DNA of 64,000 bases from NCBI GenBank assembly GCA_003945285.1, contig AP019005.1, positions 868,001 to 932,000 on the forward strand. The letters run 5' to 3'. Below, in pieces: positions 1 through 64,000 of the stretch. A program made the translations under genes and the position numbers. Source of the DNA: Hydrogenimonas sp. (GTDB taxonomy: Bacteria > Campylobacterota > Campylobacteria > Campylobacterales > Hydrogenimonadaceae). The number at the start of each line of letters is the position of its first letter. Position 1 is the first letter of the stretch. The notes under the pieces were generated by a model. The model saw only the letters and a program-made list of their open reading frames with translations. It was not told the origin of the DNA and did no database searches.

Positions 1-173
1 GCGCTTTGAAGAAGCTGGTGGAGGAGAATCAGAGCTTCCCCAAGGCCCACCCCTTGACCATATTTTTCTACTACTCCCACCCCCCTATAGTAGAGAGGCT
101 GAAGGCTCTGGGCGACAAGAGCGTAGCGGTAGACAAAAGTGACGAGGCGTTAAAGGGAGAGTGTACTCTGTGA
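1..173 (+). CDS. M48 family metallopeptidase, C-terminal fragment
   Basis: This is the last 56 codons of a gene that begins before the window; the frame starts at base 3 and ends at the TGA at 171-173. The segment with PHPLTIFFYYSHPP followed by ERLKAL resembles the C-terminal end of Ste24/CAAX-type M48 zinc peptidases, where a conserved SHPP lies near the end of the catalytic domain. The HExxH motif would be upstream and cannot be seen. The stop overlaps the prmC start (GTGA), so the two genes are probably co-translated. Confidence 0.6.
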   Translation, partial: ALKKLVEENQSFPKAHPLTIFFYYSHPPIVERLKALGDKSVAVDKSDEALKGECTL

Positions 174-1003
174 CTGTAGAAGAGGCTCTGAGAGAGGCTT
201 CCTCCATGCTGAAAGGTGTAGCCCAGAGGCCGCGCCTGGAGGCTGAGATTCTTCTAACCCGCTTTTTGGAGTGCGATAGAACTCAACTGCATCTAAACGG
301 TTCGAAGGCTCTAGAATCTGCCGAGTCCTATTTTGAAACAGTACAAAGGCGTGTCCGTTCGGAGCCTGTCGAATATATAACCGGCAGAGTCTCTTTTTAC
401 GATATCGAACTTGAGGTTGGACCGGGAGTTTTGATAGCAAGACCGGAGACGGAACTGTTGGTCGACAGGTGTGCGCAGGTTATATCTTCCAACTCGATTT
501 CCACCGTAGCGGAGATAGGGGTAGGGAGCGGTGCCGTAAGCATAGTGCTGGCACGTATGTTCCCGCGCCTGCGTATAACGGCTACCGATATCAGTGCAGA
601 GGCGCTGAAGTATGCGAAGAGAAATGTAGAGCGCTACGGACTTGAAGAGAGAATAGAGCTCGTAGAGTGCAGCCTTCTGGATGGTGTCGATCGGGAAGTG
701 GATATGATCGTCTCCAATCCGCCATATATATCCGAGGAGTATGAGCTTCCCCCGCCTCTACGCTATGAGCCTCTAAATGCCCTGGTAGGGGGAGAGAGGG
801 GTGACGAGATTCTGAAAAAGATAATCTCTCTCTCCATCGAGCGAAGAGTACCGCATCTTGTTTGTGAAATGGGTTATGACCAGAGGAAGCCGGTTTTGGA
901 GTATTGTGAGAGCCTCTCGCTAAAAGAGCCCGAATTCTACAAAGATCTATCCGGGCTGGATAGAGGATTTTATCTGAAACCTGTACATAAAGATTTGACC
1001 TGA
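170..1003 (+). CDS. prmC: Release factor glutamine N5-methyltransferase PrmC (HemK)
   Basis: PrmC methylates the glutamine of the GGQ motif in release factors RF1 and RF2, using S-adenosylmethionine in the cytoplasm. The 277-residue protein has the N-terminal helical domain, a Rossmann-type SAM motif EIGVGSG near residues 115-121 and the catalytic NPPY motif near 183-186, and is of normal family length. A GTG at 161 would give three more residues. The GTG at 170 is preferred because the purine-rich AAGGGAGA at 153-160 then lies 9 bases upstream, and because 170 overlaps the upstream TGA as GTGA. Annotation is secure; only the start is a choice. Confidence 0.93.
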   Translation: MTVEEALREASSMLKGVAQRPRLEAEILLTRFLECDRTQLHLNGSKALESAESYFETVQRRVRSEPVEYITGRVSFYDIELEVGPGVLIARPETELLVDRCAQVISSNSISTVAEIGVGSGAVSIVLARMFPRLRITATDISAEALKYAKRNVERYGLEERIELVECSLLDGVDREVDMIVSNPPYISEEYELPPPLRYEPLNALVGGERGDEILKKIISLSIERRVPHLVCEMGYDQRKPVLEYCESLSLKEPEFYKDLSGLDRGFYLKPVHKDLT

Positions 1004-1005
1004 TT

Positions 1006-1030
1006 CACTGATGTTACGTCTATAGCGTAA
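1006..1030. repeat. Degenerate copy of the GTTACGC palindromic repeat
   Basis: Directly after the prmC stop lies CACTGATGTTACG, then a short spacer and GCGTAA. The left part matches, in reverse complement, the right terminal repeat of the element at 9500-9624 (CGTAACATCAGT). The arms TTACG and CGTAA can pair over 5 bp, so this looks like a decayed member of the family that has better copies at 9500, 51002 and 57006. Confidence 0.45.
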
Positions 1031-1063
1031 AATATCGTACTAGACGACTTTAAAGGATTTATT

Positions 1064-1570
1064 ATGAAAAAAAGCCCCAGCCAGGCTGTTGAACTATCCA
1101 TGCCGAAATATCTATGGATACCTTACCTGATACTGCTCGGTGTGACTCTCGGTATCGCTCTTTGTGCAGGGGTTTTTGCGGCCCCGGTCATCTTTCATGC
1201 CGATGACCTTCTGGGTGGAGGGGTCCTTACCCACTACCAGGAGGGGCTGATAATGACACAGATATTCCTTAAGAGCAATATCGTAGTCAATATAACCTGT
1301 GCCTCCATACTGGTGGCCGAGGGATACCACTTTCTTCGCTTCTATCGCGACCCGGTAACATTCTATAGCGCCTTTGTGGCTGTATGGAGCGGATTTATGT
1401 TCACTCTCTACTACACTCCCCAGATTGTAGAGTTCCAGGCTCAGGGTGAGTCGATACTCGAAAACGAGCTTTTCCAAAAGGCGCATATAGCTTCTGAGTG
1501 GGATTTCAAGATCTTTGTGGTAGCATTGGCGATACTTTTAGGACGATACCTTTACAGAAAAATCGTCTGA
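1064..1570 (+). CDS. DUF4149-type membrane protein
   Basis: A 168-residue integral membrane protein with about four hydrophobic segments: roughly residues 17-40, 70-90, 100-118 and the C-terminal 148-164. The pattern of the first helix (alanine, glycine and proline at the membrane exit) and the overall length fit the DUF4149 family, which has no established function. AAAGGA precedes the ATG. It is followed 15 bases later by an Mla-type ATPase, so the two are probably one transcription unit, but nothing shows that it is the permease for that ATPase; MlaE permeases are larger and look different. Confidence 0.6.
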   Translation: MKKSPSQAVELSMPKYLWIPYLILLGVTLGIALCAGVFAAPVIFHADDLLGGGVLTHYQEGLIMTQIFLKSNIVVNITCASILVAEGYHFLRFYRDPVTFYSAFVAVWSGFMFTLYYTPQIVEFQAQGESILENELFQKAHIASEWDFKIFVVALAILLGRYLYRKIV

Positions 1571-1585
1571 TTCCAAGGTTGGGCA

Positions 1586-2344
1586 ATGATAGAGATCAAG
1601 GGCTTGAAGAAGAGTTTTGGCCCGAAACAGGTGCTGAAGGGGGTCGACCTGACAATCCCCAAAGGCAAGACAACTGTTATTCTGGGGCTCTCCGGAGGAG
1701 GGAAGTCCACTATCATAAAGCATATAGTGGGCCTTTTGAAACCGGATGAGGGGGAGATATGGGTAGACGGCGAAGAGATAAGCCATGCCGATGAGGAGCA
1801 TATACGCCGCATAAGAAAGAAGGTGGGTTTTCTGTTTCAGAGCGGAGCGCTATTTGACAGTATGAATGTCTATGAAAACGTCGCTTTTCCGCTCAGAGAG
1901 CATACCGATATGGATGAAGAGTCTATAAGGGAGAGAATCGTTGAGCGTCTGGAGATGGTCGCACTTAAGCCCAAGGAGGTCATGAACCTCTTTCCGGATG
2001 AGCTTAGCGGAGGTATGCGCAAGCGTGTCGGGCTGGCACGTACCATAGTGCTCGACCCGCAGATAATCCTATATGACGAGCCTACCAGCGGCCTCGACCC
2101 TATTACGAGCGATCTGATATCGCAGATGATAATTCATCTTAAAAAGAGACTTGGTGTCACCTCGGTACTCATATCTCACGATATCAAGGAGAGTTTCAAA
2201 GCCGGAGACTATTTTGCGATGCTCTATGACGGAAAGATAATCGAGACAGGTGATGCGGAACATTTCAAAAATACGAAAAACCCCTACGTAAGACAGTTTC
2301 TGGATGGGAAGAGTGAGGGTCCCATCCAGTTTCAGGAGCGTTGA
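1586..2344 (+). CDS. ABC transporter ATP-binding protein, MlaF-like
   Basis: A 252-residue ABC ATPase with Walker A GLSGGGKST near residues 33-41, a Q-loop (LFQSGALFDS), the signature LSGGM and Walker B LYDEP followed by a TSGLDP D-loop. The phrase FQSGALFDSMNVYENV is typical of the MlaF/Ttg2A group, which powers phospholipid transport between the two membranes. Unlike the complete mla operon at 27.2-30.7 kb, no MlaE, MlaD or lipoprotein gene lies next to it here. It either works with a permease elsewhere or is an extra ATPase. Its end is 7 bp from the convergent ftsZ end. Confidence 0.85.
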   Translation: MIEIKGLKKSFGPKQVLKGVDLTIPKGKTTVILGLSGGGKSTIIKHIVGLLKPDEGEIWVDGEEISHADEEHIRRIRKKVGFLFQSGALFDSMNVYENVAFPLREHTDMDEESIRERIVERLEMVALKPKEVMNLFPDELSGGMRKRVGLARTIVLDPQIILYDEPTSGLDPITSDLISQMIIHLKKRLGVTSVLISHDIKESFKAGDYFAMLYDGKIIETGDAEHFKNTKNPYVRQFLDGKSEGPIQFQER

Positions 2345-2351
2345 TTCAGGT

Positions 2352-3509
2352 TCAATCCATCTGGTTGCGCATCCAGGTGGGGATATCTAGAATCTCCTCG
2401 TTGTCGTAGCCGCCCACCACCTTTACCCTGGGTGTACTTGCGGGGATGGAGGAGTCGTCCAACTCCGGCTGCATCAGGGTGATCTGCTGTGTTTTGGACT
2501 CCTTCTTCTCCTCGACGGCTCTCTTCTCCTCTTCGTTTTCAAAGCCTGTAGCGACTATGGTTATCTTCACTTCATCCGGAGAGAGTGTTTCGTCTGTCGT
2601 TGTACCGAAGATCACGTGTGCATCTTCATCGGCGTTATCCTCGACGATACCCATAGCTTCGCTTATCTCTAGCAGCGGATATTCTGGGTGAATATGGAAG
2701 TGTACGAGAACCCCCATCGCGCCGTTGATGCTCATATTGTCGAGCAGCGGTGACTCTATCGCATTCTTGACAGCTTCGTAGGCCGAGCTGGGTCCGTTCG
2801 CTTCACCTACCCCCATCAGTGCCAGACCGCGGTGGCTCATGACCGTATTGACATCCGCAAAGTCGAGGTTTATATCGTGCTCCCCTTTGGAGAGAATGAC
2901 ATTGCTTATTCCGCTGACCGCACGCGAAAGGATATTGTCGACCATTTTGAAGCTCTCTTTTATCCCGAGATTTTTGTCGATTATGCTTAGAAGCTTCTCA
3001 TTCGGAATCACGATTATTGAATCGCTCTCTTTCTTGAGCTCTTCGAGGCCGCTTTCAGCCAGTTTCAGCCGCTTTCTGCCTTCGAACCTGAAGGGTTTTG
3101 TGACAACAGAAACGGTCAGGGCCCCGACCTCTTTTGCGGCTTGTGCGATGATAGGTGCCGCGCCGGTACCGGTACCGCCTCCCAGTCCGGAAGAGACGAA
3201 GACTATATCCGCACCGTTGAGAACCTCTTTGATCGCGTCGAAGCTCTCTATCGCCGACTGCTGCCCTATCTCGGGCTTCATGCCTGCGCCCAGCCCCTTC
3301 GTAAGCTTTTCGCCTATCTGGATTTTGTACGGGGCCTTAGAGGTTTCGAGGGCTTGAACGTCTGTGTTCGCGACTATCAGGTCTATCCCTTCGATTCCCT
3401 GGTTGATCATATGGTTGATCATGTTGCCGCCGCCGCCTCCGACACCGATAGCCTTTATTTTGGCTCCGCTGATTGTGGGGGACTCTTCGATTGAAAATTT
3501 ACTGCTCAC
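2352..3509 (-). CDS. ftsZ: Cell division protein FtsZ
   Basis: FtsZ is the tubulin-like GTPase that forms the division ring. The 385-residue protein has the glycine-rich GVGGGGGN nucleotide site near the N terminus, the tubulin signature GGGTGTGAAP, and a C-terminal tail ending in DIPTWMRNQMD, the conserved peptide that binds FtsA. An in-frame ATG at 3548 would add 13 residues and overlap ftsA. The GTG at 3507-3509 is preferred because AAGGAG (3516-3521) lies 6 bases upstream and the start then follows the ftsA stop closely. It is the last gene of the ppiD-like/ftsA/ftsZ block. Confidence 0.97.
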   Translation of the reverse strand: MSSKFSIEESPTISGAKIKAIGVGGGGGNMINHMINQGIEGIDLIVANTDVQALETSKAPYKIQIGEKLTKGLGAGMKPEIGQQSAIESFDAIKEVLNGADIVFVSSGLGGGTGTGAAPIIAQAAKEVGALTVSVVTKPFRFEGRKRLKLAESGLEELKKESDSIIVIPNEKLLSIIDKNLGIKESFKMVDNILSRAVSGISNVILSKGEHDINLDFADVNTVMSHRGLALMGVGEANGPSSAYEAVKNAIESPLLDNMSINGAMGVLVHFHIHPEYPLLEISEAMGIVEDNADEDAHVIFGTTTDETLSPDEVKITIVATGFENEEEKRAVEEKKESKTQQITLMQPELDDSSIPASTPRVKVVGGYDNEEILDIPTWMRNQMD

Positions 3510-3520
3510 TCTTTGCTCCT

Positions 3521-4885
3521 TTAAAAAATCTGTGTCATCCAGTGCCATAATTTCTTTATTTTACGGCCGATGCTCTCATTCTCATCCTCCTGGGCGACCC
3601 TCGCCAGTGTCTGTTTTATCTCTTCGTTTTTCAGATTGCCGGGTTCGGGTTCATCCTCCGAGGTCGGCGATATGCCGTGCATATCTCCCTCAGCGGACGG
3701 AACGCTGCCTTTTTTGTGAAGCATCTTTCTGTTGGAGTCGATCTCATACTGCGTATAGCCTCCGGCTGCATACTCCAGAAGTCCTACAACGGTAGAGAAA
3801 GCCTGGTCGTGCAGCGGTTTGAAATCGCCCTCCAACTGCAGAGGTCTGGCTATGCGCACCGGCATATTGTCGAAGATAGCCATAGCCAGCTCTCTTATTC
3901 CTTCGAGTTTTGTCATTCCTCCGGTCAGTACGATTCCCGCACCTATCTGCTCTTTAAGGTTGCTCTTCTCCAGCTCTTTGGCAAGAATCATAAGTGTCTC
4001 CTGGACCCTGGCCTGAATCACGTTGTATACAATCTCCAGCGAGACCTCATGGTTCTCATCCTCGTCACCTATGACGGGGATCTCGATGAGTTCGTTCGAA
4101 GGAGTTTTGAGTGAGCCGTATTCGAGTTTTATCCTCTCCGCTACGTGAAGCGGGGTATGCAGTGCCATCGAAAGGTCGTTGGTTATATGGTTGGAGCCGA
4201 CAGCAAGGAAGGTGTTGAAACGGATGGAGTTGCCTGAGTGTATCACCATTTCACAAGTCGAACCGCCCATATCTATTACACATACGCCGAGCTCTTTCTC
4301 GTCGTCTCCGAGCACCGATATAGCAGAAGCGTAACCTGCAAGAACGACACTCTCTATCTCTATTCCGGCAGACTTGACAGCCTTTTTGAGATTGCTCAAG
4401 TTCGATTTTTGGGTGGTTATTATGTGTGTGTCAACTTCGAGGCGGCTGGCGTTCATTCCGAACGGGTCCTCTATGAACTCCTGCTCGTCGACTTTGAAGT
4501 TGTAAGGGAGGACATGAAGAACCTCGTATTCGTTCGGGATATTGGCATTGTAAAGAGCAGTCTGCATGACGCGGTTTATCTCTTTGATGCCAATCTCCTG
4601 CTGCGGTATGTTGACGATACCGGAGCTGTTGATCGATCTGGTGTAGGCTCCGGAGATGGAGATTACAGCTTTGGGGGCTATGGTGCCGGCGACCCGTTTG
4701 GCGTCGCTGAGTGCCTGCCTTATTGAACGGGATGTCAACTCGATATTGGTTATCGTGCCTTTGCGGACCCCTTGCGACTTGGCGACACCGGAGCCTACTA
4801 TATTTATTCCGCTCTCTTTCTGTTCGGCTATGACAACGCTTACTTTGCTGGAACCGATGTCGATCGCCAGGAGAGGTCTGCTCAC
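3521..4885 (-). CDS. ftsA: Cell division protein FtsA
   Basis: FtsA is an actin-fold ATPase that tethers FtsZ to the membrane. The 454-residue product begins with LLAIDIGSSKV, the phosphate-1 motif of the actin/Hsp70 superfamily, has an internal CVIDMGGSTCE phosphate-2 motif near residue 205 and a GAGIVLTGGM adenosine motif near 315. It ends with KIKKLWHWMTQIF, an amphipathic helix fitting the membrane-targeting sequence of FtsA. Its start overlaps the end of the preceding gene by 4 bp (ATGA), and ftsZ follows within 12 bases. The tail before the terminal helix is acidic and long. Confidence 0.96.
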   Translation of the reverse strand: MSRPLLAIDIGSSKVSVVIAEQKESGINIVGSGVAKSQGVRKGTITNIELTSRSIRQALSDAKRVAGTIAPKAVISISGAYTRSINSSGIVNIPQQEIGIKEINRVMQTALYNANIPNEYEVLHVLPYNFKVDEQEFIEDPFGMNASRLEVDTHIITTQKSNLSNLKKAVKSAGIEIESVVLAGYASAISVLGDDEKELGVCVIDMGGSTCEMVIHSGNSIRFNTFLAVGSNHITNDLSMALHTPLHVAERIKLEYGSLKTPSNELIEIPVIGDEDENHEVSLEIVYNVIQARVQETLMILAKELEKSNLKEQIGAGIVLTGGMTKLEGIRELAMAIFDNMPVRIARPLQLEGDFKPLHDQAFSTVVGLLEYAAGGYTQYEIDSNRKMLHKKGSVPSAEGDMHGISPTSEDEPEPGNLKNEEIKQTLARVAQEDENESIGRKIKKLWHWMTQIF

Positions 4886-6354
4886 TCGCTTTCCTTTAGA
4901 TATATTTCCACAGGATACTGCTGCTGAAGCCGTTTTATCAGGCTGCTTTGAAGCAGGTTTTCTTTCATTTTGCCCGTATTCTCTTTGACAAACTCGATAT
5001 TTTCTTCGAGTTTCTTTTTGTTAAGCAACTTCTGTTCCAGAATTTCGTAACTGACAGCTTTGTTGTCAAGAAGTATCGCTCCGTGAGCCTTTTTTGTACT
5101 GAAGAGTTTTTGAAGAAACGCGGCGGCTTCGTCGTTTGAAAGCGGTTTCAGTTTGTCAACGCTGTCGCGTGTCAAAAAGTCCGAAACGGTACCATCCTGA
5201 AGGTTTTCGCTGTATGATTCGGCGAGCTTCAGAAGCAGCTCTCTTCTCTTTTTCGAGATGTAGTCACGTTTGACATCCGCATACGCCTCTTCAAATGTTT
5301 TCGGGCGGGGCAAAACCACATCGTCAACCCTGATTATCACATATTTCCCGTTTTCGACTTTGGGTTTGAGCGTAGTGTGTGCCGCCGCCTCTTCGATATC
5401 TTTCCAGGTTTCGGCTGAGAAACGGGGATCGCCTGCATCCAGCGTAACACTCTCCTGCGGAGCCTTCCTCTCTTTTTTAAGGTCAATGTAGGCGAGCTGT
5501 GCCGCCTTTTTGGACGCTTTCAGGCGAAGAGCGGCGACAACTCTCTCTCTCGCCTCTTCAAGAGGCAGAATTTTTCCTTCACTGTCGGTAAAATCAGTGC
5601 GGTTGGATTTGTAGTACTCCTCTATCTCCGTTTCGTCCGGTGTTTGTGAAGAGGGTTCGACCCAGAGGAGTGAGAGCTTGTAGCGTGTCGGAGTCATATA
5701 CTCTGTTTTGTGCTTTTTCCAGTAGCTTTTCAGTGCGGCTTCATCGGCCTTTACCTTCACATCTTCCGCGTTGAAGACTCTGTATCGGATTTTGTCGGAG
5801 ATAAAGAGTGCCGAACCGAAAGCGTTAGTTTCAAGAGGCGCCGTTCCCATATCGAGCAGACGCAGCGTCTTTTTAATGAGCAGTTCATCTTTGAGGCTCG
5901 CTTCGAACACTTTCGGCTTCATCCGCATGTTTCTCAGCATGGAGAGATAGGTATTTTTGTCGAAGGAACCCTCTTTCTGGAAAGCCGGAATGGAGAGAAT
6001 CGCCTGCTGTACTTCAGCGTCACTTACGGTAACTCCGTGCTCTGCCGCGAAATTTTTGATCAGAGCCTGATAGATGAGAGACTGAAGAGCCTGCTGCTTC
6101 AGGCCGAGCTGCTTGGCGGTGGCTTCGTCCAGCGTCCCTCCGAGTGTACGGTTGTACTGCTCATATATGTTGCTGTAGGCATTTTGAAACTGTGTCATCG
6201 TGATCGGTATATCGCCTACGAGAGCGACACTGTTGCTTTTGCTTCCGTACTGGTAGGTTCCCCAACCTACGAAACCGGCACCTACGAAAGCTATGGTGCT
6301 GATCCAGATAGTTACAACAAGATATTTTCTGTGCTTCTGCATCCAGGATATCAT
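4882..6354 (-). CDS. PpiD/SurA-type peptidylprolyl isomerase, membrane anchored
   Basis: A 490-residue protein with one N-terminal membrane helix (about residues 11-30, within YLVVTIWISTIAFVGAGF), followed by a SurA_N/PpiD-like helical region that contains NSVALVGDIPIT. This fits a periplasmic folding factor held by a signal anchor. The middle region (about 220-340) could hold a degenerate PPIC parvulin domain, but clear parvulin active-site motifs are not obvious, so isomerase activity is uncertain. It is the first gene of the minus-strand block, overlapping ftsA by 4 bp, which places an envelope chaperone in the division operon. Confidence 0.8.
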   Translation of the reverse strand: MISWMQKHRKYLVVTIWISTIAFVGAGFVGWGTYQYGSKSNSVALVGDIPITMTQFQNAYSNIYEQYNRTLGGTLDEATAKQLGLKQQALQSLIYQALIKNFAAEHGVTVSDAEVQQAILSIPAFQKEGSFDKNTYLSMLRNMRMKPKVFEASLKDELLIKKTLRLLDMGTAPLETNAFGSALFISDKIRYRVFNAEDVKVKADEAALKSYWKKHKTEYMTPTRYKLSLLWVEPSSQTPDETEIEEYYKSNRTDFTDSEGKILPLEEARERVVAALRLKASKKAAQLAYIDLKKERKAPQESVTLDAGDPRFSAETWKDIEEAAAHTTLKPKVENGKYVIIRVDDVVLPRPKTFEEAYADVKRDYISKKRRELLLKLAESYSENLQDGTVSDFLTRDSVDKLKPLSNDEAAAFLQKLFSTKKAHGAILLDNKAVSYEILEQKLLNKKKLEENIEFVKENTGKMKENLLQSSLIKRLQQQYPVEIYLKESE

Positions 6355-6420
6355 TCAAAGGCCTTTGGTAGTTTTTGGATATAATTGCTTAACAATTTTA
6401 TTTAAATCGAAATTAATTCC

Positions 6421-6430
6421 GGTTTAAACC
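6421..6430. promoter_or_regulatory. Perfect palindrome in the ppiD-like/bioA divergent region
   Basis: GGTTTAAACC is a perfect 10-bp palindrome in the roughly 180-bp region between the divergent ppiD-like/ftsA/ftsZ block and bioA. A GATAAT at 6465-6470 downstream could be the -10 box of bioA. The palindrome could be an operator. It is shorter than a full BirA biotin operator, although the half GGTTTA resembles one. Confidence 0.3.
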
Positions 6431-6490
6431 CAGTCTGTTAACATCGGAAATATCGGTATTTTACGATAATTTTACATTTTGTCAAAAACT

Positions 6491-6510
6491 TTGACAGACG
6501 TTGACATACC
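6491..6510 (+). repeat. Tandem TTGACA decamers before bioA
   Basis: TTGACAGACG and TTGACATACC follow each other directly and match at 8 of 10 positions. Each begins with a consensus -35 hexamer, but no TATAAT-like box lies 16-19 bp downstream before the bioA start at 6536. They are therefore more likely a regulator site or chance than a promoter. Confidence 0.25.
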
Positions 6511-6535
6511 GCATCGGTAGAAAAGGGGTGAAACA

Positions 6536-7831
6536 GTGAACAACTCGGAGATGATGAGACGCGACCTCGCACACATATGGCATCCGTGTACGCAGATGAA
6601 AGATCACGAGTCTCTGCCTCTGATTCCGGTCAAATCTGCCGAAGGTGTATGGCTCGAGGATTTCGACGGGAAGAGGTACATAGACGCTATAAGCAGCTGG
6701 TGGGTTAACCTCTTCGGTCATGCCAACCCGTACATAAGCGGAAAACTTTCGGAACAGGCACGGAAACTCGAGCATGTACTGCTTGCCGGCTTTACACACG
6801 AGCCGGCTGTACTGCTGGCCGAGAGACTCTGTGCGGTTGCACCCGGAGAACTGAACAGACTCTTTTTCGCCGACAACGGCTCCAGTGCGGTGGAGATAGC
6901 TCTGAAGATGAGCTACCATGCACACCTGAACAACGGTGAAGAGAGGCCGCTCTTCCTATCTCTGACCAACAGCTACCACGGCGAGACGATAGGGGCCCTT
7001 TCGGTAGGAGACGTCGAACTCTACAAAAAGACCTACGAGCCTATACTCATCAGATCGGTACAGACGCCGGTCCCGGAAGACAGAAGCGAAGAGGCCGCAG
7101 GCAGGGCCGCCGAAGCTCTGGAAGATATTCTGCGTCTTAACGCGAATCGCATCTCCGCCCTTATCGTTGAACCGCTGGTACAGTGTGCCGGAAATATGCA
7201 TATGTACCACCCGCTCTATCTCAGACTTGCGAAAGAGATCTGCGAAAGGCACAACGTTCATCTGATAGCTGACGAGATCGCCGTCGGATTCGGGCGGACA
7301 GGGACGATGTTTGCGTCTGAACAGGCCGGCATAGTACCGGATTTCATGTGCCTCTCCAAGGGGCTTACAGGCGGGTTCATGCCGATGGCGGCGGTTCTTA
7401 CCACGGATGAGATATATTCGGCTTTCTACTGCGACTATCTGGAGTACAAAGCCTTTTTGCATTCACACAGCTATACCGGCAATCCGCTCGGCTGCAGCTG
7501 TGCTCTGGCGGTGCTCGATATATTCGAAAAAGATAATGTCATAGAGAACAACAGGCGCAAAGCCGGGCTTTTGGATGAACTTCTGGAGCCTTTCAAAGAG
7601 CTGGAAAATGTCAGGGAGGTTCGCCGCACAGGTATGATAGCGGCGGTGGAGCTCGAAGGTTACAGCCCCGTAGAGAGAGTCAACCTGAAGATTTTCGACT
7701 TCTGCCTGAAAAGGGGAGTCTTTGTGCGGCCGTTGGGTAGTGTACTCTATTTCATGCCGCCGTACGTCATAAGCGACGAGGAGATGAAGATGATGACCGA
7801 GACGGCATATGAAGCGGTGAAGTCGTTATGA
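6536..7831 (+). CDS. bioA: Adenosylmethionine-8-amino-7-oxononanoate aminotransferase BioA
   Basis: BioA makes 7,8-diaminopelargonate from 7-keto-8-aminopelargonate with SAM as amino donor, a late biotin-synthesis step that needs pyridoxal phosphate. The 431-residue protein opens with IWHPCTQMKD, a hallmark of BioA, and carries ISSWWVN, the DEIAVGFGRTG cofactor segment and the PLP lysine in CLSKGLTGG. The start is the GTG at 6536, with AAGGGG at 6523-6528. An ATG at 6551 is a weaker option. It overlaps the next gene by 4 bp. No other biotin gene is in the window. Confidence 0.95.
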   Translation: MNNSEMMRRDLAHIWHPCTQMKDHESLPLIPVKSAEGVWLEDFDGKRYIDAISSWWVNLFGHANPYISGKLSEQARKLEHVLLAGFTHEPAVLLAERLCAVAPGELNRLFFADNGSSAVEIALKMSYHAHLNNGEERPLFLSLTNSYHGETIGALSVGDVELYKKTYEPILIRSVQTPVPEDRSEEAAGRAAEALEDILRLNANRISALIVEPLVQCAGNMHMYHPLYLRLAKEICERHNVHLIADEIAVGFGRTGTMFASEQAGIVPDFMCLSKGLTGGFMPMAAVLTTDEIYSAFYCDYLEYKAFLHSHSYTGNPLGCSCALAVLDIFEKDNVIENNRRKAGLLDELLEPFKELENVREVRRTGMIAAVELEGYSPVERVNLKIFDFCLKRGVFVRPLGSVLYFMPPYVISDEEMKMMTETAYEAVKSL

Positions 7832-8550
7832 GTGAGGGGGTCTTTGTAGGGACGTCAGGCTTCTATTACGAGCACTGGCGGGGAGTTTTCTACCCGGAAG
7901 ATCTTCCGAAGAGCCGCTTTTTCGATTTTTACAACAAAGAGTTTTCGACCGTGGAGATGAACAGTACCTTCTACCATCTTCCGCGGCTGAAAACGGCTGA
8001 GCACTGGTTCGAACTCTCACCGGAGGACTTCCTCTTTTCGCTCAAAGCATACCGCGGAATCACCCACTATCGCAAACTGCGTGAGTGCAAAGATGAGCTA
8101 TACCGCTACCTCCACCTGATAAAACCTCTGAAGCCCAAACTGGGTGCCGTTCTTTTCCAACTGCCGCCTTCGCTGCATATAGATCGCGCTCTTTTGGAAG
8201 ATTTCTTCAAAACTCTTCCTCCCGGTTATAGGTTCGTGATGGAGTTCAGGCACGACAGCTGGCTTAATGAAGATATCTTCAATCTTATGAAATCCTACAA
8301 TGTCGCTCTCTGCATCAACGATTTCGGCAGACGGAAGATGCCGATGGAGCTTACGGCCGACTTCGGGTATATCCGTCTGCACGGCCCGACTGGCAGATAC
8401 GGAGGGAGCTACAGCGATGAGGAGCTGAAAGAGTGGGCGGAAAAGATCGGCTCCGCCATGAATGTTCTGAAGTCGATGTTCGTATACTTCAACAACGACT
8501 TCGGGGGTTACGCCGTGGAGAATGCCAAGAGGCTTCTCAAGATGATATAA
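7828..8550 (+). CDS. DUF72 domain-containing protein
   Basis: A 240-residue DUF72 protein (YecE-like). It shows the family features: GTSGFYYEHWRGVFYP at the N terminus, an F-T-V-E-M-N-S-TFY segment, LFQLPPSL in the middle and YIRLHGPTGRYGGSYS near residue 190. The fold is a TIM-barrel-like domain and the biochemical role is not established. It overlaps bioA at ATGA and its stop shares one base with the probable rsmH start, so it is probably translationally coupled to both. Confidence 0.9.
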   Translation: MSEGVFVGTSGFYYEHWRGVFYPEDLPKSRFFDFYNKEFSTVEMNSTFYHLPRLKTAEHWFELSPEDFLFSLKAYRGITHYRKLRECKDELYRYLHLIKPLKPKLGAVLFQLPPSLHIDRALLEDFFKTLPPGYRFVMEFRHDSWLNEDIFNLMKSYNVALCINDFGRRKMPMELTADFGYIRLHGPTGRYGGSYSDEELKEWAEKIGSAMNVLKSMFVYFNNDFGGYAVENAKRLLKMI

Positions 8551-9500
8551 TGCAGAAAAAAATTTGGACCGCGATGGATAAGAACAGACCTCATATTCCG
8601 GTACTTTTGGATCAGGTGCTGGAGTGTTTTGGCGCTATGCGCGAAAGCGGTGTTTTTGTCGACTGTACGCTGGGTTACGGCGGGCACAGCGAAGCGATAC
8701 TGCAAAATTTCGACCGGATAAAACTCATAGGCATAGATCGCGATCCGGAGGCGATTGAGTACTCGTCGAAACTGCTTGGCAGGTTCGGTGAGAGGTTCGA
8801 AGCCAGGTGCGGGCGCTTTTCCGATCTGCTGCCTCAAATTTTGGAAGAGTCGCCTCTCTGCGGTGTTTTGGCCGATTTCGGTGTCTCTTCGCTTCAGCTC
8901 GACAAAAAGGAGAGGGGTTTCAGCTTCCTCTCCGAAGGACTGGATATGCGTATGGGGCCGGATGCGAAGCTGAGCGCCTACGATGTTGTCAACGGCTATC
9001 CGGTTGAAGAGCTCGAAAGAGTTTTCAGAGATTATGCCGAGGAGAGATCCTACAGGAGAGTTGCGCGGGCGATCGTCGAGGCGCGGAAGAAGAGGCCGAT
9101 TGAAAGCGGTATGGAACTTGCCGATATAGTCGCAAAGGTTTTACCCAAAAGGGGCAAGACAAACCCGGCCACCGCGCTCTTTCAGGCAATCCGTATAGAG
9201 GTGAACGATGAGCTCGGCGAGATAGAGAGGCTGCTGGATGTTCTGGAGGCCAATCCTCCCAAGGGTGCCGTAGTGGGATTGATTACGTTTCACTCCCTTG
9301 AAGACAGACTGGTGAAGCAGCGTTTCAGAAAGTGGAGTGTTGAGTGTATATGTCCCCCCGGTGTATACAGGTGTGAGTGCGGCGGCGGCCACGCACTGGG
9401 AAAGATAGTGAACAGAAAACCTCTGACGGCGACGAAGGAGGAGCTGAAGCGGAACCCGCGTAGCAGAAGTGCGAAACTCAGATGTTTTGTTTTCAGCTAA
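8550..9500 (+). CDS. rsmH: 16S rRNA (cytosine-1402 N4) methyltransferase RsmH
   Basis: RsmH (MraW) methylates N4 of C1402 in 16S rRNA. Recognisable parts are HIPVLLDQVLE at the start, the SAM motif DCTLGYGGHSE, LADFGVSSLQLD, and the C-terminal LITFHSLEDRLVKQRF and NPRSRSAKLR. Length is 316 residues from the ATG at 8550, which shares one base with the upstream TAA. An ATG at 8574 giving MDKNRPHIPVLL is equally plausible, as neither has a strong ribosome site. The open frame extends up to 8433 inside the DUF72 gene, but that extension is not homologous to RsmH. A repeat element begins at its stop codon. Confidence 0.95.
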   Translation: MQKKIWTAMDKNRPHIPVLLDQVLECFGAMRESGVFVDCTLGYGGHSEAILQNFDRIKLIGIDRDPEAIEYSSKLLGRFGERFEARCGRFSDLLPQILEESPLCGVLADFGVSSLQLDKKERGFSFLSEGLDMRMGPDAKLSAYDVVNGYPVEELERVFRDYAEERSYRRVARAIVEARKKRPIESGMELADIVAKVLPKRGKTNPATALFQAIRIEVNDELGEIERLLDVLEANPPKGAVVGLITFHSLEDRLVKQRFRKWSVECICPPGVYRCECGGGHALGKIVNRKPLTATKEELKRNPRSRSAKLRCFVFS

Positions 9501-9624
9501 CTGACGTTACGCAAAAAGCGTAACGTCATCTCGAAATCTACGATTTCGTGGCTTTATGGGGGTGCAGGGGACGGTCACTCCCCGCCAAAGTCCGGGCTTT
9601 GCTCAAGCTTTGCATAACATCAGT
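9500..9624. repeat. Compound palindromic (MITE-like) element, copy 1
   Basis: A 125-bp element begins on the last base of the rsmH stop codon. Its ends are imperfect inverted repeats: ACTGACGTTACGCAAA at 9500-9515 and TTTGCATAACATCAGT at 9609-9624, pairing at 14 of 16 positions. Inside are a perfect 11-bp hairpin (TGACGTTACGC, AAAAA loop, GCGTAACGTCA; 9502-9528), a CGAAAT/ATTTCG hairpin, GGGGA/TCCCC arms and CAAAG/CTTTG arms. The block 9573-9621 closely matches 57064-57111. It codes for nothing recognisable and may serve as a 3' hairpin or terminator for rsmH. Confidence 0.8.
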
Positions 9625-9645
9625 AAAAAGGAAGTTGTCGATTTG

Positions 9646-9933
9646 ATGCACAAAGATGTTAAAGAAAAAACGGAACTTGCCGATAGTATATCTGAGACCG
9701 TTTACGATGGTACGGCAGATTGGCAGTTTCTATTTATCGTCATCATCACGATTTTCATAACTCTCCTTCTTTTAATGCCGAAGATATATCTGCGAAATTC
9801 GATCTATTACGAAAGCCGTGCCATCGACCGTCTCGAGACCCAGTACGGCGCTCTCATGGAAGAGCACAAACTCCTTAGCCGCAAGGTCGAGGGTCTGAAA
9901 GTGAAAAATCAGATCCTCGATACTATCTTCTAG
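9646..9933 (+). CDS. Small membrane/coiled-coil protein, candidate FtsL
   Basis: A 95-residue protein with a short charged cytoplasmic N terminus, a single membrane helix (about residues 27-49) and a C-terminal heptad-rich region (about 50-93) fitting a coiled coil. This bitopic layout and size match FtsL, the divisome protein encoded right after rsmH in most dcw clusters; here it also follows rsmH. Sequence alone does not prove FtsL, which is poorly conserved. AAGGAA lies at 9628-9633; the ATG at 9646 or the adjacent TTG at 9643 is the start. The open frame continues upstream into the repeat element, which is not believed to be translated. Confidence 0.7.
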   Translation: MHKDVKEKTELADSISETVYDGTADWQFLFIVIITIFITLLLLMPKIYLRNSIYYESRAIDRLETQYGALMEEHKLLSRKVEGLKVKNQILDTIF

Positions 9934-9944
9934 GCGAAGCCGTA

Positions 9945-12900
9945 ATGATAGAAAAGTTTATACGTTTCGCCATCGAAAAGCCGATTCTCAACCATATTTT
10001 TCTCGTTTTTCTGTTTCTCCTATCTATCTTCGCCTACATAAACATACCCAAGGAGATATTTCCTCCGGCGAATCTGGACAGAATCACCGTAACCGGACAT
10101 TACGCTGGTGCCAGTGCCGATACCCTGGACAAGATGGCTGTCCACTCTATCGAAGACGGGTTGAAAAACCTGAGCGAAATAGATAGCGTGGAGTCGGTGA
10201 TAAAAAACGGATCTTTTTCGATAGGTGCGGATATAAAGCCGGGTAACGATGCCGACCTGGCCCTCAGCGACGTAAAGGATGTAATAGCAAACATAAGGCG
10301 TGACCTTCCGTCCGATATGGACGAACCGATAGCGAAGGTGGCAAAAAGAAGCTTTCCTCTTGTCATCATAGCGGTTGCAGGAGATGTTCCGAAAAAGAGG
10401 CTGCTGCAGATCTCCGAGGAGATAAAGAGCGACCTCGCCGGTTTCAAGGATCTCAGTGACATAGTGATTTACGGCGATGCCGACGACGAGTTGGACATAA
10501 TCCTGGATGTAGCAAAGATCGAGGCCTACGGGCTTACCAAACGTTCGGTAGTAAACACGCTTTCGCGCATCTCATCCATATTTCCGATAGGCTCGATAAA
10601 AGAGCGCGGAAACCATCTTTTCGTCAGTACGATAAACGGTGAGAAGAGTGCGGAGGCCCTTGAAGAGACGCTGCTGAAGATCGACGGAAGGACGATTCGG
10701 CTCAAAGATATCGCCGAGGTGAAGTTCACCCTCAGCGACCCTGCCGAGATATCGCACTTCAACGGCATAAAGAATGTCTCGATATCGGTCAGCAAGTCGG
10801 AGGAGGGCAACGCTATCGCCCTTTCGAAGCAGATAAGAGAGCTTCTTGCCGGCTACTCCGAAAAGTACGGCAACCTCACCTTCAATGTCTACACAGATAC
10901 ATCCGTCTGGATAAAAAACCGTTTAAATACAGTCGTCTCCAACATTATTTTCGGTCTCAGCCTCGTGTTTTTGTCGATGCTGCTATTTGTCAACGCCCGT
11001 ATCGCACTGGTTGTCGCGGTAGGTATTCCGGTAAGTTTCATGATAGGACTGGTCGCATCGGATATACTTGGTTACAGTCTGAATATGCTGACACTTCTGG
11101 GCACGCTCATAGCCCTGGGTATGCTGGTTGACGAAGCGATAGTAGTTGCGGAGAACATCTACCGCTATATCGAAGAGGGTATGGATGCCAAAGAGGCTGC
11201 CGTGAAGGGTTCTGTTGAGATGTTTCCGGCTGTACTGACGGCTACGATGACGACGGTTTTCGCTTTTTTGCCTCTGCTGATGCTCAGCGGCAAACTGGGG
11301 GAGTTCATAAAGGTCCTTCCGGTTATGATCAGTATACTGCTGCTGAGCTCCCTCTTCGAAGCGTTCTACTTTCTTCCTCTTCATGCCAAAGACCTGCTGA
11401 AACCGACGAAAGAGGCGAGCTTTACAAGGCGCTTCTGGGAGAAAAGCTATAAAATCTACGCGGCTCTTTTGCGTCCCGTGATAAGGCACAGATACCTCTC
11501 TCTGTTTCTGATACTCATTTTTATAGGCTCGACAACCTACCTGTTGGCCAAACAGAGCAAGTTTCAGCTCTTTCCGGACTTCGATACGACACAGATCTAT
11601 GTAAACGGCGAAGTAGATATAAACAACGACCTGTTCGATAATGAAAAGATAGTGACCCAGCTTGAAGAGGCACTGCTTAAAAAGCTTCCCGAAGAGGATG
11701 TATCCTCCATCACGGCGGTTATAGGATTGAAGCTCGACAGCAACAACAAAGGTGAACATGCAGACAACCTTTTTCAGATATTCGTCAACCTCCACGAGCC
11801 TGTTCCGAAAAACTTCTTTGACCGTTATATAAACCCTTATCTGAGCCCGGAGTATGACGACTCCGATATGATGAGAAGGCGCTCCGCGCAGGAGGTGGCT
11901 GCCGAGATACAGAAAATAGTCGAGCCTTTCAGGCATAAAAAAGATAGTTACGGGCCGCTTTTCAAAGAGCTAAATGTCATTGTGCCGCAGGCGGGGATCG
12001 TGAAGAGCGATATAGAGATTTCTCTCGGCGGAGATCCAGAAAAGGTTCAAGAAGCCCTGGTACGGCTCAAGAAAGAGCTTGAAAAGATAGAGGGTGTCGA
12101 AAATATCACCGACGACGCCAAAGAGGGTGAAGATGAGCTGAAACTCAGGGTTAACCGGTACGGCCAGCGGTTGGGATTTACCGAAGGTGACATAACGGCC
12201 TCTCTGCAGCCCTTTTTTCTCAAGGGGGAGTATGCGAAGATGTTCAACGACGAAGGGGTAGTCCGTATTCGGCTCGAAGATGTAAACAAGGAGAGGTATG
12301 AGACTCTGAAGCGTTTCGAGCTTCAGATTCCGGGGAGCGTAGAGAGGGTAAAACTTGCCGAAATCGTTGACTTTGAGAGAAAAAAGAGTTTCGCCAAGAT
12401 CTACAAGGTTGACGGAGAGAGGGTGAGCACGGTCTACGCTTCACTCAACAAACACATTATAACCTCATCGGAAGTGATGGATAGGCTCTCGAACTTTTTC
12501 GACTCGGTAAAAAAAGAGGGGGTTACGGTCGATATAAAAGGCGAGGAGAAAGAGAACCGTACCGTTAAGCGGGAAATTATACAGTCGGCGGTCATAGCGC
12601 TCTTTCTGATCTTCGTCGCCCTTGTCTGGATGTTCGACTCGATCGCGCTGCCGCTTATAACCCTATCGACGATACCGCTTTCGATACTCGGAGTGCTGAT
12701 AGGCCATTTCATAATGGGAATAAACCTCACCATGCCGAGTCTTATAGGAATTGTAGGACTATCGGGAGTAATCGTCAACGACGGTCTCATAATGATAGAT
12801 TTCATAAAAAAGAGCCGAGACCTCGATTCGTTGCTGGAACGTGCCAGGCTGAGGCTCAGACCGATCCTGCTCACATCGATCACTACGGTTCTGGGACTCT

Positions 12901-13055
12901 CGTCGCTGATGTTTTTCGCCTCGGGCCAGGCCCTGATATTACAACCGATGGCGGTAACACTCGGATTCGGGCTCATCTGGGCTACGGTTTTGAACCTCTA
13001 CTATGTTCCTCTGCTATTTTCGATTCTTTACAGGGTAGAGGTAAAAGAGTCTTGA
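9945..13055 (+). CDS. RND-family efflux transporter, inner-membrane subunit
   Basis: A 1036-residue proton-driven RND pump of the AcrB/MexB fold. It has an N-terminal helix (about 13-32), two large periplasmic loops and two blocks of membrane helices. TLLGTLIALGMLVDEAIVVAENI near residue 380 is the conserved TM4 segment with the proton-relay acidic residue, and SLIGIVGLSGVIVNDGLIMID near 930 is the counterpart in the second half. No membrane-fusion protein or outer-membrane channel gene is adjacent, which is unusual for an exporter. It starts 11 bases after the FtsL candidate. Substrate cannot be told. Confidence 0.9.
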   Translation: MIEKFIRFAIEKPILNHIFLVFLFLLSIFAYINIPKEIFPPANLDRITVTGHYAGASADTLDKMAVHSIEDGLKNLSEIDSVESVIKNGSFSIGADIKPGNDADLALSDVKDVIANIRRDLPSDMDEPIAKVAKRSFPLVIIAVAGDVPKKRLLQISEEIKSDLAGFKDLSDIVIYGDADDELDIILDVAKIEAYGLTKRSVVNTLSRISSIFPIGSIKERGNHLFVSTINGEKSAEALEETLLKIDGRTIRLKDIAEVKFTLSDPAEISHFNGIKNVSISVSKSEEGNAIALSKQIRELLAGYSEKYGNLTFNVYTDTSVWIKNRLNTVVSNIIFGLSLVFLSMLLFVNARIALVVAVGIPVSFMIGLVASDILGYSLNMLTLLGTLIALGMLVDEAIVVAENIYRYIEEGMDAKEAAVKGSVEMFPAVLTATMTTVFAFLPLLMLSGKLGEFIKVLPVMISILLLSSLFEAFYFLPLHAKDLLKPTKEASFTRRFWEKSYKIYAALLRPVIRHRYLSLFLILIFIGSTTYLLAKQSKFQLFPDFDTTQIYVNGEVDINNDLFDNEKIVTQLEEALLKKLPEEDVSSITAVIGLKLDSNNKGEHADNLFQIFVNLHEPVPKNFFDRYINPYLSPEYDDSDMMRRRSAQEVAAEIQKIVEPFRHKKDSYGPLFKELNVIVPQAGIVKSDIEISLGGDPEKVQEALVRLKKELEKIEGVENITDDAKEGEDELKLRVNRYGQRLGFTEGDITASLQPFFLKGEYAKMFNDEGVVRIRLEDVNKERYETLKRFELQIPGSVERVKLAEIVDFERKKSFAKIYKVDGERVSTVYASLNKHIITSSEVMDRLSNFFDSVKKEGVTVDIKGEEKENRTVKREIIQSAVIALFLIFVALVWMFDSIALPLITLSTIPLSILGVLIGHFIMGINLTMPSLIGIVGLSGVIVNDGLIMIDFIKKSRDLDSLLERARLRLRPILLTSITTVLGLSSLMFFASGQALILQPMAVTLGFGLIWATVLNLYYVPLLFSILYRVEVKES

Positions 13056-13065
13056 TGACGACTTT

Positions 13066-13113
13066 TTGAGTAAATTTAAGCTCATCTTTGTGATAATATT
13101 TCTTAAAGATGAG
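13066..13113 (+). promoter_or_regulatory. Promoter with inverted-repeat operator before the acyltransferase gene
   Basis: CTCATCTTT (13081-13089) and AAAGATGAG (13105-13113) form a perfect 9-bp inverted repeat with a 15-bp centre. The centre contains GATAAT (13092-13097), preceded by TG, as a likely extended -10 box. TTGAGT at 13066-13071 is a possible -35 with a long spacer. The right arm runs into the ribosome site GAGGAG (13111-13116) of the gene at 13126. The layout suggests an operator bracketing the -10, or a hairpin that hides the ribosome site. The RND gene upstream ends only about 25 bp before the left arm. Confidence 0.55.
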
Positions 13114-13125
13114 GAGTGAAATAAA

Positions 13126-13719
13126 ATGTTCAAATGTATTGAAGCAAAAGATGAGGAATTGATAAAAGAGATTTATCGTTTTAGGTATCAAATTGCTTGT
13201 GAAGAAGACAATATTTTTGATAAAAAAAACTACCCAAAGGGAATGGAAACAGATAAATATGACAAATATAGTACACAGTATGCTTTTTTTGATATGGACA
13301 GAAAACTTGCTGCGTGTGTTCGTCTGGTACATAACTCCGAAATTGGTTATCCGACATCAAATGCATTGAAAATCAATACAGAAGATAAAAGCAAATTAAG
13401 CAAATATGTTCAGGAGCGAAAAATTGGTGAGCTCTCTAGGATATTCATCCGAAAAGATTGCAGAGGTATGAAAAATACCAGGCAAATCATCGATTTGGTC
13501 AAACTGAATGCGGGTATCAAAATGAAAGAGATGGGAATAGTTTGTTCATACGGGGCATTGGAGGAGAGTTTCTTGCGACTGCTGTTGATCTTAAAAATGC
13601 CTTATCGCCCTATAGGTTCGTACCAGCTATATGGCAACAGAATGCGTGCACCATGTATAATGGATACAGATGAACTGTTCGAGTTAAATAAGGAGCTTTT
13701 TCTTGAAACGGTTCATTAA
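13126..13719 (+). CDS. LuxI-superfamily (autoinducer synthase-like / FeeM-like) acyltransferase
   Basis: A 197-residue GNAT-fold protein carrying the LuxI signature pattern: R20 in a YRFRYQIACEE helix, D43 and D46 in ETDKYD, R66 in CVRLV, and E102/R105 in GELSRIFI. LuxI enzymes make acyl-homoserine lactones; related FeeM and PEP-CTERM-associated acyltransferases use other acyl acceptors, so the product cannot be named. The gene is markedly AT-rich: 34 of the 120 bases at 13141-13260 are G or C, against about half in neighbouring core genes, suggesting recent acquisition. It overlaps the receptor gene by 17 bp. No luxR gene is in the window. Confidence 0.8.
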   Translation: MFKCIEAKDEELIKEIYRFRYQIACEEDNIFDKKNYPKGMETDKYDKYSTQYAFFDMDRKLAACVRLVHNSEIGYPTSNALKINTEDKSKLSKYVQERKIGELSRIFIRKDCRGMKNTRQIIDLVKLNAGIKMKEMGIVCSYGALEESFLRLLLILKMPYRPIGSYQLYGNRMRAPCIMDTDELFELNKELFLETVH

Positions 13720-15778
13720 CATTCTTGTAATACTTTCAGCATTTTATTTGACGGCATATGGAAATAATGTTAATGTTAAAAATCTTCTGGAAAGTATCGG
13801 TGAAGATGCACATGAGATAGGGGTTATTGCCGAAAAGACTGGTATCAGTGAACCGTATCAACCGTATATCATCTCGGTATTTACCGGAAAAGAGCTAGAA
13901 AGGTTGGGAGTTTCCAATTTAAAAGAGGCGTTACTGCTCGTACCTGGAGTGGATATAGCGACGGACAATATGGACAATCAACGTCTTGTTTTCAGGGGCT
14001 CAAACCCTTTCGCGTATGGACAGAGCAAACTCTTTATAGACGGTGTCGAAGTGAATGATCTTTTCTTTGACAGTTACGGACCATGGCTCTCCATGCCTAT
14101 AGAGATGATAAAACGCATAGAGGTAACTCGCGGCCCCGGAGGAATCAGCAATGGAGTAAACGCCTATGCAGGTTCTATACGGGTTATCACGTATGCGGAA
14201 CATCTTCCTTCGGAGAAGAGTCCAAAAAAAGTTGTGGCGAAGATCGGCAGTTACGACTATAAAATGGCCGGCGCCGTTTTAAGGCACAGTGAAGGAGACT
14301 TTTCCGTCTATGCGGATATCTACTACCAAAAGGATGACAAATCTCTGTATGTTGGCAAAGATTCACTCTCTACCGGCCGTTACGGCGCCGTCAATGTACC
14401 TCTTTCAAAAGATGGAGACGCGCCGCTTTGGATGAGAAGCTATATGCTGGGTCTACGGATGCAGTATGGTGCATTGAGGCTTGATCTGAGAAGCCTATAT
14501 TATGAGAGAGGGAGCGCTTTCGGTATAAACGGAATGCTTCCCGAACCGTCCGATCATGCAAAATTCCCGATCTCCTTCGCGCAGATCAGCTACGACAAAA
14601 GCTTTGAAAACTTCGCGCTGGTTGTAGACGGAGGTGTTAAGCTAAGCTCTTTCAAGAGTGCATCTATGCTTGCACCGGACGGACTTGTCTTTCCTGTTAC
14701 TTTGACTTCTACCGGATTTATCGATCAACCTTTGGTTTTTTCTGAAGGCTTTTACGGAATACATGAGGTAGAGCAGCGCCAACTCTATCAGAGTTCAAAT
14801 ATCACCTACAGCGGAGTGGAGTCGCACAGATTGGATGTCGGTTATTTCGTCTCGAGCGAAAAGGTGCTGAAAGAGGTTACCATAACAACCGACAGATCTG
14901 ACGGTATCGGGTTGGTGGATTATTCTCAGACTCTACCTTTTACAGACCCAAATGCGAAACGTAATACATTCCGCTTTTTTATACAGGATCGTTACCGCTA
15001 CTCGGAAAAACTTACTTTTCAGGCGGGCCTGAATGTTGAAAAAAGCAGTGACATTTCAACGCAGTTCAATCCGAGAGTCTCTGCGGTGTACCAGTTGAAC
15101 GGCTCCAACGTATACAAGCTTATCTACAGTCGCTCCACAAGAACTCCATCGTGGCAGGAGGTATATACACTGAACAACAATACCCGCGTCGGAAACCATG
15201 ATCTCGAACCGGAAGTTGTCAACGCCTGGGAAGCGGCATATATTCACAGATTCGGAACCGGAGAGTTTGTGCAGTTGAACCTGTTCTATCTTAAAAACAG
15301 TGACCAGATAGATAACCTGAATGAAGATTACCAATATAGAAACAGCGGAAGTTCCGATATCTGGGGTGCTACTGTAGAGTATAAGGCTCATATCGGGAAC
15401 AGGGGTAAAATCTATTTCAATTATACTTGGCTGAACGGCAAGAAGTCTGACGATAGTCCACTGGACAACGCTGCGCACAACCTGGCTAAAGCGACCTACT
15501 ATATGTCGCTCTCCGAAAATTGGAACATAGGGGCGGTTGCCCGCTATGTCGGTTCAAAGATTAGGGCGTCGTACGACTACAGAACGGAGAAGGTGCCCGC
15601 TTACTCTACTTTGGATCTCACTCTCGGTTTTACGGAAAGGGGAGGCTTCAAAACCAGATTGAGTGTAAAAAACGTTTTCGATGCCGAGATACGTTATCCG
15701 TCTGAGCCGTATACTTACGATACCGATTACCCAGCTGAGGGCCGTACGGTCATGCTTACACTGGCAAAGGCGTTTTAA
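13703..15778 (+). CDS. TonB-dependent outer-membrane receptor
   Basis: A 691-residue outer-membrane receptor. A signal peptide covers about residues 1-20. The plug domain (about 50-160) shows LKEALLLVPGVDI, LVFRGSN, LFIDGVEVND and the IKRIEVTRGPGG motif. The rest is a beta-barrel ending in phenylalanine (TLAKAF), as usual for outer-membrane proteins. Family members import siderophores, cobalamin or other ligands with TonB energy, or act as sensors. Its 5' end shares the AT-rich composition of the acyltransferase gene, then the sequence returns to the local norm by about 14 kb. It directly precedes the YfiR-like gene, implying a signalling role. Confidence 0.9.
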   Translation: MKRFINILVILSAFYLTAYGNNVNVKNLLESIGEDAHEIGVIAEKTGISEPYQPYIISVFTGKELERLGVSNLKEALLLVPGVDIATDNMDNQRLVFRGSNPFAYGQSKLFIDGVEVNDLFFDSYGPWLSMPIEMIKRIEVTRGPGGISNGVNAYAGSIRVITYAEHLPSEKSPKKVVAKIGSYDYKMAGAVLRHSEGDFSVYADIYYQKDDKSLYVGKDSLSTGRYGAVNVPLSKDGDAPLWMRSYMLGLRMQYGALRLDLRSLYYERGSAFGINGMLPEPSDHAKFPISFAQISYDKSFENFALVVDGGVKLSSFKSASMLAPDGLVFPVTLTSTGFIDQPLVFSEGFYGIHEVEQRQLYQSSNITYSGVESHRLDVGYFVSSEKVLKEVTITTDRSDGIGLVDYSQTLPFTDPNAKRNTFRFFIQDRYRYSEKLTFQAGLNVEKSSDISTQFNPRVSAVYQLNGSNVYKLIYSRSTRTPSWQEVYTLNNNTRVGNHDLEPEVVNAWEAAYIHRFGTGEFVQLNLFYLKNSDQIDNLNEDYQYRNSGSSDIWGATVEYKAHIGNRGKIYFNYTWLNGKKSDDSPLDNAAHNLAKATYYMSLSENWNIGAVARYVGSKIRASYDYRTEKVPAYSTLDLTLGFTERGGFKTRLSVKNVFDAEIRYPSEPYTYDTDYPAEGRTVMLTLAKAF

Positions 15779-16321
15779 ATGAGGTATATCGCTGTAATGT
15801 TGATCTTTTTGCAGTCGGTAGTGTGGGGATATACCTACAACGAACTGCTGCTCGATGCACAAAGCAGAATATATCCGAAAATCCTGATGCTGCAAGAGGG
15901 CATAGGTGCGAAACACAAAAATATGCCGGTCGTCTTTACAGTGGTTTACGAACCCGAAGATGAGTATGCGGCAGAAAGGGTAGTGGAGAAGATAGAGGCC
16001 TATTACGATCACGGGCTGGGGGGAATTCCCTTCGAGGCCGAAATGGCCACATTTGATGAACTTGACCCCTCTTTGCACTCCGATGCCTTCTACATATTGA
16101 AGGGGAGTGACGAAGATATGGAAAAGGCGGTCGAGTTCGCCATGCGTGAAAAGATACCGGTCTTTGTATACGACTTCAAAGATCTGAAGTACGGAGCGCT
16201 TTTCGCCCTGACAATTGAACAGTCTACCGTTATCTATATGAATCGTGTATCGCTCCATAAAACAGGCGTACTTTTCACACCCTCACTCTACTCCATAGTC
16301 AGGTTCGTCGATGAAAAGTGA
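15779..16321 (+). CDS. YfiR-like (DUF4154) periplasmic protein
   Basis: A 180-residue exported protein with a short signal peptide (about residues 1-17). After it come a RIYPKILML segment and a C-terminal part with TVIYMNRVSLHKTGVLFTPSLYSIVRF, which fits the end of the YfiR/HmsC-like family: a strand with asparagine, then a helix that closes the domain. YfiR in Pseudomonas is a periplasmic inhibitor of the diguanylate cyclase YfiN. The ATG follows the receptor stop with no gap and the end overlaps the GGDEF-EAL gene by 11 bp, so a relay from receptor to cyclase is plausible. Family assignment is by pattern only. Confidence 0.55.
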   Translation: MRYIAVMLIFLQSVVWGYTYNELLLDAQSRIYPKILMLQEGIGAKHKNMPVVFTVVYEPEDEYAAERVVEKIEAYYDHGLGGIPFEAEMATFDELDPSLHSDAFYILKGSDEDMEKAVEFAMREKIPVFVYDFKDLKYGALFALTIEQSTVIYMNRVSLHKTGVLFTPSLYSIVRFVDEK

Positions 16322-18278
16322 GAAAGGATACTCTCTCTCAACCAAGATAATATTCTATGTACTTTTTGTCGCTCTGTCGGTTCTTGCTTCCATGTTTCTT
16401 GTTTTCGAGCAGATAGGTAAAAAGACACTTTATGACGTAGAGAGGGAGAAGGCTGAACTGGTGGCGAAGATGTTCGCCCCCCAGATCGGAATAAATCTCT
16501 ATCTCGGTTTCGACGACAAAGTGGATGAGGCCGTAAAACAGATCATGACCGAAAAGGATATACTGGCTGTCTACCTCATAAGAGACGGTGAGATAATAAA
16601 AAAATTAAAACGCCATAGAACCGATATAGAGTTTCAGAATGAGACTTTTCAGATAGAGACACCCATATTCGAACCGGGCGGCCATAAGCGTATTGCCGTT
16701 TTACAGCTTCACTACTCCAGTCACCACTATCGTGAGATGGTTGAGAAGATGACACGTCTGCTTCTGCTCTTTTTCTCAATAGCGACACTTCTGTTTATCG
16801 CACTTGCCTACCAGATACGCAAACGCCTCATACCTTTGAAAAAGGTTGCCGTCGCACTTTCCGAATACGATGTGAACGGTGGTGAGCTGAAGCTGGATTG
16901 TGAGAGTGACGATCAGGAGATCAAGCTTATCATAAATGCGGTCGAGAAGATGCAGGAGAATGTAGGTGCCTATGCCGAACTGCAGGAGAATATGAAGCAG
17001 ATACTTTCGCAAAAGGTACATGAAAAGACCGCGCAACTGTGGCAGCAGCTCTATACCGACCAGTTGACCGGTCTTCCCAACAGACGTGCTCTTATGGATG
17101 ATCTGTCGAAAAAGAGTGATGCGTTGCTCGCCATAGTCAATATAGACGACTTTACGGAGATTAACGATCTATACGGCCATCGAGCTGGAGATATCATTCT
17201 TAAAAACTTTGCGGATGCACTAGATATTCTCGAAGTCGACCGCACCTACAGAATTTCAGGTGATGAGTTCGCACTCATCAAAAACGGGGAGTTCCACCTA
17301 GACGAGGCCAAAACTTTTCTTGAGTTTGTACGAAGTAAAATCGAAAGGACCCACTTCTATTATGAAGAGAACAGGGTTGATATCCGTGTTACCATAGGCG
17401 CCACAATCGAAGAGGCTTCTACGATTGAAGAGGCGGACATGGCTCTCAAGGAGGCCAGAAAACAGCGTAAACCGATTATGATCTTCTCCCCGGTGTGGAA
17501 TCTTGAAAGCAAATACAGAGAGAACATCTACTGGATAAGACAGATAAAGAGTGCTCTGGCACGAGACGGGATAGTTCCGTACTGCCAGCCTCTTTACGAT
17601 ATAGAGGCAAAAAGGATCAAGGGCTACGAGATCCTCGTCAGGCTTATAAAAGAGGATGGAGAGGTTGTTTCGCCGCACAAATTCCTTCCTCTTGCACAGA
17701 AGAGCCACCAGTATCAGTTTATGACGATGAGGCTGGTTGAGCGCAGCTGCGCTTTTTTCAAGGATAAGACGGAATTGACTTTCTCTATAAATATCTCTGT
17801 CGAGGATATACTCAATACGGAAACGGTAGCCTACATCAAAGAGCAGATTCTCCACTATAATATTGCCCACCGTGTCGTTTTCGAACTTCTGGAGAGTGAA
17901 AATATAGAGAAGTTTCCGGAAGTGGAGAGTTTTGTAAACGAGATGAAGGGCCTCGGATGCCAGATCGCTATAGATGACTTCGGTACCGGTTATTCGAACT
18001 TCTCATATCTTATAAAATTGAAAGCGGACTATATAAAGATAGACGGTTCGCTCATAAGAAATATCCACAACGACAAGAATGCCCAGGTCATCGTCGAGTC
18101 GATAGTCGATTTTGCGAAAAAACTCGGAATCCGTACCGTTGCCGAGTTTGTCAGCAGCGAGATGATCTTTGAAAAGGTAAGTGAACTTGGAATAGATGTT
18201 GCACAGGGATACTATATCATGGAACCTGTTCCGATGGAGGAGGTTGAAAGCGGTCCGAAAAAGGAAGATGTGGTATAA
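16311..18278 (+). CDS. Membrane-bound GGDEF-EAL c-di-GMP enzyme
   Basis: A 655-residue inner-membrane protein: helix at about 12-32, a periplasmic sensor to about 145, a second helix at about 147-166 and a HAMP-like linker, then GGDEF (about 245-400) and EAL (about 410-645) domains. The cyclase motif reads SGDEF, still compatible with activity. The EAL domain keeps the catalytic set: E in GYEILVRLI, N in NISVED, FELLESEN, IDDFGTGYS, IKIDGSLI, VAEFV and QGYYI. Phosphodiesterase activity is therefore likely and cyclase activity possible. Last gene of the acyltransferase/receptor/YfiR-like block, whose layout resembles YfiR-YfiN control. Confidence 0.92.
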   Translation: MKSEKGYSLSTKIIFYVLFVALSVLASMFLVFEQIGKKTLYDVEREKAELVAKMFAPQIGINLYLGFDDKVDEAVKQIMTEKDILAVYLIRDGEIIKKLKRHRTDIEFQNETFQIETPIFEPGGHKRIAVLQLHYSSHHYREMVEKMTRLLLLFFSIATLLFIALAYQIRKRLIPLKKVAVALSEYDVNGGELKLDCESDDQEIKLIINAVEKMQENVGAYAELQENMKQILSQKVHEKTAQLWQQLYTDQLTGLPNRRALMDDLSKKSDALLAIVNIDDFTEINDLYGHRAGDIILKNFADALDILEVDRTYRISGDEFALIKNGEFHLDEAKTFLEFVRSKIERTHFYYEENRVDIRVTIGATIEEASTIEEADMALKEARKQRKPIMIFSPVWNLESKYRENIYWIRQIKSALARDGIVPYCQPLYDIEAKRIKGYEILVRLIKEDGEVVSPHKFLPLAQKSHQYQFMTMRLVERSCAFFKDKTELTFSINISVEDILNTETVAYIKEQILHYNIAHRVVFELLESENIEKFPEVESFVNEMKGLGCQIAIDDFGTGYSNFSYLIKLKADYIKIDGSLIRNIHNDKNAQVIVESIVDFAKKLGIRTVAEFVSSEMIFEKVSELGIDVAQGYYIMEPVPMEEVESGPKKEDVV

Positions 18279-18408
18279 TATCCCTTTTTACAACGCCCCG
18301 TCGCTGAATAATAAAAGATTATAGGGTGCGGTTACGGGAGAGTTGTAGAAAAATTGAAAAACCCGATGTCGTAACGGAGTTTCGACTATTTATTGAAGGA
18401 TGTTGAAA
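18274..18408 (+). promoter_or_regulatory. Probable promoter and structured leader of the DUF2018-hemA-proS operon
   Basis: TATAAT at 18274-18279 overlaps the stop codon of the GGDEF-EAL gene and is a good -10 box; no clear -35 is seen, as is common in this phylum. About 120 bases follow before the next gene. They can form a stem of GTTAC (18331-18335) with GTAAC (18371-18375) and GGG (18336-18338) with CCC (18362-18364). I do not recognise a known riboswitch here. Confidence 0.4.
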
Positions 18409-18690
18409 ATGATTTTTGAAGATGAAGAGGATATCTTTACGGGAGGTTCTCCCAAGGCGAAGTTTTTCGACATTGTATACAATGCGAACAGGAATCTTGT
18501 GGAGGATGAACTCGACAGTCTGATTACAAGGGTCTGTATTCTAGAGTCGATGCTCGAGGAGAAGATTGGCGAGGATGCGGTGGAGGAGGAGGTGCAGAAG
18601 CGCTCCTATCTTCCGTCCGGGGAGTTGGACAACTGCAGGATGAGCAAATATATCGAACTTACGGCGAATATTCTTACAAAGAATGAGTAG
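18409..18690 (+). CDS. DUF2018 family protein (HP0242-like)
   Basis: A 93-residue, mostly helical acidic protein. It matches the DUF2018 family of Campylobacterota, whose H. pylori member HP0242 has a solved helical, intertwined dimer structure and no known function. Shared features are EDIFTGGSPKAKFFDIVYNA at the start, the helix around DELDSLITRVCILESMLEEK and the ending NILTKNE. An ATG at 18400 exists, but GAAGGA at 18395-18400 overlaps it and sits 8 bases before the ATG at 18409, so 18409 is chosen. It overlaps the next gene by 8 bp, the same order as HP0242-HP0241. Confidence 0.85.
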   Translation: MIFEDEEDIFTGGSPKAKFFDIVYNANRNLVEDELDSLITRVCILESMLEEKIGEDAVEEEVQKRSYLPSGELDNCRMSKYIELTANILTKNE

Positions 18691-19111
18691 GGCCCTGCGG
18701 GCGGTCCTTTTGCCGCTCTTCCTGCTGCCTCTTGCCGCGGCCGGAGAGTGGGATCACAATGCCGCCTTCAGTTTGAAGAAAGACAGGTGGCAGAGTGTTC
18801 GGATCGATGAGGGCGGACGCATACACAATCTGAGATTTAGATGGACACTCTACAAAAACGGTGCCCTCGTAATGCACGTTGAGTACGACAGACGTAAATT
18901 TCAACCGCTGTTGTACAGGAGATACAGACTAGATGCGTTCAGGTTCGAACTCTACGCGAAGGCCGATGACTCCTCTCGTGAGCGGTTCGAGTCGCCTTAT
19001 GCGCTTATCGTTTTCAGAGCCTTCGATGAAAAAAAGAGAGAGGCTAGTCTGGATCTCTTGATAAAAGATTACGGTATGAGCGAGATTTTTTACACGGAAG
19101 GGAAAAAATAG
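18683..19111 (+). CDS. Small exported protein of unknown function (HP0241-position)
   Basis: A 142-residue protein with a clear signal peptide (about residues 1-20, LLPLFLLPLAAAG) and a mature part rich in beta-type segments and aromatic and arginine residues (LRFRWTLYKNGALVMHVEYD). I recognise no domain. It lies between the DUF2018 gene and the polyprenyl synthase gene, the position of the unknown HP0241 in H. pylori, so it is probably the orthologue and conserved in the phylum. It overlaps the DUF2018 gene by 8 bp. Confidence 0.75.
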   Translation: MSRALRAVLLPLFLLPLAAAGEWDHNAAFSLKKDRWQSVRIDEGGRIHNLRFRWTLYKNGALVMHVEYDRRKFQPLLYRRYRLDAFRFELYAKADDSSRERFESPYALIVFRAFDEKKREASLDLLIKDYGMSEIFYTEGKK

Positions 19112-19114
19112 AGC

Positions 19115-20011
19115 ATGTTGGAACGTGTAGAGAGCCTTATGAGGCAGTTTGTCGAGGAGCTTTCAAACGAGTATGTCGAGGAGCTGTTCGATAATCTTCC
19201 TCACGGAAAACGGCTTCGTGCAAAGCTGGTTCTGAAAATTGCCGGAACCGGGGATGATGCGGTTAGGTTGGCGGCTATTATAGAGATGATTCATGCGGCC
19301 AGTCTGCTGCACGACGATGTGATTGACGATGCGACGGTGCGAAGGGGTGTGGCCTCTTTGAACGCCACCGAAGGGAGTAAGCAGGCTGTGATGATGGGAG
19401 ATATTCTCTACTCCAAAGGTTTCGAGGAGTTGGTGGGTTTTGAGCGTGATATCGCCGCAAAAGTCGCTTCTGCGGTTACGCAGCTCAGCATTGGCGAGAT
19501 GATGGATGTACGGCTCTCGAAGAGTTTCCATACCGACGAGGAGGCCTATATGCGTATGATCTACCAAAAGACTGCCGCACTCATAGAGGCTACAGCCTCG
19601 TCCGCCGCGATGCTTGCCGGAAAAGATGCTCATATATACGCCATTTACGGACGAAACCTCGGAATTGCTTTTCAGATCGTAGACGATATTCTCGATATCT
19701 CCCAAACCAGCAAGCAGCTTGGTAAGCCGGCGATGCACGATTTCGAAGAGGGTAAAACCACGCTTCCGTATATCTATCTTTACGAAGCCCTTGACGAAAA
19801 GAGCCGCCTATACCTTAAGTCTCTGCACGGGAAAAAGCTGACTGAAGAGCAGAGAGAGTGGATCAAAGCGGCTATGGAAGAGAGCGGTGCTCTTCGAAAA
19901 TCGTTCCTGTACGCCAAGGAGCTGGGAGACGAAGCGGTATCGCTGATGCAGGGTACCGGTGAAACCTCTTTGGCGGAGATTGTAACAGCAATGATAGAGA
20001 GGGATTTTTGA
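19115..20011 (+). CDS. Polyprenyl diphosphate synthase
   Basis: A trans-prenyltransferase of 298 residues that elongates allylic diphosphates with isopentenyl diphosphate, probably making the octaprenyl or longer chain for menaquinone. The first aspartate-rich motif is LLHDDVIDDA (near residue 67) and the second is QIVDDILD (near 190). GKRLRAKL near the N terminus is the conserved substrate-binding GKRLRP-like motif. It occupies the position of the octaprenyl diphosphate synthase gene HP0240. Chain length cannot be read securely. hemA starts on its stop codon (TGATG). Confidence 0.9.
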   Translation: MLERVESLMRQFVEELSNEYVEELFDNLPHGKRLRAKLVLKIAGTGDDAVRLAAIIEMIHAASLLHDDVIDDATVRRGVASLNATEGSKQAVMMGDILYSKGFEELVGFERDIAAKVASAVTQLSIGEMMDVRLSKSFHTDEEAYMRMIYQKTAALIEATASSAAMLAGKDAHIYAIYGRNLGIAFQIVDDILDISQTSKQLGKPAMHDFEEGKTTLPYIYLYEALDEKSRLYLKSLHGKKLTEEQREWIKAAMEESGALRKSFLYAKELGDEAVSLMQGTGETSLAEIVTAMIERDF

Positions 20012-21318
20012 TGCAGTATGTCGTTGTAAGCTTTTCACATAAAAACACCGATATCGAAGTGAGGGAGAGGCTCGCATTTCCGGATGAGGAGATGAAGAGG
20101 AGAGCCCTGGAGAGGCTGTTGAAAACGGAGGGTGTGGGTGAAGCGATGCTTCTGTCTACCTGCAACAGGGTAGAGTTCCTCGTCTCCACATCTATCCCGT
20201 CTTCGGCACTCCACTCAATCTTCGAGCTTCTGCACCTTCACAGCGGCCTCTCGATTGAAGAGTTGGAGGGCAGGGCGGACGTATATGAGGATGAAGGTGC
20301 CGTCCACCACGTCTTCTCCGTCGCATCTTCTCTTGACAGTCTGGTAGTAGGGGAGACGCAGATAGCCGGTCAACTCAAAGATGCATTCAGGTTCGCTTTC
20401 GAAAACGGCTACTGCTCCCAGAAAATTTCCAGACTTATCCATTATGCGTTCAAATGTGCCGCCGAAGTGAGAAACAGTACCGAAATCTCGAAAAACCCGG
20501 TCTCTGTTGCCGGAGCGGCCGTCTCTCAGGCAAAAGAGGTCATGGGCGGAAACCTGGGCGGATTCACGGGACTTGTCGTAGGTGCCGGAGAGATGAGTGA
20601 GATAGTGGCCAAACATCTTGTAGCGAACGGCTGCAACGTCATAATCTTCAACCGTTCAATGGAGAATGCAAAAAAAGTAGCCGACGCGGTCGGTGACCGT
20701 GTAGATATAGAGCCCTTTCACGCCCTGGCCGACTACATCAACAGATACAGGCTCCTCTTTTCGGCAACAGGTGCACCGCATCCGGTCATCACCAGGGAGA
20801 TGGTCGATCCCGCTTCGTTCGAGAGGCACTGGTTCGACCTGGCCGTTCCGAGAGATATAGAAGATATAGACGATGTTACCGTAAATATATATGCGGTAGA
20901 TGATCTCAAAGAGATTGTAGACAACAATCTCGCCCTGAGAAAAGAGCAGGCCAGAAAGGCTTACGAGATAGTGGGCCGCTATACGATCGATTTTTTCAAA
21001 TGGCTTCAGACGCTTATGATAGACCCTCTTATCAAAGATGTGAGAGAGCAGGCCAGAAGGGCGGCTATATCGGAGATAGAGCGGGCCGTGAAAAAGGGTT
21101 TCATCTCCCCGGAGAGCAGAAAAAACGTTGAAAAGCTTGTACACAACGCATTCAACAAGTTCCTCCATACACCCACTGTACAGCTTAGAGACGTCGCGGA
21201 GCAGCCCCGTGCCGATACGATCATAGAGGCGATGAAATATATTTTCAAAACCGATACAGAGGTCAAGATGGCCGACAAGTACAAATGCGAATTCGTTATG
21301 AAAGATGATATACGCTAA
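20011..21318 (+). CDS. hemA: Glutamyl-tRNA reductase HemA
   Basis: HemA reduces glutamyl-tRNA to glutamate-1-semialdehyde with NADPH, the first committed step of C5-pathway haem synthesis. The 435-residue protein has the catalytic cysteine in LLSTCNRVEF (near residue 50), SLVVGETQIAGQ, an NADPH-binding LVVGAGEMSE and a C-terminal dimerisation helix region. The ATG at 20011 overlaps the preceding TGA by one base and has AGAGAGGGA upstream; the in-frame TTG at 20008 is less likely. It lies in a haem/quinone block with hemC downstream. Confidence 0.97.
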   Translation: MQYVVVSFSHKNTDIEVRERLAFPDEEMKRRALERLLKTEGVGEAMLLSTCNRVEFLVSTSIPSSALHSIFELLHLHSGLSIEELEGRADVYEDEGAVHHVFSVASSLDSLVVGETQIAGQLKDAFRFAFENGYCSQKISRLIHYAFKCAAEVRNSTEISKNPVSVAGAAVSQAKEVMGGNLGGFTGLVVGAGEMSEIVAKHLVANGCNVIIFNRSMENAKKVADAVGDRVDIEPFHALADYINRYRLLFSATGAPHPVITREMVDPASFERHWFDLAVPRDIEDIDDVTVNIYAVDDLKEIVDNNLALRKEQARKAYEIVGRYTIDFFKWLQTLMIDPLIKDVREQARRAAISEIERAVKKGFISPESRKNVEKLVHNAFNKFLHTPTVQLRDVAEQPRADTIIEAMKYIFKTDTEVKMADKYKCEFVMKDDIR

Positions 21319-21385
21319 ACCGGGGCTTCTTCGCCCGGGCGGTTTATGAAAATAAAATGAAAAAAATGTAAAAGGACGACATAAA

Positions 21386-23149
21386 ATGAGGTTTTCAAAA
21401 CTGCTGATTCCCACACTGAAAGAGGCGCCGAAAGATGCCGTGCTTCCAAGCCATATCTATCTTGTGCGAGGCGGATTCATCTATCAGGTGGCCAGCGGTA
21501 TATATGACTTCCTGCCTCTGGGGAAGAGAGTGCTGGAGAAGGTCAGGGCTATCGTCAAAGAGGAGCTGGACAGTGCCGGATGCCAGGAGGTGCAGCTCGG
21601 GTTTGTAACACCGGCCGAGCTCTGGAAGAGGAGCGGCCGCTACGAGAAGTACGGGGCTGAGCTGCTACGTTTCAACGACCGGAAGGGTAATGAGTTCGTG
21701 CTGGGACCGACGCATGAGGAGATGATGGTAGAGCTGGCCGGTCAGTTCATCAACAGCTACAAGCAGCTTCCGGTAAATCTCTACCAGATAAATCTGAAAT
21801 TCAGGGATGAAGCCAGACCCAGATTCGGACTTATGCGCGGACGTGAATTCATAATGAAGGACGGCTACAGTTTCCATGCCGACCGAGACGATATGGTAAG
21901 AGAGTTCAACTTGATGGAGAAGACATATCGTAAAATCTTTACGCGAATGGGGCTGGATTTCAGGGTTGTGGAGGCCGACAGCGGCGCGATAGGCGGTGAG
22001 GGAAGCAAGGAGTTCATGGTCCTTGCCGAGAGCGGAGAAGATACGATCGTGGTTTGCGAGGGGTGTGACTATGCGGCCAACATCGAAGCGGCGAAAAGGG
22101 CTGAATGCGATGAAGTTCCGGAGGCACCGGAAGCAGATCTTATGAAGTTTCACACCCCGGGTGTAACCTCTATAGACGACCTGGCCCGGTTTTTCCATGT
22201 AGACCCCTATTACATCGTAAAGAGTGTGGCGAAGCGTGCCGTCTATGATGAAGGCAGAAGCGAGATCGTTCTCTTTTTCCTAAGGGGAAGCGATGACCTT
22301 CAGGAGACCAAAGCGGCCAACGCCGTAGGTGCCAACGAACTGCAGGATATCGGTGAAGAGGAGCTTGAAAATGCGGGCCTGGTTCCAGGCTACATAGGGC
22401 CTGTCGCCATAAAGAGAAATCTTTCCGAAAAAGAGAGCGATGCCCGTTTTACCGCCTACAAGGCTCCGCTGGGTCTCAAAGCGGTCTACGACAGGGCACT
22501 TGAAGGTGCGGCCGATATGATCTGCGGCGCCAACGAGAAGGACTACCATATAGTCGGTGCGGACCTGGGTGACCTGGAAGAGCTTGAGTTCAATGATATC
22601 GTACAGGTAAAGGTAGGCGACAGATGCCGAGAGTGCGGCGGGAAACTTACATACACGAAGGGTATAGAGGTCGGGCATATCTTTCAGCTGGGTACACGCT
22701 ACTCTGAACCGCTGGATGCACGTTTTCTTGACAAAGACGGCAAATCCAAACCGTTTGTGATGGGAACATACGGAATAGGTGTGAGCCGTCTGCTGGCTGC
22801 GGTTATCGAACAGCATCATGATGAGAAAGGCTCCATATGGCCTACTGCCGTCGCACCTTTCGAAGTTGTGGTGATAGTAGGAAATGTAAAAGATGAAGAG
22901 CAGCTCAAAGCCGGAGAAAGGGTATACGAAGAGCTTAAAAAACTGGGTGTGGATGTACTTCTGGATGACAGGCAGGAGCGGTTCGGTTTCAAGATGAAAG
23001 ACTTCGAACTGATCGGTTTTCCCTATGCAGTGGTAGTAGGGAAAAAACTCTCCGAATCCAGGGTGGAGATTGTCAAACGCTCCGATCTCTCCAGGTTTGA
23101 AGCGACTCTCTCCGAAGCGGCCGAAAAGATTGCGGAATTGCTCGGATGA
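21386..23149 (+). CDS. proS: Prolyl-tRNA synthetase
   Basis: A 587-residue class II synthetase of the bacterial type. Motif 2 lies near [17 protein letters not shown], and motif 3 in [17 protein letters not shown]. The stretch from about 225 to 385 is the YbaK/INS editing insertion that clears mischarged alanine; the C-terminal anticodon-binding domain starts near 470. AAAGGA precedes the ATG. The gene follows hemA as in H. pylori (HP0239-HP0238) and overlaps fxsA by 4 bp. Confidence 0.97.
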
Positions 23150-23583
23150 TATATTTTCTGATCTACCTCTTCGTCGAGATTTTCGTTTCCGTCGAAATCT
23201 CGGCCGCTATAGGGCCCTTCTGGACCTTCGTGGAGGTGATTGCCAGTGCGGTGGCCGGTTTGCTTCTGTTAACAAGTTTCCGTTATACTTTTTCCGAAAA
23301 TATGCGGGCTATGATGGCCGGCGAGATTACACCGGAGAGTTTTCAGAAACAGAATCTGGCCGCACTGGTAGGAGCTCTGCTTCTGATTATTCCCGGTTTT
23401 TTTACCGATATTGTCGGACTGCTTCTGCAGTTCGGAATATTCTCCGGTTTCATAGCAAGAAGATTTTTCGCGAAAAACCGCCCCTGCGGGAGACCGGACC
23501 TGGATAGTAGAAATGAATTCAAAGAAGGAGAGTGCGATGTCATCGATGTTGAGATTATTGACCGTCCTGATAGTAGGAAGTAG
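23146..23583 (+). CDS. fxsA: FxsA family membrane protein
   Basis: A 145-residue membrane protein with hydrophobic segments at about 1-17, 28-43 and 70-100. [18 protein letters not shown] is the typical FxsA segment. In E. coli FxsA overproduction suppresses F exclusion of phage T7; its normal role is unclear. It overlaps proS at ATGA. Its 3' end overlaps the signal peptide region of the next gene by 47 bp, assuming the ribosome-site-supported start there. Confidence 0.85.
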
Positions 23584-24376
23584 CCTTGCGCTGGCCGGAG
23601 GAGACGCTGATGTCGTCAAGTTTGTAAAAGAGAAGCTGAGCCGCAACAAAGGTGTGAAGATCAACTCTGTAAGAGTGGCCGAAAAACTGCCTATCCCCGG
23701 TGTCAAGGGGTGGTCGGCCTATGTGGTTGAAGCGGATCTTGAGCTAAAAAGAGGGAAGGAGAGAAGAAAGATAGGTTTCGAAACGATCCTTTTCGTCAGC
23801 AAAAATCTGATCACCACGGAGCTTATCGACCGAAAGAGCGGAAGAGATATCCGCTCTGTTCTGCAGCCCAAGCTGCCGGACGATATCTATTCGGAGTCCC
23901 ATCTGCTCTACGGAAACCCAGATGCAGAACACAAGATCATACTCTTTTCTGATCCTCTCTGCCCATTTTGCAGAATGTATGTACCCGATCTGCTGAAAGC
24001 GGCCAAAGAGCATCCGGACAAGATAGCGCTCTTCTACTATCATCTCCCGCTGAGTGCCATACATCCGGCTTCCGATACGCTGGTCAGGGTTATGGAGGTT
24101 GCGAAACTGATGGGCAGAAAGGGGATAGTCGAAAAGATCTACTCCATAGATATTGATCCGGAACTTAAAGATGAGAAGAAGATTCTTAAAATCGTCGAGA
24201 AAGAGACCGGTCTGAAGATTACACCGCAGCAGATTCACGACAAAAAGATCGAGAAGATAATTCTCCATGACCGGATTACTGCCCGCAGAATGCTGGTAAC
24301 AGGAACACCCACCGTTTTTGCGGACGGCAAAAAAGATATAACCAGAGAAAAATACAAATCATTCATAAAGAAGTAG
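23537..24376 (+). CDS. Periplasmic thioredoxin-fold thiol-disulfide protein (DsbC/DsbG-like)
   Basis: A 279-residue exported protein. A signal peptide (about 1-21) is followed by an N-terminal dimerisation-type region (to about 125) and a thioredoxin-fold domain with the redox motif CPFC in SDPLCPFCRMY (near residue 142). A cis-proline loop is visible in LVTGTPTVFADGKK near the end. The layout fits DsbC/DsbG-like isomerases or oxidases. The ATG at 23537 is chosen because AAGGAG lies 6-7 bases upstream; the frame itself opens at 23513 inside fxsA. In H. pylori proS and hemC are adjacent; here fxsA and this gene lie between them. Confidence 0.87.
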   Translation: MSSMLRLLTVLIVGSSLALAGGDADVVKFVKEKLSRNKGVKINSVRVAEKLPIPGVKGWSAYVVEADLELKRGKERRKIGFETILFVSKNLITTELIDRKSGRDIRSVLQPKLPDDIYSESHLLYGNPDAEHKIILFSDPLCPFCRMYVPDLLKAAKEHPDKIALFYYHLPLSAIHPASDTLVRVMEVAKLMGRKGIVEKIYSIDIDPELKDEKKILKIVEKETGLKITPQQIHDKKIEKIILHDRITARRMLVTGTPTVFADGKKDITREKYKSFIKK

Positions 24377-24380
24377 GACA

Positions 24381-25337
24381 ATGGAAAAACTGATAATTGC
24401 TACACGTGGAAGCCAGCTTGCAATGTGGCAGGCGGAGTATGTCAAGTCTGAATTGCGGAAGAGATTTCCGGAGATGGAGATAGAGTTCGAAGTGGTGACT
24501 TCGACAGGCGACAAGATTCTGGATAAGCCGCTGGCCCTTATAGGCGGAAAAGGTCTATTTACCAAAGAGATAGAGGATGTGATGCTTGCCGGAAAGGCGC
24601 ACATGGCGGTACACAGCCTCAAAGATGTTCCTACCGTCATGCCGGAGGGGCTCAAGCTGGCGGCTATTACGAAGCGGGACGACATAAGAGACTGTTTCCT
24701 TTCACACAAATACAGAAATATAGACGATCTTCCGGAGGGTGCGGTCGTCGGAACAACAAGCCTGCGCCGTCAGATGCAGCTTAGGGCTATCAGGCCTGAT
24801 CTGAAGATAAAAAATCTCAGAGGCAATGTGAATACCAGGCTTCGCAAACTCGCCGAGGGTGAGTACGACGCCATAATATTGGCATACGTGGGAATGAAGC
24901 GTCTGGGCCTTCTGGAGAGTGTGCCGTATCACGATCCGATAGACGACAACGTGATGATACCTCCGTCCGGCCAGGCATCGCTGGGTATAGAGATTGTAGA
25001 CGATGAAAGGGTGGCCGAAATAGCGGCGGTTCTAAACGATGAAGATTCGGCACTTGCCGCCAGGATAGAGCGTGACTTCGTATCGGAACTGGAGGGGAGC
25101 TGCCAGGTTCCGATAGCCGTCAATGCGAAAATTTCGGCTGAGCGTGTAGTGGTGAGAGCCATGGTGGGTCTTCCCGACGGTACTGAGATCTTGAAGGAGA
25201 TTATAGACGCTCCCAAAAGCGAAGCCCGCGATCTGGGAGTCCGTCTTGCCGATATCATGATAGAAGCGGGTGCCAAAGAGCTGCTGGAGAGAGCGGAGGC
25301 TATGGCGTTCAAGGATGAGCGCTGCGAGCGCCTCTAA
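24381..25337 (+). CDS. hemC: Hydroxymethylbilane synthase HemC
   Basis: HemC joins four porphobilinogen units into hydroxymethylbilane. The 318-residue protein starts LIIATRGSQLAMWQAE, has MAVHSLKDVP, the TTSLRRQMQL substrate-binding motif and the cofactor cysteine in LEGSCQVPIAV (near residue 240) that carries the dipyrromethane. It is of family length. It follows the thiol-disulfide gene by 4 bp and precedes a menaquinone decarboxylase. Confidence 0.97.
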   Translation: MEKLIIATRGSQLAMWQAEYVKSELRKRFPEMEIEFEVVTSTGDKILDKPLALIGGKGLFTKEIEDVMLAGKAHMAVHSLKDVPTVMPEGLKLAAITKRDDIRDCFLSHKYRNIDDLPEGAVVGTTSLRRQMQLRAIRPDLKIKNLRGNVNTRLRKLAEGEYDAIILAYVGMKRLGLLESVPYHDPIDDNVMIPPSGQASLGIEIVDDERVAEIAAVLNDEDSALAARIERDFVSELEGSCQVPIAVNAKISAERVVVRAMVGLPDGTEILKEIIDAPKSEARDLGVRLADIMIEAGAKELLERAEAMAFKDERCERL

Positions 25338-25364
25338 AAGAGTCGGTTTAAGGGGAGTGATGAG

Positions 25365-27188
25365 ATGGCGACCATGGCGCAATGGCTCGAGAGACTTGAG
25401 AGGGAGGGTGACCTCAAGATCATAGAGGAGCCGTGCGATATCGATCTGGAGATTGCACATATCGCATATATAGAGGTGAAAAAGTCCCCTTCAAGGGTGC
25501 TTCTTTTCAAGAGGCCGGTGAGCCGTGCCAAGGGAATAGAGTACGATATTCCGGTACTTATGAACATGTTCGCCGATTTCGAAGTTACCAAGAAGTTCTT
25601 CGGTCGCCATCCTGATGAGATAGCCGCCGAGATAGAGGAGCTTATGCATATGAGACCCCCGGAAGGTTTGATGGCGAAGCTCTCTTTGCTCCCGCGGCTC
25701 TTCGCTCTCAAAAATGTCTTTCCGAAGCGTCTGAAACAGCGGGGCCTTTGCCAGCAGGTCATACAGACGGCATCACAGGTAGACCTGGACAGGCTTCCCA
25801 TACTGAAAACGTGGCCCGAGGACGGCGGGCCGTTCATAACTATGGGACAGGTATATACGAAGAGCCTGGACGGGAAGATGCAGAACCTCGGTATGTACAG
25901 GCTCCAGCAGTACGACAAAAAGCGCCTCGGGATGCACTGGCAGATACATAAAGATGCCAGCCACTTCTTCGACCAGTACAAAGAGGCCGGAAAGAAGATG
26001 CCCGTAACCGTGGCGATAGGAGGCGATCCGCTCTATATATGGTGCGGTCAGGCCCCGCTTCCTTACGGAATGTTCGAACTGATGCTCTACGGATTCGTAA
26101 GAAACGAGCCCGCGAAACTGGTGAAATCGATAACGAACGACATATGGATCCCCGAAGATGCGGATATTGTCATAGAGGGTGAAGTAGACCCCGAAGAGAT
26201 GGTTATAGAGGGTCCTTTCGGAGACCATACCGGCTACTATACGCTCGAAGAGCCCTATCCGGTTATGGAGGTGACCGCCGTTACGATGAAGAGAGACCCC
26301 GTATACCAGGCCACTGTCGTGGGAAAACCGCCGCTTGAGGATAAATATATGGGGTGGGGAACAGAGCGAATCTTCCTCCCGCTTCTCAAGACTACCGCCC
26401 CCGATCTCATAGATTACCATATGCCCGAAAACGGTGTCTTTCACAACCTCATTCTCGCCAAGATGCAGACACACTACAAGGGGCACGCCAAACAGTTCAT
26501 GCACGCGTTCTGGGGTGTGGGTCAGATGAGCTTCGTGAAACATGCACTCTTCGTAGGCTCGGATGCACCGTCACTAACCGACTACGAAGCGGTTACGGAG
26601 CATATACTGAACAGGATTTCGCCCGACCGGATTCTGCTGACGGAAGGGATCGTAGATGCCCTGGACCACTCCAGCCCTGAAGCGCTGGTAGGGGGGAAAC
26701 TGGGAGTAGACGCTACCGGTGATGAGGTTGCAGAGGGGGTGGAGTCTCTTCTGGATGACGAAGAGCTTTTGAGCGCCATGAAGGCTATAGATGGGAGTGT
26801 AACGGGCTTGAAACAGTTTCTGCCGCACACCAAAAACCCGATCTGTGTCGTAACCTACAAAAAGGAGCGTTGTGTACAGAACTTTTTCGACGATGTAAGA
26901 GCGCTCCATGCACATATCAAGATACTGGTCGTAGTAGACGACGGGCGCAACTCTCTTGAAAATCCCTATATGCTGGTCTGGCGTGTTACAAACAATATCG
27001 ACGCGCTCAGAGATATCCGAATGGAGCCCTTCATCATGGCGGATGCAACCGACAAAAACGGACTCGACGGTTACGAGAGAGAGTGGCCGGGTGATGTCCT
27101 TTGCGACAGGGAGGTGCTCGACTCCTTGCAACAGAGGGGACTCATAGATATAGACGACTCTTTCATAGAGAAGTTCGGGTTGCTTTGA
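25365..27188 (+). CDS. mqnL: UbiD-family menaquinone biosynthesis decarboxylase (futalosine pathway)
   Basis: A 607-residue UbiD-fold protein of the SCO4490 type, longer than E. coli UbiD, found in organisms that make menaquinone through futalosine. It would decarboxylate the prenylated naphthoate intermediate using prenylated FMN. Visible features are GPFITMGQVYTKS, GPFGDHTGYYT with the conserved EGPFGDH segment, and the cofactor-binding region around MHWQIHKDASHFF. H. pylori has a homologue (HP0396). AAGGGGAGTG precedes the ATG at 25365, with another ATG three codons later. Confidence 0.87.
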   Translation: MATMAQWLERLEREGDLKIIEEPCDIDLEIAHIAYIEVKKSPSRVLLFKRPVSRAKGIEYDIPVLMNMFADFEVTKKFFGRHPDEIAAEIEELMHMRPPEGLMAKLSLLPRLFALKNVFPKRLKQRGLCQQVIQTASQVDLDRLPILKTWPEDGGPFITMGQVYTKSLDGKMQNLGMYRLQQYDKKRLGMHWQIHKDASHFFDQYKEAGKKMPVTVAIGGDPLYIWCGQAPLPYGMFELMLYGFVRNEPAKLVKSITNDIWIPEDADIVIEGEVDPEEMVIEGPFGDHTGYYTLEEPYPVMEVTAVTMKRDPVYQATVVGKPPLEDKYMGWGTERIFLPLLKTTAPDLIDYHMPENGVFHNLILAKMQTHYKGHAKQFMHAFWGVGQMSFVKHALFVGSDAPSLTDYEAVTEHILNRISPDRILLTEGIVDALDHSSPEALVGGKLGVDATGDEVAEGVESLLDDEELLSAMKAIDGSVTGLKQFLPHTKNPICVVTYKKERCVQNFFDDVRALHAHIKILVVVDDGRNSLENPYMLVWRVTNNIDALRDIRMEPFIMADATDKNGLDGYEREWPGDVLCDREVLDSLQQRGLIDIDDSFIEKFGLL

Positions 27189-27213
27189 GCAAATGGTTAT
27201 TCGGTCGGCTCTT

Positions 27214-27837
27214 TTAGAGTGACCGGCAGCTTTCAAGCCACTCTACGATCTCTTTGACAACCTTGTCTGAAGCTATGTTCAAGGCGGCGACTCCGCCCTT
27301 CGCGTCCTCGGAAGGTGCCGGTTCTACCTCTTCGAAGAGTCTGCTGCAGACCGTTTTCGAGTCTCTGTTTCGTATCAGCGATACCAAAACCGCAACCCTT
27401 CCTCGTGATGCACCTTCCCCGCTGAAGTCATGCACGAACTCCAAAATTCCGATTTCAAGAACCATCTGCGTATCTGCAGCAGTAGTACCGCCGGTAACAC
27501 TTTCGGCAATCCCGGACTCTTCCAGGGCACGGATCAGTTTCCCTTCGAACATTGTGTCCGGAGTGTCGTACCATCTGCTGTATGCGTAAGGCTGCTGTCT
27601 GAAATTTCGGTCCAGGTAGTAGATGGAGGAGCTTTCGCTAACCCTTGACGGATAGGTGAACGTGACTCTTAGGGAGTCCATCGTCCCCTTGGCTTCCGAG
27701 AGTGTGATACCCGGAGTCTTTTGCGATATATAGTAGTAGTCTGTAGGCGGAACCTTTTTTATGGAGCAGCCTGCCGAAATCAGCAGAAATGCCGAGACGA
27801 TCAAAACTTTTTTCAGATATACGGCAGATATTCTCAT
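27214..27837 (-). CDS. ABC-type transport auxiliary lipoprotein (PqiC/LinM-like)
   Basis: A 207-residue lipoprotein, with the lipobox ending SAGC at about residue 24 after a hydrophobic leader. The mature part fits the transport auxiliary lipoprotein family that accompanies Mla/MCE lipid transporters; TDYYYISQKTPGI near its start and a C-terminal helix KVVKEIVEWLES are in line. It is the last gene of the minus-strand mlaE-mlaF-mlaD operon, overlapping mlaD by 4 bp, and would sit at the outer membrane or the periplasmic end of the MCE bridge. Confidence 0.8.
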   Translation of the reverse strand: MRISAVYLKKVLIVSAFLLISAGCSIKKVPPTDYYYISQKTPGITLSEAKGTMDSLRVTFTYPSRVSESSSIYYLDRNFRQQPYAYSRWYDTPDTMFEGKLIRALEESGIAESVTGGTTAADTQMVLEIGILEFVHDFSGEGASRGRVAVLVSLIRNRDSKTVCSRLFEEVEPAPSEDAKGGVAALNIASDKVVKEIVEWLESCRSL

Positions 27838-28802
27838 CTCTTCTCCTCCCCGGGCCCCAGTGCGGGTTCCGCCTCTTTGAAAAAGAGGTCTCTCGGGCTG
27901 TTTTTGATCATAAGCGCATCCTCTTCCAGCTGGTATATAAGAGCCTGTGACGCTCTCATAAGCGCCTTCGACTGGGCAAGAGTCTGCTGAAGAAGTTGTC
28001 GGATGTTTAGATCTCCCTCTTCTATACGCTTCATGAGTGCATTGTTGACCCTTTTGAACGACTCTGCACTCTCTTTGAGGGAGGCGAGAGTTCTGTTGGC
28101 TTCCGTTCCCAGGCTCAGTGTCGTGGATTTTATCGCATCTACCGCCTCGAAGAGTTTGTCGCTCTTTTCGGAGGCCTCTGCAAGGTTGTGCAGAAGCGTA
28201 TCGATACTCTCCGCATTCTCCGCACTAAGAATCCGGTTCAGCGACCTGGAGGAGAGATCAAGGTTTCGCATCATGCTGTTGAAGTGTTTCATATTCTCTT
28301 CGCTGAAGGCGTTGTTCAGCCTGTCCAGCGCTTTGGATATCTGTACCGCAAGGTCGCTTACGGAGGTGCCTATCTGTGCAAGTGTGGAGGGTTTGGAGGG
28401 TATGACGGGAATCTTTCCGGGTTCGCTCTTTATGAGCGGAGCCCCCTTTTTGCCGCCGATTATTTCGATGTAGGCTATGCCGGTGATTCCTGTGAAGTTG
28501 AGTGTCGCGTACATCCCTTCGCGAATAGGAATATCTTTCGGAATCTGCAGCAGCAGGCGTACCCTGGTCGGATCGTCCGGATCGATATGGATCTCTTTGA
28601 CTTTGCCTATGTTGACTCCCATATACTTCACCGCTCCATCTGGAGGAAGGCCCGCTACGGACTCCTTCATGTAGGTGTAGTAGTAGGCGAACTCCTTTTT
28701 GCTGTTGTATTTCCCCATCCAGAGAGCGAAAGCCACCGCCCCTGCTCCCAGGAGGAATACGAAGAGTCCTACTATCGTGTAACTCGCTTTGCTCTCCATC
28801 AC
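27834..28802 (-). CDS. mlaD: MlaD/MCE family lipid-transport protein
   Basis: A 322-residue protein with an N-terminal membrane anchor (about 10-28), then an MCE domain (about 38-120) with VAGLPPDGAVKYMGVNIGKV and FTGITGIAYIEI. A long helical C-terminal region (about 140-300) could form a bundle or needle. MCE proteins form hexameric rings that carry phospholipids across the periplasm. It overlaps the ATPase gene upstream and the lipoprotein gene downstream by 4 bp each. Confidence 0.92.
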   Translation of the reverse strand: MMESKASYTIVGLFVFLLGAGAVAFALWMGKYNSKKEFAYYYTYMKESVAGLPPDGAVKYMGVNIGKVKEIHIDPDDPTRVRLLLQIPKDIPIREGMYATLNFTGITGIAYIEIIGGKKGAPLIKSEPGKIPVIPSKPSTLAQIGTSVSDLAVQISKALDRLNNAFSEENMKHFNSMMRNLDLSSRSLNRILSAENAESIDTLLHNLAEASEKSDKLFEAVDAIKSTTLSLGTEANRTLASLKESAESFKRVNNALMKRIEEGDLNIRQLLQQTLAQSKALMRASQALIYQLEEDALMIKNSPRDLFFKEAEPALGPGEEKR

Positions 28803-29578
28803 TCTCTCTCCATCTTCATAGCTTCTATACGTGCTTTCGCACGGTTGCCGCCGAAAAATCGGCGGATAAAGGGGTGTCCGTTTTTCAGTATCTCTTCCAG
28901 GGAACCCTCCGCTACCACATGCTTGTCGCCTAGCACCGCCATTCTGTCAACTACATTGAATATCGTATCTATATCGTGAGTGATCATTACTATGGTCAGC
29001 CCCAGAAGAGATCTGAGCTGTGTGACCAGGTTGTCGAACGCCTCCGCGCTGACCGGATCGAGACCCGAAGTCGGTTCATCGAGAAAAAGCAGTTTCGGGT
29101 CCATAACCAGTGCACGCGCAAGTGCTGAGCGTTTAACCATTCCTCCGCTCAGTTCACTCGGATAGAGCCCGCCTACAACATCCGGGTCCAGCCCCACCAT
29201 CTTCAGCTTGGAGCGGACTATCTCCCTGACTGTCGTGTCGGAAAGAGATGTATACTCTCTGAGCCATACAGCCACATTCTCCTCTACGGTCAAAGATGTA
29301 AAGAGCGCACCGAACTGGAAGAGTACACCCCATTCGCTTCTAAGCCTCTGGGCCTCTTTGCGTCCTATTTCGGCAAGATCGTAGCCCAGTACCTCGACGC
29401 TTCCCCCGCTTGGAGGCAGCAGCATTACCATCTCTCTGAGAAGAGTCGTCTTGCCCGAGCCGCTCCCCCCGAGAATTCCGTAGATATCTCCTTCGTAAAC
29501 GGTTAGGTTTACATCTTCATGTACGATCTTGTTTCCGAACCGTGTCCGGAGGTTACGTATCTTTATCATCTCTTTCAT
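28799..29578 (-). CDS. mlaF: ABC transporter ATP-binding protein MlaF
   Basis: A 259-residue ABC ATPase with Walker A GGSGSGKTT, Q-loop LFQFGALFTSLTVEENV, signature LSGGMVKR and Walker B LFLDEPTSGLDP. The FQFGALF phrase is characteristic of MlaF. It drives the permease encoded upstream. It is one of two MlaF-type ATPases in the window; the other (1586-2344) lacks partners. Confidence 0.92.
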   Translation of the reverse strand: MKEMIKIRNLRTRFGNKIVHEDVNLTVYEGDIYGILGGSGSGKTTLLREMVMLLPPSGGSVEVLGYDLAEIGRKEAQRLRSEWGVLFQFGALFTSLTVEENVAVWLREYTSLSDTTVREIVRSKLKMVGLDPDVVGGLYPSELSGGMVKRSALARALVMDPKLLFLDEPTSGLDPVSAEAFDNLVTQLRSLLGLTIVMITHDIDTIFNVVDRMAVLGDKHVVAEGSLEEILKNGHPFIRRFFGGNRAKARIEAMKMERE

Positions 29579-30720
29579 ATGCCGAGCTCCGTAAAGATGA
29601 CCGAGAAGAGTGCATCCATGGCGATCACCAGGAATATGGAGTTGACGACACTCATTGTCGTATAGCGCCCAATGCTTTCAGTATTTCCGGAGACCTGGAA
29701 TCCGCGGAAGCAGCCTACAGCGGCAATTATCAAAGCGAAAAAAGGTGCTTTGAAGAGTCCGACGAGGTAGTGTTTTACGGCCACCTCGCTATGGAGCCTC
29801 TCCAGGAACTGGGCAGGGGTTATATCGAGCTGCAGTTTGGCGACGAGCAGGCCGCCGTAGATTCCAACGATATCGGCGAAAAATATAAGCAGCGGAAGAG
29901 CTACGATCATCGCTACCATTCTGGGCAGGACTACGAAACGGAAAATTTCGAAACCCATGGTCTTCATAGCGTCTATCTCTTCCGTGATCTTCATGACCCC
30001 GATCTGCGCGGTATAGGCCGATCCGCTTCTTCCCGCCACTATGATAGCGGTTATGAGCGGAGCGAGCTCTCTGGGGATGGAGATCCCTATCATATCGACT
30101 ATGAAGATGTTCGCCCCGTACTTCTGCAGTTGCACAGCACTTTGAAAAGCGATGACGATGCCGACGAGAAAAGCGCTCAGTGCCACTATGGGCAGGGCTG
30201 TGACCCCCGCCTTGTAGATGTTTGTCGCGGTCTCTTTGACCCTGAACGAGGAGGGGTGTAGCAGCAAACGGAACATCGCGGCTGCGGAGTGCCCCAGGAA
30301 ATTGATGAAGAGCAGAAAATCGGAGTAGACCGCTTTTGCATGTATACCCAGGCGGGCGAAAGGCTCGAGAATGAGGGGGAAACGGGCTTCGGTTGTACTG
30401 GTTTGCGGTGCGGTGAACCGTTTTACCAGGCGGAACATGCGGCAGAACCCGTAGGGGATATTTTCGGTCTGCAGAGTGTATCTTTTCTTCAGATCATCCC
30501 GAAGAGTGATGAAAAAGACCATTGCGCCGGTATCGACGGACTCTACTTCGCCGAGGTCGATCACTATCTTTTCGGCTCCTCTTAACAGAGACTCCACACT
30601 CCGGTACGATCTCTCTATTCTGTCGAGAGATTCGACCCTCCACACCCCGGACATATAGAGCCTGACGCTGCCGCCGGAACGCTCTGTACGAAAATATTCC
30701 TTTTTGTTCATGGAATCCAT
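29575..30720 (-). CDS. mlaE: MlaE family permease with N-terminal STAS domain
   Basis: The inner-membrane permease of the Mla lipid transporter, fused to an N-terminal STAS-like domain (about residues 1-110; IVIDLGEVESVDTGAMVFFI). The MlaE part (about 135-380) has VGIVIAFQSAVQLQKYGANIF, the RELAPLITAIIVAGRSGSA motif and EEIDAMKTMG. MlaB is a separate STAS protein in E. coli; here the fusion could replace it. The start is uncertain: TTG 30729, ATG 30720 and ATG 30711 are in frame. A -10 box at 30736-30741 would put transcription start at about 30729, which favours an ATG. Confidence 0.9.
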   Translation of the reverse strand: MDSMNKKEYFRTERSGGSVRLYMSGVWRVESLDRIERSYRSVESLLRGAEKIVIDLGEVESVDTGAMVFFITLRDDLKKRYTLQTENIPYGFCRMFRLVKRFTAPQTSTTEARFPLILEPFARLGIHAKAVYSDFLLFINFLGHSAAAMFRLLLHPSSFRVKETATNIYKAGVTALPIVALSAFLVGIVIAFQSAVQLQKYGANIFIVDMIGISIPRELAPLITAIIVAGRSGSAYTAQIGVMKITEEIDAMKTMGFEIFRFVVLPRMVAMIVALPLLIFFADIVGIYGGLLVAKLQLDITPAQFLERLHSEVAVKHYLVGLFKAPFFALIIAAVGCFRGFQVSGNTESIGRYTTMSVVNSIFLVIAMDALFSVIFTELGI

Positions 30721-30735
30721 TCTATCCAATAGAAA

Positions 30736-30741
30736 ATTATA
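30736..30741 (-). promoter_or_regulatory. -10 box for the mla operon
   Basis: TATAAT on the minus strand (ATTATA on the plus strand). It lies 16 bases before the preferred mlaE ATG, so the leader would be very short. No -35 consensus is seen. Confidence 0.45.
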
Positions 30742-30881
30742 TGTGTATAAACGGTGAGTACCGCTCTTCGGCAGGCTATGAAGAGTCGTCGGTTCAAAAT
30801 CCGACCTGAATACTGACGGCCCATACTGTTTTCATCTATCCCCGGTTTTGGGTATAAACAAGACTTTATCATCAACACTCT

Positions 30882-30887
30882 ATAATT
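30882..30887 (+). promoter_or_regulatory. -10 box for the S4/trpD/tsaE/lptB operon
   Basis: TATAAT in CTCTATAATTAG, about 42 bases before the TTG start of the S4 gene. With the minus-strand box at 30736-30741 it makes the 200-bp intergenic region a divergent promoter region. Between them lies a short hairpin (GTCGG/CCGAC, 30788-30805) of unknown role. Confidence 0.5.
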
Positions 30888-30928
30888 AGAGCAGTAAAGT
30901 CGTGAAAGCCGATTTTTTTGGAGAACTA

Positions 30929-31177
30929 TTGAGAATAGACAAATTTTTAAGCAGTGTAAATCTGGTCAAACGCCGGACTGTCGCGCAGGATATGGTAAAG
31001 AGCGGAGTCGTTTTCATAAACGGTGTGCAGGCCAAACCGAGCAAAGATGTCAAAGTCGGAGACACTATCGAAATACGCTACCTCAAAGGTGCGAAAAGAT
31101 ACAGAGTGCTCAAGATCCCCGTTACCAAAACCGTTCCCAAGAGTGCCAAAGATGAGTATGTCGAGGAGTTGCAATGA
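30929..31177 (+). CDS. S4-domain RNA-binding protein (Hsp15/RlmX-like)
   Basis: An 82-residue protein that is almost entirely an S4 RNA-binding domain: RIDKFLSSVNLVKRRTVAQDM, VFINGVQAKPSKDVKVGDTIEIRY. Small S4 proteins of this type bind rRNA, with Hsp15 acting on stalled 50S subunits. The start is a TTG at 30929, supported by GGAG at 30920-30923 and by the usual family beginning RIDKFL; an in-frame GTG at 30902 would add nine residues not typical of the family. It overlaps trpD by 4 bp. Confidence 0.85.
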   Translation: MRIDKFLSSVNLVKRRTVAQDMVKSGVVFINGVQAKPSKDVKVGDTIEIRYLKGAKRYRVLKIPVTKTVPKSAKDEYVEELQ

Positions 31178-32157
31178 CCTATAGTGAAGCCAGAACGGCC
31201 TTCGAGAGGCTTTTCAGGGGTGAGATGGATGAAACAGAGGCGAGAAATCTTCTGATAGAGATGGCGGAGCGCGGTGAGAGTGCCGACGAGATTGCGGCCG
31301 CCGCGGAAGTGATGCGGGCCAATTCGGTCAAACTGCCCGTTCCCGAGGATCTGCGCGAGGAGCTGATAGACAACTGCGGAACCGGAGGAGACAGGAGCGG
31401 AAGCTTCAACATTTCGACGACGGTATCACTTCTGCTTGCCGGGGCCGGCTGCAAGGTTGCAAAACACGGTAACCGCTCCATCACCAGCCGTTCCGGAAGC
31501 GCGGATATGCTCGAAGCTCTCGGAATCCGCCTGGACCTCTCACCGGTGCAGCAGGTGAAGATGCTTCAGGAGTGCGGATTCGCTTTCATATTCGCAGTGC
31601 TTCACCATCCGGCGATGAAGTTCATTATGCCTATAAGAAAGTCGATTCCCCACCGTACCATCTTCAATATACTAGGTCCTCTCAGCAATCCGGCAGGTGT
31701 GGAGAAGCAGTTGATAGGAGTCTTCGAGCCTTCGTACGTTCCGAAACTGGCCGAGGCGCTGAAAAAGCTCGGCAGCCGCAGGGCTATGGTGGTCAGCAGC
31801 CTCGACGGCCTGGACGAGATATCGGTTTCGGATCGGAGCGAGGCTGCCGTTTTGGAGAGGGGAGAGATAAAAAGAGTCTCCATCGATCCCGCCGACTTTG
31901 GCATAGAGCGCTATTCACCCGATGAGATAAGAGGGGGGGATGCGGCAGAAAACGCGAAAATCACCCGTTCGATCCTCAGCGGGGAGACGAGGGGTGCCAA
32001 GCGGGATATAGTTCTCATAAATGCGGCTGCCGCTCTGATAGTCGACAACAGGGCGCGTGACTTTGAAGAGGGGCTTGAGATTGCGGAGGAGACTATCGAT
32101 TCCGGGCGGGCTATGGCGGCTCTGGAAAAAATAGTGCAGGTATCCAACGCACTATGA
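31174..32157 (+). CDS. trpD: Anthranilate phosphoribosyltransferase TrpD
   Basis: TrpD transfers phosphoribose from PRPP to anthranilate in tryptophan synthesis. The 327-residue protein has DNCGTGGDRSGSFNIST (the PRPP-binding GTGGD motif, near residue 70), KHGNRSITSRSGSADMLEALG and FNILGPLSNPA. It is isolated from other trp genes and is cotranscribed with an S4 protein and tsaE, overlapping both by 4 bp. Confidence 0.96.
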   Translation: MTYSEARTAFERLFRGEMDETEARNLLIEMAERGESADEIAAAAEVMRANSVKLPVPEDLREELIDNCGTGGDRSGSFNISTTVSLLLAGAGCKVAKHGNRSITSRSGSADMLEALGIRLDLSPVQQVKMLQECGFAFIFAVLHHPAMKFIMPIRKSIPHRTIFNILGPLSNPAGVEKQLIGVFEPSYVPKLAEALKKLGSRRAMVVSSLDGLDEISVSDRSEAAVLERGEIKRVSIDPADFGIERYSPDEIRGGDAAENAKITRSILSGETRGAKRDIVLINAAAALIVDNRARDFEEGLEIAEETIDSGRAMAALEKIVQVSNAL

Positions 32158-32573
32158 CGAAAACGTTGATCGCTTCACTCGATGAACTCGATAGGGTGGC
32201 CGAAGAGATCGGGAGGAGTCTTCCCGAAGATGCCGTAATCTTTTTAAGAGGCGACCTCGCAGCCGGAAAGACGACTCTGGCCAAAGCGCTGGCCGAAGCT
32301 ATGGGGTATAAGGAGGCTGTGACCTCCCCCACGTTCTCCGTTCAGCAGATCTACGGCGACAGACTGCGCCACTACGATCTCTACCAGTGTCCAAATGAGA
32401 AGTTTATGGCTATGGGTCTTCTCGAGAGCCTCGAAGAGCCCGGCTGGCACATGGTGGAGTGGGGGGACGAAGCGCTGAGGTCCCTTCTGAGAGAGCTCGG
32501 CTTTTTCACCGCACTTGTAGAGATCACCCCGAAAGAGGAGAAACGCATTTACAGGATCGAAACGGATGCATAG
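32154..32573 (+). CDS. tsaE: tRNA threonylcarbamoyladenosine synthesis ATPase TsaE
   Basis: A 139-residue P-loop ATPase that works with TsaB, TsaC and TsaD to make t6A37 in tRNAs reading ANN codons. Walker A is FLRGDLAAGKTTLAKAL, followed by TSPTFSVQQIY and HYDLYQ, all family features. It overlaps trpD by 4 bp and lptB by 8 bp. Confidence 0.94.
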   Translation: MTKTLIASLDELDRVAEEIGRSLPEDAVIFLRGDLAAGKTTLAKALAEAMGYKEAVTSPTFSVQQIYGDRLRHYDLYQCPNEKFMAMGLLESLEEPGWHMVEWGDEALRSLLRELGFFTALVEITPKEEKRIYRIETDA

Positions 32574-33288
32574 TCTCAGAGCCGAGAAACTCAATAAAAC
32601 CATAAAGAAGAGCGTTATAGTCAGGGATGTCTCCATAAAGCTGAACACCAAAGAGGTGGTGGGGCTCCTGGGCCCAAACGGTGCGGGTAAAACTACGACA
32701 TTCTACATGATATGCGGCCTGATAGGTGTGACGGAGGGGCATGTTTTCATAGATGATGAGGATGTCACAAAATATCCGCTGCATGTACGCTCCAGGCTGG
32801 GGATAGGATACCTGCCGCAGGAGTCGAGCATATTCAAAGATCTCACTGTCGAAGAGAATCTGCTGATAGCCGCCGAGGCGGCCAAACTGGAGAAAAAGAG
32901 TGCCGAAAAGAGAATAGAGAATCTGCTGGAGCTCTTCAATATCGAGCCGATAAGAAACCGCAAGGGGATACGTCTGAGCGGCGGGGAGAGAAGGAGAGCC
33001 GAGATCGCCAGGGCGCTTGTGAGCAAGCCGAAGTTCCTGCTGCTCGACGAACCTTTCGCGGGAGTCGACCCGATAGCCGTAATAGATATCCAGAACGTCA
33101 TAAGACAGCTTCTGGAACTGGATATCGGAGTGCTGATAACCGACCACAACGTAAGAGAGACGCTCGGCATATGCAACCGCGCCTACGTCATGCGATCGGG
33201 AGAGCTGATGGCGGAGGGGAGTGCCGAAGAGATTGCGGCGAACGCCGATGTCATAAAACACTATCTCGGGGAGCACTTTACGCTGTGA
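32566..33288 (+). CDS. lptB: LPS export ABC transporter ATP-binding protein LptB
   Basis: The cytoplasmic ATPase of the LptB2FG complex, which extracts lipopolysaccharide from the inner membrane. In 240 residues: Walker A GPNGAGKTT, Q-loop YLPQESSIF, signature LSGGERRRAEIARAL, Walker B FLLLDEPFAGVDP. The phrase PQESSIFKDLTVEEN is characteristic of LptB. It precedes rpoN, a common pairing in Proteobacteria. A gap of about 40 bp separates it from rpoN. Confidence 0.95.
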   Translation: MHSLRAEKLNKTIKKSVIVRDVSIKLNTKEVVGLLGPNGAGKTTTFYMICGLIGVTEGHVFIDDEDVTKYPLHVRSRLGIGYLPQESSIFKDLTVEENLLIAAEAAKLEKKSAEKRIENLLELFNIEPIRNRKGIRLSGGERRRAEIARALVSKPKFLLLDEPFAGVDPIAVIDIQNVIRQLLELDIGVLITDHNVRETLGICNRAYVMRSGELMAEGSAEEIAANADVIKHYLGEHFTL

Positions 33289-33330
33289 TCCGCTTCCCGG
33301 GCTTCGGATTCGGCAGAAGGAGATGAAGAG

Positions 33331-34590
33331 GTGAAGCTTCGCCAGAACCGGAATGTACAGCTCAAAACGAAGCTGTCCGGCACTTTGAGAAGCTGGCTGC
33401 CCATATTGCAATCGGGTATAGAGGAGTTGGAGGAGAGGCTTAGGGAGTATGAGAAAGAGAACCCCTATATGCAGGTAAAGTCGGGATTTGAAGAGCAGTT
33501 CGGCACCCCGCCTGCAGCCAGAAGCGTTCGGCGCGCCGAGAGCACCTCCAGTACGGAGGTGATAGAGGCCTTGACTCTGCATCAGAGCTCTTTGTACGAA
33601 ACTCTCCATGAACAGGTAAACGCACCCCTCTTTCCGACACCGCAAAGCGAAAAGATCGCCTATGCGATCATAGAAGAGATAAACGGGGAGGGGTACTTCG
33701 AGGGGAGTGTGGAGGAGATAGGGCGAAGGCTCGGAGTCGACGCCGATATGGTCGAGAGGATCAGAGAGCGTTTTGCCTATCTCGAGCCTCCGGGTGTAGG
33801 AGCGCGCGATACCGCCGAAGCGATGCTCTTCCAGCTCAGGCAGAGCGATGTGAAAGAGCCGATCTACTCCCTTGTCTCCCGGATGCTGGAAAATTTCGAC
33901 TCCATCGGAAGGTTTAAAGATGAAGAGGGTTACGAGGAGGCATTGAGGGTCATACGTACTTTCAAGAATCCTCCTGCCATAGAGAGTATGGACTCCTCCA
34001 TGCAGGTTATTCCGGATATTGTCATAACCAGTAGCCGTGAAGGGATCGAAGTAAAGATCAACGATGCCTTCTACCCGGATATAATCATCGAGCAGAGGGA
34101 GGCGGACCACCCTTTTATCCGCAGGAAGGTAAAGGAGGCGAGAGATCTCATCGACGCTCTTCAGATGAGAAAAGCGACACTCTACAAAATAGGTTTGATG
34201 ATAGTAGAGTTCCAGTACGACTTCTTTCAGGGAGGCGATATCAGGCCGATGAAACTTAAAGATATCGCGGATGAGTTCGACCACAACCCATCCACGATAT
34301 CGAGGGCGATAGCCAACAAATATCTGATGTGCGACCGCGGAATCTTTCCTATGAAGGCGTTTTTCGCCTCCGCTGTCGATGAAGATGTAAGCAACAGCGC
34401 CATTAAACAGTTTATATCGGAAGCGATAGCTGCGGAAGACCGCAACAAGCCGCTCAGTGACAACAAGCTGCTCGAGATGATAGAGAAGAGATTCGGAGTG
34501 AAGATGGTAAGAAGAACGGTAACGAAGTATAGAAAACAGATGCAGATCGGAGGCTCCAGTGAGCGTAAAAGATTCTACAAGCTTGCGTGA
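33331..34590 (+). CDS. rpoN: RNA polymerase sigma-54 factor RpoN
   Basis: Sigma-54 directs transcription of flagellar and other genes in Campylobacterota, with AAA+ activators. The 419-residue protein has a short region I (about 1-45) with leucine/glutamine residues, an acidic linker, the core-binding domain (about 85-270) and the C-terminal HTH plus RpoN box; ADEFDHNPSTISRAIANKY is the HTH region, and VKMVRRTVTKYRKQM near the end corresponds to the RpoN box (consensus ARRTVAKYRE). The start is the GTG at 33331. It overlaps the next gene by 32 bp. Confidence 0.95.
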   Translation: MKLRQNRNVQLKTKLSGTLRSWLPILQSGIEELEERLREYEKENPYMQVKSGFEEQFGTPPAARSVRRAESTSSTEVIEALTLHQSSLYETLHEQVNAPLFPTPQSEKIAYAIIEEINGEGYFEGSVEEIGRRLGVDADMVERIRERFAYLEPPGVGARDTAEAMLFQLRQSDVKEPIYSLVSRMLENFDSIGRFKDEEGYEEALRVIRTFKNPPAIESMDSSMQVIPDIVITSSREGIEVKINDAFYPDIIIEQREADHPFIRRKVKEARDLIDALQMRKATLYKIGLMIVEFQYDFFQGGDIRPMKLKDIADEFDHNPSTISRAIANKYLMCDRGIFPMKAFFASAVDEDVSNSAIKQFISEAIAAEDRNKPLSDNKLLEMIEKRFGVKMVRRTVTKYRKQMQIGGSSERKRFYKLA

Positions 34591-35329
34591 AAGACTGGAG
34601 GCGGAGGCCGCCAGACGGAACGATCCGGCCGAGCTCTCGTTCGAGCGCCCGGACCCGCTTCTAGTCGCTAGAGAGCTCGACGACGACCGCGCAGTTTTGC
34701 TCTGTGCAATGTTTGGATACGGCAATGCCGTCAAGATAGTCGATTTTCTGCGATCTCTGGACTTCTCCCTGCTGGATGCCGGTGAGGCGGAGATAGAGAG
34801 AGCGCTGTCGGGAAGCTACTACCGCTTCCAGTCGACGGAAGATGTTGTAGAGATATTCAAAACACTCGGAAGGGTCGAGCCCGGCAGGCTCGAAGCGGAA
34901 TTCATGGAGGGCTACAGAGAGAACGGAAGGGTTATAGAGGGGGTGTTCAGGCTCATATCGCTATTCTATACTCTCAACAGTTACGACAGCAGGGGGTACC
35001 GTTTTCTTACCGGCTCAGTTCCGAAGAGTATGCGCCCGTCCGGCCCCTACAAGCGGTGGATGATGTTCCTTAGGTGGATGGTCAGAAAAGATGCGTTAGA
35101 TCTGGGGCTATGGGAGGGTGTGAAGAGGTCGGATCTTGTAATACCGCTCGATACACACACGTTTCAGGTAGGAAGAGAACTGGGACTTTTGAAACGTAAA
35201 ACCTACGACTGGAGAGCGGCGGTGGAGCTTACCGAAGCGCTAAAGAGATTTTCGCCCGAAGATCCTGTGAAATACGATTTCGCCCTCTACAGAATAGGGC
35301 AGGAGAGGCTTTTGGACGGGGGTTCTTAA
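34559..35329 (+). CDS. TIGR02757 (DUF2400) family protein
   Basis: A 256-residue protein matching the TIGR02757/DUF2400 family, widespread in Bacteroidetes and Campylobacterota and of unknown function. Typical parts are DPLLVAREL, LLCAMFGYGNAVKIVDFL, KRWMMFLRWMVRKD and VIPLDTHTFQVGRELGL, the last with conserved aspartate and histidine residues that suggest a helix-hairpin-helix DNA glycosylase-like fold. The GTG at 34559 has GGAGG 5 bases upstream, inside the end of rpoN, so coupling to rpoN is likely. Confidence 0.85.
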   Translation: MSVKDSTSLRERLEAEAARRNDPAELSFERPDPLLVARELDDDRAVLLCAMFGYGNAVKIVDFLRSLDFSLLDAGEAEIERALSGSYYRFQSTEDVVEIFKTLGRVEPGRLEAEFMEGYRENGRVIEGVFRLISLFYTLNSYDSRGYRFLTGSVPKSMRPSGPYKRWMMFLRWMVRKDALDLGLWEGVKRSDLVIPLDTHTFQVGRELGLLKRKTYDWRAAVELTEALKRFSPEDPVKYDFALYRIGQERLLDGGS

Positions 35330-35352
35330 AGAGTGATTAATGGATGATGTGC

Positions 35353-35358
35353 TAGAAT
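35353..35358 (+). promoter_or_regulatory. -10 box for atpB
   Basis: TAGAAT flanked by GTGC and GCAC, in the 57-bp gap before atpB. The short GTGC/GCAC arms may be chance. The atpB ribosome site AAAGGA follows. Confidence 0.4.
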
Positions 35359-35386
35359 CGCACAAATTTATGATAAAGGAAGCCGA

Positions 35387-36067
35387 ATGGAAGGTGTATT
35401 CACCTATTTTGGTCTCATATCCCACTCGCATGGGTTTCTCTTCGTTACGCACGTACTCCTGGCTGCGATAATCGCACTTCTTCTGGCAAAGATGGCCGTG
35501 AAATCGCTCAGACTCGTACCTACAGGTACACAGAACGTCATGGAAGCTTACCTTCTCGGTATTATCGCCATGGGGCGCGATGTCATCGGTGAAAGCAACG
35601 CCAAAAAGTATCTCCCCCTGGTAGCTACGATAGGCATATTCGTCTTCATCGGTAACGTTCTCGGTATCATTCCCGGTTTCGAGTCACCGACCGGAAATAT
35701 CAATATGACACTCACTCTCGCTCTTATAGTGTTCATATACTATAACTTTGAAGGTATCAGGAAGCATGGTGTGGTTCACTACTTCGCCCACTTCGCGGGT
35801 CCGGTAAAGTGGCTTTCACCGCTTATGTTCCCTATAGAAATAGTTTCACACATTTCACGAATCATCTCCCTCTCTTTCCGACTCTTCGGAAACATCAAGG
35901 GTGACGATCTTTTTCTCTGGGTACTTCTTATGCTGGCCCCCTGGCTCGTACCGCTTCCGGCATTCCTGCTTCTGACATTCTCCGCGATTCTGCAGGCTTT
36001 CATTTTCATGATCCTCACCTACGTATATCTGGCGGGTGCGGTACTTCTCGAAGAAGAGTCGCTCTAA
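35387..36067 (+). CDS. atpB: F0F1 ATP synthase subunit a
   Basis: Subunit a forms the proton half-channels of F0. The 226-residue protein has six or so hydrophobic segments and the conserved [15 protein letters not shown], with the essential arginine of helix 4, followed by the [13 protein letters not shown] helix. AAAGGA precedes the ATG. The other ATP synthase genes are not nearby, as is usual in Campylobacterota, where atpB is separated from the main operon. Confidence 0.96.
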
Positions 36068-36077
36068 CGGTGGCTCT

Positions 36078-36359
36078 TTGAGACGTACAGCCACGGAAAT
36101 ACTGGTAAATTTTCTTCTCGGTGCGGCATGGGCGCTCGCCCTGCTCGGCGCCGTCTATCTCTTCTGGTCCTTTCTTCCCTTCGGCATTCTGATAGCTTTC
36201 ATGGCGGCGCTTCTGGGTTCGCTTTTCGGCCTCGTTCTGGTGGTTTTTCTGGAGCTTGTCTCTCTTCAGTTCGAGAAATATCGTGAACTGAAACGGCAGA
36301 CGCATCTGCTGGAGTCGATCAGAAGAGATCTGCATGATGCACGCCTACGCGATAACTGA
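36078..36359 (+). CDS. Small two-helix membrane protein
   Basis: About 93 residues with two hydrophobic segments (about 9-30 and 33-57) and a basic, heptad-like C-terminal tail that predicts a short helix (QFEKYRELKRQTHLLESIRRDL). I recognise no family. It lies between atpB and the thiE-like gene. The start is unclear: TTG 36078 with GGTGG upstream is chosen over a frame opening at 36036 that would overlap atpB by 32 bp. A role in ATP synthase assembly is conceivable from position (small membrane proteins such as AtpI occur there), but there is no sequence support. Confidence 0.55.
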   Translation: MRRTATEILVNFLLGAAWALALLGAVYLFWSFLPFGILIAFMAALLGSLFGLVLVVFLELVSLQFEKYRELKRQTHLLESIRRDLHDARLRDN

Positions 36360-36912
36360 CCCCAAATATTACGGCACGCAACCCGATACGCTGAAAGAGA
36401 GAGTAGGAGAGCTTCTCGCTTCCTGCGATGTCGGACTGATAACCCTACGTGACAAAAAAAGCGCCGATTACAGAGAGTTGGCAGCAGCCTTTATGTCGCT
36501 CAAACCACTTTTCCCCGAAACCCTCTTTTTTCTACACGGCGATATAGAGAGTGCCTTCGAACTGGGGGCCGATGGGGTTCACCTTCCTTCCGATATCTCC
36601 GGCAGAGTTGCAGAAGCCGCGGAGAGAGGACTGAAAGTGATTGTAAGTACACACTCTTACGAGGAGATCAGAGATTGCGAACGCGCCGGAGCGTTCGGAG
36701 TGACATACGGTCCCGTCTTCGAAACACCGGGCAAAGGGGCGCCGAAAGGTTTAGAGAAGTTAAAAGAAATAACGGGTAAAATATCCATCAAACTCTTCGC
36801 CCTGGGCGGTATAGTGACGGATGAGCATATAAGGGCCGTCGAGAGTGCCGGTGCGGACGGTTTCGCCTCTATCCGCTACTTTGCGGAGAAGATCCACAAC
36901 CAAGGAAAATAA
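36334..36912 (+). CDS. Thiamine phosphate synthase-like (ThiE/TenI) protein
   Basis: A 192-residue TIM-barrel protein of the ThiE/TenI family. It has YAITDPKYY at the start, [16 protein letters not shown] (the QxRxK-like phosphate/substrate segment, here L-R-D-K), [11 protein letters not shown] and [17 protein letters not shown], which is the family's P-loop-like phosphate site. It is a little shorter than typical ThiE. TenI paralogues with the same motifs are aromatases, so the exact reaction is open. It overlaps the small membrane protein by 26 bp; ATG 36337 is an alternative start. Confidence 0.8.
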
Positions 36913-36916
36913 AATA

Positions 36917-38347
36917 ATGTTTGAAGTTATCATCGGTCTTGAAGTGCATGTACAGCTTAATACCAAAACGAAGATATTCTGTAACTGTGCAACGAGTTTC
37001 GCCGACAGGCAGAACGTACACACATGCCCGGTATGTCTTGGGCTTCCGGGAGCGCTGCCGGTTTTGAATGTCGAAGCTGTGAAGAAGGCGATGATGTTCG
37101 GCAACGCCGTTAATGCCACGGTTCACAAGAAGTCACTCTTCAATCGCAAGAACTACTTCTACCCCGACCTTCCCAAAGGGTACCAGATAAGCCAGTTCGA
37201 GATACCGATCGTAGAGAATGGACACCTGATGATCGACTTCGATGACGGAACGCAGAAAAGGATAGGGATAACCAGGGCTCACCTCGAAGAGGATGCAGGT
37301 AAGAATATACATGAGGGTGACCGCTCTCTGGTGGACCTGAACCGTGCCGGGACTCCTCTTCTGGAGATCGTGAGCGAACCCGATATGAGAAGTGCCGACG
37401 AGGCGGTACGATATCTCAAAAAGCTCCATGCCATCGTCAGATATCTCGATATAAGCGATGCGAATATGCAGGAGGGGTCGTTCAGGTGCGATGTCAACGT
37501 CTCCATCCGTCCAAAAGGTGATGAAAAGCTCTATACCAGGGTCGAAATCAAAAATATGAACAGCTTCAGGTTTATCCATCAGGCTATAGGATATGAGGTA
37601 GAGCGCCAGATAGAGGCGTGGGAGGACGGTGTATACGATGATGAGGTGTGGCAGGAGACCAGGCTGTTCGATACTGTCAAGGGCGAGACGCGCTCTATGC
37701 GAGGCAAGGAGGAGAGTGCTGACTACAGATATTTCCCCGAGCCCGATCTTCTGCCGGTGATTTTAACCGACGAAATGATGGAAGCCGCCAAAAATATACC
37801 GGAAATGCCCGATGAGAAGAGACGCAGATATATAGAAGATTTCGGCTTGAGGGAGTATGATGCCACTGTTATAACGTCCGAAGTGGAGATGGCCAGATTC
37901 TTCGAAACGATGATAGATGAGGGTGTAAGCGCAAAAAATGCCGTAACCTGGCTCACCGTTGAACTGCTCGGGCGTCTCAAGGGAGGAGTTACGCTGGATA
38001 ACTCGCCCGTAGATGCAAAGAGGCTCTCCTCTCTGGTAAAACGGATAGAAGACGGTACCATCAGCGGAAAAGCCGGAAAAGAGGTACTCGACTACCTGTT
38101 GGAACATCCCGATGCCGGCGTGGATGAAACGATAGAGAAACTCGGACTGAAACAGGTTAGCGACGACAGTGCCATACTGGCTCTGGTAGATGAAGTTCTG
38201 GCCGCCAATAAAGACAAAGTCGAGGAGTATAGAGGCGGAAAAGAGAAGCTGTTCGGCTTCTTTGTAGGTCAGGTCATGAAGGCCAGCAGAGGCTCCGCCA
38301 ATCCTGCCAAGGTCAATCAACTACTGAAAGAGCGTCTAACCAGTTGA
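36917..38347 (+). CDS. gatB: Asp-tRNA(Asn)/Glu-tRNA(Gln) amidotransferase subunit B
   Basis: GatB is the tRNA-binding and kinase subunit of GatCAB, which makes Gln-tRNA(Gln) and Asn-tRNA(Asn). The 476-residue protein begins [21 protein letters not shown], with the zinc cysteines around FCNCATSF and [25 protein letters not shown] and a C-terminal YqeY/tRNA-binding domain ending [11 protein letters not shown]. The frame is open from 36845, but the ATG at 36917 has AAGGAAA upstream and the normal N terminus. The next gene starts in its stop (TTGA overlap). Confidence 0.96.
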
Positions 38348-39930
38348 AAAATTTTATAGTAAGGCAGATAGTATCGTTTGCGTATCTACTTGAGGGCTCT
38401 CCGCGCTATCAGCGTGTGAAGCGCTTTTTCAATGATCTTCTGAACAACGATGACTACCCTTACAAGAAATATTTCGACCTCTTTATGATTTTCGTGATAC
38501 TTTCCAGTGTCACGATACTTGTCATTGACGTACATGAGCATGTTGCATACTGGCTCGATTTCTACGACCTTTATATCGTCACCTCTATCTTCATCATAGA
38601 GTATCTTCTGCGTATGTGGGTACACAGCGATATTCACAAGGTGATAATAAGCAACTACGAAGAGTCGGAGTTTTTCGAAAAGCCTTTCTCTCTCAAAAAG
38701 GTGTTCAGGCAGGTGATGCAGGAGAAGTGGGCCTATATATCCTCTCCGGCGGCGATAATAGACCTTATCGCAATTCTACCGAGTTATCGTGAGATAAGGG
38801 TGCTTCGTGTTTTTGTGCTCTTCAGGGCGTTCAAGATGCTTCGTTACAGCAGGAGCCTGCTGCAGTTCTTCGATATTCTACGCAGCAAGAAGGTGGAGCT
38901 CTATACCCTTTTGACGCTGCTGTCGTTCTTCGCGATGATCGCTTCGATTATGATATATGTGTTCGAAGGCAACAAGAATGCCGGCATTTCCAACCTGTTC
39001 GATGCAGTATACTGGGCCGTCGTCACTATTACTACGGTCGGATACGGAGATATAACCCCGGTAACTACCGAAGGCAGGGCGGTCGCTATGCTGGTGATAT
39101 TGACCGGTATCGGAGCGATTTCGTTTCTAACATCCATCATAGTGTCGGCATTTAGCGAAAAGCTTCCGGAAATCAAAGAGACTCGTGTCATGAACCAGAT
39201 AGCCAAAAGAAAGGACTTGAACCTTATCTGCGGCTATGGTAAGATCGGTCAGCTGGTGGCAAGGAAACTGAAAGAGAACAGGCGCAACTTCCTCGTTTTG
39301 GAGAGCGACCCTGAGAAGGTGCAGAAGGCGGAATTGGACGGGTGCGCAGTTTTGATGGCGGATGCGACCAAAAGTGAAACACTTCTGAAACTGAAGCTTG
39401 GTGAAAATGTAAGGTCCGTAATCTGTGTTACCCATGACGATATAATAAACGTATTTATTACGATAAATGCCAGAAGCCTATGTGACGATGTGGAGATCAT
39501 CGCCAGGTGCAGCGACTCAAGTGTCGCCAGGAAGCTGCGCCTTGCCGGAGCGAACCATATTATAATGCCGGAAGAGATAGCGGGGATGCTCGGGTCGGTC
39601 TATATCGGGCAGCCTGTGGCGTTCGAAGCGCTGCAGGCCATCATTACCCAGAAAAGAACCGCGCGTATTGATGAAGTGGAGATTAAACTCGGCTCCTTTC
39701 TCGACGGTGCAAAGGTGGGAGATTTCGATTTCGCCGCCAACAAACTGATACTGCTCGCCGTACTCAAACGGTTCGACTCTACAGACAAAAAGAGCCATTA
39801 TGTAATCTTTAGCCCTCCGGACGATACTGAGTTGAAAGCGGGTGATATTCTCGTCATAATGGGTTACAGTGTCAGTATTGCAGACTTCAAAGGAAGGTTG
39901 GAACAGAGTGTTCGATATAAAAAGCAGTAA
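38344..39930 (+). CDS. Voltage-gated-type potassium channel with RCK domain
   Basis: A 528-residue channel protein. It has six-helix ion-channel architecture: an S4-like segment with spaced arginines ([22 protein letters not shown]) near residue 155 and the K+ selectivity filter [10 protein letters not shown] near residue 235. Then follow an RCK/TrkA-N Rossmann domain (about 290-410, [16 protein letters not shown]) and a TrkA-C domain to the end. H. pylori has a comparable RCK channel (HpKchA, HP0490). The start is a TTG at 38344 overlapping the gatB stop. It overlaps the partner RCK gene by 23 bp. Confidence 0.9.
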
Positions 39931-40618
39931 TCTCGAGATTGTTCTGTTCGGGTACGGATCGACCGGGGCCAAGGTCTATGAGATGCTCTCTTCCAGTTTC
40001 TCCAAGATAACAGTAGTCGATTCCGACCCGGCACATATTGAGAGAGCGAAAGAGAACGGAATCGTCACCTCGTATCTGGTAGATATAACTAACGACAGTG
40101 AGCTTGAAGAGCTTGGACTGGACGGCAAGATACTCTTCTGCGCGATGGATGAGATGGCGCTGAATATCTTTCTTGCGCTTTCACTGAAGAGTATTTCTAA
40201 AGACTCAACTCTTCTTTCTATCTCTACATCAGCGGAGAATACCAGAAAACTAAAGTTTATAGGCGTAGACAAGGTTATCGACATATACGAGTCGAGTGCC
40301 AACAGGATTGTGGATATAATAATAAGGCCCGCGGTTACAAGGGTGATGGATGAGATTATTTATGTAGACAACGGAATAAACATCGAAGAGATTGAGATAC
40401 CGCCGAACTCTTTCCTTGACGGCAAGTGTGTACAAGATGTAAATTTCAGGGAGTACGGCCTCATTCTCATAGGAATTTCTGATAAAGAGCTGGGAGAGGA
40501 TTTCATTTTCGTCTCACGCGGAATAAACCACAAGTTCGATCCGGGCGACATACTTGTAGTAATGGGTGAGACTCAGGCTCTAGAAGATTTTTACAAAAGA
40601 CTCATGGAGAGAAGATGA
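39908..40618 (+). CDS. TrkA-like RCK protein, partner of the K+ channel
   Basis: A 236-residue cytoplasmic protein with TrkA-N (about 1-130; IVLFGYGSTGAKVYEML, the NAD-binding glycine motif) and TrkA-C (about 150-235). It has the same domain order as the C-terminal half of the channel encoded just upstream, and looks like a stand-alone second gating-ring subunit. The GTG at 39908 follows an AAGGAAGG stretch; the open frame from 39869 lies inside the channel gene. It overlaps gpsA at ATGA. Confidence 0.85.
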   Translation: MFDIKSSNLEIVLFGYGSTGAKVYEMLSSSFSKITVVDSDPAHIERAKENGIVTSYLVDITNDSELEELGLDGKILFCAMDEMALNIFLALSLKSISKDSTLLSISTSAENTRKLKFIGVDKVIDIYESSANRIVDIIIRPAVTRVMDEIIYVDNGINIEEIEIPPNSFLDGKCVQDVNFREYGLILIGISDKELGEDFIFVSRGINHKFDPGDILVVMGETQALEDFYKRLMERR

Positions 40619-41514
40619 GAGAAGTAGCGGTTATCGGGGCCGGTAAGTGGGGGCAGGCTCTCGCATTTGCGCTGGGGAAGAGGTGCGACGTTGTAATAAC
40701 GTCTAGAAAACGTAGAGATATCGCAGGTTTCGTGACACTCGACGAGGCCTTGGAGCGGGAGTGGATAGTTATGGCCATTCCGGCTCAGGCGGTCCGTGAG
40801 TGGCTCAGGCACCGCTACAGATTCAAAGATCACCGCATATTAGTCGCTTCGAAGGGTATAGAGGCGGAAACGGGAGCGTTTTTGAACGAGATATACGAGG
40901 AGTATGTTCCCCGGCAGAACCTTACATATCTCAGCGGCCCGTCGTTTGCCAAAGAGGTTAGGGAGGGGCTTCCTACCGCTCTGGTACTCAACAGCTACAA
41001 CAGAATGGCCGCGACTGAGTGGAGCGAACTCTTCCCAGACTTCATAAAGACATATGTCAGTACCGACGTAGTCGGTGCGGAGATCGCCGGGGCGTACAAA
41101 AACGTAATAGCCATTGCCGGCGGGATCTGCGCAGGCCTTGAGCTGGGAGAGAACGCACATGCTAGCCTGGTCTCGAGAGGTCTTGTCGAGATGGCCCGTT
41201 TTGGGCGCCACTTCGGAGCGAGAGAGGAGACTTTTCTCTCTCTGAGCGGCGCCGGAGACCTCTTTTTGACCGCCGGCAGCAAGCTCTCCCGGAACTTCAG
41301 GGTCGGGCTGGGGCTTGCACGCGGAAGAGGAGTGGACGACATTCTCGAAGAGATAGGAGAGGTGGCGGAGGGTATTGCGACCGCGAAAGCGCTCCATAAG
41401 ATTTCCGAGACAAACGATATCTACCTCCCTATCGCGAACGAAGTCTATGCGGTACTCGGGGGGAAAGATCCGATCATGAGTCTTAAAGATCTGCTTAACA
41501 GGAGAAGAGATTAG
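40615..41514 (+). CDS. gpsA: Glycerol-3-phosphate dehydrogenase [NAD(P)+] GpsA
   Basis: GpsA reduces dihydroxyacetone phosphate to glycerol-3-phosphate for phospholipid synthesis. The 299-residue protein has the N-terminal dinucleotide motif VIGAGKWGQAL, YLSGPSFAKEV, the catalytic lysine in AGAYKNVIAIAGG and LSGAGDLFLT, with SRNFRVG as the substrate site. It is short but complete. It overlaps the RCK gene by 4 bp and directly abuts proA. Confidence 0.96.
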   Translation: MREVAVIGAGKWGQALAFALGKRCDVVITSRKRRDIAGFVTLDEALEREWIVMAIPAQAVREWLRHRYRFKDHRILVASKGIEAETGAFLNEIYEEYVPRQNLTYLSGPSFAKEVREGLPTALVLNSYNRMAATEWSELFPDFIKTYVSTDVVGAEIAGAYKNVIAIAGGICAGLELGENAHASLVSRGLVEMARFGRHFGAREETFLSLSGAGDLFLTAGSKLSRNFRVGLGLARGRGVDDILEEIGEVAEGIATAKALHKISETNDIYLPIANEVYAVLGGKDPIMSLKDLLNRRRD

Positions 41515-42747
41515 ATGGAAAAGTATCTTGAAGAGGCGAAAAAGGCATCGAGTGTACTCGCTACACTCAAAGGTGAGAAGAAGAACTCAGTTTTGAACAG
41601 GATTGCGGACGCTCTGGAGGCAAACAGCGCCCTGATTCTGGAACATAACCGGTTCGATATGGAGGAGGGTGAAAGAAACGGGCTCTCTTCGGCGTTGATG
41701 GACAGGCTCTTTCTGGACGAGGGGCGTATAGCTTCTATGGCGCAGGCGGTACGTGACATAGCCGCCCTGAAGGAGCCGGTGGGCAGAGTGCTCGACGGCT
41801 GGGTGACGGATAACGGGCTGCGCATAGAGAAGGTCTCCATTCCCATAGGCGTGGTAGGGATAATCTACGAGTCCAGACCCAACGTGACCAGCGATGCCGC
41901 GGCACTCTGCTTCAAAAGCGGAAACGTTGCCATACTCAAAGGGGGCAAGGAGGCTCAGCAGAGCAACGAGGCGATAGCCGGGATAATACAGCGTACCCTT
42001 GAAGAGGAGGGGCTTCCGGGCTCTCTGATAAGCCTTCTGCCGGACGCAAGCAGGGAGGGGGTAGCGAAGCTGATAAAGATGGACAGATATGTCGATCTGA
42101 TCATCCCCAGGGGAGGGGAGGCCCTGATAAGATTCGTAAACGAGAACGCCACGGTTCCGGTGGTCAAACACGACAAGGGGCTCTGCCACACCTACATACA
42201 CAAAGCGGCCGATCTTGACGAGGCTGTCAAAATTTCGGTCAATGCCAAGTGTCAGCGTCCCGGTGTCTGCAACGCTATGGAGACACTTGTTGTAGATGAA
42301 GCCGTGGCGGCCGAAATACTGCCGATGCTCAAAGAGGCTTTCGATGCTGAGTCGACCAGGCTTTTGGGTGATGAGGCCACAAGAGAGATAATAGAGGTCG
42401 AAGAGGCAGGTGAAGAGGATTACGATACCGAGTATCTGGCAAATATCCTCTCTATAAAAGTGGTGAAAGATATAGATGAGGCGATATCCCATATACGAAG
42501 ATACGGCTCCGGACACTCGGAGGCGATTGTAACGAATGACCACAGGGCTGCCGAGAAGTTTTTGGACGAGATAGATGCCGCATGCGTATATGTCAACGCA
42601 TCTACCAGGTTTACGGACGGAGGGGCGTTCGGATTCGGTGCCGAGGTAGGGATCAGTACCAACAAGCTTCATGCGAGAGGGCCGATGGGGATCAACGACC
42701 TGACCACCTACAAATACAAGATATACGGTGACGGGCAGATAAGATAG
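41515..42747 (+). CDS. proA: Glutamate-5-semialdehyde dehydrogenase ProA
   Basis: ProA reduces gamma-glutamyl phosphate to glutamate semialdehyde in proline synthesis. The 410-residue aldehyde-dehydrogenase-fold protein has IGVVGIIYESRPNVT, KGGKEAQQSN, the catalytic cysteine in QRPGVCNAMETL (near residue 255) and RFTDGGAFGFGAEVGIST. The ATG follows the gpsA stop directly. proB is not in the window. Confidence 0.97.
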   Translation: MEKYLEEAKKASSVLATLKGEKKNSVLNRIADALEANSALILEHNRFDMEEGERNGLSSALMDRLFLDEGRIASMAQAVRDIAALKEPVGRVLDGWVTDNGLRIEKVSIPIGVVGIIYESRPNVTSDAAALCFKSGNVAILKGGKEAQQSNEAIAGIIQRTLEEEGLPGSLISLLPDASREGVAKLIKMDRYVDLIIPRGGEALIRFVNENATVPVVKHDKGLCHTYIHKAADLDEAVKISVNAKCQRPGVCNAMETLVVDEAVAAEILPMLKEAFDAESTRLLGDEATREIIEVEEAGEEDYDTEYLANILSIKVVKDIDEAISHIRRYGSGHSEAIVTNDHRAAEKFLDEIDAACVYVNASTRFTDGGAFGFGAEVGISTNKLHARGPMGINDLTTYKYKIYGDGQIR

Positions 42748-42749
42748 CG

Positions 42750-43331
42750 ATGTCCGAAGTCAAAGAGAAGGTTCTGAATATAGAGGGTCTCACTTTCGGC
42801 TACACTAGGCAGAGCCTTCTTTACAAGGATTTCTCCCTTACCCTTCATGTGGGAGAGATCGTAACGATACTGGGCCCCAGCGGAAGCGGAAAGAGCACCC
42901 TTTTCGAACTGATAGCTGGAAATCTGAAACCGTTTGAGGGAAAGATCGAGAGAAGCCCGTTTTCACAGGTTTTCCAGGACCCCTACAGCTCTTTCCACCC
43001 GACATACACCATAAAGAACCAGATAGAAGATGTGGCGGACATTTCCGGCATGGAGACTCTCTGCGAAAGTATGGGGGTGGACCCTTCGCTGCTTGAAAAG
43101 AGGCCTCATGAACTCTCCGGGGGCCAGCTTCAGAGGGCTTCGATCATAAGGGCACTGCTAATGAAACCGAAACTTCTGCTTGCGGATGAACCTACTTCCG
43201 CTCTTGACAACCTGATACAACTGGATGTGATGAAACTTCTTCTGAAAACTCTCGACCGCGTAGGAATATTGATGATCACGCACGACAGAGATCTGGCAAA
43301 GTGGTGCAGCGACCGGATAGTCGAGCTTTGA
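42750..43331 (+). CDS. Orphan ABC transporter ATP-binding protein
   Basis: A compact 193-residue ABC ATPase: Walker A GPSGSGKST, Q-loop VFQDPYSSFHPTYTI, signature LSGGQLQRASI, Walker B LLADEPTSALD and a switch histidine in MITHDRDLA. The FQDPYSSFHP phrase resembles oligopeptide/nickel transporter ATPases (OppD/NikE), but it lacks their C-terminal extension. No permease or binding-protein gene is adjacent, so substrate and partner are unknown. It overlaps the next gene by 4 bp (TTGA). Confidence 0.85.
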   Translation: MSEVKEKVLNIEGLTFGYTRQSLLYKDFSLTLHVGEIVTILGPSGSGKSTLFELIAGNLKPFEGKIERSPFSQVFQDPYSSFHPTYTIKNQIEDVADISGMETLCESMGVDPSLLEKRPHELSGGQLQRASIIRALLMKPKLLLADEPTSALDNLIQLDVMKLLLKTLDRVGILMITHDRDLAKWCSDRIVEL

Positions 43332-44290
43332 AAACTCTACTTCGCATTTCATGCTACCTGTTACTTCTGGTACCCCTTTCTATCTTCGGCCGCGACATAC
43401 GCCCCTCGGCGGAGTTCACAGTCAACGGAATCGTAAGCGATTTTGCCGTTGAAGGGGGGAGGCTCTATGTGGGTACGGATTTGGGGGTAGTGGATGTTTT
43501 CGATATAAAAAAGGCCAGGCTTCTCTACCGGATAGCTCTCGATCCCGTTAAAGACGGCAGAGGGGTGCCGATGCCGGCCAGGATTTTAAGCGTCGATATC
43601 CTTGACAGCTCTCTGCTTATCGTATCGATAGGAGAGGGCGGGTTCAGGAATCTTTGGCTCTATAGGAAGTACAGGCTGAAAAAGCTGGCGGGGGAGGAGC
43701 GAAAACTCTATATCAAAGAGGCGAGATTTTCCTCCGACGGGTTTGCCGTACTCGGAACGTTCGGCTCGGAAGCGGTCCTATACGGCATTGAAGAGGGGTA
43801 TGAAGCCTATAGAAGAGGCGTCTCGGAGAGTACCATAGGGGATATGGTCGTCAGCGGTGACGGAGAGAGGGCAATATTTTCGGATGAAGCGGGGGAGATC
43901 AGGGTAGTGGATATCGGAAGCGGTAAAACGGTGCGGAAAGTGGACTCACGCCATCTGGATAAGATAGGATCCCTGGCCTATGAAAAGGGTGTTCTGATCA
44001 GCGGCGGACATGATAGAAAGGTGGGTATTCACTCTGACGGTTCAGATTCATACTACATCGATGCCGGTTTTCCGGTCTTTTGTGTCGGGTTGAGCCCGGA
44101 TGCGAAGATCGGAGTCTTTCTTAGAGGAGATGACCAGGTGCTGCAGCTTTTTGATGTAAAGAGCGGTAAACTGACCGACCGGCTGGTCGGTCACAGTGCG
44201 ATTGTGAACCAGATTAGATTTGTAGCTAACCGAACCCTGCTCACCTCGGAGCGGGGCAACAGGGTTCTACTCTGGCATATAGGCGAATAG
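43328..44290 (+). CDS. Exported WD40-like beta-propeller protein
   Basis: A 320-residue protein with a probable signal peptide (about 1-20, ISCYLLLLVPLSIFG) and repeated blade-like segments with WD40 character, e.g. GVVDVFDIKKARLLYRI, GEIRVVDIGSGKTVRKV, QVLQLFDVKSGKLTDRLVGH and NRVLLWHIGE. NapL of epsilonproteobacterial nap clusters is a protein of this kind, but no nap gene is present here, so that name is not used. The start is the TTG at 43328 overlapping the ABC ATPase stop. It converges with a cytochrome c gene 2 bp away. Confidence 0.65.
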   Translation: MKTLLRISCYLLLLVPLSIFGRDIRPSAEFTVNGIVSDFAVEGGRLYVGTDLGVVDVFDIKKARLLYRIALDPVKDGRGVPMPARILSVDILDSSLLIVSIGEGGFRNLWLYRKYRLKKLAGEERKLYIKEARFSSDGFAVLGTFGSEAVLYGIEEGYEAYRRGVSESTIGDMVVSGDGERAIFSDEAGEIRVVDIGSGKTVRKVDSRHLDKIGSLAYEKGVLISGGHDRKVGIHSDGSDSYYIDAGFPVFCVGLSPDAKIGVFLRGDDQVLQLFDVKSGKLTDRLVGHSAIVNQIRFVANRTLLTSERGNRVLLWHIGE

Positions 44291-44292
44291 CC

Positions 44293-44661
44293 TCAATATA
44301 TGCTATAGAGGTATTCGGCTATCTCCTTAGCCTCTTTTTCGGATATGGAGCCCTTCATGGAAGGCATCAGCCCGAATCTCTCGAACGCCTCCCTGTTGAA
44401 CCTGATCTTCCCTTCCGATGGATTCATAATGTAGTCCGATACGAAGGCAACGAACTCATCTTTGGAGCCGATCTCTCTTTTCAGGTGCCGAACCACTCCC
44501 CACATGGGTGGAGCGACCATATGCTTTACCTTCTCGGCGGTCGGGTTGGAGGTCATATGGCATACGGCGCACCGCTTCTGCATCAACTCCTCCGCGTCGG
44601 TGGCGCAAAAGGCTGTTGAGACGGCTGCCAGTACCAGCAGTGGGACAGATCTTTTGAACAT
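44293..44661 (-). CDS. Small periplasmic monohaem cytochrome c
   Basis: A 122-residue exported cytochrome with signal peptide (about 1-19), one haem-binding CAVCH motif near residue 31, and a possible distal methionine in GLMPSM near 101. The C-terminal helix EAKEIAEYLYS is typical of class I cytochrome c. It could shuttle electrons to an oxidase or reductase, but no partner is nearby. It is convergent with the beta-propeller gene. Confidence 0.88.
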   Translation of the reverse strand: MFKRSVPLLVLAAVSTAFCATDAEELMQKRCAVCHMTSNPTAEKVKHMVAPPMWGVVRHLKREIGSKDEFVAFVSDYIMNPSEGKIRFNREAFERFGLMPSMKGSISEKEAKEIAEYLYSIY

Positions 44662-44743
44662 CTTTTCTCCTATGATTTGTTGTATAGCAGAGGCTAATTA
44701 AAATATTAACTTTAAATTATTTACATATAGATTAAAGGCCCCC

Positions 44744-44938
44744 TTAAGTGATAATCTTTTTTACACGTCCAACCTCTCCGCTTCTGAGGCGGACCTTTAT
44801 TCCGTGCGGGTGGGTTGCGGATTTGGTAAGAATATCCTGAATCTCCCCCTCCGTCAGTTTTCCCGTGCGCTGGTCCTCTTTGAGAACGATCAGTACGCGC
44901 ATCCCCGGAGATAGATTTTTCCGTGTTGAACCGCTCAT
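44744..44938 (-). CDS. ywbE: YwbE family protein
   Basis: A 64-residue protein of the YwbE/DUF2196 family: PGMRVLIVLKEDQRTGKLTE, ILTKSATHPHGIKVRLRSGE and VGRVKKI are typical. Function is not established; the fold is a small beta-barrel. The open frame runs up to 45223, but the ATG at 44938 has AGGAG just upstream and gives the usual family length; the extension overlaps the divergent eIF2B-like gene. Confidence 0.88.
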   Translation of the reverse strand: MSGSTRKNLSPGMRVLIVLKEDQRTGKLTEGEIQDILTKSATHPHGIKVRLRSGEVGRVKKIIT

Positions 44939-45011
44939 TTTTACTCCTGGGTCGAATTTTGATACTATAGGGTATCGGAATATCACACAGTTTTGCATTA
45001 AGTGAAAAAGC

Positions 45012-45890
45012 ATGAAAAAAGTGTTTGAATCTGAAATCAGACGACTTTCAAGAGATTCGGTACATGGAGCGACATACCTTACGCTCGAGGCTGCCCGGAT
45101 GCTTGAAGAGTTTATCGAAAACGGAGCCGATATAGATGATATCAGGGGTGCGGCTATGAAGATAGCCGAAGCCAGGCCCATGATGGCTTCGGTATTCAGG
45201 TTGGCCAACGACCTTTTGTTCAATCTTGAAGATATGCAGAGTGTGGATGGAGCTCTCCGGTTTATAGAGCGGTTTGTAGAAGAGATGGAGGTGTCGGCTC
45301 AGAGGGTGACCGATCAGGCTTCGCAGCTGGTTGCAGAGTCCGGTACCGTTATGACACACTCTTTCAGCTCTCTGGTCAAAGAGACCGTTTTGAAATCTTT
45401 GGAGTCGAATCCGTCTCTTCGCATAATCTGCACCGAATCGAGACCGAAAAACGAGGGTGTGAAGTTTGCACAGGCTCTCTGCGAAGCCGGGGCGGAGACG
45501 ATTCTCGTAACGGATGCGGCTGCCGGATATATGTGCAAAAGGGCGGATATGCTGCTGCTTGGAGCCGACGGCATCGGAAGTTTCGGGCTTGTTCATAAAA
45601 CAGGAAGTTATCCTCTTTCACTGGTCGCAAAAGAGAACGGTATACCGACTGTCGTGCTGGCGGGAAGAGAGAAGATCTGGCCTTTCAAACTCGAAAGAGT
45701 GGTCGAACCGCCGAAACCTGCCGGTGAAATAGCGGAAAAGGGTTGCTTCGAAAGGGTGAACCTATATTTCGACACCACGCCTTTGAAGTTTATAGATAGG
45801 GTTGTGACGGAGATCGGTATTCTCGATCGTAACCGGATAGAAGCTCTTTCCAAAGAGACTCCTCTCCACCCTCTGCTTGCCTCAGAGTGA
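45012..45890 (+). CDS. eIF2B / ribose-1,5-bisphosphate isomerase-fold protein
   Basis: A 292-residue protein of the eIF2B alpha/MtnA/R15P-isomerase superfamily: an N-terminal helical domain (about 1-110) and a C-terminal Rossmann-like domain. The loop that carries the catalytic cysteine in MtnA and R15P isomerases (THC) reads VMTHSFSSLV here, like the non-catalytic eIF2B regulatory subunits. The acidic position is kept (LLGADGIGS), but the usual N-K-G is HKTGS. Isomerase activity is therefore doubtful. Its end overlaps the convergent pncB by 9 bp, and pncA follows, which hints at a link to NAD or phosphoribose metabolism. Confidence 0.8.
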   Translation: MKKVFESEIRRLSRDSVHGATYLTLEAARMLEEFIENGADIDDIRGAAMKIAEARPMMASVFRLANDLLFNLEDMQSVDGALRFIERFVEEMEVSAQRVTDQASQLVAESGTVMTHSFSSLVKETVLKSLESNPSLRIICTESRPKNEGVKFAQALCEAGAETILVTDAAAGYMCKRADMLLLGADGIGSFGLVHKTGSYPLSLVAKENGIPTVVLAGREKIWPFKLERVVEPPKPAGEIAEKGCFERVNLYFDTTPLKFIDRVVTEIGILDRNRIEALSKETPLHPLLASE

Positions 45891-47222
45891 CTTCTCCACT
45901 CTCTTCACCAAAGAGGTGAGTCCGGGACTGAGCTTCGGCGTCAAAGTACGGTTGCTCTTAATCTCTCTCATCTCAGGCGGCAGGGAGTCGAAACTTTTTT
46001 GCGCCTTTTGACGTATGAGCTCCAGCGGAGCGGGCTCAATGAGAATCTCTCCGTTTCGCATATACTGCCTCATCAGAGGGGTGCCCCCAACCGTTTCGTC
46101 ACGTAGAGCCAGTGTGTCCTCCTCCAAGAGCCCATCTCTGAACTTTCGGTATATCTGTTTTTTTGAAGGGAGTGTCACCTTATGGGGACTGAATTTCATC
46201 CTGGGTATGCCGTTGTACTCGACGAGTTTGTATGCGCAGTCCAGATAGGGTGTGTCGGCGGATACGACAAGTTCGGTGCCCACCCCCCAGCCGTCTACCG
46301 GAGCTCCCTTTTGCAGCAGATTTTTGATCTTGAACTCGTTCAATCCTCCGCTGACGAATATCATGGCATCTTTGAATCCGGCATCGTCGAGCATCTTTCT
46401 GCTACGCTTTGCAAGCTCTTCGATATCTCCGCTATCGAGACGAACCCCTTTGAAATTTTTCAGACCGCACTTCCTTGCAGCCTCGATAGCGTTTTTTACG
46501 CCGTTTAGCGTATCGAAAGTGTCGACTAGAAGTATCGAGTTGTCCGGGTAGGTTTTGAGAAAATGGGTGAAGGCATCCAACTCGCTGTCGTGGGCCAGCA
46601 CATAGGAGTGGGCCATCGTACCGAATGCCGGTATGCCGAACGTTTTGGAGGCCAGAACGTTGGAGGTGCCTGCGAAACCGCCTATGTATGAGCTTCTGGC
46701 GGCTTTCATCCCGGCATCGGTTCCGTGTGCACGCCGGAGACCGAAATCTACAAGCGTCGTCTCCCCCGCCACGCTGCGGCATCGCATCGCTTTGGTGGCC
46801 GTAAGTATGCTTATCTGCATAGTGTTTATTATGAATGTCTCTACAAGTTGTGCCTCGATCAGGGGGGCTTCTACGGTTATGAACGGTTCGTTTTCAAAGA
46901 GTATCTCCCCCTCATCCACCGCATATACGTCGCCGCTGAATCTGAATCTTTCCAGATAGTGCAGAAAGTCGTCGCTGAACCTTCCGCTACTTGCGAGAAA
47001 CTCTATCTCTTCATCCGTAAATCTGATCTTTTTCAGATAGTAGAGTACCTGTTCCAACCCCGCACTGACCAGGTATGAGCGGTGTCGGGCTCTTCTGGAG
47101 AAGAAGTCGAAAACAGCCGTTTCGTTCATACCGGCGTCGAAATAGCTCTGTGCCATGGTGAGTTCATAGAGATCCGTAAGAAGAGCCATGTTACTGTCGT
47201 TTACAAAACCGAATTTCATCAT
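45882..47222 (-). CDS. pncB: Nicotinate phosphoribosyltransferase PncB
   Basis: PncB converts nicotinate and PRPP to nicotinate mononucleotide in NAD salvage. The 446-residue protein has ALLTDLYELTMAQSYF at the N terminus, VDFGLRRAHGTDA (near residue 160), GTMAHSYV with the active-site histidine, LVDTFDTL and VRLDSGD. Two adjacent ATGs (47222 and 47219) are possible starts. It is divergent from the nicotinamidase gene, so both salvage enzymes share one promoter region. Confidence 0.95.
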   Translation of the reverse strand: MMKFGFVNDSNMALLTDLYELTMAQSYFDAGMNETAVFDFFSRRARHRSYLVSAGLEQVLYYLKKIRFTDEEIEFLASSGRFSDDFLHYLERFRFSGDVYAVDEGEILFENEPFITVEAPLIEAQLVETFIINTMQISILTATKAMRCRSVAGETTLVDFGLRRAHGTDAGMKAARSSYIGGFAGTSNVLASKTFGIPAFGTMAHSYVLAHDSELDAFTHFLKTYPDNSILLVDTFDTLNGVKNAIEAARKCGLKNFKGVRLDSGDIEELAKRSRKMLDDAGFKDAMIFVSGGLNEFKIKNLLQKGAPVDGWGVGTELVVSADTPYLDCAYKLVEYNGIPRMKFSPHKVTLPSKKQIYRKFRDGLLEEDTLALRDETVGGTPLMRQYMRNGEILIEPAPLELIRQKAQKSFDSLPPEMREIKSNRTLTPKLSPGLTSLVKRVEKSL

Positions 47223-47228
47223 GTTGAA

Positions 47229-47241
47229 AGTATAGTATACT
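47229..47241. promoter_or_regulatory. Symmetric divergent -10 region between pncB and pncA
   Basis: AGTATA and TATACT are perfect inverted repeats around a central G. Read on either strand each gives a TATACT -10 box, so one 13-bp palindrome could serve both pncB (minus) and pncA (plus), or be an operator for joint control. The pncA side then has AAAGGAGG as ribosome site. Confidence 0.45.
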
Positions 47242-47297
47242 TTTTCATAAGTTCAGAAGTCTGTACAAAGTGACACTTTCCGAAAGGAGGAGAGAAG

Positions 47298-47894
47298 ATG
47301 AAGATTGCGATTACGGAAAATGACGCACTTGCGGTTGTCGATATGCAAAGAGACTTTATGCCCGGTGGAGCTCTGGCGGTGCCGGGTGCCGACAGAATAG
47401 TCGATAGAGTCAACGACTATATCAGGATTTTCGAAAAAAGAGGGCGGCCCGTCTACTTTACAGGGGACTGGCATCCCGAAAAACATATATCATTCAAGGC
47501 AAACGGCGGTATATGGCCGGTCCACTGTCTGCAGGGGAGTCCGGGAGCCGATTTTTGCGACGGCCTCTATGTGCCTTCGGATAACAGGTTCATAATTTCG
47601 AAAGGTGTTTCGGAAGATTTCGACGCCTATTCCGCATTTCAGGGAACGGCTCTAAGGAAACTGCTTGCCGAAAGAGGGGTAAAGAGGCTCTATGTATGCG
47701 GGATCGCGACAGATTACTGTGTAAAAGAGACGCTGCTTGGAGCTGAAAATCTTGGCTTGAGGACCGTTTTACTATCTGATGCGGTGAAAGGTGTCAATAC
47801 AGTTAAAGGAGATTCCGAATCTGCCGTATCGAAAATGTTGGGTGCAGGAGCGGTAGCCGCGGTTTTCGATGATCTGGGGTATAGCTTTAGATAG
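47298..47894 (+). CDS. pncA: Nicotinamidase PncA
   Basis: PncA hydrolyses nicotinamide to nicotinate. The 198-residue isochorismatase-fold protein shows the catalytic triad: D in VVDMQRDFMPGGAL, K in the IISKGV segment and C in YVCGIATDYCVKETLLGA. The metal site DWHPEKHISF is also present. A strong AAAGGAGG precedes the ATG. Together with pncB it closes the nicotinamide-to-NaMN salvage route. Confidence 0.96.
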   Translation: MKIAITENDALAVVDMQRDFMPGGALAVPGADRIVDRVNDYIRIFEKRGRPVYFTGDWHPEKHISFKANGGIWPVHCLQGSPGADFCDGLYVPSDNRFIISKGVSEDFDAYSAFQGTALRKLLAERGVKRLYVCGIATDYCVKETLLGAENLGLRTVLLSDAVKGVNTVKGDSESAVSKMLGAGAVAAVFDDLGYSFR

Positions 47895-47968
47895 CAGCGG
47901 CTCCGGCCCTTTTTAAGATTCCGGTCATATATCGATTTCTTTGCGGTAGACTCTATACCATCTGAAAA

Positions 47969-48166
47969 ATGTTGAAGAGAACCGGAGCGTCAGACTATCT
48001 CCATATAAGTGTCGACTTCACAGATGTGCGGGTAGGCTGAATGGTGGCATTTCTAAAGAGCCAGACAGACCAGTATGTCAAAGATAGAGAGTGCCTGATG
48101 AAGTGGCTACCCGACTACGATTCAAACGAATCGAAAGCGTTGGACCTTCTTAAAGCGAAGCTTTGA
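47969..48166 (+). pseudogene. Possible gene remnant split by an in-frame TGA
   Basis: In the 281-bp gap between pncA and plsC an open frame from the ATG at 47969 runs 23 codons to a TGA at 48038-48040. It continues in the same frame as a 41-codon open frame from the ATG at 48041 to 48166. The second part has protein-like composition (FLKSQTDQYVKDRECLMKWL). I recognise no family, and no ribosome site is obvious. It is either a small unknown gene or the end of a decayed one. Nothing else is seen in this gap. Confidence 0.3.
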
Positions 48167-48175
48167 ATATAGGGG

Positions 48176-48883
48176 CTACCGGCTCAGACTCTCTCTTTCA
48201 AGCTCTTGGTCTATCCTCTCCTGCATCTCGGCCCTAAGCCGCTCATACCAGTCGGCCGGGGCTTCCTTCGTATCTATGGATGGGAGAAATATCACTTTGA
48301 CACTTCCGCCTATGGAGGTTTGCTCATGCTCGTTTACCACTCTTTTGCTTCCTACGATAACCACCGGCTGAACTACCAGCCCCAGCTTTTCCGCTATAAA
48401 TTTGCCCCCCTCTTTGAAGGGCAGCAGCTTCTGCCCTTTCGCCCTGGTGCCTTCCGGAAAAAGGGCGACAGGCCTGTGGAGCTCGTTTATCGACCTTTTT
48501 ACATCTTTGAGAAGTTTTATCAGGCCTCTTTTGTCGCTTCTGTCCACGGCTATCATCTCCGCATTACTCAGCAGGTTTCCGAACCATGGAACTTCGAAGA
48601 GTTCTCTTTTCGCAACCCAGTTCAGGTTGATAGGAAGCAGGGCCTCCATCGTGATAATGTCGACTATTCCCTGATGGTTTAGGAGATATAGCTGCGCTTT
48701 CGGATCAGGCTCTCCTACCTTTTCGATAGCTGCAAACATCAAAGCCATCATAGTTTTGTTGCCGTAGTGTAGAATTTTCTCTTTGTGGCGCGGAAACAGT
48801 TTCAACAGCGGTATCATAAGAGATACTACCAGAGAGATGACAAAAGCGGAGTAGTAGAATCTAATTCGAGCAAAGATCTTCAT
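48176..48883 (-). CDS. plsC: 1-acyl-sn-glycerol-3-phosphate acyltransferase PlsC
   Basis: PlsC adds the second acyl chain to make phosphatidic acid. The 235-residue membrane protein has an N-terminal hydrophobic anchor (about 9-28), the catalytic NHQGIVD (HxxxxD) near residue 69 and the acyl-acceptor motif FPEGTRAKG near 142. It overlaps the upstream SH3-like membrane protein gene by 23 bp. Confidence 0.94.
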   Translation of the reverse strand: MKIFARIRFYYSAFVISLVVSLMIPLLKLFPRHKEKILHYGNKTMMALMFAAIEKVGEPDPKAQLYLLNHQGIVDIITMEALLPINLNWVAKRELFEVPWFGNLLSNAEMIAVDRSDKRGLIKLLKDVKRSINELHRPVALFPEGTRAKGQKLLPFKEGGKFIAEKLGLVVQPVVIVGSKRVVNEHEQTSIGGSVKVIFLPSIDTKEAPADWYERLRAEMQERIDQELERESLSR

Positions 48884-49997
48884 TTTTCACCCATCCTATA
48901 GTGCTGTTCGGAAGCTGGATTTTCGTATAGTTCTCATTTCCGTTCATCTTCTTCGCCTCTGTCCGCTCATAAAGTGTCATGAAAGGTGTGCTCTGCATCG
49001 TAGGAAGAAGGTAGAGTCTGCTTTGCGGTTTGATACATACGCTTTTGAGTGGAATTAGATATGTCACGAGATATGCCCCAGCAAGCATGATGAGCAGAGG
49101 GTAGATCCAGCTTTTGCGTACTGCCCAAAGGATTAACCAGAGAGTGATGAAAAAGGCGGTCGTGGCGATTTTGAATTTTGTAAATTCACTTGCCTGCGGG
49201 TCGAGATTGCTCTGGGTACTTACGCTGCTCCGCTTTACGATTATGGGAACACGAAACTTTTCGTATCTGTTTTTTTCCAGGTTGAAATAGCTGAATGTAA
49301 GCTGTTCCAGCCCCGCTGGATATACGGCGTAGTAGAAAAGGGTAGTGTCGTTGATATCTCCGCTGAACGAGTCTATCCCCTGGTTCGTAGAGTTTTGAAG
49401 ATGGAAATCGTCGAAATTGCCGTAATCGATCTTCAGTTGAAGAGCGAGTATGTTGCTGTCGCCGGTATATGTAGAAGCCTGGTAGTTGATCAGTTCCATC
49501 CTCTTCGCCAGAACATTGCAGAACTCTTTCGGCGGATTGAGACGGACGGCCCTTACAGTTTCTCCGCCGGCTTGATACTCTCCTTGCGGTTCGTCGGAAT
49601 AGGCGGCTATGAAGTATGGTAGACGTATAGGGCTACCGGTAGCTTTGAAGTAGTATGCTAACCTGCTTATCGCTTTCGGCTCGATCGTCTCGGGCTCTTT
49701 TATGAGCCGAATATTTCTTCCCCCCTCCAGACGTATATAAAGGGGTCGCTCTCTTTCGAGAGATGTCACTTTCACCGTAACGGGGAATATCTGGCCCACA
49801 TAGATCTTTTCGGGCAGTTTCTCGATATTGAGATATATTAACTGTTCGGCAGAGCCTGGAGTCTCGTTTATATCTTCACTCCGGAGCTCCAGGGAATCAG
49901 TAGAGTCAGGAAAGACCGACGGCTCCGTCTGTGCACCGAAGAGCACTCCTGTCAGAATAGAAAGGGCCAGGATGGAGCGGAAGTATAGAGAGATCAC
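48861..49997 (-). CDS. Membrane protein with periplasmic domain and C-terminal SH3-like domain
   Basis: A 378-residue protein: signal peptide (about 1-21), a periplasmic beta-rich region (about 50-260; LPEKIYVGQIFPVTVKVTSL resembles the immunoglobulin-like start of BatD-type proteins), two membrane helices (about 279-312) and a C-terminal periplasmic SH3-like domain (about 325-378; YTKIQLPNSTIGWVKNEDLC). I know of no assigned function; similar proteins occur across Campylobacterota next to plsC or pur genes as far as I recall. It abuts purQ. Confidence 0.6.
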   Translation of the reverse strand: MISLYFRSILALSILTGVLFGAQTEPSVFPDSTDSLELRSEDINETPGSAEQLIYLNIEKLPEKIYVGQIFPVTVKVTSLERERPLYIRLEGGRNIRLIKEPETIEPKAISRLAYYFKATGSPIRLPYFIAAYSDEPQGEYQAGGETVRAVRLNPPKEFCNVLAKRMELINYQASTYTGDSNILALQLKIDYGNFDDFHLQNSTNQGIDSFSGDINDTTLFYYAVYPAGLEQLTFSYFNLEKNRYEKFRVPIIVKRSSVSTQSNLDPQASEFTKFKIATTAFFITLWLILWAVRKSWIYPLLIMLAGAYLVTYLIPLKSVCIKPQSRLYLLPTMQSTPFMTLYERTEAKKMNGNENYTKIQLPNSTIGWVKNEDLCSN

Positions 49998-50669
49998 TTA
50001 GGAGATAAACCCTTCAAGCATTTTAATTCCGTCGTCAGAGCCGAGTATCGCCTCTATCGCCCGCTCCGGATGCGGCATGAGCCCGAAAACGTTTCGTTCG
50101 CTGTTGCAGATTCCGGCAATGTTGTCTACAGAGCCGTTCGGATTGTCGGGCTCTCCTTTGCTGTTACAGTATGTAAGCAGCACCTGTCCGTTTTCATGCA
50201 GCTTTTTCAGCCCTTCTTCCTCTATGAAATAGTTTCCTTCCGCATGGGCAATCGGGATATTGAGTATCTCTCCCTTTTTGCACCTCCTCAGGAAACGGTT
50301 GTCGATGTTTTCTACTTTCAGATACTGGTGCTTCGATACGAAGTGAAGGTTTTCGTTCCGTTTCATGGCTCCTGGGAGAAGGTGGCTCTCGAGAAGAATC
50401 TGGAATCCGTTGCAGATACCGAGAACATATCCGCCGTTATCCGCATACGCCTTTACCGCTTTCATTATCGGACTGAAGCGGGCAATGGCACCGCTTCTTA
50501 GATAGTCTCCGTAACTGAAGCCTCCAGGAACTACAACAAGTTCTGTATCGGCCGGAATCGTCTCATCTTCATGCCAGACTATGCGAACTTCGTGCCCCAG
50601 CCGTTCGAAAGCATACTTGGTGTCGAACTCGCAGTTCGTACCGGGAAACTGTGGAACGACGATTTTCAT
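49998..50669 (-). CDS. purQ: Phosphoribosylformylglycinamidine synthase subunit PurQ
   Basis: The glutaminase subunit of the FGAM synthase complex in purine synthesis. The 223-residue class I amidotransferase has [17 protein letters not shown], the nucleophile cysteine in [10 protein letters not shown] (near residue 86) and the GLMPHPERA histidine-glutamate pair. It overlaps purS by 4 bp, giving a purS-purQ pair as in organisms with split FGAM synthase. Confidence 0.96.
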
Positions 50670-50908
50670 TGCACTATCTCTATGGAGTAGTCTTCAATGA
50701 CGGTATTGGCCAGCAGCGTTTCGCACATCTTCTCCACCTCTTTTTCTGCTTCGTGCATGGAGGATGCCTCCATATCCAGAACGATCTGCTTGCCGACACG
50801 TACATTTTCCACATTTTCAAAACCGAGCGCACCAAGCGCGTGATGCACCGCTTTCCCCTGCGGGTCTAGAACACCCTCTTTTAGATAAACGTTTACGATT
50901 GCTTTCAT
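50666..50908 (-). CDS. purS: Phosphoribosylformylglycinamidine synthase subunit PurS
   Basis: The small subunit that bridges PurL and PurQ. Eighty residues: VNVYLKEGVLDPQGKAVHHAL is the characteristic start, followed by ALGFENVENVRVGK. The ATG at 50908 has GGAGAG upstream; the frame is open to 50959 but the extra 17 residues are not typical. It lies downstream of purC, separated by a gap of about 120 bp that holds a palindromic repeat. Confidence 0.95.
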   Translation of the reverse strand: MKAIVNVYLKEGVLDPQGKAVHHALGALGFENVENVRVGKQIVLDMEASSMHEAEKEVEKMCETLLANTVIEDYSIEIVQ

Positions 50909-51001
50909 CTGCTCTCCAGTTATATAATATTGATATTCCGTTTTATGCACGCTCTGCATACGGACTTTTGCGGCCGGAACAGTTCACACAGCGGCTCACT
51001 C

Positions 51002-51032
51002 ACTGTAGTTACGCAAAAAGCGTAACTACAGT
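51002..51032. repeat. Palindromic repeat hairpin after purC
   Basis: A perfect 13-bp inverted repeat (ACTGTAGTTACGC and GCGTAACTACAGT) with an AAAAA loop, starting at the first base after or within the purC stop codon (TAA at 51034-51032, minus strand). Its core GTTACGC-AAAAA-GCGTAAC is identical to the hairpin at 9504-9526. The outer bases differ but still pair, as expected if the hairpin is kept. It may act as an attenuator or stabiliser between purC and purS. Confidence 0.8.
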
Positions 51033-51748
51033 TACTCACTTGAAAGAATACGTCTCAAAACCTCTTCGTAGGCGAGTTTAAGGCCGCCGAGCCCCTGCCT
51101 GAAACGATCTTTGTCGAGCTTCTCGCCCGACTCCATATCCCAGAAACGGCAGCTGTCAGGACTTATCTCATCCGCAAGGATGATCTTTCCGCTGCTGTCG
51201 TAACCGAATTCCACCTTGAAGTCAACGAGATTGAGACCTTTTTTTGCGAAAAAGGCTTTGAGAATGGTGTTTATCTCCCTTCCAAGTCTCTTCAGCTCCT
51301 CAAGATCGGCTTCACTTTTAACGAGGTCTAGGATAAGGCAGTGTTCGTCATTGATCAGGGGATCGCCCAGATCGTCACGCTTGTAGTAGAACTCCACGAG
51401 TGCAAAGGGTAGAGGGGTTCCGTCTTCGATACCGAGGCGTTTCGTCAGGCTCCCTGTAGCGATGTTTCTTACAACCACCTCGATCAGAATAATATCTACC
51501 TTTTTAACCAGCATATGGTTTTCATCCGGCATATCTATGAAGTGTGTAGGTATTCCGGCGCTCTCTAGGAGTTTGAAGAGTTCGGAGCTTATTTTGTTGT
51601 TGAGTGCCCCTTTGCCTATCTCCTGGGAATGTTTTTCACCGTTGAATGCGGTCAGATCGTCTTTGAACTCGGCAACCAGCTCCTCCGGATTGTCGGTTGT
51701 GAATAGGCGTTTGGCCTTACCTTCGTACAGCAGCTCTTTTTTTGTCAT
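51032..51748 (-). CDS. purC: SAICAR synthetase PurC
   Basis: PurC joins aspartate to CAIR in purine synthesis. The 238-residue protein shows [11 protein letters not shown] at the N terminus, [24 protein letters not shown] and the [14 protein letters not shown] signature near residue 190. It overlaps ctpA by 4 bp (ATGA) and precedes purS and purQ on the same strand. Confidence 0.96.
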
Positions 51749-53070
51749 TTCTTCTCCTGTGTAATGATGATGAGTGCTCGTAGTATGTCAACCCCCTCTT
51801 TGAGTTGGTTGTCGTTGTAGAGATCCTCTTGTGTGATCAGCTTCTCTTTTGGTAGAGTCTCACTGTTTTCACTCTCTTTTTCACTCTTGCCGTCGATCTT
51901 TTCGAGCTCACCCTCGAGATGTTTTTTTAGCTCCGCCTCTTTCAGCGAAAAGTGGTTCTCTTCGACGGTGACTTTTCCGAAAGATACATTTATATCCGGT
52001 GTTACGCCTACGGCCTGTATGGTCCTTCCGCTGGGCAGATAGTAGCGTGCTATGGTGAGCCTGAGCGCTTCGGATTTGTTGATAGGCATGATGATCTGGA
52101 CGCTACCTTTTCCGAAAGTCTTTTCACCGACTATGATCGCACGTCTGTGGTCCTGCAGAGAGCCGCTGACAATTTCGCTGGCGCTGGCGCTTCCCCCGTT
52201 TACGAGTACGACTATCGGTATCTTTTTGTAGGTTCCCCTGCTGTGCGCCCTGTAAACCTGGTTCTCCTCTTTTATGCGGCCTTTCTGGGAGACTATGACA
52301 CCTTTGTCGACAAAAAGATCAACCATGCCTACCGCCTGGTCGAGCAGCCCCCCGGGATTGTTCCTGAGGTCTATTATAAGGCCTTTGGCATTGGGGTTCT
52401 CCTTGAGTGCCTTTTTAATATCGTGCACCACTTTTTTGTCGAACGAAACTACACGTATATAGAGGATATCCGTACCCACTTTCTTGGTATATACCGACTC
52501 TATCTTTATGATATCCCTGATGATGGTTATTACAAGCGGTTTCGGCTCGTTCTTGCGCACTATCGTCAGTGTTATCTTGGTTTTCGGCTTTCCTCTCATC
52601 AGAGATACCGCTTCGTCGAGCGTCATATTTAGTGTCGATTTGTCGTTGATTTTGAGGATGATATCTCCGGACTTCAGACCCGCTTTGTATGCCGGGGTCC
52701 CTTCGAGAGGTGCTATGACGGTCAGGGCGCCGTCACGCATACCGACGGTGACTCCGAGTCCGCCGAACTCACCACTTGTCTGGATCTTCATCTCCTTGAA
52801 GCTTTTTGCGTCAAGGAAAGAGGAGTGGGCGTCCAGGTTGGCCATGAGCCCTTTTATCGCCTTGTTTATTATTTCGTTAATAGTCAGGTCGTCGACATAG
52901 TACTTTTCAACCGTACCTATAACCCTTGTGAACTTGCTCAACGCTTCCAGTTTGGAAACGGTACTGTTGGTATCACTTTCGGCAAACAGGCTGGGAGTAC
53001 CTATAAGCGTCAGAGATGCAAATGTGGAAACAAACCCCGCGGCTATCAAGCCTCTTTTTCTTTTTATCAT
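51745..53070 (-). CDS. ctpA: S41 family C-terminal processing protease
   Basis: A 441-residue periplasmic tail-specific protease: signal peptide (about 1-29), PDZ domain (about 85-165; [22 protein letters not shown]) and an S41 catalytic domain with the serine in [15 protein letters not shown] (near residue 297) and a lysine in [11 protein letters not shown], the usual Ser-Lys dyad. The open frame extends to 53160, but the ATG at 53070 gives a proper signal peptide, and a minus-strand -10 box at 53121-53116 lies before it. Confidence 0.94.
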
Positions 53071-53432
53071 CTTTTTTCCCGTATCTCTCTTGAAGTTATT
53101 GAAATTATGGAGGATATTATACCACCGCCAACTAAAAAAGCGATAAGGGGAGCCTGACAATCCGGCCTGCTTTACACTGTTTTTATCTCTTTTTATCTCC
53201 GGCTACGTTATTAGTCCCCACTACGCTGAGTATCGTTTTTCATACGTTTAGACCGGGTGTCACAACTCTTCACTCTCCGGAAGCTTGGTAGATAGAGGAG
53301 ACTTGTTTTGAGGATGATACCGGTTTTTAAGTATGATAGACTTTTGTTTAGAGAAAATGAGTAAAGAAACTTGACATAGGTAGACTAAACTTGATATAAT
53401 ACCCGCAGCTAAAACAAAAAGGAGATGTGCAA
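53071..53432. promoter_or_regulatory. ctpA/clpB divergent intergenic region
   Basis: This 362-bp stretch holds no gene that I can support. On the minus strand TATAAT at 53121-53116 is the probable -10 for ctpA. On the plus strand TTGACA at 53371-53376 and TATAAT at 53395-53400, 18 bp apart, make a consensus sigma-70 promoter for clpB, the best matched promoter in the window. Neither a CIRCE element nor an HspR (HAIR) repeat is visible, although CTTGA occurs twice around the -35 and spacer (53370 and 53390). Confidence 0.75.
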
Positions 53433-56015
53433 ATGAGTATATTTGAAAAGCTGACGCACCAGATGACCGAAACCATCGAGTCCGGAGTGAGTCTTGCACT
53501 TCATAACAAAAACCCCGAAGTAGAACCGGTGCACCTGGTATGGAGCCAGCTCACCAACTCAGGCAGCGTCCTTAACCAGGCGCTAAACCGTATGGGTGTG
53601 GACAAGGCTCCAATCGAACTGGAGGCGAAAAGTGTCGCCGACAGGCTGCCTAAAGTATCTACGGTGACGAAAGAGAGCATAAAGATTTCCCGTGCGCTGC
53701 AGGAGAGCCTTCAGAAAGCGGAAGGGCTAATGGCAAAACAGGGAGATCAGTATCTTGCTGTAGATACCTGGCTGCTTGCCAACCTTGACCATCCGCAGAT
53801 AAAAGAGGTTCTCGGCAAATATGTCGATATGATGGAGCTGAAAAAGACTTTCGAAGCTATCAGAGGCGGGAAAAAGATAGAGAGCCAGACCGCCGACGAG
53901 ACGCTCGAAGCACTTGAGAAATATGGAATAGATCTGAACAAAAAGGCGATAGACGGAGAGCTCGATCCGGTAATCGGACGTGATGAGGAGATCGAGCGTG
54001 TAATGCAGATCCTGATCCGTAAAACGAAGAACAACCCGATACTCCTCGGTGAACCGGGTGTCGGTAAAACCGCTATCGTAGAGGGCCTTGCACAGCGTAT
54101 CGTCAACAAAGAGGTTCCGTTGAGTCTTCAGAACAAGCGTGTCGTAGCTCTGGATATGAGTGCCCTTATCGCCGGAGCGAAGTACAGGGGCGAGTTCGAA
54201 GACCGCCTCAAAGCGGTTATAGAAGAGGTGAAAAGCAGCGGCGATATCATCCTCTTCATAGATGAGATTCATACAATCGTCGGCGCGGGTGCGAGCGAAG
54301 GAAGCATGGATGCGGCGAATATGCTCAAGCCGGCTCTTGCGAGAGGGGAGCTTCACACCATAGGTGCGACCACTCTCAAAGAGTACAGGAAATATTTCGA
54401 AAAAGATGCCGCTCTTCAGCGCCGCTTCCAGCCGGTACATGTAAACGAGCCTACGATAAACCAGGCGCTGCAGATTCTGCGCGGCCTGCGTGAGCGGCTC
54501 GAAGCGTTTCACAACGTCACGATTCTCGACAGCGCACTCGTGGCGGCGGCGAAGCTCTCTGCACGCTACATCACCGACCGCTATCTGCCCGACAAGGCTA
54601 TCGACCTTATCGACGAAGCGGCGGCCGAACTCAAGATGCAGATAGAGAGTGAACCCAGCGAGCTTGCGCGTGTAAAGCGTGAGATAAGCCAGCTTCAGGT
54701 TGAGAGAGAGGCTCTGATGATGGAGGAGTCCAAAAAGAATGAAGCGAGACTCTCCGAGATAGAGAAAGAGCTTGCCGACCTGGAGGAGAAGAGGCGTAAA
54801 CTCGAGGCGCAGTTCGAGACCGAGAAGAAGGTCTTCAACGACATAGCCAACATCAAGGTTGAGATAGACAGACTCAGGAGCGAAGCGGAATCCGCCAAAC
54901 GAAGCGGCGACTACAACAAGGCGGCGGAGATAGAGTACGGCAAGATTCCGCAGCTCGAAGAGCAGCTGAAGCAGCTTAACGGGCAGTGGGAGAGAATGCA
55001 GAAAGAGGGTACTCTTCTTAAAAACGCCGTCGATGAAGAGATGATCGCCAAGATTGTCAGCCGATGGACGCAGATTCCTGTAACGAAGATGCTCCAGAGC
55101 GAGAAGGAGAAGATTCTGCATGTCGAGGAGGTTCTTGCGGAAGATGTCGTCGGGCAGGAGCAGGCTATTAAAGCGGTCGCCCGCGCCATCAAGCGGAACA
55201 AAGCCGGTCTGAGCGAGCAGAACAGGCCGATAGGAAGCTTCCTCTTCCTCGGCCCGACCGGTGTCGGAAAGACCCAGACGGCAAAGACGCTCGCGAAGTT
55301 CCTCTTCGATACCGAAAAGTCACTCATAAGGATCGATATGAGCGAATATATGGAGAAACATGCGGTGAGCAGGCTCGTCGGTGCACCTCCGGGATATGTA
55401 GGTTACGAAGAGGGTGGACAGCTTACCGAAGCGGTACGCCGAAAGCCATACAGCGTCATTCTCTTCGATGAGATCGAAAAGGCGCACCCGGATGTATTCA
55501 ACGTACTGCTGCAGGTGCTCGATGACGGTAGGCTAACCGACAACAAGGGTGTTACGGTCGATTTCAGAAATACGATCATAATACTCACGTCAAACATCGC
55601 GAGTGACAAGATCATGGAGTTCAGAGACCCTGAAGACCGTGAAAAGGCGGTTAGAGACGAGTTGAAGATGTACTTCAAGCCGGAGTTTCTCAACAGGCTC
55701 GACGATATAATCATCTTCAACCCGCTAGACAAGTCGGCGATTACGAAAATTGTCGATATCCTCTTCAAAAATATAGAGGCCAAGCTCAAAGAGCGCGATA
55801 TCAAAGCGTCGCTCACCGAAGCGGCCAAAGAGCGCATTGCCGAAGCGGGCTTCGACCCTGTATACGGTGCGAGACCTCTCAAAAGGGCTCTTTACGAGCT
55901 CGTCGAGGACAAGCTTGCGGAGCTGATTCTCGAAGAGAAGGTAAAAGAGGGCGACAGTGTCGTCTTCGATGCCCAAAACGGCGAAATAGTCGTAAAAATC
56001 AACCACTCATCTTAA
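53433..56015 (+). CDS. clpB: ATP-dependent chaperone ClpB
   Basis: ClpB is the hexameric AAA+ disaggregase that rescues aggregated proteins with DnaK. The 860-residue protein has the N-domain (about 1-145), AAA-1 with Walker [10 protein letters not shown] (near 205), the coiled-coil M-domain (about 405-525) that distinguishes ClpB from ClpA, and AAA-2 with GPTGVGKTQ (near 608). AAAAAGGAG lies 8 bases before the ATG at 53433; a GTG at 53427 is less likely. It has its own strong promoter and is followed by a GC-rich hairpin. Confidence 0.97.
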
Positions 56016-56022
56016 CTCTTCA

Positions 56023-56040
56023 GGGGGCCTGCCGGCCCCC
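56023..56040 (+). terminator. Terminator-like hairpin after clpB
   Basis: GGGGGCC and GGCCCCC (56023-56029 and 56034-56040) form a 7-bp GC stem with a TGCC loop, 8 bases after the clpB stop. A short T-containing stretch follows but no strong U-tract, so termination may be partial. Confidence 0.6.
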
Positions 56041-56139
56041 GGACTATCTTTAACATCCTCAGATCGATAACCGGTATTAAGCCTAACCCCCTCTTTGGCT
56101 TACAATAATTCAAACAGCTACACACTTATTACACATTTT

Positions 56140-56222
56140 TATAATATCTTGCTCCTGTAGGTGCGAAATGTCGCCAAACCGTCGCCGATGAACGACGACT
56201 CTGTAAACCTAGGGGGACAGAT
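56140..56222 (+). promoter_or_regulatory. -10 box and structured leader of the Met/His-rich protein gene
   Basis: TATAAT at 56140-56145 predicts a transcript start near 56152. The roughly 70-base leader can fold: TAGG (56158-56161) with CCTA (56208-56211), extended by CTCC (56152-56155) with the G-run at 56212-56216, and an inner hairpin CGTCG/CGACG (56180-56184, 56193-56197). The outer stem uses the G-run that would be the ribosome site of the gene at 56223, so folding could control translation. The GCCAAACC and GTAAACCT parts recall c-di-GMP-I riboswitches, but conserved positions do not clearly match. Confidence 0.4.
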
Positions 56223-57005
56223 ATGCCAAATAGAAACAATAGAAAAAACGGTATGAAAACTCTGTTGATGCGGGCTTTGATAGTTTTCGGCTTCAGCATA
56301 GCCTCTTCACCGGCCTTTGCCGATAGCGACAGCACCGCGACCGCAGCGGGAAAAGGTATGATGAACGAGATGTCGGGCGGTTTTCCCCACCCGTTCTTCA
56401 ACCATATGGGTATACCCGATATGCCGGGAATGGTCAGCGCCAGGATAACCGCCTATCGTCAGGGTGAAAGCGGCGAAGCGTCACGTGAAGACTTCGGATT
56501 TCACCTCGAAGCCGGTCTTTACGAGAGGCTGGGCCTGCATATTCGCAACAATGAGATCCGGCAGAGTAACCGTACGGACGTAATGCTTATGTATGCGGTA
56601 GTTCAAGACAGTAAAGCCGAGAGCGGAATCTCCGTTTTCGGAGGTGCCCTGATCCCTTCCGGAACTGTACCTGAAGGGGAGGATTCGCTCATAGGGGCAT
56701 TCGGTATCTCGGGCCGGCAGGTTTTTGAAGATATCGCAATCTTTGACGGAAACGTCCACTATATGCCTCAGATGAAGATGTATGAGATGGGTTTTTCAGG
56801 AATTTTCAAAGCTTCAAAGAGCCTCTTTCCGATGATTGAAATAGATGGAAAGATTACCGAAAATAGAACTATGTTCTATCTTTTTCCGGCATTGAAGTTC
56901 AAATTGAAACCGGAAGTCTTTTTAGGTGTCGGATCGCAGTTTGCAATAAGCGATCAGAAAGAGTTCGACAACAGATTTCTGGTTCAACTTGATATTGCAT
57001 GGTAG
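56223..57005 (+). CDS. Exported Met/His-rich protein, possibly outer-membrane
   Basis: A 260-residue protein with a signal peptide (about 1-33; IVFGFSIASSPAFA). The mature start is rich in Met, His and Phe (MMNEMSGGFPHPFFNHMG, then DMPGM), which could bind copper or another soft metal. The rest alternates hydrophobic and polar residues in strand-like segments and ends with a tryptophan (LVQLDIAW), as many outer-membrane barrels do. I recognise no family. The G-run ribosome site lies in a foldable leader. A repeat element begins right after its stop. Confidence 0.6.
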   Translation: MPNRNNRKNGMKTLLMRALIVFGFSIASSPAFADSDSTATAAGKGMMNEMSGGFPHPFFNHMGIPDMPGMVSARITAYRQGESGEASREDFGFHLEAGLYERLGLHIRNNEIRQSNRTDVMLMYAVVQDSKAESGISVFGGALIPSGTVPEGEDSLIGAFGISGRQVFEDIAIFDGNVHYMPQMKMYEMGFSGIFKASKSLFPMIEIDGKITENRTMFYLFPALKFKLKPEVFLGVGSQFAISDQKEFDNRFLVQLDIAW

Positions 57006-57109
57006 TGTTACGCACACGGCTTAAGATCATCCAAAAATATACGGTTTCGAAGCTTCGGGGGAGGGTCACTCCCCGCCAAAGCTAGGCTTTGCCCAAGCTT
57101 TGCGTAACA
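57006..57109. repeat. Compound palindromic (MITE-like) element, copy 2
   Basis: Begins on the base after the TAG stop of the preceding gene. Ends are perfect 9-bp inverted repeats TGTTACGCA (57006-57014) and TGCGTAACA (57101-57109). The segment 57064-57111 matches 9573-9621 of copy 1: GGTCACTCCCCGCCAAAG is identical in 18 of 18 bases, and the following GGCTTTGC, CAAGCTTTGC and TAACATC blocks also agree. GGGGGA/TCCCC and CAAAG/CTTTG hairpins are kept. The left half differs from copy 1 and has a CGAAGCTTCG palindrome. Confidence 0.75.
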
Positions 57110-57143
57110 TCGATGAGTAATATCGGGTGAGAGGAGAGGAAGA

Positions 57144-58481
57144 ATGGAAATGAAGGAACACTCTGCGCAGCAGGGGACGTCGGCTTACAAAGCGGGCACT
57201 CTTTCACTCATAGGTGCCGTCTCTATGGGTACAGGTGTGATGATAGGTGCCGGCATACTGGCATTGACCGGGCAGATTGCCGAGCTTGCGGGTTCACTCT
57301 TTCCGCTCGCGTTTGCAGCCGCGGCGGTCGTTACGGCTTTCAGCGCCTACTCTTATGTGAAGCTTTCAAACGCATACCCCTCTGCGGGCGGAATCGCCAT
57401 GTTTTTGCAGAAGGCTTACGGAAGAGGGGTCGTGACAGCAGCCGGAGCGCTGCTGATGTATTTCTCGATGGTGATCAACCAGAGTCTCGTGGCGAAAACC
57501 TTTGGGGCATACACCATTCAGCTTTTCGATGTGGAACCCTCAAACTGGATAGTCTCCTCGCTTGGAGTAGTGCTCCTGCTTTTTGCATTTCTTCTCAACA
57601 TTTCCGGAAACAGAGCTATCGGTCTCTTTTCGCTGTTGATGGCCGTTTTGAAGATAGGAGGTATCGTACTCTTCGCCGCGGCAGGTCTCTGGCTCTCCGG
57701 TTTCGAACCTGTGGTCAGCAGTGTCGCGGCCGCAGAGAGTTCGGTATCCGGATTTCTCGCCGCGATGGCTCTTGCTATTCTGGCCTACAAAGGGTTTACC
57801 ACCATTACCAACAGCGGTTCAGAGATTGTAAACCCTCACCGAAACGTCGGGCTGGCGATTATTATCTCCATAGCCATATGCGTGGTGGTCTATATTCTTG
57901 TAGCTCTGGCTGTGGCGGGGAGCCTCGGACTTTCAGAGATAGTGGCCGCCAAAGATTACGCTCTGGCGGAAGCCGCACGTCCCGCTTTCGGAGACTTCGG
58001 TCTCACTTTTACCGTCATCCTTGCGATAGTGGCTACATCTTCCGGCGTCATCGCCAGCATATTCGCCGTATCCCGCATGTTGGCGATGCTGACCGAGATG
58101 AAACTGGTGCCGCACAGACATTTCGGAATGCCTGGAACCGTTTTGAACCATACTCTTGTCTATACGATAACGATCGCGATATTTCTGACCATATTTTTCG
58201 ATCTGAGCCGTATCGCATCTCTCGGTGCAATCTTCTATCTGCTGATGGATATAGCGATTCACTGGGGTGTATTGAGACATCTGAGAAAAGAGATCGGGGC
58301 CAATATCTTCATATTGAGCGCGGCGATCGGGTTCGATCTGCTGGTTCTGTTGGCCTTTTTGATTGTGAAAGCTTCGACCGATGTAGTGGTGCTTTATGCC
58401 GCAGCGGCCGCTATATTTTTCATATTCGCGGCGGAGAGGATCTTTTTGAGAAAAGGGATAGAGGAGTCGGCGGAAAGTTGA
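57144..58481 (+). CDS. APC-family amino-acid permease
   Basis: A 445-residue transporter with about twelve membrane helices. The first helix carries GAVSMGTGVMIGAGILALTG, the conserved glycine-rich substrate-binding turn of the amino acid-polyamine-organocation superfamily; LAILAYKGFTTITNSGSEI near residue 215 is the TM6 region. The substrate cannot be told. GGAGAGG precedes the ATG. A repeat element fills most of the gap before it, so it probably has its own transcript start or relies on read-through. Confidence 0.85.
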   Translation: MEMKEHSAQQGTSAYKAGTLSLIGAVSMGTGVMIGAGILALTGQIAELAGSLFPLAFAAAAVVTAFSAYSYVKLSNAYPSAGGIAMFLQKAYGRGVVTAAGALLMYFSMVINQSLVAKTFGAYTIQLFDVEPSNWIVSSLGVVLLLFAFLLNISGNRAIGLFSLLMAVLKIGGIVLFAAAGLWLSGFEPVVSSVAAAESSVSGFLAAMALAILAYKGFTTITNSGSEIVNPHRNVGLAIIISIAICVVVYILVALAVAGSLGLSEIVAAKDYALAEAARPAFGDFGLTFTVILAIVATSSGVIASIFAVSRMLAMLTEMKLVPHRHFGMPGTVLNHTLVYTITIAIFLTIFFDLSRIASLGAIFYLLMDIAIHWGVLRHLRKEIGANIFILSAAIGFDLLVLLAFLIVKASTDVVVLYAAAAAIFFIFAAERIFLRKGIEESAES

Positions 58482-58514
58482 GTTTTTTCAGATCTATTCC
58501 AGTATCATTAGAGC

Positions 58515-59813
58515 ATGTATAGACGGAATAGAAGCGAGAAGTTCAAGCCTGTGCGGGAATATGCCGCAAAGTTCTTTGCAATACTCTTTTTGATATCGGC
58601 TTTTTACGCATCCGCACTCGATGCGCAGACCCTGCAGTCTGTAATTGACAACGCCGAGGCCGGATCAGCCATAGAGCTTCCGGCCGGCAGGTTCTACGGC
58701 CCGATAACGATCCGAAAACCTCTGATCCTGAAAGGTCAAGGCGCCGCGACCGTCATAGACGGAAATTTCAGCGGTACAGTCATAAAAATTCTCTCTCCCG
58801 ACGTCACCTTAGAAAATGTTTCGATACGCCGCAGCGGAAAGCAGCGCCACTCTCTGGATGCCGCTATTTTCGTAGGCGGGGCAAAACGTGTCAGGATCAG
58901 CCGATGTTCCATAAAGGAGTCGCTTTTCGGAATAATTCTCTCAAGAACGGACAGCTCGGCCATAACCGACAACAATATATCCTCCTATGAAGAGAGTGTT
59001 GTCGACAACAGGGGTGACGGAATAAGACTCTGGTTATCCGACGGCAACATCATAGAGGGAAACAGGCTGACTCTAAGCAGGGATCTCTCTCTTATGCGCT
59101 CGAATCACAACGTGATAGACTCAAACATAGTGGAGCGGAGCCGTTACGGCGTTTTGCTGCAGATGTGTGAAGATACAAGGGTTGTCGGAAACGAGATTCT
59201 CTCAAACTATGTCGGAATCATGAGTGTCGGTTCGAAAGATGTGCAGATAGAGAAGAACCTGGTTGTAAAAACTCTTCTCGAAACCGGGGTCGGAGTTGTG
59301 ATAAGGGGCGGGGGTGTGCACAGAGTTTTACACAACACGATTATGAGGCACGCCCAGGCATTCTACATCGACAGCTCCCCGGCGGAAACCGGAATGAAGC
59401 GCTATATCGAGTACAACAGGATAGCGCTGAACAATGAGGCTTTCCACTTCCATGCGATAATTAAGAACAACACTATTAGAAACAACAACATAACCGACAA
59501 CCTGACCGAGGTGGTAAAAAACATAAAACATACCAGGAGTTACGACAACAATATCTCCATGAACTACTGGGACAGCTACGCCGGTTTCGATATGGACAGC
59601 GACGGCATCGGAGATACGCCGTTCAATATTCTGATATATGCGGATCAGCTGTGGCAGTTCGACCACCATCTCAAGTTTTTCTATACATCTCCTATTTTTT
59701 CGATCATCGACTTCATCGAAAGGCTCGCACCCTTCAGCGAACCTGTTCTGCTTATGAGAGACGACAGCCCCAGAATTTTCCCCGTTGAAAATGCAGGCGC
59801 CGCAAAAAGATAG
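58515..59813 (+). CDS. nosD: NosD-like periplasmic parallel beta-helix protein
   Basis: A 432-residue exported protein: signal peptide (about 17-38), then a right-handed parallel beta-helix with many N-x-I and asparagine-ladder turns (NVIDSNIVERSRYGVLLQ, DVQIEKNLVVKT). Near residue 350 the NosD hallmark NYWDSYAGFDMDSDGIGDTP appears. NosD takes part in copper-centre maturation of nitrous oxide reductase NosZ, together with NosF and NosY. None of nosZ, nosF, nosY or nosL is in the window, so this copy is separated from the main cluster or has another role. Confidence 0.87.
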   Translation: MYRRNRSEKFKPVREYAAKFFAILFLISAFYASALDAQTLQSVIDNAEAGSAIELPAGRFYGPITIRKPLILKGQGAATVIDGNFSGTVIKILSPDVTLENVSIRRSGKQRHSLDAAIFVGGAKRVRISRCSIKESLFGIILSRTDSSAITDNNISSYEESVVDNRGDGIRLWLSDGNIIEGNRLTLSRDLSLMRSNHNVIDSNIVERSRYGVLLQMCEDTRVVGNEILSNYVGIMSVGSKDVQIEKNLVVKTLLETGVGVVIRGGGVHRVLHNTIMRHAQAFYIDSSPAETGMKRYIEYNRIALNNEAFHFHAIIKNNTIRNNNITDNLTEVVKNIKHTRSYDNNISMNYWDSYAGFDMDSDGIGDTPFNILIYADQLWQFDHHLKFFYTSPIFSIIDFIERLAPFSEPVLLMRDDSPRIFPVENAGAAKR

Positions 59814-59864
59814 AGCAGTGCCTGCATAGCTGCAAGTTTGCACAAATAGTACACATAACCGCAC

Positions 59865-59910
59865 TATTATGAAGTACCGGCACTCCTGATTGAGCATCGA
59901 CAGGAGCCGG
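59865..59910 (+). promoter_or_regulatory. -10 box and leader hairpin before the gene at 59932
   Basis: TATTAT at 59865-59870 is a possible -10. From about 59877 the transcript could form a hairpin: CCGG with CCGG (59877-59880, 59907-59910) and CTCCTG with CAGGAG (59883-59888, 59901-59906), with a CA bulge and a 12-base loop. The ribosome site AAGGAGGGG comes after the stem, so it stays free. Confidence 0.4.
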
Positions 59911-59931
59911 AATCTACAAAAGGAGGGGATA

Positions 59932-60372
59932 ATGCGAAATCCGGGTTTGAAAATACTCCTGGCATTGGCACTGGTTCTGGGGATTGCGGCGGCAGACGAT
60001 TCACGGTACCATCAGAAAGTTGACGGTATAAGCGTCTATCTGGGCGTCATACCCGCCCAGCTCATCAGAGGGCATGATAAAGGTATGCACGGCGGGGCGG
60101 AAGGGAGAGAGAGCTACCATATTCTGGTTGCTCTTTTCGACTCACAAAGCGGAGAGCGTATAACTGATGCGAAAGTGAACGCCACCGTTGCATCGGTTGG
60201 TATGAGGGGCGAAAAAAAGAGCCTGGAGCCGATGAGTGAAGAGCTTCTGAGTTACGGCAACTTTTTTCGGCTGGAGCGCCCCGGCAGATATGAGATAAGA
60301 TTGGAGATTTTCCGCAAAGGGGTAAAAGCTCCCGTTGTTGCGGACTTCTATTTTGAAAGGCCGCAAGAGTGA
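59932..60372 (+). CDS. Small exported protein of unknown function
   Basis: A 146-residue protein with signal peptide (about 1-20) and a mature domain with strand-like segments (SYHILVALFDSQSGERITDAKV, then RPGRYEIRLEIF) that suggest an immunoglobulin-like beta sandwich, as in FixH or YtkA-like proteins. The RGHDKGMHGG segment (near residue 47) has His and Met that could bind metal. No family is recognised with certainty. AAGGAGG before the ATG at 59932 decides this start over one at 59890. It follows the orphan nosD. Confidence 0.65.
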   Translation: MRNPGLKILLALALVLGIAAADDSRYHQKVDGISVYLGVIPAQLIRGHDKGMHGGAEGRESYHILVALFDSQSGERITDAKVNATVASVGMRGEKKSLEPMSEELLSYGNFFRLERPGRYEIRLEIFRKGVKAPVVADFYFERPQE

Positions 60373-60408
60373 AACGGCAGCGGCCGCCGCAGTCGGGGGT
60401 GAGTATGA

Positions 60409-60414
60409 TATAAT
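60409..60414 (+). promoter_or_regulatory. -10 box before the gene at 60441
   Basis: TATAAT in GATATAATCGG, 26 bases before the ATG. A GC-rich stretch (60377-60390) upstream may end the previous transcript. Confidence 0.45.
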
Positions 60415-60440
60415 CGGTGAAATTTTTTTGGAAGAGGATA

Positions 60441-60857
60441 ATGAAAAAGTTTTACCTTTTACTGCTCAGCCTTCTGCTTGCGGCTGCAGCCGATGACGGT
60501 GATATGGCCGAAAAGATAAAGTTACAGAACCAAAATGTGGTGAAAGCGGCCGCCTCGGAACTCTCGAAAGAGCTGCCCAAAAGGGTGGATCGTTTCACGC
60601 AGCTTGTAGATATAGCAGCCGACGGCGAGATGCTGATTTATACGTTCGAAATAGATGCGGCCCCGAAAAGTGATGAAGAGATAATCGAAGAGGGAGCCGG
60701 GCGTATGAAGAGAAACGTAACTGCAGGCGTATGTGCGACTTCAAAGCGGTTTCTGCAGAGCGGTATATCTATATCGTACCGCTACAAGTCGGCGGCTACA
60801 GGCAGAGAACTTTTCAGATTCGATATAAAAAAGAGCGATTGCGCCCTGTTGAGATGA
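60441..60857 (+). CDS. Small exported two-cysteine protein of unknown function
   Basis: A 138-residue protein with a signal peptide (about 1-16; LLLLSLLLAAAA). The mature part has one helix-rich half (ELSKELPKRVDRF) and a strand-rich half; two cysteines (in AGVCATSK and KKSDCALL) may form a disulfide. Similar small exported proteins occur in Campylobacterota but I know of no function. GAGG before the ATG at 60441 supports this start; the frame itself is open from 60417. Confidence 0.65.
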   Translation: MKKFYLLLLSLLLAAAADDGDMAEKIKLQNQNVVKAAASELSKELPKRVDRFTQLVDIAADGEMLIYTFEIDAAPKSDEEIIEEGAGRMKRNVTAGVCATSKRFLQSGISISYRYKSAATGRELFRFDIKKSDCALLR

Positions 60858-61106
60858 GACAATCTTGTCCGAACGGTTTCGCAAAAGAGTGCGGCTTTCA
60901 GCCCCGATGCCGCGTCCCGCAGGGCAGATCACGTTCGGCGTGCAGATTTTGCGTAAGGTCAGTTAAAGAGTTTGCCCACCCGTCTCGGCTTTTTGCGCTC
61001 GGTTTTGATATGACCCCCTAAACTGCCATTAAGCGAAATTTAATTAAAATATCGGGCTTAATTACCGCAATCCGGTAATAAATTAAATAATCTGGAAGGA
61101 TAACGG
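60858..61106. promoter_or_regulatory. Intergenic region before rpmH with decayed repeat and promoter
   Basis: No gene is supported in this 249-bp stretch. TTTTGCGTAAGGTCAGTT (60947-60964) matches the terminal repeat of copy 1 in reverse complement with one mismatch over 17 bases. ACGGTTTCGCAAAAG (60873-60887) may be the other, weaker end, with GCGGC/GCCGC arms between. TAAAAT at 61045-61050 is a possible -10 for rpmH. It is followed by ATTACCG (61061-61067) and CGGTAAT (61073-61079), a perfect 7-bp inverted repeat at the start of the predicted transcript. Confidence 0.45.
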
Positions 61107-61241
61107 ATGAAACGAACATATCAACCGCATAACACTCCGCGTAAAAGAACACACGGTTTCCGCGCTCGCATGAAAACTAAAAACGGACGCAAGATCATCA
61201 ATGCACGCCGTGCAAAAGGTCGTAAGCGATTGGCGGTCTGA
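61107..61241 (+). CDS. rpmH: 50S ribosomal protein L34
   Basis: Forty-four residues beginning [20 protein letters not shown] and ending [11 protein letters not shown], full-length and typical L34. GGAAGGA lies at 61094-61100. It heads the conserved rpmH-rnpA-yidD-yidC-khpB block. The stop TGA at 61239-61241 overlaps the likely rnpA start. Confidence 0.97.
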
Positions 61242-61573
61242 TTCATTTCGAATCTCTCAAGCGTACCGCCGATTTTAACAGGGTGTACAAAACCGGTAAA
61301 CGTTGGCACGACCCGGCTTTCGTACTCTTCGCGGTACCGCGCAAGGGATACTGCAGAGTCGGATTTGTCGCCAGCAAAAAGATCGGCAACGCCGTCAAAA
61401 GAGCCAGAGCCAAGCGAAGGCTCAGGGCGCTTTTTATAAAAATGGCCCCGATGCTGGTAAACGGAGAGTATGTATTAGTAGCCAAACCGCCGGTACTGGA
61501 TGCTCCTTTCAGTGAGCTTGAAAAGGCATTCAGGCGGGCTGTCAAACGATTGAAAATTGGGCAAACGGAATGA
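61241..61573 (+). CDS. rnpA: Ribonuclease P protein component
   Basis: RnpA helps the RNase P RNA bind pre-tRNA leaders. The body is clear: GFVASKKIGNAVKRARAKRRLRALF is the RNR-type RNA-binding motif. The first standard start is GTG 61283, but that drops SLKRTADFNRVYKTGK, the conserved first helix and strand that bind the 5' leader. The frame is open back to 61226, with no ATG, GTG or TTG before 61283. I place the start at ATT 61241, which overlaps the rpmH TGA as TGATT, mirroring the TGATG couplings elsewhere in the window; CTG 61238 and ATT 61229 are alternatives. About 110 residues result. Confidence 0.85.
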   Translation: MHFESLKRTADFNRVYKTGKRWHDPAFVLFAVPRKGYCRVGFVASKKIGNAVKRARAKRRLRALFIKMAPMLVNGEYVLVAKPPVLDAPFSELEKAFRRAVKRLKIGQTE

Positions 61574-61914
61574 TCAGAAGCGTATTATCGGGTTTTTTGA
61601 AAATCTATCAGAGATTCTTTACACTTTTGGGCTATGGAAGCTGCCGCTACTACCCGACCTGTTCAGAGTATGCCAAGTGGCAGCTCGAAACCAACCCCAA
61701 TCTTTTAAAAGCACTCTTTTTTTCGATGGTAAGGATACTTCGCTGCAACCAGCTCTTCGACGGCGGCATCGACTATCCGAAAGTATCTTCCGTTCCCTCC
61801 AAAAAGATAAATTTCTGTGATCACGGCTGCAGTGTCAAATACTGGTATGTGCCCGATGAGCACAAAAAGAGATGGAACGTTATAAAAAATATCTTTTCGA
61901 AAGGTAATTCGTGA
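61570..61914 (+). CDS. yidD: Membrane protein insertion efficiency factor YidD
   Basis: A 114-residue YidD with SCRYYPTCSEYAKWQL and LFFSMVRILRCNQLFDGGIDYP, the cysteine-containing signatures of the family. YidD assists YidC-dependent membrane insertion. The C-terminal part with two further cysteines (NFCDHGCSVKYW) is longer than in many YidD proteins. It overlaps rnpA and yidC by 4 bp each. Confidence 0.95.
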   Translation: MIRSVLSGFLKIYQRFFTLLGYGSCRYYPTCSEYAKWQLETNPNLLKALFFSMVRILRCNQLFDGGIDYPKVSSVPSKKINFCDHGCSVKYWYVPDEHKKRWNVIKNIFSKGNS

Positions 61915-63506
61915 TAGACAATATGAGCACTCAGATGAGGGTTGTTATAGCAACCGTACTATCTTTGATCGTCTTTATAGGTTATGACTATCTTTTCATG
62001 CCGAAAGCAGTTCCGCAGGCTGCCGAAGCCAACAGAAGCGTAAACACTCCCCGACAGGAGAGTACACCGGATACAGCACCGGCAGCCCCTGCCGCGGCAG
62101 GTATATCGGCTGAGAGCGTCAAGCCGAAAGCAGCACCGATATCCAAGAGTGCCCTGGATAAAGTTATTGCCAGAGTCGAAACGGCGAATATGACGATGGA
62201 GTTCGACGCTCTTGGCCGCATAAGCCAGGTCTACCTGAAAGATCGGCAGTATAGAGACGAAGAGGGTGAGGAGCTGAAGCTTTTCAACTCCCCGAAAATC
62301 CCAAAACCTCTCGAGATCCGTTTCAGCGACCCGGCACTCAACGAGCTTGCGTTCAAAACTCCGTATACGGTTTCCACCTCTCTTCTCCAGCTGAACGGAG
62401 AGGCTAAAACCCTGACATTCACACAGAACCTGGACGGTCTTAAGGTTGAGAAGATCGTAAAGATATTTCCCGACCACCACTACGAAGTTACGGTTAAACT
62501 GGGTGAGTCGAAGCCCTTTTACATCTCACCAGGCTTCCGTCCGGATCTAAGAATCGACAACTATACCGTTCACGGTGCGATGGTAGAGGAGGCCGACGGT
62601 ACTCTTACAATCATAGAAGATGGCGATGCAAAGGGTACAGAGGCATTCAGGAAAGCACGTATAGCTGTCGCTTTCGACCGCTACTACGCAACATCGTTTT
62701 ATGACTTCGAAGAGGGGTTGGATGTTGTAGTGAACAAGGATGCCGAAGAGAATCCCGTACTCTTTGTCAGCGGTGAAAGCGGCAGGGTTATACACGGCTA
62801 TATTGGACCGAAAGAGTACAGGATACTCAATGCGATTCACCCGGAACTCACGAAAATCATAGAGTTCGGCTGGTTCACATTCATAGCCGCCCCGATGTTC
62901 AAAATTTTGATGTGGCTCCACTCCTATATTCCTAACTGGGGATGGACCATCGTTGCCCTTACCTTCCTTATACGTATAATTCTATACCCCCTGACCTACA
63001 AAGGTATGGTCTCTATGTACAAACTGAAGGAGCTCGCTCCGAAGATCAAAGAGATTCAGGCGAAGTATAAGGGCGATCCGCAGAAGATGAATGCCCACAT
63101 GATGGAGCTCTACAAGAAGCATAAGGCCAATCCTCTGGGCGGCTGTCTCCCGATGCTGCTTCAGATACCGGTTTTCTTTGCTATCTACCGAGTCCTTTTG
63201 AACGCTATCGAGCTAAAAGGTGCCGAGTGGATTCTCTGGATAGACGACCTATCCGTTATGGACCCATACTATGTCCTTCCGATTCTTATGGGTGCGTCGA
63301 TGTGGGCACATCAGATGGTGACACCGAACAACTTCACCGATCCGATGCAGGAGAAGATATTCAAATGGCTGCCTGTAATATTTACCTTCTTCTTCGTGAC
63401 GTTCCCGGCCGGGCTGGTACTCTACTGGCTGACGAACAACATCTTCTCCATAGCCCAGCAGCTGCTTATAAACAGGATGTTCGAAAAGAGTAAGAAGGCG
63501 GATTGA
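61911..63506 (+). CDS. yidC: Membrane protein insertase YidC
   Basis: A 531-residue YidC with N-terminal membrane helix (about 9-26), an Ala/Pro-rich linker, the large periplasmic beta-sandwich (about 60-300) and the conserved five-helix insertase core (about 325-520), including PLTYKGMVSMYKLKELAPKI and NPLGGCLPMLLQIPVFFAIY. The GTG at 61911 overlaps the yidD stop (GTGA); ATG 61923 is an alternative. khpB starts on its stop codon. Confidence 0.97.
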   Translation: MIDNMSTQMRVVIATVLSLIVFIGYDYLFMPKAVPQAAEANRSVNTPRQESTPDTAPAAPAAAGISAESVKPKAAPISKSALDKVIARVETANMTMEFDALGRISQVYLKDRQYRDEEGEELKLFNSPKIPKPLEIRFSDPALNELAFKTPYTVSTSLLQLNGEAKTLTFTQNLDGLKVEKIVKIFPDHHYEVTVKLGESKPFYISPGFRPDLRIDNYTVHGAMVEEADGTLTIIEDGDAKGTEAFRKARIAVAFDRYYATSFYDFEEGLDVVVNKDAEENPVLFVSGESGRVIHGYIGPKEYRILNAIHPELTKIIEFGWFTFIAAPMFKILMWLHSYIPNWGWTIVALTFLIRIILYPLTYKGMVSMYKLKELAPKIKEIQAKYKGDPQKMNAHMMELYKKHKANPLGGCLPMLLQIPVFFAIYRVLLNAIELKGAEWILWIDDLSVMDPYYVLPILMGASMWAHQMVTPNNFTDPMQEKIFKWLPVIFTFFFVTFPAGLVLYWLTNNIFSIAQQLLINRMFEKSKKAD

Positions 63507-64000
63507 TGAAGAAGTTTGAAGCCCCGACACTGGAAGAGGCTTATGCAGCCGCGGCCAAAGAGTTCTCCTGTTCAGTGACCGAACTGGATATTCAGGTCGT
63601 CCAGAACCCTTCCAGAGGATTTTTGGGCTTCGGACGCAAGGATGCGATAATAGTCGCGATGTGTAAAAAGAGAGCTTCACGCCGAGACGATGACTACAGC
63701 GGTGTGAAACATGCCGACAGAGGCCTGCAAAAGAGGAAAAACAGTATAAACAAAGAGTTTCGCAAGGAGACTTCAGAGACGCGGAAAGAGCCTCCCACGA
63801 GAGAGAAAGCCTCCCTTGAAGAGGTCAAAGAGCCCGAAGAGAGTGAAAAAAAAGTTGCCGACAGAGCCGTAACAGAGAGAAAAGAGTACGGCAGAAAATT
63901 TGAAAATGAAGATATTTTCGGAAACTTCTACGATGATGCCATCGATATAAATGCGGCGGTTGTAGAGGTGGAGCAGGATATAAACAGGCTCTTCTCCTCA
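63506..64000 (+). CDS. khpB: RNA-binding protein KhpB (Jag), N-terminal part
   Basis: The first 165 codons of a gene that runs off the window. The Jag-N domain (about residues 1-50) shows FEAPTLEEAYAAAAKEF and the NPSRGFLGFGRKDAIIV motif. It is followed by a long, highly charged linker (about 55-140), as is usual in KhpB of Campylobacterota, before the KH and R3H domains, which are outside. The ATG shares one base with the yidC stop (TGATG). Confidence 0.93.
   Translation, partial: MKKFEAPTLEEAYAAAAKEFSCSVTELDIQVVQNPSRGFLGFGRKDAIIVAMCKKRASRRDDDYSGVKHADRGLQKRKNSINKEFRKETSETRKEPPTREKASLEEVKEPEESEKKVADRAVTERKEYGRKFENEDIFGNFYDDAIDINAAVVEVEQDINRLFSS

Follow-up and report, generated by a model that had tools for sequence, protein, structure and literature searches.

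A predicted operon in the Hydrogenimonas window, the 64,000-nucleotide stretch analysed here, raises the question of why a gene for a LuxI-like acyltransferase (ACYL) should be joined to genes for a TonB-dependent receptor (TBDR), a YfiR-like periplasmic protein (YFIR), and a membrane protein with GGDEF and EAL domains (GGEAL). The operon may be a self-contained acyl-signalling unit, read through the receptor, the YfiR-like protein, and the c-di-GMP enzyme; on this reading our judgment is evenly balanced. The host genome is a single contig of 2.19 Mb. All four genes lie on the same strand (Table 1) with junction overlaps of 17, 0, and 11 bp, and the reading frames and overlaps are the same as in the initial annotation. 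A promoter and terminator scan did no better than on shuffled sequence. The GC content of ACYL is 36%, compared to 50% for the whole window; this is a weak sign of recent import, because most genomes show some AT enrichment in this gene.

Table 1 Features of the four-gene module, its upstream neighbour, and the methyltransferase genes found beside ACYL elsewhere.
Feature	Position	Strand	Length	Basis or remark
ACYL, acyltransferase with predicted LuxI/FeeM fold, TIGR03694-like	13126-13719	+	197 aa	Profiles, fold, residues R20, E41, D43, D46, R66, E102, S104, R105
Shine-Dalgarno sequence AAGGAG for the TTG start codon of the receptor, within ACYL	13692-13697	+		Read directly
TBDR, TonB-dependent receptor, plug and barrel, N-terminal extension	13703-15778	+	691 aa	
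YFIR, predicted exported YfiR-fold protein without cysteines	15779-16321	+	180 aa	
GGEAL, two membrane helices flanking a periplasmic domain, GGDEF (SGDEF), and EAL	16311-18278	+	655 aa	
AcrB-family RND transporter, 71 bp upstream of ACYL	9945-13055	+		Possible exporter
Carboxyl methyltransferase next to ACYL	L097:6178-7065; L047:9564-10451; L053:7100-7987			

Among 397 genomes of the class, ACYL is present in 30 (threshold 40 bits) and the orthologous triad of receptor, YfiR-like, and GGDEF-EAL genes, judged by a YFIR score of at least 150 bits, in 32. Both occur together in 28 of the 30 ACYL-bearing genomes (Fisher p 2e-36, with the relatedness of genomes ignored), and in 26 of these 28, from several families, they adjoin; contig ends split two of the linked cases and affect few loci overall. 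The order ACYL-TBDR-YFIR-GGEAL is retained in three families. In one genus (g37), the first three genes stay together with overlaps of 1-4 bp, and GGEAL lies upstream in the divergent orientation. Recurrent order and co-occurrence rule out chance adjacency of the four genes. The module is also found in at least five chromosomal contexts (beside an RND pump, in the folD region, in the pepA/ychF region, beside a heat-shock gene, and in a flagellar/permease region), and shared synteny alone is therefore rejected: what is conserved is the unit itself, not its neighbourhood. All four genes are co-inherited, their tree distances correlating at 0.80-0.97. Pairwise dN/dS lies at about 0.06-0.23 and points to purifying selection on all four; in most pairs, synonymous sites are close to saturated. 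The linkage of the four families, which the initial annotation had proposed as a check, thus holds across genomes, and the module behaves as one conserved unit.

A wider scan of about 85,000 species recovered 38 ACYL relatives from Hydrogenimonas, Nitratiruptor, Sulfurimonas, Arcobacteraceae, and other Campylobacterota, including two records matching genomes of the class. The scan was built on a ten-member subset of the family and relied on two peptide patterns, so more distant forms may be missed. The receptor gene directly follows ACYL in 33 of the 38 loci; three of the others are at contig ends and two are unlinked ACYL genes (G367, G291). No plasmid record carries an ACYL relative. Carriers of the module are relatives of Campylobacter from vents and sulfur-rich sites. 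Within Hydrogenimonas, a genus mate (G198) carries the module, and in a congener (G074) the block 9945-18278, comprising the RND pump and the module, is missing at the same site. The transporter has been gained or lost along with the module in this genus and is not part of it elsewhere; it is possible that it exports the acyl product.

Which enzyme does ACYL encode? The window protein matches the GNAT family Acetyltransf_5 above its cutoff (35.8 bits) and falls below the cutoffs of Autoind_synth (PF00765; 20.6 bits, cutoff 24) and of the FeeM profile (16.8 bits, cutoff 27). Its score against TIGR03694, the exosortase-associated synthases, is 82.9 bits, below the curated cutoff of 111.95. Across the family, all 27 members match TIGR03694 at E<=0.001 and 20 of the 27 match PF00765 at E<=0.01. 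Structure comparison confirms the LuxI/GNAT fold, with AHL synthases as the best matches and FeeM (2g0b) at TMq 0.68. LuxI-type AHL synthases have eight conserved residues, in LasI R23, F27, W33, D44, D47, R70, E101, and R104. ACYL keeps six of these: R20, D43, D46, E102, and R105 are invariant in 27 members, and R66 is an arginine in 22, the remaining five having an arginine beside an alignment gap. The signature residues named previously are therefore all retained, R66 less strictly than the rest. The position of LasI F27 is hydrophobic and variable; that of W33 is Y, F, or W in 23 of 27 members, mostly Y or F, and I in the window protein. A hydropathy scan of ACYL finds no signal peptide and no membrane helix.

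By these profile matches, ACYL appears to group with the exosortase-associated N-acyl amino acid synthases (TIGR03694/PF13444) and not with AHL synthases proper, and it is probably an N-acyl amino acid or amide synthase. It has the conserved E/SR motif of that group and probably shares its chemistry. The assignment to the LuxI superfamily in the initial annotation thus stands for the fold and is narrowed for the family. Long-chain N-acyl amides are the products of relatives annotated as PEP-CTERM/exosortase-associated synthases (PMC9762135; Craig et al. 2011, cited in PMC4897644 and PMC7293339). In one such synthase, Nas354, Glu103 is needed (PMC4897644); it plausibly corresponds, by motif position rather than superposition, to the invariant E102. 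ACYL differs from this group in scoring below the TIGR03694 cutoff, in being tied to a receptor-c-di-GMP relay, and in its genomic company: there is no exosortase in the window's own genome, and only three of 33 module-related genomes have one, which rules out a role as exosortase accessory in most of them. A LuxR autoinducer-binding domain is found in none of the 33 genomes (the E. coli control was positive). This agrees with the absence of a LuxR regulator proposed earlier; no hidden LuxR partner turned up in the genomes tested.

Neighbouring genes also bear on the product. A carboxyl methyltransferase (PF04072) adjoins the unlinked ACYL genes of G367 and G291. The same methyltransferase occurs in an Arcobacter genome (L097), where it precedes ACYL by 1 bp and forms one row of genes with it and the triad. 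Its place directly upstream of ACYL in one lineage suggests that the product has a free carboxylate; the simplest product there would be the methyl ester of an N-acyl amino acid.

The receptor has the Pfam domains Plug and TonB_dep_Rec, and no STN signalling domain is found in it. Its nearest characterised relatives by profile are receptors of the siderophore, haem, B12, and CirA types. The YfiR kinship of the third protein is revealed by the fold search alone and missed by sequence searches. The window YFIR matches no Pfam family, PF13689 (DUF4154) included, and the YFIR profile matches neither PDB sequences nor E. coli YfiR; 5 of 23 YFIR members match PF13689 at E<=0.01. Foldseek, however, retrieves YfiR (5eb1/4xjy) at TMt 0.77 and E ~1e-6, so the earlier description of this protein as YfiR-like is borne out in the fold. 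Its paralogue L063, from the same genome, does exceed the PF13689 cutoff, and the YFIR profile recognises it. The YFIR N-terminus is a signal-like segment, and disulfide control seems unlikely because the protein has no cysteine.

GGEAL carries GGDEF and EAL domains by Pfam and aligns with E. coli DgcN/YfiN (hhalign 99.4%, 263 columns) across the periplasmic domain, the HAMP region, and the GGDEF domain, which points to a YfiN-like topology with an extra EAL domain. The EAL catalytic set noted in the initial annotation is complete, with E440, N494, E525, D555, D556, K576, E612, and Q632 invariant in 21 of 21 sequences. In the same 21 proteins, the GGDEF motif drifts: 12 have SGDEF, four GGDEF, and five other forms, including SADEY and SSDEF. 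Since EAL is invariant while the GGDEF motif drifts, the predicted c-di-GMP output is more likely hydrolysis by EAL, perhaps regulated by the GGDEF part, a refinement of the general c-di-GMP output first proposed. In one genome (G057, L034:11182-13131), the module GGDEF-EAL gene is broken into two reading frames of 240 and 388 aa, through mutation or sequencing error.

In Pseudomonas aeruginosa, periplasmic YfiR governs the cyclase YfiN and is itself sequestered by the outer-membrane lipoprotein YfiB (PMC2837407, PMC4655355, PMC4887326). Like YfiBNR (PMC2837407, PMC4655355), the module combines a periplasmic YfiR-fold protein with a GGDEF protein of the inner membrane and a partner in the outer membrane; by this analogy, the TonB receptor would stand in YfiB's place. 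The two systems differ in that YfiB is an OmpA-type lipoprotein, YfiN has no EAL domain, and no synthase belongs to YfiBNR. Paralogous pairs of TonB receptor and YfiR-like genes (L144-L155) are numerous in the class, and most have a GGDEF or GGDEF-EAL gene beside them and lack a synthase; the pairing of outer membrane to c-di-GMP is a general theme in the class.

We propose that ACYL takes a fatty acyl chain from acyl-ACP or acyl-CoA and attaches it to an amine, for which an amino acid is the likeliest candidate; the result would be an N-acyl amino acid or amide. This compound would leave the cell and be bound at the outer membrane by TBDR, whose occupancy would alter the state of the periplasmic YFIR. 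YFIR would then bind or release the periplasmic domain of GGEAL and so set its c-di-GMP output, most likely EAL hydrolysis. In this scheme, the chemistry of the product, its role as ligand of the receptor, the contacts between the proteins, and the direction of the output are all inferred. More broadly, and with confidence a little short of even, we suggest a class of cell-cell signalling among bacteria: an N-acyl amino acid made by a LuxI-fold enzyme, carboxyl-methylated in some lineages, would act through a TonB receptor and a YfiR-type protein on a c-di-GMP enzyme, with lineages keeping the receiver and losing the synthase.

Such losses are seen. The synthase is gone and the receiver triad intact in at least three genomes: in G129, the ACYL copy immediately before an intact receptor gene has lost R20 and carries an internal deletion; in G253, the copy at this place has decayed; and no copy is found in G378. 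The synthase is dispensable in several Sulfurimonas. Two genomes (G367, G291) have the triad of the Sulfurimonas clade and, elsewhere in the genome, a close ACYL relative from another lineage. The converse, ACYL without the triad, is confined to two genomes: G294, whose ACYL runs into a contig edge, and G074, whose ACYL is divergent. A diffusible or shared signal with eavesdroppers would leave this asymmetry as its trace; a relay with a second ligand fits it too. The decayed modules and paralogous triads argue that the relay does not mechanically require the synthase, and since triads without a synthase are common, the relay can serve, and the receptor could have, other ligands. Two further observations were made in these lineages. 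The divergent ACYL of G074 (L050:8980-9543), which has no triad, adjoins a divergently transcribed dCache-GGDEF gene (L050:9803-11362), and several Sulfurimonas-group genomes have ProS in a different short form.

The persistence of intact triads without ACYL would also be expected if ACYL were an output gene. Its relatives make biosurfactant N-acyltyrosines, one synthase is known as a fusion with a c-di-GMP-binding-like domain (both PMC4897644), and some ACYL members match ornithine acyltransferase models. We regard this alternative as unlikely though deserving of weight: an output gene need not track one receptor subfamily so tightly, in a translationally coupled operon, in three families. 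It is rather less probable that ACYL acylates a metallophore or nutrient, which the receptor then imports while the relay reports its uptake. The receptor's profile relatives fit such a role, but comparison of the flanks between groups shows no further biosynthesis genes recurring next to the module, and in most loci ACYL stands alone as a small-molecule enzyme.

If ACYL were a true AHL synthase using S-adenosylmethionine, the module would sense AHLs through an outer-membrane receptor. The best structure matches and the six retained residues agree with this, yet the PF00765 score is below cutoff, TIGR03694 scores far higher, the F27 position varies and that of W33 is mostly Y or F, and no LuxR domain is found in the 33 genomes; we hold this reading improbable. 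Least probable of all is that ACYL acylates a relay protein or that the relay needs it in cis in some other way. A GNAT fold and tight coupling would suit such a role, but the supposed targets are exported or membrane-bound and ACYL has neither export signal nor membrane helix; moreover, triads outlive its loss, and a distant ACYL lineage sits elsewhere in two genomes.

The acyl-signalling reading has a parallel in RpfF-RpfR of Burkholderia and Cronobacter (DSF/BDSF; PMC6361424, PMC4698668), where a fatty-acyl signal synthase and a receptor that alters c-di-GMP need no LuxR. RpfF, unlike ACYL, makes DSF-type fatty acids and is not of the LuxI fold, and RpfR uses its own PAS domain to bind the signal, with neither outer-membrane receptor nor periplasmic go-between. 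LuxI/LuxR shares with the module the synthase fold and six signature residues; the module differs in the PF00765 score below cutoff, in having no LuxR autoinducer-binding domain in 33 genomes, and, if the model is right, in sensing outside the cytoplasm. Our search of open-licence papers found no description of this gene arrangement. A vent genome paper (PMC2628731) described cell sensing in Campylobacterota in terms of LuxS/AI-2. If our reading is true, these bacteria would also have an acyl signal that is read at the cell surface and may be sensed without the usual LuxR-type receptor; N-acyl amino acids would gain a candidate bacterial receptor, and one orphan TonB receptor family would gain a ligand made next door.

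We also observed other FeeM-type synthases. A second FeeM-like family of about 252 aa, with an N-terminal extension, lies by response-regulator genes in other Campylobacterota (L065:8770-9528, L067:8767-9525, L201:6792-7550), with no tie to the receptor triad at these three loci. In G209, a FeeM-type N-acyl amino acid synthase (L199:7818-8750, contig C70) is fused to a C-terminal cyclic-nucleotide-binding domain and is paired with a methyltransferase of the same PF04072 family.
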